Shown here: positions 1 to 35,427 of the stretch, piece by piece
Layout of the letters: the number at the start of each line of letters is the position of its first letter
How positions within the stretch are numbered: position 1 is the first letter of the stretch
Origin: Pseudomonadota bacterium
GTDB taxonomy: Bacteria > Pseudomonadota > Gammaproteobacteria > Burkholderiales > Casimicrobiaceae
NCBI GenBank assembly: GCA_021784125.1
Contig: JAJXTF010000007.1
Span: forward strand, 1-35,427
Direction: 5' to 3'
DNA length: 35,427 nt
Position numbers and translations under genes: made by a program
The notes under the pieces: model-generated
What the model saw: only the letters and a program-made list of their open reading frames with translations
Told to the model about the DNA's origin: nothing
Databases searched by the model: none

Positions 1-9
1 GCCCTGTCG

Positions 10-50
10 CGTCCCGTGTCCCGCCCCGTGTTCCGCCCCGTGTTCCGCCC
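10..50. repeat. 12-bp tandem repeat at the left edge
   Basis: The unit ccgccccgtgtt occurs two and a half times perfectly from base 21 to 50, preceded by a degenerate copy (cgtcccgtgtc). The array ends exactly at the stop codon of the minus-strand dehydrogenase, so it lies in that gene's 3' flank. It carries no ORF and no obvious hairpin. It may extend to the left of the window. Confidence 0.7.
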
Positions 51-998
51 TCAGCGCAACTCGGGAATCGGCGTCACCAGCTCGCCGGTCGAAAACCAGC
101 TGTCGAGGTTGGCCTTGCACAGGTCGCCCATCGCCTTGCGCGTCTCCTGCGTCGCACTGCCGACGTGGGGAAGCAGGACGGCGTTTTCCAGCGCGAGGAG
201 TTCGTCGGGGATGTTCGGCTCGTCGGCGAACACGTCGAGCCCCGCCGCCCGGATCGTGCCGTCGGCCAGCGCGCGGACCAGTGCGGGCTCGTCGACGATC
301 GAGCCGCGCGCAATGTTGATCAGCGTGCCTTTCGCGCCCAGCGCCTGCAGCGTCCGCGCGTCGACGAGATGGCGCGTCGCCGCGCCGCCGGGGCAGGCGA
401 CGACCAGGTAATCGACCTCGCGTGCCAGCGTTTCCAAATCCGGAACGTAACGCCAGGAAACCTGCTGCGGCTTGCGCCCGGTGTAGGCGACCTTCATGCC
501 CATGGCCTCGACGCGGCGCGCGATCGCCTTGCCGATGCGCCCCAGGCCCAGGATGCCGACCGTGCGCCCGCCGAGCCTGGTCGCGAGCTCGGGTCCGCGC
601 CTCTTCCACTCGCCGGCGTGCACGAAGCGGTTGGCGCGCAGCAACCCTCTGCCGGTCAGCAGGATCAGCGCCACCGCGACGTCGGCCACGTCGTCGGTCA
701 GCACGTCGGGAGTGTTCGTCACCTTGATGCCGCGCGACCGGCAGTAATCGACGGGAACGCCGTCGTAGCCGACGCCGAAGACCGAGATGATCTCGAGCCC
801 GGGCAGCCGGTCGAGCAGCGTCGTCGGCGTGATCGTCCCGCCCCCCTGCACCAGGCCGCGCACTCGCGCCGCCGACGCCGCGAGCACGCCTTCCTTGTCG
901 GCTGCGAGGAAATGGTCGTGGCAGCGGTAGCCGGCCTTCAGAGGCTCGTAGAGCAAAGGGGGCAGCGCTGCGGTGACGAGGATGTCGACGTCGGGCAC
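51..998 (-). CDS. D-isomer-specific 2-hydroxyacid dehydrogenase
   Basis: This is a 315-residue NAD(P)-dependent 2-hydroxyacid dehydrogenase, most like glyoxylate/hydroxypyruvate reductases, which reduce 2-oxoacids to D-2-hydroxyacids in the cytoplasm. The Rossmann motif GLGRIG lies at residues 151-156. The family's catalytic trio is visible as Arg231 (NIARGS), Glu260 (FADEPN) and His278 (LLPHVGS). The ORF track runs to 1883 through hemD in another frame, but similarity begins only at the GTG at 998, which gives the normal family length. It lies 26 bp downstream of hemD on the same strand and is probably cotranscribed with hemCD, although it has no known role in haem synthesis. The exact substrate cannot be read from the sequence. 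Confidence 0.9.
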   Translation of the reverse strand: MPDVDILVTAALPPLLYEPLKAGYRCHDHFLAADKEGVLAASAARVRGLVQGGGTITPTTLLDRLPGLEIISVFGVGYDGVPVDYCRSRGIKVTNTPDVLTDDVADVAVALILLTGRGLLRANRFVHAGEWKRRGPELATRLGGRTVGILGLGRIGKAIARRVEAMGMKVAYTGRKPQQVSWRYVPDLETLAREVDYLVVACPGGAATRHLVDARTLQALGAKGTLINIARGSIVDEPALVRALADGTIRAAGLDVFADEPNIPDELLALENAVLLPHVGSATQETRKAMGDLCKANLDSWFSTGELVTPIPELR

Positions 999-1024
999 GG
1001 GGCGCCTGCGAGGATTCCTGCGCG

Positions 1025-1828
1025 TCAGCGTGCGCGCGGATGTGCGCGGTACCACTCGAGCATCCCGGCGAGCATACCTGCGTCGCCGCCCGCCGTCTCC
1101 ACCGCTGGAAGCCCGCGCTCGCGGGCGCGTTCGGCAATGCGCGGATGGCCGGCGAACGCCGGCAGCCTGGCGAGCTGCCCGTGAGCTTCGGACGACAGCG
1201 CAGCGAGCAGGTTGTCGAGGCCTTCCGCCGAGGTCAGCGTCAGCGCATGGGCGCGCTCCTCGCGGATCGCCTCGACCAGTCCCTCGGCGCCCGACTGCGG
1301 CGCAACGCGCCGGTAGCAGGGAACGTGATCGACGGTCGCGCCGCGGGCGCGCAGCGAGTTGCCGAGGAATTCGCGCCCGCCTTCGCCGCGGAAGATGACG
1401 ACGCGCTTGCCCGACAGCCGGGCGAGCTCGGGCATCTGCAGCAGGCCTTCGCTGTCGTGCGAGGCCGTCGGAACCAGCGCGCCCGCGATGCCCACGCCGG
1501 CGAGAGCCTCGGCGGTGCCGGATCCCGGTGCGAAGGCGGCCAGATGTGCGGGCCAGTGGTCCGCCAGCGGTGCGCCGTACTCGACCGCGTTGGCCGAGAC
1601 GAAGATGGCGATGTCGTAGGAGGCGAGCTGCTCGTGCGCGTGCGCCAGCAACGCGATGTCCACCGGCGGCAGGATCACGATTGCCGGCCAGATCACCGGG
1701 GACCCGCCCAGGGCGGCGATCTTGGACGCGAACACGGCGGCCTGGCGCTGCGGACGCGTGACGATGACCCCGACGCCTGCGAGCGGGGCCGCTTCCCGCG
1801 GCGCTTCGGTCAGCGAATGCACGTCCAT
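1025..1828 (-). CDS. hemD: Uroporphyrinogen-III synthase
   Basis: The 267-residue product fits HemD, which closes and inverts ring D of hydroxymethylbilane to give uroporphyrinogen III, the branch point to haem, sirohaem and cobalamin. The N-terminal VIVTRPQRQA block followed by an ALGG segment is characteristic of the family, which is otherwise poorly conserved. The length is typical. The gene starts only 8 bp after the hemC stop on the same strand, and this hemC-hemD pairing is the strongest support for the call. The ATG at 1828 is the natural start. In many betaproteobacteria hemX and hemY follow, but here a 2-hydroxyacid dehydrogenase does. Confidence 0.93.
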   Translation of the reverse strand: MDVHSLTEAPREAAPLAGVGVIVTRPQRQAAVFASKIAALGGSPVIWPAIVILPPVDIALLAHAHEQLASYDIAIFVSANAVEYGAPLADHWPAHLAAFAPGSGTAEALAGVGIAGALVPTASHDSEGLLQMPELARLSGKRVVIFRGEGGREFLGNSLRARGATVDHVPCYRRVAPQSGAEGLVEAIREERAHALTLTSAEGLDNLLAALSSEAHGQLARLPAFAGHPRIAERARERGLPAVETAGGDAGMLAGMLEWYRAHPRAR

Positions 1829-1836
1829 CGGAACCC

Positions 1837-2778
1837 TCAGGCCACCGCCGCGAAGCGATGTGCCCCGCGCGCGAGGAAATCATCGGCGAGCGCGCGTCCG
1901 AGGGCCTCGGCAGCCGCGACGTCGCCGACCGTCCCCTCGATTTCGCCCCGCAGCACGTCGCATCCGTCCCGGCTCGCTATCAGGCCGCGCAGCCACAACC
2001 GGTCCTCTTCCCATTCGGCATAGCCGGCGAGCGGCATCTGGCAGCTTCCGCCCAGCGCGCGGGAGAACGCGCGCTCGGCCGTGGTCGCGAACGTGGTCGC
2101 GGAATCGACGAGCGGACGCAGCGCGGCGATGACATCCGCACGGTCGCTGCGGCACTCGATGGCCAGCGCGCCCTGCCCCGGTGCGGGCAAGCTCTGGTCC
2201 GGGTCGAGCAGCGCGCGGATGCGCAGCCCGAGACCCAGGCGCTTCAGCCCCGCTGCGGCGAGAACGATCGCGGTGTAACCGCCTTCATCGAGCTTGCGCA
2301 GGCGGGTGTTGACGTTGCCGCGCAGCGACTCGATCCGCAGCCGCGGATGGCGCTCGCGCAGCTGCGCCTCGCGGCGCAGGCTCGACGTCCCGACCACCGC
2401 ATTCTCGGGAAGCGTGTCCAGGCTGTCGTGGGCGTTGGCGACCAGCGCGTCGCGCGGGTCCTCGCGCGCCGTGATCGCGCCGAGCACGAAGCCTTCGGGC
2501 AGGTCCATCGGCACGTCTTTCAGTGAATGGACCGCGAGGTCGGCGCGGCCGTCGCGCATCGCGGCTTCGAGCTCCTTGATGAACAGCCCCTTGCCGCCGA
2601 TCGTCGCCAGCGGGCGATCGAGGACGCGATCGCCCTGGGTCGTGAGGCCCAGGAGTTCGACCGAAGTGCCGGGATGGAGCGACTCGAGCCGGGCACGAAC
2701 GTGCTCGGCCTGCCACATGGCCAGCGCGGATTCGCGCGTCGCAATCGTCAGGCGTCGCGGCGCGACCGGTGCAGTCAT
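1837..2778 (-). CDS. hemC: Porphobilinogen deaminase (hydroxymethylbilane synthase)
   Basis: HemC polymerises four porphobilinogen units into hydroxymethylbilane. The sequence opens with [14 protein letters not shown] and continues with [18 protein letters not shown] and GTSSLRR, all family signatures. Cys246 in LGGSCQMP is the expected anchor for the dipyrromethane cofactor (Cys242 in E. coli). The start was placed at the ATG at 2778, giving 313 residues, the same as E. coli. The track's start at 2844 adds 22 arginine- and proline-rich residues with no family similarity. It is the first gene of a hemC-hemD-dehydrogenase run and is divergent from the DenD-like gene across a 128-bp spacer. Confidence 0.96.
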
Positions 2779-2906
2779 CGGGGGCGAAAGCGCGTCACGC
2801 GAACGGCGAGGTGACGGAATGGGGCGGCGCCGTGCAAAGTTCAAAAGTCGATATTAGCATTGCCGGCGCAAAGGCCGGCCGGTGGCCCGCGGGCTATCAT
2901 TACCGG

Positions 2907-3887
2907 ATGCGCATCGTCATCACCGGCGGCGGCGGGTTCCTCGGGTCGAGGCTCGCGCGCCGGTTGCTCGAGCGCGGGACGCTGACCGACGCCCGCGGCA
3001 GCGAGCGCGAGATCCGCGAGATCGTGCTTCTCGATGTCGCACACCCGGCAGCTGCGATCGACGACGCCAGGCTGGTCTGCCGCGTCGGCGATCTCGCCGA
3101 TGCAGCCACCGTCGACGAGGCTTTCGCCGGCGGCGTCGACTCGGTGTTCCACCTGGCCGCCGTCGTCAGCGGACAGGCCGAGGCCGATTTCGACATCGGC
3201 ATGCGGATCAATCTCGATGCGACACGCCTGCTGCTCGAGCGCTGCCGCAGGCTCGAAGCGCCGCCCAAGCTGGTGTTCGCGAGCTCGCTGGCGGTGTTCG
3301 GCGGCCCGCTGCCCGATCCCGTCCCCGACGACGCGCCGCTGATGCCGCAGGCCTCCTACGGCACGCAGAAGGCGATCGGCGAGCTGCTGGTCTACGACAT
3401 GACGCGCAAGGGTTACATCGACGGCCGCAGCCTGCGGCTGCCGACCGTCACCGTGCGTCCGGGGAAGCCCAATCGCGCGGCATCGTCGTTCGCCAGCGGC
3501 ATCGTCCGCGAGCCGCTGGCCGGCATCGATGCCGAATGCCCGGTGGCCCCGACGACGCGGATGTGGGTCACCTCGCCGCGCAGCGTCGTCGACAACATCG
3601 TCATCGGACACGAAGCGCCCGCCTTCGCCTTTGCCCATACGAGATCGGTCAACGTTCCGGGACTGTGCGTGGCTGTGGGCGAGATGGTCGAGGCGCTGCG
3701 CGCGGTTGCAGGCGACCGGGTCGCCGCGCGCGTCCACTGGCGCCACGATGCCGCCATCGATCGGATCGTGTCGACCTGGCCGGCCAACTTCGCCCCGCAG
3801 CTCGGCCCCGCGCTGGGGATGCGCGGCGATGCCGGTTTCGAGGACATCGTCCGTGCCTACATCGCCGAGGACATGCCCCGCAGCTGA
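2907..3887 (+). CDS. denD: NAD-dependent sugar-acid dehydrogenase, DenD (D-erythronate dehydrogenase) type
   Basis: This is an extended short-chain dehydrogenase of 326 residues. The glycine-rich NAD motif GGGGFLG is at residues 7-13 and the catalytic YxxxK pair is Tyr151/Lys155 in SYGTQKA. The stretch RLPTVTVRPGKPN followed by SSFASGIVREPL is characteristic of the DenD branch, which oxidises D-erythronate at C2, rather than of UDP-glucose epimerases. The start is the ATG at 2907 where similarity begins. The longer track ORF (from 2769) reads back through the hemC promoter region. No erythronate kinase or isomerase partner is nearby, so substrate assignment rests on family resemblance alone. 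The downstream neighbour dusA is convergent, 39 bp away. Confidence 0.78.
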   Translation: MRIVITGGGGFLGSRLARRLLERGTLTDARGSEREIREIVLLDVAHPAAAIDDARLVCRVGDLADAATVDEAFAGGVDSVFHLAAVVSGQAEADFDIGMRINLDATRLLLERCRRLEAPPKLVFASSLAVFGGPLPDPVPDDAPLMPQASYGTQKAIGELLVYDMTRKGYIDGRSLRLPTVTVRPGKPNRAASSFASGIVREPLAGIDAECPVAPTTRMWVTSPRSVVDNIVIGHEAPAFAFAHTRSVNVPGLCVAVGEMVEALRAVAGDRVAARVHWRHDAAIDRIVSTWPANFAPQLGPALGMRGDAGFEDIVRAYIAEDMPRS

Positions 3888-3926
3888 CCTTCGGGCCGCC
3901 GATGCCGGCACGGGCGCCGCCTTGAG

Positions 3927-4916
<990 letters not shown>

Positions 4917-4986
4917 GGTGGGCGGGAGCGGCGATGATCGGCGGCGAAAGCGGGGCGGCAACCGGCGTCGTGCCGGCACCGCGCCG

Positions 4987-5027
4987 GGAACAGGAACGGG
5001 AACGCGGATCGACCCGGCGGCATCGAA
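4987..5027 (+). promoter_or_regulatory. Possible ECF-type autoregulatory promoter with triple GGAAC repeat
   Basis: Three consecutive 6-bp units (ggaaca, ggaacg, ggaacg; 4987-5004) lie upstream of the ECF sigma gene. GGAAC is the classic -35 core of RpoE-like sigma factors. A TCGAA at 5023-5027 follows the third copy at a spacing of 19 bases, close to but slightly longer than the usual ECF spacing. A transcript from here would start about 20 bases before the sigma ATG. The match is suggestive only. Confidence 0.28.
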
Positions 5028-5055
5028 TGGCCGGAACACCCCATCCACCGACGCC

Positions 5056-5763
5056 ATGGTAGCCCCCGACACCCGCCCGCCCCTGCCGACCGTAACGGAT
5101 CCCGAAGTCCGGCCGGCTGCCGTTCCCGCCGCGCTGCGGACATTCGAAGCGCTGATGCGGCGCAACAACCGCAGGCTGTTCCGCACCGCGAGGGCGATCC
5201 TGCGCAATGACGCGGCGGCCGAGGACGCGCTGCAGGATGCCTACGTCGCCGCGTTTCGGGGCCTCGACCGCTTCCGCGGCGAGGCCGAGCTCTCGACCTG
5301 GCTCACCCGCATCGTCGTCAACCAGGCGCTGCAGGCCCTGCGCAAGTCGGGACGCGAGCGCGTCGTCGTCCCGATCGCGGGCCCCGAGGGCGACGAGCCG
5401 GACAGGATCGACGCGATCCCCGACGCATCGACGCAGGGGACGCCGGAGGACGCGATGCTGCGCAGTGAGCTGCGGCGCCTGATCGAGCGCAAGATCGACG
5501 CGCTGCCGGCGGACTTTCGTACCGTCTTCGTCATGCGCGAAGTCGAGGAAATGACCGTTCAGGAGACCGCCCGCTGCCTCGAGCTCCCCGAGGCGACGGT
5601 GCGCACGCGGCTGTTTCGGGCCAAGGCGCGACTGCGGGAATCGATCGCGACCGAGCTCGAGGTCGCGGCGCAGGACGTCTACGCCTTCGACGGCGCGCGT
5701 TGCGACCGCATCGTCACGGCCGTGCTGCTGAGAATCGTGCAGGAATCCCGTCCGGACGGCTGA
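5056..5763 (+). CDS. ECF RNA polymerase sigma factor (RpoE-like)
   Basis: This 235-residue sigma-70 family protein has region 2 (LFRTARAILRNDAAAEDALQ, then a WLTRIVVNQAL segment) and region 4 (FVMREVEEMTVQETARCLEL, then VRTRLFRAKARLR) with little between them, the ECF architecture. The ATG at 5056 was chosen because the track's earlier start (4915) reads through a low-complexity arginine/glycine stretch. The ATG at 5155 (MRRNNRRLF) is a shorter alternative. It heads a same-strand group with a DUF4142 gene, a cupredoxin and sorAB. In Sinorhizobium meliloti, ECF factors RpoE1/RpoE4 are associated with sulfite response and a SorT/azurin/cytochrome gene set, so control of the downstream genes is a reasonable inference. 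No anti-sigma gene is adjacent. Confidence 0.92.
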   Translation: MVAPDTRPPLPTVTDPEVRPAAVPAALRTFEALMRRNNRRLFRTARAILRNDAAAEDALQDAYVAAFRGLDRFRGEAELSTWLTRIVVNQALQALRKSGRERVVVPIAGPEGDEPDRIDAIPDASTQGTPEDAMLRSELRRLIERKIDALPADFRTVFVMREVEEMTVQETARCLELPEATVRTRLFRAKARLRESIATELEVAAQDVYAFDGARCDRIVTAVLLRIVQESRPDG

Positions 5764-5876
5764 AACCGGCCCGTCGCCCCCCCCGCCGTCTCCGCGGCGC
5801 CGCAGTCCGGGGCGGCGCAGCGTCGCAGCGCTGCATCCGAAACCGCCCCGCATCCGTATCTGACCGGTGTGTCCCC

Positions 5877-5897
5877 GCGTTCGACTGTCTCGAACGC
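5877..5897. promoter_or_regulatory. Perfect 8-bp inverted repeat upstream of the DUF4142 gene
   Basis: GCGTTCGA and TCGAACGC form a perfect dyad separated by 5 bases, ending 20 bases before the ATG of the DUF4142 gene. The arms are too short and lack a T-tract for a terminator. The position fits an operator or an mRNA hairpin near the ribosome-binding site. No binding protein can be named. Confidence 0.4.
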
Positions 5898-5917
5898 AGA
5901 ATCCACGAGGAGAAGCC

Positions 5918-6442
5918 ATGAATGCCGTTCATTGCGCAGTTGCCGCAGCCCTGACCGTCGCGACCTTCGCCGTCCAGGCGCAAGCTGCCGGCCCCACGGA
6001 TCCGCAGATCGCCGCGATCGTCGTCACCGCGAACCAGGTCGACATCGATGCGGGCAGGCTCGCGGAGGCACGGGCGGCCAGCCCCGAGGTGAAGGCCTTT
6101 GGAAAGATGATGGTCACCGACCACAGCGGCGTCAACGCCGCCGCCGTGGCGCTGGTGACGAGGCTGCAGGTCACGCCCGAGGACAACCCGACCGCCGAAA
6201 GCCTAAGGAAAGGCGGGCAAGACAACGTCGCGCAGTTGCAGGCGCTGCAGGGGCCCGCGTTCGACAAGGCATACATCGATCACGAGGTCGCCTATCACGA
6301 AGCGGTGCTCGATGCCGTCGACAAGACGCTGATCCCGGATGCGCAGAACGCCGACCTCAAGGCCCTGCTGATCAAGGTGCGCCCCGCGTTCGTCGCCCAC
6401 CTCGACCACGCCAAGGCGCTGCAGGCAACGCTCGGAAAATGA
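5918..6442 (+). CDS. Exported DUF4142-family protein
   Basis: The 174-residue product starts with a Sec-type signal peptide (MNAVHCAVAAALTVATFAVQ, cleavage expected near AQA-AG). A helical DUF4142 domain follows, recognisable from the DIDAGRLAE, SPEVKAFGKMMVTDHS and AYIDHEVAYHEAVLD blocks. This family belongs to the ferritin-like/haemerythrin-like helical bundles found in the periplasm, and its biochemical role is unknown. The ATG at 5918 has a strong Shine-Dalgarno (GAGGAG). It sits between the ECF sigma gene (154 bp upstream) and the cupredoxin gene, the slot where an anti-sigma gene is usual, but the protein has no membrane-spanning segment beyond its signal peptide and no zinc-binding anti-sigma motif. 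Confidence 0.88.
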   Translation: MNAVHCAVAAALTVATFAVQAQAAGPTDPQIAAIVVTANQVDIDAGRLAEARAASPEVKAFGKMMVTDHSGVNAAAVALVTRLQVTPEDNPTAESLRKGGQDNVAQLQALQGPAFDKAYIDHEVAYHEAVLDAVDKTLIPDAQNADLKALLIKVRPAFVAHLDHAKALQATLGK

Positions 6443-6509
6443 GCGGCAGCCGGGTGACGATGCGGTGGGAACTGGCGCTTCGCGTCCCGATCCGGGCGGA
6501 GGCCTTTCG

Positions 6510-6896
6510 ATGAACGACAGGCGCAGGCAGCGGCGACGGTTCATGCTGATCGCGTGCGGCGCCATCGCCACGCTTCGGGGGCAGGCATCGTGGGGGGCCA
6601 CCGTCACCCCCGGCCCCAGCCCGAGCGCCGACGCCACCCGCGCCGGGACGCGCGTGCACGAGGTGACCATCGACGCTTTCGCGTTCGCGCCGGCGGCCGT
6701 CAGCGTAGATCGCGGCGACACGGTCGTCTGGCGCAACGACGACCCGGTCCCCCACACGGTCACGGCACCGGGAAGCTTCGATTCGGGAGCGATCGCGGCC
6801 GGCGGCAGCTGGCGCTACACGGCCGCCACCCGCGGCCGCTACGAATACGTCTGCAGCTTCCACCCGACGATGAAGGGGTTGCTGGTCGTCCGCTGA
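6510..6896 (+). CDS. Tat-exported cupredoxin (plastocyanin/azurin-like)
   Basis: This small blue-copper protein of 128 residues has an arginine-rich twin-arginine-like leader (RRRFMLIACG) ending about residue 30. The type I copper ligands are visible as His82 (PHTV), Cys115, His118 and Met121 in YVCSFHPTMKG, the usual plastocyanin spacing. It probably carries single electrons in the periplasm. The ATG at 6510 follows a GGCGGAGG ribosome-binding site. The track's earlier ATG (6465) adds 15 residues in front of the leader and is less likely. It precedes sorA by 218 bp. A role as electron acceptor from SorAB or as a partner to a terminal oxidase is inferred from context. Confidence 0.9.
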   Translation: MNDRRRQRRRFMLIACGAIATLRGQASWGATVTPGPSPSADATRAGTRVHEVTIDAFAFAPAAVSVDRGDTVVWRNDDPVPHTVTAPGSFDSGAIAAGGSWRYTAATRGRYEYVCSFHPTMKGLLVVR

Positions 6897-7114
6897 GGGC
6901 CGGTACCCCTACCCGTATCCGTACCATCGACGCCACATTGCAGCGCAACAGACCGCGCTCGAAGCCCCTTCCTCCTTGCGACCGCCATCCGCGGCAACCT
7001 AGACTTGCCAGGCGCATCGCGGCATGACGAGAAGAGTGCCCCCGCAGCCAGGGGACGCCGCACAGGGAACATCAACCCTGCGGTCGCGACTCACCCACGC
7101 AAATCGGAGGACTC
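6897..7114. other. Intergenic spacer upstream of sorA
   Basis: This 218-bp spacer between the cupredoxin gene and sorA contains no ORF with coding character. A GGAAC occurs at 7066-7070 but no TCNAA-type -10 stands at the right distance, and no convincing sigma-70 promoter was seen. A GGAGG Shine-Dalgarno (aatcggaggactc) precedes the sorA start. The size of the gap leaves room for a separate sorA promoter. Confidence 0.5.
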
Positions 7115-8353
7115 ATGGACGGTTCGGATTTCACGCGGCGATTCCCGGGGGATCGCCGCAGATTCCTGCGCGGCGCAGCTTCGCTCGGGGCAGGTGCGAT
7201 GCTCGGCTCGACGGCGCTGCGGGCGATGGCAGCCAACAGCTACATGCTCCCGATCGGCAACGGGGAGCGGCCGGTGGTCCAGTATCCGCAGAAGCGGCCG
7301 CTGATCGTCCTGACGAGCCGCCCGCCGCAGCTCGAGACGCCATTCGAGGTCTTCAATGAAAGCGTGGTCACGCCCAACGACGCGTTCTTCGTTCGCTACC
7401 ACCTCGCGGGCGTTCCGACCAGCATCGACCTCGACACGTTCCGGATCAACATCAAGGGCGCGGTCGACACGCCGATCTCCCTTTCGGTCGACGAGCTGAA
7501 GCGCTTCCAGTGGACCGAGTACTACGCGGTCAACCAGTGCTCGGGCAACAGCCGCGGCCTCTTCGAGCCGCGAGTGGCCGGCGGACAGCTCGCCAACGGC
7601 GCGATGGGCAATGCCAAGTGGCGCGGCGTGCCACTGAAGAACATCCTCGACAAGGCCGGCGTGCAGAAGGGCGCGAAGCAGGTCACGTTCGGCGGCGTCG
7701 ACGGGCCGGTGCTTCCGACGACCCCGGACTTCGCCAAGGCGCTGGACATCGATCACGCAATGGACGGCGAGGTGATGATCGCCTACCAGATGAACGACGC
7801 CGACCTGCCGATGCTGAACGGCTATCCGGTGCGCCTGATCGTCCCCGGCTACTACGGCACCTACTGGGTCAAGCACCTGAACGAGATCACCGTCATCGAC
7901 GACACGCTGAAGAACTTCTGGATGGGCACCGCCTACCGGATTCCCGACAACACCTGTGCCTGCACGCCTCCCGGCAAGCTGCCGGAGAAGTGGCGGCCGA
8001 TCGGCCAGTTCGACGTCCGGTCGTTCATCACCAGCGTCAAGGACGGCGCCAGGGTTCCCGCGGGCAAGCCTTTCACGATCCGCGGCATGGCCTTCGATGC
8101 CGGCTACGGCATCCGCGACGTCGCGGTGTCGACCGACAACGGCCGCAGCTGGCACGAGGCGCAGCTCGGCAAGGACCTCGGCAAGTACTCGTTCCGCGAA
8201 TGGCACGCCTCGGTCACGCTGCCGGCGGGCGCGCGGACGCTGAAGGTACGTGCCGTCAACGGCATCGGCCAGTCGCAGCCGTCGGACCCGCTGTGGAATC
8301 CTGCCGGGTACATGCGCAACATCGTCGAAACGACGCACGTGCACGCGGCCTGA
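7115..8353 (+). CDS. sorA: Sulfite:cytochrome c oxidoreductase, molybdopterin subunit (SorA type)
   Basis: The 412-residue protein is a sulfite-oxidase-family molybdoenzyme. It begins with a Tat signal (DRRRFLRGAAS), as expected for a cofactor-loaded periplasmic enzyme. The molybdenum-coordinating cysteine is Cys142 in VNQCSGNSRG. The sulfite-oxidase fold and a C-terminal Mo-co dimerisation domain (roughly residues 290-400, GMAFDAGYGIRDVAVSTDNG) follow, which separates it from YedY/MsrP proteins that lack this domain. The family oxidises sulfite to sulfate and passes electrons to a c-type cytochrome. The next gene, 11 bp away, encodes exactly such a cytochrome, which supports a SorAB heterodimer. 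A strong GGAGG site fixes the ATG at 7115. Confidence 0.92.
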   Translation: MDGSDFTRRFPGDRRRFLRGAASLGAGAMLGSTALRAMAANSYMLPIGNGERPVVQYPQKRPLIVLTSRPPQLETPFEVFNESVVTPNDAFFVRYHLAGVPTSIDLDTFRINIKGAVDTPISLSVDELKRFQWTEYYAVNQCSGNSRGLFEPRVAGGQLANGAMGNAKWRGVPLKNILDKAGVQKGAKQVTFGGVDGPVLPTTPDFAKALDIDHAMDGEVMIAYQMNDADLPMLNGYPVRLIVPGYYGTYWVKHLNEITVIDDTLKNFWMGTAYRIPDNTCACTPPGKLPEKWRPIGQFDVRSFITSVKDGARVPAGKPFTIRGMAFDAGYGIRDVAVSTDNGRSWHEAQLGKDLGKYSFREWHASVTLPAGARTLKVRAVNGIGQSQPSDPLWNPAGYMRNIVETTHVHAA

Positions 8354-8364
8354 GGAGGAAAAAG

Positions 8365-8691
8365 ATGCTACGCAAGATCCGTATCCAGGCAGCGTTCGCC
8401 GGCAGCTTCGCGCTGCTGTCGGCAGGGGCCATCACCGCGGCGGGGCTGACCATCCAGCTTCCGCCCGAGACCGCCGACTTCACGCCGGGCCCGGGCGTCC
8501 AGCTCGCCGAGCAGAATTGCAAGACCTGCCACTCGGCCGACTACATCAAGACCCAGCCTTCCGGGAAGCCTTTTGCGTTCTGGAAGGTCGAGGTAGAGAA
8601 GATGAAGAAGCTCTACGGCGCCAACATCGCCGACGCCGACATCGAGCCGATCGCGAAGTACCTGACCGCGCATTACGGCGACGGGAAGTAG
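8365..8691 (+). CDS. sorB: Monohaem cytochrome c subunit of sulfite dehydrogenase (SorB type)
   Basis: This 108-residue cytochrome has a Sec signal peptide (hydrophobic stretch 9-26) and one haem-attachment motif, Cys52-x-x-Cys55-His56 in NCKTCHS. Met80 in EKMKKLYG is the probable distal ligand. It begins 11 bp after sorA with a GAGGAGGAAA ribosome-binding site, so the two are translated from one message. Size and position match the SorB electron-accepting subunit. A cytochrome this small would feed electrons to a soluble carrier such as the upstream cupredoxin or to cytochrome c oxidase. Confidence 0.92.
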   Translation: MLRKIRIQAAFAGSFALLSAGAITAAGLTIQLPPETADFTPGPGVQLAEQNCKTCHSADYIKTQPSGKPFAFWKVEVEKMKKLYGANIADADIEPIAKYLTAHYGDGK

Positions 8692-8707
8692 CGCCTCCGC
8701 CTCGCCC

Positions 8708-8776
8708 CACCCTCACCCCAACCCCCTCCCGCTTGCGGGAGAGGGGGCCGAGCGAGAGCGCGGCGGGTGAGGGGCT
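8708..8776. repeat. Dispersed hairpin repeat, possible bidirectional terminator
   Basis: A nested inverted repeat lies between the convergent sorB and midA-like genes. The outer arms are CCCTCACCC (8710-8718) and GGGTGAGGG (8765-8773). The inner hairpin is CCCCCTCCCGC paired with GCGGG and AGGGGG across a TT loop, with a two-base bulge. It has the look of the short REP-like intergenic repeats (ccctcaccccaacccc...) common in beta- and gammaproteobacterial genomes. A related partial copy occurs at 16875-16905. Without a T-tract, termination is only an inference from its position after both stop codons. Confidence 0.65.
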
Positions 8777-8782
8777 GTCGCT

Positions 8783-9961
8783 TCAGAGCCGATGCGTCAT
8801 GTCGGTGACCGCAAGGCTCGACCATGCGGCATCGCCGCGCGCGAGCAGCAGCACCTTGAACAGCTCGCCCATCTCCGCCGGCGAGATCAGCCTCTGGACC
8901 GCGGCGGCCTCGCGGATGTAGGCCAGCGATTCGGGCGCACCCGTCGCGGCGAGCAGGTCGAGGATGCCGCAGCCGAGCAGGAACGAGGCCTGGGTCGCGA
9001 AGCCGGCGACCTGCATCCCCGCGGCCTCGGCAGCCTCGGCGATCGCGGTGAAATCGACGTGCGCCGTGAGATCCGACAGCCCCGGCCACAGGAATGGATC
9101 GGCGTGCGAGCGATGCCGGTAATGGCCGAGCAGCGTGCCCTCGCTGCGCTGCGGATGGTAGTACTCGGCCCGCGGAAAGCCATAGTCGACGATCATCAGC
9201 GCCCCCCGTCGCAGGCGGCGCGCCAGCGTGCCGACCAGCGCCTCGGCCGCCGGATTGATCTCGCTCGCATAGTCGCCCGCCTCCGGAAATCGCGCCCGGG
9301 CGATCGAGAGCAGCCGCGGATCGGCGAGAGGTCGATCCTCCCACGCGAGCACCCCGTCCTTCCAGGCAACGCCGCGCTCGTACCAGGCGTCGCCGCGGCG
9401 CGCGACGACCCGCGGCGCGATGGCGTCGAGCACTTCGTTCATGACGACCACGCCGTCGACATCCTGCGGCAGGCGGTCGAGCCATTCGACCCGGGCAGCC
9501 GCGCCCGGTGCGAGCGCAGCGATCGTCGCGCGCTGCCGCTGGCGCAGGTCGGGACTGACCTCGAGGATCGAGTAGACGAGCGATGCGGACAGCGTCGGAC
9601 CGCCACATCGCGCCAGCGCATTCAGCATCGACGCCGCGAGCGCGCCGCTGCCCGCACCCAGCTCGACGATGCGCTGCGTGCCCGTCGCCTGCAGGATCGC
9701 ATGCGCCTGCTGCGCGAGCGCCGCGCCGTAGAGCGGGGACAGCTCGGGACCCGTGACGAAATCACCGTCGGTGCCGAACTTGCGCGCGCCGGCGACGTAG
9801 TACCCGAGCGACGGCGCGTAGAGCGCGATCTCCATGTAGCGGGTGAACGGCAGGAAGCCGCCGCCGCCCGCGATCTCCTCGCGCACCCGGGCGACGACGC
9901 GCGCGCTGTGGGCGCGCGCGGCTTCGTCGGGAGCAGGCAGCGGCGCGGCGTGGACGGTCAT
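8783..9961 (-). CDS. MidA/NDUFAF7-family class I SAM-dependent methyltransferase
   Basis: The 392-residue protein belongs to the COG1565 (MidA, DUF185) methyltransferases. GGFLPFTRYMEIALYAPSLG near residue 35, GYYVAGARKFGTDGDFVT and the SAM-binding VELGAGSGALA are characteristic. The human relative NDUFAF7 methylates an arginine of a complex I subunit. The bacterial substrate is unknown. The ATG at 9961 gives the family length. The gene is divergent from the FolM-like gene with a 70-bp spacer, a neighbourhood that recurs in betaproteobacteria. Confidence 0.9.
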   Translation of the reverse strand: MTVHAAPLPAPDEAARAHSARVVARVREEIAGGGGFLPFTRYMEIALYAPSLGYYVAGARKFGTDGDFVTGPELSPLYGAALAQQAHAILQATGTQRIVELGAGSGALAASMLNALARCGGPTLSASLVYSILEVSPDLRQRQRATIAALAPGAAARVEWLDRLPQDVDGVVVMNEVLDAIAPRVVARRGDAWYERGVAWKDGVLAWEDRPLADPRLLSIARARFPEAGDYASEINPAAEALVGTLARRLRRGALMIVDYGFPRAEYYHPQRSEGTLLGHYRHRSHADPFLWPGLSDLTAHVDFTAIAEAAEAAGMQVAGFATQASFLLGCGILDLLAATGAPESLAYIREAAAVQRLISPAEMGELFKVLLLARGDAAWSSLAVTDMTHRL

Positions 9962-10031
9962 GGGCGCGATGGCGGGACTATGCTAGATTGCCAGCCAGTC
10001 TAATCGACCGGCAGGTCCCGAAAGGCGCGGC

Positions 10032-10769
10032 GTGGAAAACAGCGTCGTATTGATCACCGGCGGCGCCAAGCGGGTGGGTGCGGCGATCTGCCGGCGCCTG
10101 CACCGGGCCGGCGCATCGATCATGCTGCATTACCGCGCCTCCGCCGGCGAGGCGCGCCTGCTGCAGGCCGAGCTCAATCACGTCCGCCCCGATTCGGTGG
10201 CGCTGATCCAGGCCGACCTGCTCGACGTCGCGAAGCTTCCTTCGCTGGTCGAGCAGACCGTGCAGACCTTCGGCAGGCTCGATGCGCTGGTCAACAACGC
10301 GTCCACGTTCTACCCGACCGCGGTCGGCGACATCGCCCCCGCCGACTGGAACGACCTGATCGGAACGAACCTCCAGGCGCCGCTGTTCCTGTCGCAGGCC
10401 GCCGCCCCCGCGCTGCGCAAGTCGCAGGGCGCGATCGTCAACATCACCGACATCCATGCCGAGCGCCCGCTCAAGAGCTACGTCGTCTACTCGATCGCCA
10501 AGGCCGGGCTCGAAGGCCTCACGCGCTCGCTCGCGCGCGAGCTCGCCCCCGAGGTCCGGGTCAATGCGATCGCCCCCGGGCCGATCCTCTGGCCCGATGC
10601 CGAGGTGTTCGACGAGCTCGCCCGCCAGCGCATCATCTCGCACACGCCGCTGCGCCGCGAGGGCACCCCCGACGACGTCGCCAAGGCCGTGCACTTCCTG
10701 CTCGCCGATGCGCCCTACGTGACCGGCGAGACGATCAACGTCGACGGCGGCCGCAACATCGCGATGTGA
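10032..10769 (+). CDS. folM: Pteridine reductase / FolM-type short-chain dehydrogenase
   Basis: This is a classical SDR of 245 residues. It has the NADPH-binding GGAKRVG near the N-terminus (the arginine is typical of pteridine reductases), NNASTFYPT, and a YSIAK catalytic YxxxK. The C-terminal VTGETINVDGGRNI is usual for the family. Relatives (PTR1, FolM) reduce dihydropterins or dihydrofolate. The start is a GTG at 10032, since no in-frame ATG precedes the Rossmann strand. It lies divergent from the midA-like gene and convergent with chaC. Confidence 0.88.
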   Translation: MENSVVLITGGAKRVGAAICRRLHRAGASIMLHYRASAGEARLLQAELNHVRPDSVALIQADLLDVAKLPSLVEQTVQTFGRLDALVNNASTFYPTAVGDIAPADWNDLIGTNLQAPLFLSQAAAPALRKSQGAIVNITDIHAERPLKSYVVYSIAKAGLEGLTRSLARELAPEVRVNAIAPGPILWPDAEVFDELARQRIISHTPLRREGTPDDVAKAVHFLLADAPYVTGETINVDGGRNIAM

Positions 10770-10783
10770 CCCGCACGGCGGGT
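10769..10783. terminator. Short hairpin between convergent folM and chaC
   Basis: ACCCGC and GCGGGT form a perfect 6-bp stem with a 3-base loop in the 24-bp space between the two convergent stop codons. It lacks a T-tract, so it is at most a weak or factor-assisted bidirectional terminator. Confidence 0.3.
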
Positions 10784-10793
10784 CGGCCGCGGA

Positions 10794-11453
10794 TCATGCC
10801 ACCCGCGCGGCGACCTGCGCGGCGAGCCGCTCGAGATAGGGTTCGACGATGCCGTGGGTGACCAGCGCCACCCGCGTGCGTTCCAGGTAGTCGGCGGACG
10901 AGCCGAACGCGCCGCGGGCGCGGGCGACGACGTCGGCCTGCGCATCGATCGTCAGCTTCCCTGCGTACTGGGGATGATCGCGCCTGACGACGAAGCCGAG
11001 CGCGGTCACCTGCCGGGCGCCGCTGCTCAGCGAGAGCCACCGCGGCGTGTATGCGCCGGTCACCATCTCGCGCCGCCACAGCAGGCGGAACTCGTCGGGC
11101 GCCTGTGCCGCGGGCAGCCGGTAGATGACGCCGCGACAGCATCCGCCCCGATCGAGCCCGAGGACGAGTCCCGGCGCGTCGGGGGTGCCGCGGGAAGCGA
11201 GCGACCAGATGCAGAAGCGGCGATGCAGCCCGTGCAGCGTGGCCAGCCGCGCCTCGACGAACGGGAACAGGGGATTCCACAGCAGCGATCCGTAGGCGAA
11301 CACCCACCAGCCCGCAGCGCCGGGCCTCGCCGCCAGCGTTGCCTGCATCGAGGCCTCCAGCTGCTCGTCGGTCAGCGTGTGGTGCGCCGGCAGCGCCTCG
11401 ACGTAGACGGCGCGCATGCGCCCTTGCTCGAGGTCGCGTCGCGACAGCGTCAT
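10794..11453 (-). CDS. chaC: Glutathione-specific gamma-glutamylcyclotransferase (ChaC family)
   Basis: The 219-residue product carries the ChaC substrate-binding motif FAYGSLLWNP near residue 52, followed by GLHRRFCIWS, RGTPDAPGLVLGL and GVIYRLP blocks. ChaC enzymes cleave glutathione into 5-oxoproline and Cys-Gly in the cytosol. Its ATG overlaps the stop of the upstream 59-residue gene by ATGA, so translation is coupled. It is the last gene of the rph-rdgB-hemW chain. Confidence 0.93.
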   Translation of the reverse strand: MTLSRRDLEQGRMRAVYVEALPAHHTLTDEQLEASMQATLAARPGAAGWWVFAYGSLLWNPLFPFVEARLATLHGLHRRFCIWSLASRGTPDAPGLVLGLDRGGCCRGVIYRLPAAQAPDEFRLLWRREMVTGAYTPRWLSLSSGARQVTALGFVVRRDHPQYAGKLTIDAQADVVARARGAFGSSADYLERTRVALVTHGIVEPYLERLAAQVAARVA

Positions 11454-11629
11454 TGCTCGTCGAGGTCGTGCCTGAGCTTCTGCAGCTCGACCCTGGCCTT
11501 GCGCCGCAGCGCAGCACCCGACTTGCCGTGCGCGCCGCCCTTGGCGAGCAGCGGCGACCGGGCGACCGGATTGCGGGGCTTGACCAGCGCATGAACCTCG
11601 GGAGCCGAATGACGCTTCGCCCGCTTCAT
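11450..11629 (-). CDS. Small basic protein of unknown function (59 residues)
   Basis: This gene is hidden in the track inside a longer ORF (11450-12742) whose upstream part is a shadow of hemW. The ATG at 11629 overlaps the hemW stop (ATGA), and its own TGA overlaps the chaC start (ATGA). The gene therefore fits exactly between its neighbours, which is strong evidence that it is real. The product is lysine/arginine-rich, with PRNPVARSPLLAKGGAHGKS in the middle and a helical basic C-terminus. I recall similar PRNP...KGGxHxKS short proteins in other proteobacteria but know no function. Its charge would allow nucleic-acid or ribosome binding. Confidence 0.72.
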   Translation of the reverse strand: MKRAKRHSAPEVHALVKPRNPVARSPLLAKGGAHGKSGAALRRKARVELQKLRHDLDEQ

Positions 11630-12864
11630 GGCTGCGCTCCGCGATCGGCGAGGAACAGCGACTGCAGGTCGTTCAGGAAGCGCCGGCCCAGCGGCGTCGG
11701 GCGCAGCACCGCGGGGTCGGGCTCGAGCAGACCCTTGCGCACCGCCTCCGCGATCGCCGATGCCGCAACCGCGATCGGCAGGCCGGTGCGCTCGGCGAAC
11801 ATCGCCGAGGGCACGCCGTCGGTCAGGCGCAGCGCATTCAGCATGAACTCGAATGGAAGGTCGCGCCGCGACACTTCGACGTCTTCCTGCAGCGGCGAGG
11901 CCTGCGCCACCTGGTCCAGGTACCGCATCGGCTGCTTCCAGCGCAGCTGCCGCAGCACGCGGTCGGGGAACGACAGCTTCGAATGCGCGCCGGCGCCGAT
12001 GCCGAGGTAGTCGCCGAAGCGCCAGTAGTTGACGTTGTGCCGGGACTCGCGCCCGGGCTTGGCGTGCGCCGAGGTCTCGTAGTGCACGTAGCCCGCGGCG
12101 TCGAGCGCGAACAGGACCGCTTCCTCGATGTCGGCCGCGGTCTCGTCGTCGGGGATGCGCGGCGGATAGCGGTGGAACAGCGTGTTCGGCTCGATCGTCA
12201 GGTGGTAGAACGACAGGTGCGGCGGTCCGAAGCCGAGCGCGGCCCGGACGTCGCGGAGCGCATCGTCGACGTCCTGCCCGGGCAGCGCGAACATCAGGTC
12301 GAAATTGACGTTGCCGAAGATCATCAGCGCGGCCTCGGCCGCGCGGCGCGCCTCGCGGGCATCGTGCACGCGGCCGAGTGCTTCGAGATGGCGGTCGTCG
12401 AAGCTCTGGATGCCCAGCGACAGCCGGTTGACGCCCGCTGCGTAGTAGCCGGCGAAGCGTTCCCGCTCGAAGGTCCCGGGATTGGCCTCGAGGGTGATCT
12501 CGGCGTCGGGCGCCAGCGGCAGCCGCGCCCGGATCGCGGCGAGCAGCCGGTCGATCGCAGCCGCCGAGAACACGCTGGGAGTTCCGCCGCCGATGAACAC
12601 CGAGCCGACCTTGCGGCCCCAGACCAGCGGCAGCGAAGTCTCGAGATCGGCGATCAGCGCATCGACGTAGGCCTCCTCGGGCAGCGTTTCGGGCGCGGCA
12701 TGCGAATTGAAATCGCAGTACGGGCATTTCCTGATGCACCACGGAATGTGCACGTACAGCGCGAGCGGCGGCAGGGCGGTGAAGCGCGGCTTCGACAGCA
12801 CCGCGGCGTCGATGGCGATGCGCGCCGGCGACGCGACGGTCGCCGACTCGCGATCAGTGCTCAT
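11626..12864 (-). CDS. hemW: Radical SAM haem chaperone HemW (HemN-like)
   Basis: The 412-residue protein has the radical SAM cluster motif Cys43-x3-Cys47-x2-Cys50 in PWCIRKCPYCDF, then FIGGGTPS, EANPG and LSLGIQSF. The HemW C-terminal domain contains NYWRFGDYLGIGAGAHSK. HemW is a haem-binding chaperone related to, but lacking the activity of, coproporphyrinogen dehydrogenase HemN. It begins inside the last 11 bases of rdgB and ends in an ATGA overlap with the small gene. The first ~30 residues are weakly conserved, so a later start cannot be excluded. Confidence 0.94.
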   Translation of the reverse strand: MSTDRESATVASPARIAIDAAVLSKPRFTALPPLALYVHIPWCIRKCPYCDFNSHAAPETLPEEAYVDALIADLETSLPLVWGRKVGSVFIGGGTPSVFSAAAIDRLLAAIRARLPLAPDAEITLEANPGTFERERFAGYYAAGVNRLSLGIQSFDDRHLEALGRVHDAREARRAAEAALMIFGNVNFDLMFALPGQDVDDALRDVRAALGFGPPHLSFYHLTIEPNTLFHRYPPRIPDDETAADIEEAVLFALDAAGYVHYETSAHAKPGRESRHNVNYWRFGDYLGIGAGAHSKLSFPDRVLRQLRWKQPMRYLDQVAQASPLQEDVEVSRRDLPFEFMLNALRLTDGVPSAMFAERTGLPIAVAASAIAEAVRKGLLEPDPAVLRPTPLGRRFLNDLQSLFLADRGAQP

Positions 12865-13459
12865 GCCGCCGCGCCTCTTCGAGGCGCGCGATCAGCGCGC
12901 GCATGGCCTGCCCGCGATGCGACAGGCCGTTCTTGGTTTCGAGCGGCAACTCGGCGCCGGTCAGTCCCGTCACCGCGTCCTCGAAATGGGGATCGTAGCC
13001 GAAGCCGCCGCGGCCTCGCGGCACGTCGACGATCCTGCCGTGCCAGGCACCCTCGGCGATGATCGGCTGGGGGTCGTCGGCGTGATGGACCAGCACGAGC
13101 ACGCAGTAGTAATGCGCACGGCGATCGGCGACGCCGGCGAGTGCTTCGACCAGCGCGGCGTTGTTGCGCTCGTCCGATCTCGGTCCGCCCGCGTAGCGCG
13201 CACTGCGCACCCCGGGCGCGCCGCCCAGCGCGTCGACGCAGACGCCGGAATCGTCTGCGAGCGCCGGCAGTCCCGTCCGGGCACTGGCGTGCCTCGCCTT
13301 CGCGAGGGCGTTCTCGATGAAGGTCACGTGGGGTTCGTCCGCCTCGCCGACCCCGAGTTCCGCCTGCGGGATCACCTCGACGCCGAGCGGCTCGAGGAGC
13401 CGCCGGAACTCGCGCAGCTTGCCGGCGTTGCTCGATGCCAGGACGAGGCGGGAGATCAC
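12854..13459 (-). CDS. rdgB: XTP/dITP diphosphatase (non-canonical purine NTP pyrophosphatase)
   Basis: RdgB hydrolyses ITP, dITP and XTP to monophosphates, keeping inosine and xanthosine out of nucleic acids. Signature blocks are [12 protein letters not shown] at the start, [44 protein letters not shown] and LSHRGQA. The start is a GTG at 13459 that overlaps the rph TGA (GTGA). The track's long ORF upstream of this is antisense or out of frame to rph. The resulting 201 residues match the family. Confidence 0.95.
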
Positions 13460-14178
13460 TTCGCGAGCGCGAGACGCTGCGCCGCGTGCAGCTGGGCGAT
13501 GCCGTTCCTGGCGAGCTCGAGCAGCGCGTCGAACTCCTCGCGCGTGAACGGGGCGCCTTCCGCCGTGCCCTGCAGCTCGACGAAACCGCCGGCCCCGGTC
13601 ATCACGACGTTCATGTCGGTGTCGCAGCCGGCATCCTCGGCATAATCGAGATCGAGCAGCGGCGTGCCTGCGACCACGCCCACCGACACCGCGGCGACAC
13701 GATCGCGCAGCGGCTCGCCGGCGAGAAGGCTGCGTCCGCGGCACCAGGTGATCGCGTCGGCCAGCGCGACGTAGGCGCCGGTGATCGACGCACAGCGCGT
13801 CCCTCCGTCGGCCTGCAGGACGTCGCAGTCGATGCGGATCGTCCGCTCGCCCAGCGCGGAAAGGTCGATGATCGCCCGCAGCGAGCGGCCGATCAGGCGC
13901 TGGATTTCCTGCGTGCGCCCCGACTGCTTCCCCTCCGCCGCTTCGCGGCGCATCCGCGTGTTCGTCGAGCGCGGCAGCATGCCGTACTCCGCCGTGAGCC
14001 AGCCCTGGCCCTTGCCCTTGAGGAACGCCGGCACACCCTCGTCGACGCTGGCGGTGCACAGGACGCGGGTGTCCCCGGCTTCGACCAGCACCGAGCCTTC
14101 GGCGTGCCGGGTCCAGCCGCGGCCGATCGTCAGCGGGCGCAGCTCGTCGGCGCGACGGCCGTGGGCACGCGAGCTCAC
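13456..14178 (-). CDS. rph: Ribonuclease PH
   Basis: This phosphorolytic 3' exoribonuclease trims tRNA precursors to their mature 3' ends. The 240-residue product contains [63 protein letters not shown] and [10 protein letters not shown], covering the whole family profile. It is the first gene of the overlapping chain with rdgB, hemW, the small gene and chaC. A near-perfect -10 box lies about 90 bases upstream, so this group seems to have its own promoter. Confidence 0.97.
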
Positions 14179-14264
14179 TGGACTACCTTCGTGCGGCGTG
14201 CGCGCAACGGGCGGCGGGTGAAATCGATTCGTGTCTGCATTGCAGCGAGCATCGGAAGGCGTCG

Positions 14265-14270
14265 ATTATA
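14265..14270 (-). promoter_or_regulatory. Candidate -10 box for the rph operon
   Basis: On the minus strand the sequence reads GCCTATAATCGACG, a perfect TATAAT in otherwise very GC-rich DNA, within the 129-bp gap between the chimeric gene and rph. No good -35 hexamer stands 16-18 bases upstream. It would give an 80-base leader for rph. Confidence 0.45.
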
Positions 14271-14307
14271 GGCGATGCCCCGGCGGTCACCCGGCCCCGG
14301 GGCGGAT

Positions 14308-14940
14308 TCAGTCGACGCGGATGCCCAGCGTGTCGACCAGCGCTCTCCCGCGCGCGAGACCGGCGCGGATGTCGGCCGCGAATTCCTCCGAGCTGTTGCC
14401 GACCACCTGCTGCCCGGCATCGACGATCTGCCTTTGGATTCCCGGTTCGTGAACGATGCGCACCAGGTCCGCATTGAGCCGGTCGACGATGCGCGACGGT
14501 GTTCCGTGCGGGGCGAGGATGCCGTACCACGAGACCATGTCGAAGCCCGGATAACCCTGCTCGGCCACGGTCGGCGTGTTCGGCAGCGAAGGCACGCGCC
14601 GGTCACCGGTGACCGCGAGCGCGAGACCCGTGGCCGCAGGAAATCCCGCGGGAGCCTGCAGCACCAGCGACTGCAGCAGGCGCACCGAGTTGTCGTCGCA
14701 GGGCAGAACAAGGCGCGGCGCCACGACGTCGACCATCCTGGCCAGCGCCGCCAACCACTGCATCGGTGACGCATCGTCGGGCAGCAGGCCGCAGCGGCGG
14801 ACGTAGCGACTCTTCGCCGCGAGCGAATTCCTCGGGGTGAGAAGAAAGACCTCGAATCCGGCCTTCGCGAGGGCGCCGGGGATGCGCGCAGTGCCGATGT
14901 ACTGCGTCGCCGTCGACACCAGCAGGATGGCGTCGTTCAT
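14308..14940 (-). pseudogene. Chimeric ORF: pre-ATP-grasp N-terminus joined in frame to a Bug/TctC solute-binding-protein C-terminus
   Basis: The open frame encodes 210 residues. Residues 1 to about 100 (MNDAILLVSTATQYIGTA to LVLPCDDNSVRLLQSLVL) look like the pre-ATP-grasp lobe of carboxylate-amine-ligase-type ATP-grasp proteins, but the ATP-binding part never follows. From about residue 106 the sequence becomes the C-terminal half of a tripartite-tricarboxylate (Bug/TctC) periplasmic binding protein: LAVTGDRRVPSLPNTPTVAE, GYPGFDMVSWYGILAP, TPSRIVDRLNADL. A cytosolic enzyme fragment and a periplasmic fragment without its signal peptide cannot form either normal protein, so I read it as a deletion fusion. 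The ATG at 14940 overlaps the SDR stop (ATGA), so it is probably still translated. A misassembly is the main alternative. Confidence 0.72.
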
Positions 14941-15971
14941 TCCGGCGAGGACGCCCGCAGCATCGCCGCGTCGACTGCGAACGGCCGCGGATGCCAGCCC
15001 GTCGCCCGCGTGAACGGCGTCGAATCCACTTCCAGCGATCCGGTCAACCGGTCGATCAGCGCCCGGCGCCCCGTCAGCGTGCCCGCGAGGCGCAGCAGCG
15101 CGACGGGCACGGCCACGAGACGCGGCTCGACACCCAGCGCATGCGCGATCGCGCGCACCAGCCCGGGGGTCGAGACGGGTCTTTCGTCGGCGATCAGGTA
15201 GATGCACCCGCCGGCAGTGCCGACGACGGGCCCGGCTGCGAGCGGTGCAAGGATTGCAGCGTCGATCGCCTCGAGCAGTCCGGAGAGCCCGAGCAGCGAG
15301 CGCCGGTTGTCGATGGCCCCGAAGGGAAGCCATCGCCTCGACGCGACCGCATCGACCAGCCTTTCGAAGTTGCCCCGGGCGTGCGCGCCGTAGACCAGCG
15401 GCAGCCGGAGCACCACCGGCAGCACCGACGTTCCCTGCGCGATGCGTCCGAGCGCGACTTCTGCCGCATGCTTGCTGCGCGCATAGGCATCCCGCGGCGC
15501 AGGCGCATCGTCGGCACGAAACGGCCGGCCCGGCAGGGTTGCCTCGCCGTTGACCTTGATCGTGCTCGCGAACACGAAGCGCCCCACACCCGAGGCGACC
15601 GCGGCCTCGGCGAGCTTCGCCGTCACCTCGACGTTGGCGCGATGATATTGCGCGTCGGGATCCGCGGCACGCTCGTCGATCACGTGCGCGCGTCCGGCCA
15701 GGTGGACCAGTGCCGTGCTGCCCGTCAGTGCACGGGCCAGGTCCGCGACGCTGGCAGTCTCGAGGTCGACTTCGATGAGATCGACCTGTCGCGGCAGGCG
15801 CTCCGCTGCCCGGCGCCGGTCACGGACCAACGCGCGCAACGTTGCGCCCCCGAGCGGCGGACCCGTCGGGCCGACAGCGGCTTGCGCGCCCGACGCGACC
15901 CGCGCGCACAACGCGCGGCCGATGAATCCCGTCGCGCCGGTGATCGCGATCGCGGGCCCGCTCACAGCCAT
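14937..15971 (-). CDS. NAD-dependent nucleotide-sugar SDR (WbpV/UDP-QuiNAc dehydrogenase-like)
   Basis: The 344-residue extended SDR has ITGATGFIGRAL at the N-terminus, VHLAGRAHVIDE, and FASTIKVNGEATLPGRPF, followed by a YARSK catalytic motif. The IKVNGE...PGRPF segment is typical of the WbpV group, which acts on UDP-N-acetyl-hexosamine derivatives in O-antigen synthesis. The ATG at 15971 overlaps the glycosyltransferase stop by 10 bp. A GTG two codons later gives a GTGA overlap and is an equal candidate. In polysaccharide clusters this enzyme is usually followed by a sugar-phosphate transferase, but here a truncated ATP-grasp fusion follows. Substrate identity is inferred. Confidence 0.85.
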   Translation of the reverse strand: MAVSGPAIAITGATGFIGRALCARVASGAQAAVGPTGPPLGGATLRALVRDRRRAAERLPRQVDLIEVDLETASVADLARALTGSTALVHLAGRAHVIDERAADPDAQYHRANVEVTAKLAEAAVASGVGRFVFASTIKVNGEATLPGRPFRADDAPAPRDAYARSKHAAEVALGRIAQGTSVLPVVLRLPLVYGAHARGNFERLVDAVASRRWLPFGAIDNRRSLLGLSGLLEAIDAAILAPLAAGPVVGTAGGCIYLIADERPVSTPGLVRAIAHALGVEPRLVAVPVALLRLAGTLTGRRALIDRLTGSLEVDSTPFTRATGWHPRPFAVDAAMLRASSPE

Positions 15972-16804
15972 CTCCAGCCGTGCTTGCGGTAGAAGCGGAT
16001 GCCGCTGGCGACGAACCAGCGCAGGTGGCGCAACCCCTTGCCGGCGGCGCCGCCGCCGTGATGGACGATGCGCACGCTCGGCACGTAGGCGTTGCGCATG
16101 ATCGCGGCAAGCCGCCGGCTCCAGTCGAAGTCCTCGAAATAGAGGAAGAAGCCCGGATCGAAGCCGCCGCTGCGGTCGATCGCCTCGCGCCTGACCAGCA
16201 TGAAGGCCCCCGACAGCATCGGGATGCCGACCGCATCGCGCGCGGGTTGCGCGTCCACGATGTCGCGCAGCTCGTAGCGCGCGAGGCGGCGCGCGAACGG
16301 CCACTGCAGCCAGCGCGGGGCATAGCCGCGCAGCAGGAGATCGACCACCGCCGGATAGCGCTTGCACAGATACTGGCGCTCGCCACCGGGACCCGTCACC
16401 TCCGGCGCGAGGGCGCCGACGTCGCCGTGCGCGTCCATCCAGCGGATCGCATTGACCAGCGCATCGGGCGCGAGCTCGGCATCGGGATTCAGTACCAGGT
16501 GGTAATCGGCGCCCGTGCCGTGGAGCACCAGGTTGTGCGCCGCGCCGTAGCCGATGTTCGCGTGCCCGTTCAGGTACATCACGTGCACCTTCGCGTTCGC
16601 GAAGCACGCGCGCCCGAGATCGGTGACGCGCGCGGCGATTGCCGGGTCCTCGCTATTGTCGATCAGCGCGAGGTGGACGGTCCTCAGGACCTCCGCGCCC
16701 TGCGCGGCCGTGATCGCGCCGCGCAACGCGTCGAGCGTGCGCCTGAGCAGCGCCACGTCCGGTCGATGGGTGACGATGCTGATCTGCAGCGACGAAGGCA
16801 GCAC
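15962..16804 (-). CDS. Family 2 glycosyltransferase (rhamnosyltransferase-like)
   Basis: The 280-residue protein has the GT-A nucleotide-sugar fold. ISIVTHRPDVALLRRTLDAL opens it, and NIGYGAAHNLVL and YHLVLNPDAEL form the donor/metal-binding region. SGAFMLVRREAI and FLYFEDFDWSRRL form the acceptor region seen in WbbL-type transferases. It probably transfers a sugar to a lipid-linked O-antigen or exopolysaccharide intermediate at the cytoplasmic face. It is the first gene of a three-gene minus-strand group and is preceded by a 119-bp spacer containing a partial REP-like repeat. Confidence 0.9.
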   Translation of the reverse strand: MLPSSLQISIVTHRPDVALLRRTLDALRGAITAAQGAEVLRTVHLALIDNSEDPAIAARVTDLGRACFANAKVHVMYLNGHANIGYGAAHNLVLHGTGADYHLVLNPDAELAPDALVNAIRWMDAHGDVGALAPEVTGPGGERQYLCKRYPAVVDLLLRGYAPRWLQWPFARRLARYELRDIVDAQPARDAVGIPMLSGAFMLVRREAIDRSGGFDPGFFLYFEDFDWSRRLAAIMRNAYVPSVRIVHHGGGAAGKGLRHLRWFVASGIRFYRKHGWRWL

Positions 16805-16874
16805 GAATCAGTCGCGATTGCGTGAATGGCGCGCCCGGATGGCGCAAGCCGCGACTGTACCAGCCGCCACCGCC

Positions 16875-16905
16875 GCCCCTCACCCCATCCCTCTCCTCTC
16901 GAGGG
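16875..16905. repeat. Partial copy of the REP-like repeat
   Basis: The sequence gcccctcaccccatccctct matches the left arm of the element at 8708-8776, and CCCTC/GAGGG can pair around a 7-base loop. The right arm (gggtgagggg) is missing. Like the first copy it lies directly beyond a stop codon, here that of the S8 protease on the minus strand. Confidence 0.5.
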
Positions 16906-16923
16906 CAAGGATGACCGCCCGAC

Positions 16924-18756
16924 TCAGGGCGACGGCCGCGGCGCGACCCTCGCCAGCGCCTTCATCGGGTCGATCAGGTTGCGGCGCCCGTCGGCGGACG
17001 GGGTCGCCGTGGCGCGGATCACCGCGATCACCTGCGGCGGCGTGAGCCGCGGATCGACGGCGAGCATCTTGGCCGCGAGATTCGCCACCTGGGGCGAGGC
17101 CATCGACGTCCCCGATTCGGCGATCTTCTCGCCGCCGGGGATGACGCTCTCGACCTGGTAGCCGTTGGCGTCGACGACGACCGTCGGCCCGTAGCTCGTG
17201 AACGACGCCTCGTCGCCGGCCTTGTCGACCGCACCGACGGTGATCAGGTTGGGCAGCGAGATGTCGGCGGGGATGTCCTCGGCGAACGACGCGTTCTGGT
17301 CGCTGTTGCCGGCCGCGGTGACGAACAGGATCCCGGGCGCGCTCGCGAACGCCCGGGTCAGCGCGTCCTTCTGGATGTCGAAGAGATCGCGGGCGATCGC
17401 CTTGCGATCGTCCGGATCCTTGCCGATGTTGCACATCTCGAGCGCCTCCTCGACGCCCTTGACGCTGCCGCCCCAACTCATGTTGACCACGCGCACGTGA
17501 TTGCGCTTGAAGAAGTCGACGTAGGCCTGCGCATTGCGCGCATCGCGCAGCGCGAGCTCCCTGGTCGGACAGGGATCGGGCAGCAGGTGCCAGTCGAACT
17601 CGATGCGACCGACGACCAGCCTCGCGTAGGGATTGCCCGCGACCGCGATGCCGGCGACGTGCGTGCCGTGCATCCAGTTGCCGGAGAGCTGGAGTTCCTC
17701 GATCGCGCTCTTGTACTCATCGGGCTTCAACGCCGACAGGTATTTCTTCAGTGCCGTCGCCTCCGGACTGTCGATGTTCGACTGCAGGTCCGAGAAGCCC
17801 TTGAGCCTCGCCTTCATCTGCGGGATGCGGCCTTTCAGATCGGCGGGGATCGGCTGCAGCTCACCCTTGGCCGGCATCGAGAACCGGTCGAAAGCGATGA
17901 CCGCGGGCTTGCCCGCGTCCTTCACGCCCCGGCCGGGGAAGAGCGGCAGGTCGATGCCGCTGTCCCAGATCGCGACGTTGACCGGTGCGTACGGCTTGCC
18001 GGGCGGCAGCGCGACGTTGCGCGCGGCCCAGATGTCGGGCTTGTCGACGTGATGCGCGGCGAGCCAGCTGCCGTAGGCGCCGACCAGCGTGTCCTTCAGC
18101 GGCAGCGTCGCGACCAGCCTGAAACGCGCATTGACGATCGTCGGCGCGAGATCCGAGCTCAGCGAGCCGGTCTTGTCGACGGTCGGCTGGATCACGTTGC
18201 GCACGTAGCCCAGCATCAGCGCCTCGCTTGCGATCTCCGCACCGGCCTTGGCTTCCTTCACCTCGTTCTGCACCAGCGCATAGGGCATCTTCGAGAGGTC
18301 GGCGGCGATCAGGCGGCCGACCTCCTTGCGGTAGGCCTCCGACGCGGCACTGCCTTCCTTGCGCTGCGCTTCGATCATCGCCCGCAGCTGCATGCCCGAG
18401 AGCAGCTTCTCCGCGGGTTTCTCCTGGAGTTCCTTGATCTGCGCCGCGCGCTGCAGCGCCTGGTCGTAGTTGCCGTCGAGATAGTCGAGCAGCGCGAGCT
18501 CGCCTTCGAGCTGGCGCAGCGTCGCGCGGTCGTCGATCTGGTATTTCGCGAGCACCGACTCGGTGTCGCGGCGCACCTCGGCGGCGAAAGGCCTGAACTT
18601 CGACGGGTCGCGGACGATGTCCTCGACACGACCATCGATCCTGTAGGTGAAACGGGGAAGGTCTGCGGCCTTCTCGATCTTCGGTTTCGGCTGCGCGAAC
18701 GCGGGGGCGACGGCGATGCCGAGGAGGCAGGCGACAAGGGCGAAGCGGGTCAACAC
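16924..18756 (-). CDS. Secreted subtilisin-like S8 serine peptidase
   Basis: The 610-residue protein has a Sec signal (FALVACLLGIAVAPAFAQ). A helical, charged N-terminal region of about 230 residues follows, then the S8 catalytic domain. The triad is visible as Asp265 (AIWDSGID), His363 (MHGTHVAGIA) and Ser551 (SGTSMASPQ), with oxyanion Asn484 (TAAGNSD). Asp and His are about 98 residues apart, against about 32 in subtilisin, so there is an insertion of some 65 residues. The start is a GTG at 18756, 8 bases after GGAGG. The track's longer ORF runs into prmC. The N-terminal region does not look like a standard inhibitor_I9 propeptide. The function is probably periplasmic or extracellular proteolysis. 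Confidence 0.88.
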   Translation of the reverse strand: MLTRFALVACLLGIAVAPAFAQPKPKIEKAADLPRFTYRIDGRVEDIVRDPSKFRPFAAEVRRDTESVLAKYQIDDRATLRQLEGELALLDYLDGNYDQALQRAAQIKELQEKPAEKLLSGMQLRAMIEAQRKEGSAASEAYRKEVGRLIAADLSKMPYALVQNEVKEAKAGAEIASEALMLGYVRNVIQPTVDKTGSLSSDLAPTIVNARFRLVATLPLKDTLVGAYGSWLAAHHVDKPDIWAARNVALPPGKPYAPVNVAIWDSGIDLPLFPGRGVKDAGKPAVIAFDRFSMPAKGELQPIPADLKGRIPQMKARLKGFSDLQSNIDSPEATALKKYLSALKPDEYKSAIEELQLSGNWMHGTHVAGIAVAGNPYARLVVGRIEFDWHLLPDPCPTRELALRDARNAQAYVDFFKRNHVRVVNMSWGGSVKGVEEALEMCNIGKDPDDRKAIARDLFDIQKDALTRAFASAPGILFVTAAGNSDQNASFAEDIPADISLPNLITVGAVDKAGDEASFTSYGPTVVVDANGYQVESVIPGGEKIAESGTSMASPQVANLAAKMLAVDPRLTPPQVIAVIRATATPSADGRRNLIDPMKALARVAPRPSP

Positions 18757-18819
18757 GAAGGGGTCCTCCGCAGGAAACGGACGAGGCCGGCTCGTGACCG
18801 GCCCCGTCCAGGGATCGGC

Positions 18820-18825
18820 ATTGTA
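18820..18825 (-). promoter_or_regulatory. Candidate -10 box for the S8 protease
   Basis: On the minus strand CGCTACAATGCCG gives a TACAAT hexamer, five of six matches to the sigma-70 consensus, about 65 bases upstream of the GTG start. No clear -35 accompanies it. The same TACAATGxCG string occurs upstream of the alpha-hydroxyacid dehydrogenase gene. Confidence 0.38.
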
Positions 18826-18843
18826 GCGAGTCGACGGAAAAGC

Positions 18844-18880
18844 GGGGTCCGTCCCGGTTTTCGCGGGTTTTCGCGACCCC
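18844..18880. repeat. Inverted GGGGTC/GACCCC arms enclosing a 10-bp direct repeat, downstream of prmC
   Basis: Directly after the prmC stop, two perfect adjacent copies of ggttttcgcg (18856-18865 and 18866-18875) are followed by GACCCC, which is complementary to GGGGTC at 18844-18849. The arrangement may form a stem at the end of the hemA-prfA-GNAT-prmC message. There is no terminal T-tract in the minus direction, so termination is uncertain. Confidence 0.4.
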
Positions 18881-18886
18881 GGATGG

Positions 18887-19717
18887 TCAGGCGCGACGGC
18901 CGGCGACCACGCGCGGGATGCCGGCGAGGTCGCGCGTGGAAACGACGTCGAGCAAGCCGGCAGCGGCGTACAGAGCCTGCACTGCGTCGGACTGGTCGTG
19001 GCCATGCTCGACGACGAGCCATCCACCGGGCGCGAGCCGGGCCGGCGCACCGGCGACGATCGGACGCAGCGCGTCCATGCCATCGTCGCCTGCAGCCAGC
19101 GCGCCGATCGGCTCGGCCGGCAGGTCGCCTTCGCGCAGGTGCGCATCGCCGGCCGTGATGTAGGGCGGATTGCTCGCGATGAGGTCGAGGTCCGCCGACG
19201 CCTCGAGCGGGAGCCCGGCGTACCAGTCGGCCTCCACGAAGGCCACGTTGGCGATGCCGAGGCGCTGCGCATTGCCACGGGCCACGGCCAGCGCGGCCGG
19301 CGACCGATCGCTGGCAACGACCTTCGCGAGCGGGCGCTCGTGCGCCAGCGCCAGCGCGACCGCCCCGGACCCGGTGCCGAGGTCGAGCACCCGCAGAGGA
19401 CGATCGGCAAGGAGCCTCGCCAGTGCGACTTCGACCAGCGTCTCGGTTTCGGGTCGAGGGATCAGGACCGAGGGATCGACCGCGAGCCGCAGTCCCCAGA
19501 ACTCGCGCCATCCGGTCAGGTAGGCGACGGGCTCGCCTTCGCGGCGCCGCCTCGCCAGCGCGAAGAAGCGATCGGCATCCTCGCGTGCCAGCGGATCGTT
19601 CGCGTGGGCGATCAGCCACGCGCGATCGCAGCCCAGGACCTGCGCGAGCAGCACCTGGCCGTCGACGGGAACGAGACCGCTCTTCGCCAGCGCCTGGCGC
19701 AGGGTCGTCGGCGTCAT
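18887..19717 (-). CDS. prmC: Peptide chain release factor N5-glutamine methyltransferase
   Basis: PrmC methylates the glutamine of the GGQ motif in release factors RF1 and RF2. The 276-residue product has the N-terminal helical domain with VAYLTGWREFWGL and LIPRPETETLVE. The SAM-binding VLDLGTGSGAVALALA and the catalytic NPPY (ASNPPYI) follow. The ATG at 19717 forms an ATGA overlap with the upstream acetyltransferase gene. The track start at 19765 adds an alanine/glycine extension. Its substrate RF1 is encoded by prfA just upstream in the same run. Confidence 0.96.
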   Translation of the reverse strand: MTPTTLRQALAKSGLVPVDGQVLLAQVLGCDRAWLIAHANDPLAREDADRFFALARRRREGEPVAYLTGWREFWGLRLAVDPSVLIPRPETETLVEVALARLLADRPLRVLDLGTGSGAVALALAHERPLAKVVASDRSPAALAVARGNAQRLGIANVAFVEADWYAGLPLEASADLDLIASNPPYITAGDAHLREGDLPAEPIGALAAGDDGMDALRPIVAGAPARLAPGGWLVVEHGHDQSDAVQALYAAAGLLDVVSTRDLAGIPRVVAGRRA

Positions 19718-20286
19718 CGCAGCGCGCGCGCTGCCGCCGCGTCCTGCGGCCATTGCGGCCGCCACGCGCCGTTGCGCACCGCTTCGAACAGCCGCAGCCG
19801 GCGCTCGTAGTAGCGGCCCCAGCCTGCATCGGCAAGGCCCGCCTTCTGCAGCACGCGCTGCGACGCCGCGTTGTCGGGGTGGGTGACGCCGATGATCCGG
19901 TACAGCCCGAGATCGATGAAACCGTAGCGGACCAGCGCGCTCGCGCCTTCGGTCGCATAGCCCCTGCCCCAGGCCGCGTAGCGCAGCCGGTAGCCGACCT
20001 CGACCTCGGCGCTGCGCGGAATGTACTTCAGCGCGAACCAGCCGATGAAATCGCCGTTGTCGCGACGCGTCGCGCGCCAGGTGCCGAGTCCCGGGTAGCG
20101 GCCGTAGGCGCGCGGCACGCGCCGGATCGCCGCATCGACCTGCTCTCGGGTCGACAGGCGGCCGCTGCCGATGTAGCGCATGACGCGCGGATCGGAATCG
20201 AGCTCGTAGAGCTCGTTGGCGTGCGCATCGGTGATCTCGTGCAGCGCGAGACGCCGCGTCGTCAGCCAGGGCGCGGCAGCGCTCAT
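19714..20286 (-). CDS. GNAT-family N-acetyltransferase (RimJ/RimL type)
   Basis: The 190-residue protein opens with LTTRRLALHEITDAHANELY, as in RimJ/RimL N-terminal acetyltransferases. The acetyl-CoA-binding region contains VEVGYRLRYAAWGRGYATEG, and the C-terminal VTHPDNAASQRVLQKAGL block is typical. The acceptor is unknown. The gene is inserted between prfA (25 bp upstream) and prmC (ATGA overlap), splitting the usual prfA-prmC adjacency, and is probably cotranscribed with them. A link to ribosomal-protein acetylation is only suggested by the family. Confidence 0.88.
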   Translation of the reverse strand: MSAAAPWLTTRRLALHEITDAHANELYELDSDPRVMRYIGSGRLSTREQVDAAIRRVPRAYGRYPGLGTWRATRRDNGDFIGWFALKYIPRSAEVEVGYRLRYAAWGRGYATEGASALVRYGFIDLGLYRIIGVTHPDNAASQRVLQKAGLADAGWGRYYERRLRLFEAVRNGAWRPQWPQDAAAARALR

Positions 20287-20311
20287 CGGTCGACCGCCGC
20301 AGCAGCGGCGC

Positions 20312-21394
20312 TCATGCTTCCCCCGACAGCGTCGCGAGCTGCTCGGCCTGGAACTCCTGGGCGAGCGCAGCGATCAGCTCGTCGAGGTCGCCGTCCATGA
20401 TCGCGTCGATCCTGTAGAGGGTCAGGTTGATCCGATGGTCGGTCACGCGGCCTTGCGGGAAATTGTAGGTACGGATGCGCTCGCTGCGATCCCCCGAGCC
20501 GATCAGGCTCTTGCGCTGCGCGGCCTCCTTCTGCGCGCGTTCGCGCCGGTCGCGGTCGACGAGGCGCGACGCGAGCACGCTCATCGCCTGCGCGCGGTTG
20601 CGATGCTGCGAGCGGTCGTCCTGGCATTCGACGACGAGGCCGGTCGGCAGGTGAGTGATGCGCACCGCCGAATCGGTCTTGTTGATGTGCTGGCCGCCCG
20701 CCCCCGAGGCGCGGAAGGTGTCGATGCGAAGGTCGGCGGGATTGATCTCGATGTCGGCAACCGGGTCGGCCTCGGGCAGGATCGCCACCGTGCAGGCGGA
20801 CGTATGGATGCGTCCCTGCGCCTCGGTCTGCGGCACGCGCTGCACGCGATGTCCTCCGGATTCGAACTTGAGTCGCGCGTAGACGCCACTGCCGACGATG
20901 CGGGCGATGATCTCGCGGTAGCCCCCGAGGTCGGAGCTCGATTCGGAAACCACCTCGACCTTCCAGCGCTGGCGCTCGGCGTAGCGGGCGTACATGCGGA
21001 ACAGGTCGGCAGCGAAAAGCGCCGATTCATCGCCCCCCGTGCCGGCACGGATCTCCAGGAAAACGTTGCGCTCGTCGTCGGGATCCCTGGGCAGCAGCAT
21101 CGCCTGCAGCTCCCCCTCGAGCGTCGCGAGACGCGCCTCGGTGGCGTGGCGCTCCTCGTCGGCGAAGTCCCGCATCTGCGGATCACGCGCGAGCTCCGCG
21201 GCGGTGGCGAGATCGGCCTCGGCCTTTCCGAATTCGCCGTAGCGCGCAACGACCGGGGCGAGCTCGGCGCGCTCCCTCGACCAGGCACGGTAGCGCTCGA
21301 GGTCGCGCGTCGCGTCCTCGGAGGCGAGCAGCGCATCGAGCTCGGCAAGGCGCGCGCTCAACTGGTCCAGCTTGGTGCGTAACGACTGTTTCAT
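20312..21394 (-). CDS. prfA: Peptide chain release factor 1
   Basis: RF1 reads UAA and UAG stop codons and triggers peptide release. The 360-residue product has the catalytic GGQ in [16 protein letters not shown] and a PxT-type codon-recognition tripeptide (PQT, in [16 protein letters not shown]) where PAT is more usual. The N-terminal coiled region and [19 protein letters not shown] are also typical. It lies 159 bp downstream of hemA on the same strand, the conserved hemA-prfA-prmC arrangement. Confidence 0.97.
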
Positions 21395-21553
21395 GCGAAT
21401 CGGGGTGCCGGGGGCGTCGGGAAAATCTGGAAATTCAGGATCGGATCGGCATCCGGACGGGGCCCGGATCGGCCGGTGGGCGGCGCTCCGCAGGCATCGC
21501 CGGGGCCGCCGCGCTCCCCTCGCTGCAGAGCCGGGGCGGCCGGCGCGAAAGCG

Positions 21554-22822
21554 CTACGACTCGCGATCGGTGGAGGGTTCGGGCAGGCCGTAGACGCGCG
21601 TGAACAGCGCGATCATTTCGGCCCGCTCCGCGTCGCCGGCGGCATTGAGCGCGGCGAGCGGTGCGTGCAGCAGCTTGCTGGTCAGGCCGCGCGCAAGCGA
21701 TTCGAGGACGACCTCGGGGCGCGTTCCCGCGGCGAGCTGGCGCCGGGCGCGCTCGAGCTCGGCACTGCGCAGCGCATCGTGGTGCTGCGACAGTGCGGCA
21801 ATCGTCGGCACCACGCTGCGGCCCTGCAGCCAGTGCAGGAAATGCGCTGCCTGCGCGGCGATCATCTGCTCGGCCTGCGCCACGGCCTCGCGGCGGACCT
21901 GCAGGTTGCCTTTCACGATCTCGGCGAGATCGTCGATGCTGTAAAGGAACACGTCGTCGAGCGCCGCGGCCTCGGCCTCGACGTCGCGCGGCACGGCGAG
22001 GTCGACGATCAGCACCGGCGCGTGCCGGCGCTGGCGGACGACGCGCTCGAGGGTCCCCTTGCCGATGATCGGCAGCGTGCTCGCCGTGCAGGTGACGACG
22101 ATGTCGAATTGCGCCAGGCGTTCGGTGAGGTCGGTCAGCGTGATCGCCTCGGCGCCGAAGCGCTGCGCGAGCTTCTCGCCGCGGTCGATGGTCCGGTTGG
22201 CGACGGTGATCGAACGCGGCCCGCGCGCCGCGAAATGCGTCGCCGCCAGCTCGATCATCTCGCCCGCGCCGACCAGCAGCAGCCGCTGGTCCGCGATCGA
22301 CGGAAAGATGCGCTCGGCGAGCTTCACCGCCGCCGCCGCCATCGAGATCGATGCGCTGCCGATGTCGGTCTGCGTGCGCACGTCCTTGGCGACCGCAAAC
22401 GTGCGCTGGAACAGGCGGTTCAGCACCAGGCCCAGCGACCCGGCGGCCTGCGCCGAGCGCACCGCCTGTTTCATCTGGCCGAGGATCTGCGGCTCGCCGA
22501 GGACCATCGAATCGAGGCCGCTGGCGACGCGGAACGCATGGGTCACCGCGCGATCGCGCGGCAGCGTGTAGACATAGGGATCGAGCGCCGCGCGCGGCAG
22601 CCGATGTGCATCCTCCAGCCAGCGCACGACCGAATCCGGCGCGCCGCCGTGGAAATACACCTCGGTCCGGTTGCAGGTCGACAGGATGGCCGCTTCGCGG
22701 ACCGTGCCTTTGGTCGTCAGCTCGCGCAACGCATCGGACAGGGCGTTGGGCGCGAACGTCACCCGCTCACGGACGTCGAGCGGTGCGGTCGTGTGGTTGA
22801 GACCCAGCGTGTAGAGCGCCAT
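21554..22822 (-). CDS. hemA: Glutamyl-tRNA reductase
   Basis: HemA reduces glutamyl-tRNA(Glu) to glutamate-1-semialdehyde, the first committed step of C5-pathway tetrapyrrole synthesis. The 422-residue product has GLNHTTAPLDVRER near the start, catalytic Cys50 in LSTCNRTEVY, EPQILGQMK, the NADPH-binding LLVGAGEMIELAA and VDLAVPRDVE. The ATG at 22822 was preferred over the track start at 22891 because similarity begins at MALYTLGLNH. Its partner hemL is not in the window. Confidence 0.97.
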   Translation of the reverse strand: MALYTLGLNHTTAPLDVRERVTFAPNALSDALRELTTKGTVREAAILSTCNRTEVYFHGGAPDSVVRWLEDAHRLPRAALDPYVYTLPRDRAVTHAFRVASGLDSMVLGEPQILGQMKQAVRSAQAAGSLGLVLNRLFQRTFAVAKDVRTQTDIGSASISMAAAAVKLAERIFPSIADQRLLLVGAGEMIELAATHFAARGPRSITVANRTIDRGEKLAQRFGAEAITLTDLTERLAQFDIVVTCTASTLPIIGKGTLERVVRQRRHAPVLIVDLAVPRDVEAEAAALDDVFLYSIDDLAEIVKGNLQVRREAVAQAEQMIAAQAAHFLHWLQGRSVVPTIAALSQHHDALRSAELERARRQLAAGTRPEVVLESLARGLTSKLLHAPLAALNAAGDAERAEMIALFTRVYGLPEPSTDRES

Positions 22823-22896
22823 CGTCGTCGATACGTTATGCGGGTTCCCTGCGCTTGCAAGCGCCGCGGCGGCACCGCGGCGTCCACCCAATGCGC

Positions 22897-22902
22897 ATTT
22901 TA
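22897..22902 (-). promoter_or_regulatory. Candidate -10 box for hemA
   Basis: On the minus strand GCGGTAAAATGCGCATT contains TAAAAT (five of six to consensus), about 75 bases upstream of the hemA ATG. Its context resembles the TATAATGCGCG of the tRNA promoter in this window. No recognisable -35 was found. Confidence 0.35.
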
Positions 22903-22946
22903 CCGCAGCCCCGTCCGCCGGGGCGAGGATAAGTCTTTGATTTGGG

Positions 22947-23504
22947 TCAACGAAGCTCGGCAGCGACCCGGGGCAGCAGCGGCGGCAAGGGATCCGGCAG
23001 CGGCAACGGAAGCGCTGCCGCCGGCCGCAGGGTCGCCGGGGTCACCCGCCGGGTGGGAACGGTGACCCAGCAGCTGTCCCAGAACGGGTAGTCCGCCAGC
23101 CGCTCGGTGAGTTGCGCCCGCAACGGCTGGCGCAGCAGTTCGCGCGCTGCGGCGGCGATCTCGGCATCGCCGTGGACCGGGCGCCAGGTGTAGCGGAGGT
23201 CCCAGACCGGGCCACCCCCTTCGTGCAGCTGCGTTACCCGCAGCGCGGCGCGGGACAGCAGGCCGGCTGCGGCGTCCTCCAGATTGCCGCGGCGCAGCGC
23301 GACGAGCGCCTCGAGCCGCCATGGCAGCAGCACCCAGGCGAGGATGTCCCAGAGCCCCGAAGCCTGCATCAGCGCGAGCTCGGCGGCGACCGCCGCACCC
23401 GAGGCGAAATCGGCGAAGGTCGGTGCCCGGTGACGCGTCACGGCCGCGATGCGCCATGCAAGCCCGTGGGTCGCTCCCGGGTGACCGAATCGAGGGTATT
23501 GCAT
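22947..23504 (-). CDS. Hypothetical protein (185 residues)
   Basis: I do not recognise this protein. The frame from the ATG at 23504 gives 185 residues. It has a hydrophobic, tryptophan-rich middle (LWDILAWVLLPWRLEALVAL), a segment with FWDSCWVTVP, and a proline-leucine-rich C-terminus (LPLPLPDPLPPLLP). There is no signal peptide and no clear domain. The track start at 23711 adds a low-complexity arginine/proline leader and is unlikely. No Shine-Dalgarno is visible. The aromatic, non-repetitive composition argues for a real gene, but the opposite strand is also open here. It is divergent from soxC and has hemA 124 bp downstream on the same strand. Confidence 0.5.
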   Translation of the reverse strand: MQYPRFGHPGATHGLAWRIAAVTRHRAPTFADFASGAAVAAELALMQASGLWDILAWVLLPWRLEALVALRRGNLEDAAAGLLSRAALRVTQLHEGGGPVWDLRYTWRPVHGDAEIAAAARELLRQPLRAQLTERLADYPFWDSCWVTVPTRRVTPATLRPAAALPLPLPDPLPPLLPRVAAELR

Positions 23505-23783
23505 CGCGTCGCCATTTCGATCTGTCCGGCATACGGTAGCGAATGCGCCTCGGCCGCGACATCGGTCGTCCGGCCGAGGCAATGCGGCACCGGGCGGCGC
23601 GGCGTTGCGTTCGCGACCCACCGGAGTAGCATCCGAAGGCGGCCGCGACGAACGAAGGCGGCCGCGACGAACGACGCGGCTCGGCGGCGTGAAGCGCGAG
23701 CAAGCCCGCACGCCTGGGACCTGGCAAGGCAGTTGCGGGAGCGCGCTACGCTACGACAAACAACAACGCACGGGAGGGGCACG
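23505..23783. other. Divergent intergenic region upstream of soxC
   Basis: This 279-bp spacer separates the unrecognised minus-strand gene from soxC. The plus frame of soxC stays open through it and back to 23112, but that translation is a low-complexity, arginine-rich shadow. The region contains the 19-bp tandem duplication listed separately and, just before soxC, an A-rich stretch (acgacaaacaacaacg) and a GGGAGGGG ribosome-binding site. No convincing promoter hexamers were seen. Confidence 0.55.
23634..23671. repeat. 19-bp perfect tandem duplication
   Basis: The unit cgaaggcggccgcgacgaa is present twice head to tail (23634-23652 and 23653-23671), followed by a partial third copy (cgacg). 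It lies about 110 bp upstream of the soxC start. It could be a paired regulator-binding site or a recent slippage duplication. Confidence 0.75.
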
Positions 23784-25181
23784 ATGAGGGAACGCAGTCG
23801 ACCTGCGGGTACGCCTGAACCGCAGGATGCCGTAGCGGACATGCTGCGCGGGGCCGAAGACCGCGCGCTGGCAACCGACCGAGCCAACCCCATGTCGCCC
23901 TACCACCGCGACTCAGGCGGCACGCCGGGGGGTCGCCGGCGTTTCATGCTCGGCTCGCTGGCGGTCGCGGGTGCGGCCACGAGCCTGCCGGGTTTGGCGC
24001 GAGCCAAGGGGTCGCTCGGTTCCGAGGAACACGATGTCCCTGCCGACGCAAGCAAGGTTCCGGGCTACCCGCTCGCGGATGAAAGCTACGGCACCCGGTC
24101 GCAGTTCGAAACTGCCGTCCGGGTCCGCTTCAAGACGGCCACGACCCTGTCGTCGTGGACCTTCACACCGCTGCAGGACAGCCTGGGCATCTTGACGCCC
24201 TCGGGACTCCACTTCGAACGCAGTCACGGCGGTACGGCAGTGATCGACCCGAGCAAGCACCATCTGTTCGTGCACGGCATGGTGAAGTCGCCAAAGAAGT
24301 TCTCGATGCAGGACATGAAGCGCTTCCCGTCGATGTCGCGGACCATGTTCGTCGAATGCTCGGGGAACGGCTTGACCGAATGGTCGAAGCCGACGATGAA
24401 GACCGTGCAGGGCACGCACGGCCTGACCTCGACCTCCGAGTGGACCGGGGTGCCGCTGCGGACGATTCTCGAGGAGGCCGGCCTGAAGCCCGGCGCCAAG
24501 TGGCTGCTGGCCGAAGGCGGCGATGCGGCCGCGATGACGCGCAGCATCCCGATCGAGAAGGCGCTCAAGGACTGCTTCCTGGCGTACGGCCAGAACGGCG
24601 AGGCGATCCGCCCGGAACAGGGCTATCCGCTGCGGCTGATGGTGCCCGGCTTCGAAGGCAACATGCACATCAAGTGGCTGCGGCGCATCGAGGTGTCCGA
24701 CGCGCCGTTCATGACACGCGAGGAGACGTCGAAGTACACGGACCTCATGCCGAACGGCAAGGCTGTGCAGTTCTCGTTCGCGATGGAGGCGAAGTCGGTC
24801 ATCACTTCGCCGTCGGGGGAAATGGCCCTCGACGGACCCGGCTTCTACGAGATCACCGGCCTCGCATGGTCCGGACGTGACGCCGTGCGGCGCGTCGATG
24901 TCTCCGCCGACGGTGGGAGGACCTGGCGCCAGGCGGCGCTGCAGGGACCGATCCTGCCGATCTGCCATACCCGCTTCCGCCTGCCGTGGAAATGGGATGG
25001 CAAGGAAGCGATCCTGCAGAGTCGCTGTGTCGACGAAACCGGCTACGTCCAGCCCACGCTCGGGCAGGTGATCGCCCTGCGCGGCCTCAATGGCCCGATC
25101 GGATCGATCTACCACCTGAATGCGATCCAGAGCTGGCATGTCGCAACCGACGGAAAGGTGTCGAATGTCCACGACTACTAG
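23784..25181 (+). CDS. soxC: Sulfite/sulfane dehydrogenase molybdenum subunit (SoxC type)
   Basis: The 465-residue sulfite-oxidase-family enzyme carries a Tat motif at residues 51-55 (RRRFMLGSLAVAG) after an unusually long 50-residue N-region. The molybdenum-ligating cysteine is Cys192 in FVECSGNGLTEW. Features that place it with SoxC rather than SorA include KHHLFVHGMVKSP, GYPLRLMVPGFEGNMHIKWL and the partner gene. SoxCD removes electrons from the sulfane sulfur bound to SoxYZ. The ATG at 23784 has a GGGAGGGG ribosome-binding site. No soxXYZAB genes are in the window, so the actual substrate (SoxY-bound sulfane or free sulfite) is open. Confidence 0.88.
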   Translation: MRERSRPAGTPEPQDAVADMLRGAEDRALATDRANPMSPYHRDSGGTPGGRRRFMLGSLAVAGAATSLPGLARAKGSLGSEEHDVPADASKVPGYPLADESYGTRSQFETAVRVRFKTATTLSSWTFTPLQDSLGILTPSGLHFERSHGGTAVIDPSKHHLFVHGMVKSPKKFSMQDMKRFPSMSRTMFVECSGNGLTEWSKPTMKTVQGTHGLTSTSEWTGVPLRTILEEAGLKPGAKWLLAEGGDAAAMTRSIPIEKALKDCFLAYGQNGEAIRPEQGYPLRLMVPGFEGNMHIKWLRRIEVSDAPFMTREETSKYTDLMPNGKAVQFSFAMEAKSVITSPSGEMALDGPGFYEITGLAWSGRDAVRRVDVSADGGRTWRQAALQGPILPICHTRFRLPWKWDGKEAILQSRCVDETGYVQPTLGQVIALRGLNGPIGSIYHLNAIQSWHVATDGKVSNVHDY

Positions 25182-25782
25182 CACCCGCCGTCGCATCGCG
25201 ATCGGCATCCTGGTCCTGGCGGCCGCCGGGGTTTCCGGCATCGAGCGCGCTCATGCAGCCTATGGCTTCGGGACGACGCCCTCGGAATCCGAGCTTGCCG
25301 CCTTCACTTCGCCGTTGCCCGACGGGCGCGGATTGCCTGCGGGCTCCGGAACCGTCGCGCAGGGCGACACGCTCTACAAGGGGCAATGCGCGGCCTGCCA
25401 CGGCGACAAGCTCCAGGGCGGCATCGGCGACCGCCTGATCGGTGGCCGCGGGACGCTGGTCAACGACGATCCGAAGAAGGCGCCGATCAAGACCGTCGAG
25501 AGCTACTGGCCGTACGCGACGACGCTCTTCGACTACATCAAGCGCGCGATGCCGCAGACCACGCCCGGCAGCCTGAACGACGACCAGGTCTATGCGCTCT
25601 GCGCCTACATCCTGTCGGAGGCGAAGATCGTTCCTTCCGACGGCACGCTCGATGCGAAGTCACTGGCCAAGCTGAGGATGCCCAACCGCGACGGCTTCAT
25701 CCCCGATCGTCGTCCGGAGAAGTTCCCGCCGGTCGCGAAGTCACCGCACCAGAAGCTGGGTTTCGACGGCCCCCTCAAGTAG
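25165..25782 (+). CDS. soxD: Monohaem cytochrome c subunit partnering SoxC (SoxD-like)
   Basis: The 205-residue product has an N-terminal signal/anchor (RRRIAIGILVLAAAGVSG) and a haem motif at Cys75-x-x-Cys78-His79 (CAACHG), with Met129 (RAMPQTTPG) a likely distal ligand. The C-terminal RMPNRDGFIPDRRPE is typical of cytochromes in SoxCD and related sulfite dehydrogenases. Only one haem is present, whereas the classical SoxD of Paracoccus is a longer di-haem protein. The ATG at 25165 lies inside the last 17 bases of soxC, so translation is coupled. The track start at 25120 is entirely within soxC. Confidence 0.87.
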   Translation: MSTTTSTRRRIAIGILVLAAAGVSGIERAHAAYGFGTTPSESELAAFTSPLPDGRGLPAGSGTVAQGDTLYKGQCAACHGDKLQGGIGDRLIGGRGTLVNDDPKKAPIKTVESYWPYATTLFDYIKRAMPQTTPGSLNDDQVYALCAYILSEAKIVPSDGTLDAKSLAKLRMPNRDGFIPDRRPEKFPPVAKSPHQKLGFDGPLK

Positions 25783-25807
25783 CGGGAACGGTCCACGTGC
25801 AGGCGGG

Positions 25808-25824
25808 CCGGGAGCGGATCCCGG
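25808..25824. terminator. Hairpin between convergent soxD and recG
   Basis: CCGGGA and TCCCGG form a perfect 6-bp stem around a 5-base loop in the 60-bp gap between the two stop codons. There is no T-tract. Position suggests a weak bidirectional terminator. Confidence 0.3.
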
Positions 25825-25842
25825 TCCGTCGTGGAGGCGTCG

Positions 25843-27990
25843 TCACGCCTTGATGAACGCCTGCCGGCTGCCCAGCCACCGATCGAGGTGCAGCCGGGCC
25901 GCCTCGGGATCGGACTTCAGCAATTCGTCGGCGGCATCGCGTGCCTGCTCGATCAGCTCGACGTCGCGCTCGAGGTCGGCGAAGCGCAGCAGCGGCACGC
26001 CGGCCTGGCGCGCGCCGAGGAACTCGCCCGGGCCGCGGATCAGGAGGTCCTGGCGTGCGATCTCGAAGCCGTCGGTCGTCTCGTAGATCACCTTGAGCCG
26101 CTGCTTGGCGGTGTCGGTCAGCGGGTCCTCGAACAGCAGCACGCAGCTGCTCTCCGCCGCACCTCGCCCGACGCGCCCGCGCAGCTGATGCAATTGCGCG
26201 AGCCCGAAGCGCTCGGCGTGCTCGATCACCATGATCGACGCGTTGGGCACGTCGACGCCGACCTCGATCACCGTCGTCGCGACGAGCACGCCGATGTCGC
26301 CGCGCGCGAAGGCATCCATCGTCGCGGCCTTCTCGTCGGGTTTCATGCGACCGTGGACGAGGCCGACGGCGATCGGCGCCACTGCGCACCCCGAAACGCT
26401 GTCCGTGCCGGACTCGTCTGCGGCCGCCGCCTGCCGCGGACCGAACGCGCGCGTCAGCTCCGCGTGCAGCGCGACGGCAGTCTGCAACTCGAGCTTCTCG
26501 GACTCCTCGATCAACGGGCACACCCAGTAGGCCTGCCGGCCTTCGCGGCAGCCCTTGCCGACCCACGCGACGATCTCCGCGCGCCGCTTCTGGCTGACCA
26601 GGCGCGTGGAGACCAGGGTGCGCCCCGGCGGCATCTCGTCGAGCACCGACACGTCGAGGTCGGCGTAGAAAGTCATCGCCAGCGTGCGCGGGATCGGCGT
26701 CGCGCTCATCATCAGCTGGTGCGCCTCGGTCATGCCCTTGTCGCGCAGCGCGAGCCGCTGTGCGACGCCGAAGCGGTGCTGTTCGTCGATGATCGCGAGC
26801 CCGAGCCGCGGCAGTGCGACGCCTTCCTGGAACAGCGCGTGCGTCCCGATCGCGAACGATGCCGCACCGCTCTCGAGGGATTCGAGCGCCTTGCGCCGCG
26901 CTTTCGCCGGCAGCGATCCGGAGAGCCACGCGATCTCGACGCCCACGCCCGACAGCCACGACTGCAGCTTCCGGTAGTGCTGCTCGGCGAGGATCTCGGT
27001 CGGGGCCATGAATGCGACCTGCTTGCCGCTTTCGATCGCCTGCAGTGCGGCGAGCGCCGCGACGATCGTCTTCCCCGACCCGACGTCGCCCTGCAGCAGC
27101 CGTTGCATAGGAATGCCGCGGCGCAGGTCGTGGCCGATCTCCTGCCACACGCGCTCCTGCGCGTGCGTCAGCCTGAACGGTATGCGCTCGAGCAGCGCCC
27201 GGGTCAGCGCGCCGGTGCCGGTCAGCACGGGCGCACGGCGCGCCGCACGCGCCTTGCGGTGCGCCTTCAGCGACAGCTGCTGCGCGAGCAGCTCGTCGAA
27301 CTTGATGCGCGTCCACGCCGGATGCGTGCGCTCGTCGAGCGCCTTCTGCGCGGCCGCTGACAGCCTGGGCGGCGGCGCGTGCAGGAAGCGCAGCGCGTCG
27401 TCGAAGCTCCACAGGTCGCGGCGGCGCAGCAGGCCTGCGGGCAGCACCTCGGCGGTGCGCGCGGCGTCGGCCGCCAGCGCCCGCTCGACCGCCTTGCGCA
27501 GAACGTCCTGCGACAGCCCCGCCGTCGTCGGATAGACCGGCGTCAGGCGGTCGGGCAGCGGCGTGTCCTCGTAGACGACGCGAAATTGCGGGTGGACGAT
27601 CTCAGGTCCGAAATAGCCGTCGCGCACGTCGCCATAGACGCGGATGCGCGCACCCTGGGCCAGCGCTTTCTGGTGACTCGGATAGAACGAGAAGAAGCGC
27701 AGCGTCAGCGTCGCGTCACCGCGCTCGGCATCGCGCAGCAGGCAGACGAGCTGCCGGCGCGGACGGTACTGGATGTCGACGTTGGCGACGACACCCTCGG
27801 TCTGCACCGTCGCGCCGGAACGCGCCCGCGCAAGCGGAACGAGCCGCGTGTGGTCCTCGTAGCGCAGCGGCAGGTGCAGCACGAGGTCCTCGTCGCGCAG
27901 CACGCCGATGCGCTCGAGCTTGTCGGCGAGGCTCGCGCCGCGAGCGCTGCCGCCAGCCTCCTTGTGCGTCGCCGTTGGCCGATCACTCAT
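25843..27990 (-). CDS. recG: ATP-dependent DNA helicase RecG
   Basis: RecG remodels stalled replication forks and branch-migrates Holliday junctions. The 715-residue product has an N-terminal wedge/OB domain (LPLRYEDHTRL...), Walker A GDVGSGKT near residue 310, DEQH box (IIDEQHRFGV), MSATPIPRTLAMT, ATTVIEVGVDVPNA and QLRGRVGRG. The C-terminal RGPGEFLGARQAG is RecG-specific. Compared with E. coli RecG, about 20 extra residues (around AADESGTDSVSG) lie just before VGLVHGRMKP, presumably a surface loop. Start and length are otherwise normal. Confidence 0.96.
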   Translation of the reverse strand: MSDRPTATHKEAGGSARGASLADKLERIGVLRDEDLVLHLPLRYEDHTRLVPLARARSGATVQTEGVVANVDIQYRPRRQLVCLLRDAERGDATLTLRFFSFYPSHQKALAQGARIRVYGDVRDGYFGPEIVHPQFRVVYEDTPLPDRLTPVYPTTAGLSQDVLRKAVERALAADAARTAEVLPAGLLRRRDLWSFDDALRFLHAPPPRLSAAAQKALDERTHPAWTRIKFDELLAQQLSLKAHRKARAARRAPVLTGTGALTRALLERIPFRLTHAQERVWQEIGHDLRRGIPMQRLLQGDVGSGKTIVAALAALQAIESGKQVAFMAPTEILAEQHYRKLQSWLSGVGVEIAWLSGSLPAKARRKALESLESGAASFAIGTHALFQEGVALPRLGLAIIDEQHRFGVAQRLALRDKGMTEAHQLMMSATPIPRTLAMTFYADLDVSVLDEMPPGRTLVSTRLVSQKRRAEIVAWVGKGCREGRQAYWVCPLIEESEKLELQTAVALHAELTRAFGPRQAAAADESGTDSVSGCAVAPIAVGLVHGRMKPDEKAATMDAFARGDIGVLVATTVIEVGVDVPNASIMVIEHAERFGLAQLHQLRGRVGRGAAESSCVLLFEDPLTDTAKQRLKVIYETTDGFEIARQDLLIRGPGEFLGARQAGVPLLRFADLERDVELIEQARDAADELLKSDPEAARLHLDRWLGSRQAFIKA

Positions 27991-28125
27991 CGTCGCACGC
28001 CTGGCGTCGGCGACCGCTGCAGTACGCCACGGACGAGCGGGACCTCAGTCGAATGGACGATGCCGCCTTGCATTCTCTGCTGTCTATGCTTGAAGCCGAT
28101 TGTCGAGACCTTGCGCCGATCGCAA

Positions 28126-28365
28126 ATGAGTCCAACGCTGTTTCGCGACGGCGAGCTCCGGTTCTTTTTCTTTTCAAGGGAGGAACCGCGGGTCCATGTC
28201 CACGTCGCAGCCTCGAACGGCGAGGCGAAATTCTGGCTTGAACCTGATATCCGGCTGGCGCACAATTTCGGACTGAGCAGCCGGCAACTGCGCATCGCTG
28301 AAGGACTGGTCCGACGCCATGAGAGCGAAATCCGCCGACGATGGAGCGAGCACTTCGCAGGTTGA
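28126..28365 (+). CDS. DUF4160 domain protein
   Basis: The 79-residue protein matches DUF4160: SPTLFRDGELRFFFFSREEP, then HVHVAASNGEAKFWL and a C-terminal helix with RRHESEIRRRW. These small cytosolic proteins are almost always found with a DUF2442 partner, as here. The pair is often listed as a putative toxin-antitoxin-like module, but I know of no established activity. The true gene was extracted from the end of a long shadow ORF (27379-28365). No Shine-Dalgarno is obvious. The ATG at 28126 fits the family start. Confidence 0.82.
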   Translation: MSPTLFRDGELRFFFFSREEPRVHVHVAASNGEAKFWLEPDIRLAHNFGLSSRQLRIAEGLVRRHESEIRRRWSEHFAG

Positions 28366-28585
28366 AGTGACGAACGTATCCGTTCACGGCTTCTGGGTGC
28401 TCGTCGGGTCCGAGGAACTGCATCTGCCGTTTTCCCAGTTCCCGTGGTTTCGCGACGCGCCGATCGCCAAGCTCGCGCACGTAACGCGCCCCTCCCCTGA
28501 CCATCTGTACTGGCCGGACCTCGACGTCGATCTCGCAGTCGAGTCGATCAGGCACCCCGATCGCTTTCCGCTCGTGAGCCGGTAA
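28319..28585 (+). CDS. DUF2442 domain protein
   Basis: The 88-residue protein matches DUF2442, with VEVTNVSVHGFWVLVG, LPFSQFPWFRDAPI, and LYWPDLDVDLAVESIRHPDRF. It overlaps the DUF4160 gene by 47 bp in a different frame. Starting at the GTG at 28367 would remove the overlap but would cut the domain's first strand (VEVTNVS). The pair sits alone between recG (divergent) and the RidA-family gene (convergent) and could be a mobile gene cassette. Confidence 0.82.
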   Translation: MRAKSADDGASTSQVEVTNVSVHGFWVLVGSEELHLPFSQFPWFRDAPIAKLAHVTRPSPDHLYWPDLDVDLAVESIRHPDRFPLVSR

Positions 28586-28619
28586 GGCTGCGGAGCGATG
28601 CCCGCCCGCGGCCCGCTGG

Positions 28620-29069
28620 CTACGACCCCTTCGTCTGATCGAAGGCTTCCCGCCAGCCGGTCTGCGGCGATCCGCCGGGATGAGCGACCTCGGTCAACAG
28701 CGCGTTGGCCTCGACCTCGATGCGCGAGCCGCGCGGCAGCGCCGCCACCTGGAAGGTCGAGCGTGCCGGATACGGCGCTTCGAAATAGGTCGCCATGATC
28801 TCGTTGACTTTGGCGAAATCGGCGAGGTCGACGAGCAGGATCGCCAGCTTGACGATGTCGTTGAGCGTCGCATTCGCCGCGGCCAGCACCGCACGCATGT
28901 TCCTGAACACCTGGTGCGCCTGCGCCTCGATGCCCTCGACGATCTGCATGGTCTTCGGATCGAGCGGAATCTGGCCCGACATGTAGAGCATGTCGCCGAC
29001 GCGGATCGCCTGCGAATAGGGACCGATCGCGGCCGGCGCGTCCGGACTGTGGATCACCTGTTTGGTCAT
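28620..29069 (-). CDS. RidA-family (YjgF/YER057c) protein
   Basis: RidA-family proteins deaminate reactive enamine/imine intermediates. The 149-residue product has GPYSQAIRVGDMLYMSGQIPLDP, the VKLAILLVDLADFAKVNEI region and RSTFQVAALPRGSRIEVEA, which contains the conserved arginine and glutamate of active RidA. It carries about 20 extra C-terminal residues relative to the usual ~128. The ATG at 29069 follows a GGAGGGGAGC ribosome-binding site and is preferred over 29084. It is divergent from the alpha-hydroxyacid dehydrogenase gene. Confidence 0.93.
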   Translation of the reverse strand: MTKQVIHSPDAPAAIGPYSQAIRVGDMLYMSGQIPLDPKTMQIVEGIEAQAHQVFRNMRAVLAAANATLNDIVKLAILLVDLADFAKVNEIMATYFEAPYPARSTFQVAALPRGSRIEVEANALLTEVAHPGGSPQTGWREAFDQTKGS

Positions 29070-29117
29070 GCTCCCCTCCGTCATTCGTCGCGCGAGTTTA
29101 GCAGGGCGCGTTGCCTC

Positions 29118-29123
29118 TACAAT
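29118..29123 (+). promoter_or_regulatory. Candidate -10 box for the alpha-hydroxyacid dehydrogenase gene
   Basis: CTCTACAATGTCG contains TACAAT, 33 bases before the chosen ATG. A weak -35-like TTTAGC lies 15 bases upstream. Its flanks resemble the protease promoter candidate. Confidence 0.35.
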
Positions 29124-29155
29124 GTCGCCTGCCGCCCTCGCCCCGGATGCCCGCG

Positions 29156-30301
29156 ATGACCGTCATCACCAATATCGAAGACCTGCGCGTGATCGCCAAG
29201 CGGCGCGTGCCCAGGATGTTCTACGACTACGCCGACTCCGGCTCGTGGACCGAGGGCACCTATCGCGCGAACGAGGCCGATTTCCGGAAGATCAAGCTGC
29301 GCCAGCGCGTGGCCGTCAACCTCGAGAACCGGTCGCTGCGCACGACGATGATCGGCGAGGACGTCGCGATGCCCGTCGCGCTCGCACCGGTGGGGCTCAC
29401 CGGCATGCAGCACGCCGACGGCGAGATCCTTGCCGCGCGCGCGGCCGAGAAGACCGGCGTGCCGTTCACGCTGTCGACGATGAGCATCTGCTCGATCGAG
29501 GACATTGCGGCGCACACCAAGAAGCCGTTCTGGTTCCAGCTCTACGTGATGCGCGACCGCGCCTTCGTCGAGCGCCTGATCGAGCGCGCCCGCGCCGCGC
29601 GCTGCTCGGCGCTGATGCTGACGCTGGACCTGCAGATCCTCGGCCAGCGCCACAAGGACCTGAAGAACGGCCTGTCGGCCCCGCCCAAGCCGACATTCGC
29701 GAACCTCGTCAACCTCGCGACCAAGCCGCGGTGGTGCCTCGGCATGCTCGGCACCCGGCGGCGCCAGTTCGGCAACATCGTCGGCCACGTCGAGGGCGTC
29801 GGGGACATGGGATCGCTTTCGGCGTGGACCACCTCGCAGTTCGACCCCGCGCTCAACTGGGGCGACGTCGAATGGATCAAGAGACGCTGGGGCGGCAAGC
29901 TCATCCTCAAGGGCATCCAGGATCCGGATGACGCGCGGCTCGCCGCCGATTCGGGCGCCGACGCGCTGATCGTCTCCAACCACGGCGGCCGCCAACTCGA
30001 CGGCGCAGCGTCGTCGATCGAAGCGCTGCCGCCGATCGTCGATGCGGTGGGCTCGCGCATCGAGGTGTGGATGGACGGCGGCATCCGCTCGGGTCAGGAC
30101 GTGCTGAAGGCGCTGGCGCTGGGCGCCAAGGGGACACTGATCGGCCGCGCGTTCGTCTACGGACTGGGCGCGATGGGCGAGGCCGGAGTCGCGAAGGCGC
30201 TGGAGATCATCCGCAACGAGCTCGACCTGACGATGGCATTCTGCGGGCGAACGAAGGTACAGGACATCGATGCCAGCGTGCTGCTGCCGGCCAAGCCGTG
30301 A
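29156..30301 (+). CDS. lldD: FMN-dependent alpha-hydroxyacid dehydrogenase (L-lactate dehydrogenase-like)
   Basis: The 381-residue protein belongs to the glycolate oxidase/LldD family, which oxidises L-2-hydroxyacids with FMN. The N-terminus has RRVPRMFYDYADSGSWTEGT. The active site contains SNHGGRQLDG with the catalytic histidine and substrate-binding arginine, and FMN phosphate is bound by DGGIRSGQDVLKALALGA. Many betaproteobacterial members with this N-terminus are called L-lactate dehydrogenase, but glycolate or mandelate activity cannot be excluded. The ATG at 29156 is chosen. An ATG at 29147 adds three residues. Confidence 0.9.
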   Translation: MTVITNIEDLRVIAKRRVPRMFYDYADSGSWTEGTYRANEADFRKIKLRQRVAVNLENRSLRTTMIGEDVAMPVALAPVGLTGMQHADGEILAARAAEKTGVPFTLSTMSICSIEDIAAHTKKPFWFQLYVMRDRAFVERLIERARAARCSALMLTLDLQILGQRHKDLKNGLSAPPKPTFANLVNLATKPRWCLGMLGTRRRQFGNIVGHVEGVGDMGSLSAWTTSQFDPALNWGDVEWIKRRWGGKLILKGIQDPDDARLAADSGADALIVSNHGGRQLDGAASSIEALPPIVDAVGSRIEVWMDGGIRSGQDVLKALALGAKGTLIGRAFVYGLGAMGEAGVAKALEIIRNELDLTMAFCGRTKVQDIDASVLLPAKP

Positions 30302-30313
30302 GCACGCCAGATC

Positions 30314-31756
30314 TCAGAGCGTCTTGAGGAACGCCACCAGGTCGTCCTTCTCCTGCTGCGTGAAGCCGATGCCGAAGCGCGTGTCGTAGAAATCGACAAC
30401 CGCCTCGAGGTCCTTGGCGAAGCCGTTGTGGAAATACGGCGCGCGGCTGGCGAGACCCCGCAGCACCGGGCCCTTGAAGCGGCCGATGTCCTTCCACTTG
30501 CCGCTGACGAGCGCGCGGCCCGGATCGGTGGTCTGCACGGTGTCGCCGGTCACGTTATTCTGCAGCGTGTAGAGCGGCAGGTCCCGGCTGCGCCGCGACG
30601 CGTCGGCGATGCCGATGTCGAGCGGCACGGGCGTCGAGTGGTCGCCGGCGTTCGGGGAATCGTGACAGGTCGTGCAGGTGCCTGCGATCGTCGGCGCGCC
30701 GAGATCGTCGTTCAGCCCCTTGACCCCGGTGATGACAATCGGCTTGGTGTCGAACAGCCGCTCGCCGCGGGCGACCGCCGCCCGCGCTTCGCTGCGGTCG
30801 ATGCGCTCGCCGGGATCGGGCGCGTGGTGACCGACGACGTCCCAGCTCGCGTAGAGAGTGAAGACCTTCGGGTCGAAAGGCGCGCCGGTAACGTAATCCC
30901 CGGCCAGGACGTCGTTGATGCCGAAGTGGAACGGGACGGTGCTGAGATGCACCGGCCCGCCCAGCGCGCCGCGCGAGGTCAACCTGCCGGCGGCATCGTC
31001 GTACACCTGCGCCGTGTAGAGCGAAGCTTCGAAATCGATGATGGCCTCGCGCTCGGGCTGTGTGAGCGCCTGCAGCGCCTGCGCATGGCCGAGGGTCGCA
31101 GCGTTGGCCTGGTCGGCGAGATCGAAGTGGATGCTCGCGAAGCAGATGCCGGTGACGGTGCCGGTGAGGCAATCCTTCGATGCCGGATCGCGAAACGTCT
31201 CCCGGCCGTCCCACATCACCGCGCTCAGGAAGCGCAGGTTGGTCGCGGGCAACGGTCGGCGGAACAGCGACAGGTCGGAAGCGCTGGCGTGGCCGTAGGG
31301 ATCATCGACGCCGACCAGCGTGAATTCGGCACCGTCGGGGATCGGCAGGCCGACACGGATCAGCCCCTTGGTCAGCAGCATCGCATAGGCCTTGCGACGC
31401 GCAGCGAGCGTCGACACGTCGGCGGTAGGCGAGACAGAGCCGTCATTGCTGCGAAAGATCGGGTCGGTACCCCCGCTGGCCCTGAAACGGGCCTGGACGT
31501 TGGCCGGCGTGATCGTCCAGCCGGCGCTGGCCTGGTGGCAGGTGCCGCAGCTGCGGCCGTTGGTACCGAAGACCTTGAAGAACGGGCTGCCGAGGTCGAT
31601 GCTCCCCGCCGTCGAGTAAGTCGCCGCCATCCCGGAGGGGTTGTTGAACAGGAGCAGCGGCGGCAGCTGCCGCGACGTCTGTGCAAGCGCTGCGCCGGGC
31701 AGCAGCAGCGCAGCGAGGGTTCCCGATGCAATCGATATCCAACGCGATGCAGCCAT
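30314..31756 (-). CDS. Di-haem cytochrome c peroxidase-like protein (MauG/CcpA superfamily)
   Basis: The 480-residue exported protein has a Sec signal (GTLAALLLPGAALAQ). Two c-type haem sites follow, Cys70-x-x-Cys73-His74 (SCGTCHQ) and Cys361-x-x-Cys364-His365 (TCTTCHD), spaced as in bacterial di-haem peroxidases. The C-terminal PYFHNGFAKDLEAVVDFYDTRF is typical. Members reduce hydrogen peroxide in the periplasm or oxidise protein or aromatic substrates. At 480 residues it is longer than classical CcpA (~330), closer to the MauG-like or uncharacterised branches. It is 134 bp downstream of the kinase gene on the same strand, with a GGAG site before the ATG. Confidence 0.88.
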   Translation of the reverse strand: MAASRWISIASGTLAALLLPGAALAQTSRQLPPLLLFNNPSGMAATYSTAGSIDLGSPFFKVFGTNGRSCGTCHQASAGWTITPANVQARFRASGGTDPIFRSNDGSVSPTADVSTLAARRKAYAMLLTKGLIRVGLPIPDGAEFTLVGVDDPYGHASASDLSLFRRPLPATNLRFLSAVMWDGRETFRDPASKDCLTGTVTGICFASIHFDLADQANAATLGHAQALQALTQPEREAIIDFEASLYTAQVYDDAAGRLTSRGALGGPVHLSTVPFHFGINDVLAGDYVTGAPFDPKVFTLYASWDVVGHHAPDPGERIDRSEARAAVARGERLFDTKPIVITGVKGLNDDLGAPTIAGTCTTCHDSPNAGDHSTPVPLDIGIADASRRSRDLPLYTLQNNVTGDTVQTTDPGRALVSGKWKDIGRFKGPVLRGLASRAPYFHNGFAKDLEAVVDFYDTRFGIGFTQQEKDDLVAFLKTL

Positions 31757-31890
31757 GGCGAGCTCCGATCCGGGCGCCGGATTCCCCGGCCTCTACCTGA
31801 CGAATCGGAAACGGTGATCGGGAACCGACAGCTCCGCCGACGAACGGCGGGATTTCCGCCTCCGCGCCGATGGCCGGTGGGTAGCGGGCC

Positions 31891-34650
31891 TCAGCGGGCG
31901 GAGGCTGTGGCCGGCGCGAGCGCCGCAGCCTGCGCTTCCGCAGCCCGCACGTCGGGATGGTCCGGGCCGAGGGTTTCGCGCAACTCGGCCGCCGCGGCGG
32001 CGAACGCCTGCTGCGCCGCAGCAGACTCGCGTATCGCCACCTGCGCCCTGCCCAGCGCGAGCCAGATGCCGCCCAGCAGGCTCGAGTGCTGCCCGGAGGC
32101 AAGGGTCTGCTGTTCGATCCCGAGTGCGCGGCGCGCGTCGGCTTCGGCATCGGCAGGACGCCCCATCTCGAGTTCCAGCCGCGAACGCCGAAGCAGGACC
32201 GAAGGCAGAAGGTACCCACTCGACGGCGTCGACGAGGCGATGTCCACCGCGCGATCGGCGAATTGCAGGGCGGCAGGAAAGTCCTGACGCGCCCCAGCCA
32301 GCATCGAGCGCTCGGATGCGACGCTGACGAAGGCGACATGGCCCGCCGGCAACATGCGGCGCAGCCGCGGCTCGACTTCGTCGAGCGCCTGCTCGGCGCC
32401 GTCCAGGTCGCCGCGGTTGCGGCGGATCGACGCCTGCAGGGTCAACGACATGTTGGTGATGACCTCGTCGCCCGATGCGCGTGCCTCGGCCGAGGCGCGA
32501 TCGGCGTAGCGGGCCGCCTCGTCGCTGCGACCGAGATCCTTCAGGGCCCGCGCGTAGTTGGTGAGCAGCATCGGCGACACGCCCTTGCCGGCATCGTCGC
32601 TGCGGCTGATGTCGATCGCCTTGCGCAGCAGCCCTTCGGCGCGATAGGGCTGGCCCATCTGCACCAGCGCAATGCCCCAGTTGTTGAGCAGCGTCCCGGC
32701 CTGCTGCGTGTCGCCGCGGCCCAGCGCCTCCAGCTTGCGTTCGGCAACGGCGAACGCAGCGTCGGCTTGCCTGAAATGTCCCGCGACGCGATACGCCTCC
32801 GCCATTCCCTGCCACACCCGCTGCTCCAGCACCGGCGACGCAAACGGCAGTCCGGGAAGGAGCCTCTTCGCCTCCTCCGCGCGCTGCGCTCCGACGTCGG
32901 CCTCGCCCAGCATGCGCGCGGCATCGGCGGCAAGCAGCAGGCAATCGATGCGGTCATAGCGATGCTCGGCCTGGTCGGGAAGCACGGCGAGCGCCTCGGC
33001 GTAGATCCGATTCGATTCCTCGCGCTTCCCCTGATAGGCGAGCGCGCTCGCCCACGCGCAGGCCGCGCGCGCCCGCACCGCCGGGTCGGGGTCGTTGCGC
33101 GACAGTGCATACGCCCGCGCCAGCACGCGCCGACCATCCGCCTGGGCATCCAGCCTGGAGTAGTCACGGCCGATGGCGACGAGCAGGTCGCTGCGCGACG
33201 CATTCGAGGTCTCGCGCTCGACGATCTTCTCCCCGCGCGCGAGCAGCTCGGGCGCCGTGACCGGCTTGCCCGAAGGCGCCGCGTTGTAGAGCAGGAACCC
33301 GGTGAGGTCGTTGACCGCCTCGACGCGTGCCACTTGGCGCAGCGCGAAATCGCGCTGCTCGGCGGCGTGACGCCATTGCAGGATCGTGCCGGCGAGACCG
33401 ACCAGCGTTGCAACGGCCGCCAGCGACGACAGCGCGACCGGCAGGCGGTTGCGCTCGATGAACTTGGTCGCGCGATAGACGAATGAATCGGGACGTGCGC
33501 TGACCGGCTGGCTGGCAAGATAGCGGCGCAGGTCCTCGGCGAAAGCCGTGACCGAGGCATAGCGCTCGAGCGGCTCCTTCTTGAGCGCCTTGGCGACGAT
33601 GTTGTCGAGATCGCCGCGCAGCCGCCGCCGCAGGCGCTCGGGCGTCGTGCCCCGGGCCCCGGCGTTGGCAGTCAATGTTTCGGTGGTGGCGCTGCGCGTG
33701 GAGGCCACCGCCTCCGAGATCCGCGGGGCGGGCGTCTCGACGATGGCGTGGAGCAGTCCTGCCGGGCTGCGCAGCGTCGCGCCCGCCGGATGCTGGCCGG
33801 CCAGCAGCACGTAGAGCAGCACGCCCAGCGCGTAGACGTCGGTCGCCGTCGTGACCGGCAAGCCGGCGAGCTGCTCGGGCGCAGCGAACTCCGGCGTCAG
33901 CATCCGGCCCGCCTCGCGCGTCAGCTGCGTCGCGCCGCCTTCGCCTTCGTCGTCGTCGAGCAGCGTGGCGATGCCGAAATCGAGCAGCTTGACCACGCCG
34001 CTTTTGGTGACCAGCACGTTGGCGGGCTTGATGTCGCGGTGCACGATGAGGTTCGCATGCGCGTGCGCGACGGCCGCCAGCACGTCGAGGAACAACCGCA
34101 GCCGCGCCTCGACGCCGAAGCCCCTGCCGTCGCAGTACCGGTCGATCTCTTCGCCCTCGACGCGCTCCAGCACCAGGTAAGGCTGGCCGGTTGGCGCGAC
34201 GCCCGCGTCGAGCAACGCCGTGATGTGCGGATGGGTGAGGCGTGCGAGGACGTCGCCTTCGCGCCGGAAGCGCTGCTCGGAGGCGCGGCCCATCAGCGCG
34301 GCGTTGAGCAGCTTGACCGCAACCTTGGCCTCGTAGCGGCCGTCGCTGCGGTGGGCGAGCCAGACGCTGCCCATGCCACCGTGCCCGAGCAGCTCCTCGA
34401 GCGTGTAGGCGCCGAAGGTCTGCCCGGCGAGCGTCGCGCTCCCTGGAGGAGCCGGACCTTGCTCGAGATACCCGGCTGCATCGAGCGCGTCGGCCTCGCC
34501 GAGCAGCGCTTCGAGCTCCGCCGCGAGCGCCGCATCGCGCGCCCGCAGCGAGGCGAGCCACTGCGCACGCTCCGACTCCGGCTGTTCGAGGGCGCGGTCG
34601 AGCCACGGACTCAGCTGCCGCCAGCGCTCGCTGCCGGGGGGCGCGGGCAT
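31891..34650 (-). CDS. Transmembrane Ser/Thr protein kinase with C-terminal TPR-like region
   Basis: The 919-residue protein starts with a short helical region, then a Hanks-type kinase domain (about 80-375). The P-loop is GHGGMGSVWLA (89-99), the ATP lysine is Lys113 in VAVKLL, the catalytic loop HRDIKPANVL has Asp206, and DFG is at 224-226 with APEQ at 257-260. A single membrane segment (about 403-424, LPVALSSLAAVATLVGLAG) precedes roughly 490 residues of alanine-rich helical repeats resembling TPRs, expected to lie in the periplasm. This architecture is often encoded beside a Sigma70_ECF/TIGR02999 sigma factor, here 6 bp upstream. The signal sensed and the kinase targets are unknown. Confidence 0.92.
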   Translation of the reverse strand: MPAPPGSERWRQLSPWLDRALEQPESERAQWLASLRARDAALAAELEALLGEADALDAAGYLEQGPAPPGSATLAGQTFGAYTLEELLGHGGMGSVWLAHRSDGRYEAKVAVKLLNAALMGRASEQRFRREGDVLARLTHPHITALLDAGVAPTGQPYLVLERVEGEEIDRYCDGRGFGVEARLRLFLDVLAAVAHAHANLIVHRDIKPANVLVTKSGVVKLLDFGIATLLDDDEGEGGATQLTREAGRMLTPEFAAPEQLAGLPVTTATDVYALGVLLYVLLAGQHPAGATLRSPAGLLHAIVETPAPRISEAVASTRSATTETLTANAGARGTTPERLRRRLRGDLDNIVAKALKKEPLERYASVTAFAEDLRRYLASQPVSARPDSFVYRATKFIERNRLPVALSSLAAVATLVGLAGTILQWRHAAEQRDFALRQVARVEAVNDLTGFLLYNAAPSGKPVTAPELLARGEKIVERETSNASRSDLLVAIGRDYSRLDAQADGRRVLARAYALSRNDPDPAVRARAACAWASALAYQGKREESNRIYAEALAVLPDQAEHRYDRIDCLLLAADAARMLGEADVGAQRAEEAKRLLPGLPFASPVLEQRVWQGMAEAYRVAGHFRQADAAFAVAERKLEALGRGDTQQAGTLLNNWGIALVQMGQPYRAEGLLRKAIDISRSDDAGKGVSPMLLTNYARALKDLGRSDEAARYADRASAEARASGDEVITNMSLTLQASIRRNRGDLDGAEQALDEVEPRLRRMLPAGHVAFVSVASERSMLAGARQDFPAALQFADRAVDIASSTPSSGYLLPSVLLRRSRLELEMGRPADAEADARRALGIEQQTLASGQHSSLLGGIWLALGRAQVAIRESAAAQQAFAAAAAELRETLGPDHPDVRAAEAQAAALAPATASAR

Positions 34651-34656
34651 CGCGTT

Positions 34657-35214
34657 TCAGCCGATCTCGTCGCCCAGCGCGCGGCGCAGGTACAGGCGCG
34701 CCTTCAGCCAGTCGCGCTGGACGGTGCGCTCCGACACGCCGCGCAGCGCCGCGATCTCGGTCACCGAGAGGCCGCCGAAATACTTGAGATCGACGAGCTC
34801 GGCGAGCGCCGCATCCACCTGCGCCAGGGATTCGAGGACTTCGCCGACCCGCGATGGATCGGGCGAAGCGGAGGACTGATCGGCGACATCGGTGTCGAAC
34901 GAGGTCAGGTGAAACGCCCCGCCGCGCTTCTGCGCGTGCCGGTTGCGCGCGTAGTCGATGATCAGGCCACGCATCGCGCGCGCCGCGTACGCCATGAATC
35001 GCGCGCGGTCCGGATAGCGCGCGACATCGCGCAGCGAGAGGTCGAGGTAGGCTTCGTGGAGCAGCGTGGTGGCGCTCAGCGACACTCCGGCGCCGCGCCG
35101 CAACTGCTGCTGGGCGAGCCGGTGCAACTCGCCGTAGAGCGCCTGGAACAGCGCTTCCGCCGTCGGCGGCAGATCGCATCGAGCCTCTGCCGCGCCTGGA
35201 AACGTCGACGCCAT
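34657..35214 (-). CDS. ECF-like RNA polymerase sigma factor (Sigma70_ECF/TIGR02999 family)
   Basis: The 185-residue protein has LYGELHRLAQQQLRR near the N-terminus, TTLLHEAYLDLS and FMAYAARAMRGLIIDYARNR (region 2). A region 4 helix-turn-helix follows (LVDLKYFGGLSVTEIAALRG, then SERTVQRDWLKARLYL). This is the TIGR02999-type group, which typically partners Ser/Thr kinases with TPR tails in place of anti-sigma factors. It lies 6 bp upstream of such a kinase gene and is divergent from the tRNA. Phosphorylation control by the kinase is inferred from family context and not visible in the sequence. Confidence 0.93.
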   Translation of the reverse strand: MASTFPGAAEARCDLPPTAEALFQALYGELHRLAQQQLRRGAGVSLSATTLLHEAYLDLSLRDVARYPDRARFMAYAARAMRGLIIDYARNRHAQKRGGAFHLTSFDTDVADQSSASPDPSRVGEVLESLAQVDAALAELVDLKYFGGLSVTEIAALRGVSERTVQRDWLKARLYLRRALGDEIG

Positions 35215-35296
35215 CGCCTGTGCCCGCCTGACTGGGCCTCCATGAAGCCGGTCGTCCGGGAAGTTTACCCCGGTACCTGCCCGCGGCGGGCCGGGT

Positions 35297-35302
35297 TATA
35301 AT
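35297..35302 (+). promoter_or_regulatory. -10 box of the tRNA-Ala promoter
   Basis: GGGTTATAATGCGCGG contains a perfect TATAAT, followed by the GC-rich discriminator (gcgcgg) typical of stringently controlled stable-RNA promoters. The mature tRNA begins 12 bases after the hexamer. The -35 is not a good match to TTGACA. Confidence 0.65.
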
Positions 35303-35314
35303 GCGCGGCTACGT

Positions 35315-35390
<76 letters not shown>

Positions 35391-35400
35391 GATTCGCGAT

Positions 35401-35427
35401 AAGGCCTTGAGAAATCAAGGCCTTTTT
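35401..35427 (+). terminator. Rho-independent terminator after tRNA-Ala
   Basis: AAGGCCTTGA and TCAAGGCCTT form a perfect 10-bp stem closed by a GAAA tetraloop and followed by a T-run that reaches the window edge. It starts 10 bases after the tRNA CCA. This is the only textbook intrinsic terminator in the window. Confidence 0.92.

Follow-up and report, generated by a model that had tools for sequence, protein, structure and literature searches.

Among the closest described parallels to the locus studied here is the ppe38-71 chimera of Mycobacterium tuberculosis, a gene fusion made by a multigene deletion. In that species a fusion product was reported at the protein level, and one chimera was termed functional (PMC7671302). 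The stretch of DNA that we analysed, hereafter the window, spans 35,427 nucleotides and carries an open reading frame that we consider very probably to be the scar of one deletion within an ATP-grasp→Bug gene pair, and most likely a recent, non-functional (dead or dying) remnant. The event itself is ordinary gene decay in one bacterial species. The features that we refer to are as follows.

14308-14940, minus strand: chimeric ORF, 210 aa
14614-14940, minus strand: N-terminal part of an ATP-grasp family gene (~codons 1-108), stopping short of the ATP-grasp domain; assigned by paralogue identity, family profile and the G011 orthologue
14308-14622, minus strand: 3' part of a TctC/Bug solute-binding protein gene, comprising its final ~104 codons and the stop codon; assigned by Pfam, Bug27 and identity to G011
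14614-14622, minus strand: deletion joint GCGCTCGCG; placed by nucleotide comparison with G011 and 37 Bug genes
14937-15968, minus strand: SDR/epimerase gene, bordering the inserted cassette on the left, with an ATGA overlap with the chimera; Pfam Epimerase, E 5.3e-27, its orthologue adjoining rph in most congeners
13456-14178, minus strand: rph (RNase PH) gene, bordering the inserted cassette on the right; named from the preliminary description and the sequence, without a family search

A preliminary description of the window, made from the sequence alone, had proposed that the ORF at 14308-14940 is an in-frame chimera of an ATP-grasp N-terminus and a TctC/Bug C-terminus, and had advised searching the two halves separately. 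Pfam, Bug27, paralogues and a family profile all agree with that proposal. The C half matches Pfam TctC (PF03401; E 9.5e-15, query 107-206 to model 174-273 of 274) and the Bug27 structure 2qpq (E 5.5e-15, query 102-210 to chain residues 193-301), and is 83% identical to its G011 counterpart over residues 124-210. Residues 1-104 alone found no match in Pfam, and the N half was identified via full-length paralogues and a 383-position family profile built from 18 of them. It matches positions 1-109 of this profile (E 1.4e-44). ATP-grasp paralogues encoded on other contigs of this genome share 49-66% identity with it at their N-termini, and the G011 orthologue shares 77%. Full-length members of the family match the ATP-grasp models PF02786, PF15632 and PF02655, beginning at residue ~127. 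Solved ATP-grasp structures align to the profile from position ~118, and the homology of the chimera stops at 109. GC content by codon position follows a coding pattern in both halves (0.69/0.50/0.86 and 0.72/0.48/0.85). The chimera is thus a real sequence feature, far beyond chance.

What has been lost is substantial on both sides. The ATP-grasp catalytic domain is missing, so the product does not qualify as an ATP-grasp ligase. The family-specific N-terminal domain is present, with 38 of 43 conserved columns kept. On the Bug side, ~235 residues are gone from the start of the precursor, amounting to two thirds of the protein. Nothing in the chimera corresponds to residues 1-192 of the Bug27 chain, so the two-lobed fold is incomplete. 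The Bug signal peptide is likewise absent, the N-terminus being, by inspection, the ATP-grasp start MNDAILLVSTATQY. The proposal that both parents were truncated at the joint, with loss of the signal peptide, was therefore correct. An AlphaFold model of the chimera gives pLDDT values of ~82-95 for residues 1-90 and mostly below 50 for residues 110-164, although the low confidence in the C half is partly due to an input alignment that held one close relative of that half.

The parental arrangement survives in a congener. At the orthologous site in G011 (contig C118), the genes lie on one strand in the order SDR, ATP-grasp, Bug, rph, with the two parents separate and adjacent, and in the same strand and order as the halves of the chimera. 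On either side this site aligns collinearly with the window, at 82% and 81% nucleotide identity, and ~1.23 kb of it is missing from the window. Since the parental order is found at this very site in a congener, a deletion is the correct explanation of the fusion. The ATGA overlap between the SDR stop and the start of the chimera, pointed out in the preliminary description, is present and shared with the ATP-grasp start in G011, where the ATP-grasp stop in turn overlaps the Bug start (TGATGA). It is plausible, judging from this overlap, that the chimera is still translated through coupling with the SDR gene. The G011 copies are themselves damaged. Its ATP-grasp gene is shortened, with ~residues 136-190 gone and the frame changed, and its Bug gene has lost ~residues 186-253 in frame. 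Since the window retains the Bug sequence ALAVTGDRRVPSLPNTPT, which is absent from G011, the deletions in the two genomes are independent.

Homology with the G011 ATP-grasp gene extends to ~14614 and Bug homology starts at ~14622. The joint between them, GCGCTCGCG, lies in a short shared GCTCGC-like stretch of ~6-9 bases, and resembles both GGGCTCGCT on the ATP-grasp side in G011 and the ALAV codons of Bug genes on the Bug side. From this resemblance we infer a microhomology-mediated deletion, in which the parental bases themselves were lost. Measured against an intact pair, the deletion would have removed ~1554 bp. The sequence of events would be as follows. An ATP-grasp→Bug pair would have been inserted earlier between the SDR gene and rph. 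A single deletion of ~1.55 kb inside the pair would have removed the ATP-grasp gene from codon ~109 to its end together with Bug codons 1 to ~235, joining the ends in frame at the short shared GC-rich stretch. The predicted product would be an isolated pre-ATP-grasp domain followed by the final third of a periplasmic binding protein, presumably with neither ATP-grasp catalysis nor a signal peptide nor a complete binding fold.

The preliminary description had derived the left parent from the polysaccharide operon, whose 3' end the deletion would have removed, and the right parent from a separate Bug gene upstream of rph. It also suggested comparing relatives at this site. The rph orthologue is present in 19 of 22 genus genomes, and both flanks, SDR and rph, were found in 19 genomes, this one and G011 included. 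G011 does have separate ATP-grasp and Bug genes there, each of them shortened. In the remaining 17 of the 19, neither parent sits between SDR and rph, and members of the ATP-grasp family were found at this site in none of them. In 15 of the 17, the SDR-rph gap is only ~35-190 bp (from coordinates; for G021, from an SDR contig running into rph). Because both parents are missing there in the 17 other genomes, an origin of the left parent in the polysaccharide operon is not supported, and decay from a native operon is rejected. Nor is a separate Bug gene upstream of rph supported, as the ATP-grasp and Bug genes came in together as a pair. What stands of the original idea is the in-frame deletion, with the parents side by side in G011; its starting point, an operon end and an independent Bug gene, does not.

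A tree built on the SDR, rph and GT proteins places this genome (G000) outside a pair formed by G011 and G016, (G000,(G011,G016)), with support of 0.997. G016 lacks the whole cassette, and its matching flanks are separated by 41 bp that do not align. On the simplest history, the pair was gained once in the ancestor of G000, G011 and G016, and later eroded in three ways: G016 lost it completely, G011 underwent two internal deletions, and the genome studied here a single deletion that fused the genes. The two other long gaps in the genus hold different content. That of G014 is ~820 bp with a DUF4160 gene (L159, G014:C3:126600-129300), and that of G003 is ~610 bp with other content (L160, G003:C244:6800-9300). 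This extra DNA suggests that the SDR-rph junction may readily take up insertions in the genus.

An assembler could have joined ATP-grasp and Bug genes that remain intact in the organism itself. The assembly is a draft of 354 contigs, many ATP-grasp copies of the family sit at contig ends, and three deletions within one cassette in two drafts, counting the internal deletions in the G011 assembly, are a little suspicious. However, the ~6-9 shared bases at the joint are too short for the usual k-mer join, and nowhere else in the genome is the joint sequence repeated at length. The removed stretch occurs on no other contig at orthologue-level identity, its long matches being ~65%-identical paralogues, and the other ATP-grasp and Bug copies of the same assembly are intact. 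We therefore regard misassembly as unlikely. A different alternative, that the ORF belongs to an old, genuine fusion gene family, draws on its single continuous frame. Against this, G011 has two separate genes at the site, and no single match covered both halves in other genomes among 100 relatives and 399 genomes of the order. The occurrence of the same architecture in several species, which the preliminary description had named as grounds for abandoning a deletion, was looked for in these 399 genomes and found in none; a conserved ATP-grasp-Bug fusion family is thus refuted within the genomes searched, and we give this explanation almost no weight. Contigs seem often to end in or near ATP-grasp or Bug genes (G000:C9, G000:C153, G016:C161, G016:C251, and further G011:C35, G011:C139, G011:C211, G039:C370), a possible hint at repeats or strain variation at these loci.

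A further alternative is that selection has kept the chimera as a functional new protein, in which, say, a pre-ATP-grasp domain carrying a helical tail binds a small molecule. Relative to G011, dN/dS is 0.195 in the N half and 0.175 in the C half, compared with 0.31 for SDR, 0.10 for rph and 0.13 for GT. Both halves thus fall below the neighbouring SDR gene, a visible constraint that counts against a dead remnant. Changes affect 5 of the 43 conserved N-half columns, equal to the number in G011 and with no excess, and the N-domain is well predicted by AlphaFold. The open frame and its ATGA coupling point in the same direction. Yet the dN/dS values of 0.18-0.20 mostly date from before the deletion. 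The fusion occurs in one species only, the cassette is decaying differently in G011 and has been lost entirely from G016, and the chimera retains no catalytic domain, no signal peptide and only a minor part of the binding fold. The low dN/dS together with N-half columns as conserved as those of G011 indicates that the remaining sequence was constrained for most of its history; either the deletion happened recently or constraint on the fragment persists. If dN/dS beforehand was at least 0.1, the deletion would fall in about the last 20% of the branch. A recent dead or dying remnant is favoured because no second species has the fusion and the same cassette is decaying in both sister lineages, and we consider a selected new function very improbable.

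The preliminary description saw no known reason for fusing a cytosolic ligase to a periplasmic receptor. This is misleading, because the two are recurrent neighbours, and the ATP-grasp/Bug pair is found elsewhere in the genome and the family. An ATP-grasp gene adjoins a same-strand Bug gene in 17 of 34 examined family loci, the window excluded, which is very unlikely by chance if ~2-5% is expected (an assumed rate). These loci include G000:C117:5725-7913, G000:C153:3-2086, G025:C34, G027:C205, G031:C407, G039:C370 and G017:C63, among others. Stop/start overlap is frequent within the pairs. Their neighbours differ at the loci sampled, and include a TonB receptor, an O-methyltransferase, a MaoC/phosphate acyltransferase, a molybdopterin-binding protein and HDOD. 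The ATP-grasp gene family is patchy, occurring in 14 of 64 genomes of the taxonomic family. A plasmid search with the ATP-grasp protein returned only ~25-27% matches, in Granulicella, so nothing indicates that the close family is carried on plasmids. We found no literature on the pair. In two sister genomes, a ClpA-like gene is immediately followed by tandem ATP-grasp genes belonging to this same family (L044, G000:C9:5-1938; L054, G016:C368:28055-30363).

We speculate that the pair is an uptake-linked ligase module, which is possible. More specifically, and only tentatively, the chimera could be what a deletion left of one copy of a dispersed and so far undescribed module of two genes, in which a cytosolic ATP-grasp ligase modifies or activates the ligand imported with a periplasmic Bug receptor, and which occurs in several unrelated contexts with fast turnover at the SDR-rph site. 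With the help of the recurrent pair, ligands and functions of some of the many orphan Bug receptors may become easier to assign. The chimera itself is of minor importance. It illustrates clearly that a deletion between neighbouring genes can leave an open, annotatable and probably functionless hybrid ORF, and warns that such ORFs should not be taken for new enzymes.

Compared with known proteins, the chimera resembles each parent in part. Its C half follows the TctC/Bug family (PF03401; Bug27, 2qpq) to the last residue, but it lacks about two thirds of such a protein, including the signal peptide. Its N half is the pre-ATP-grasp N-terminus of ligases near PF02786, PF15632 and PF02655 (carbamoyl-phosphate synthase and Ter-operon-type domains), but the whole ATP-grasp domain is deleted. 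As in M. tuberculosis ppe38-71, a deletion across neighbours has joined parts of two genes in frame (PMC7671302). The partners here, in contrast, come from unrelated families, and the chimera is known from sequence alone. It is another case of the kind described there, a deletion between neighbouring genes, here with unrelated partners.
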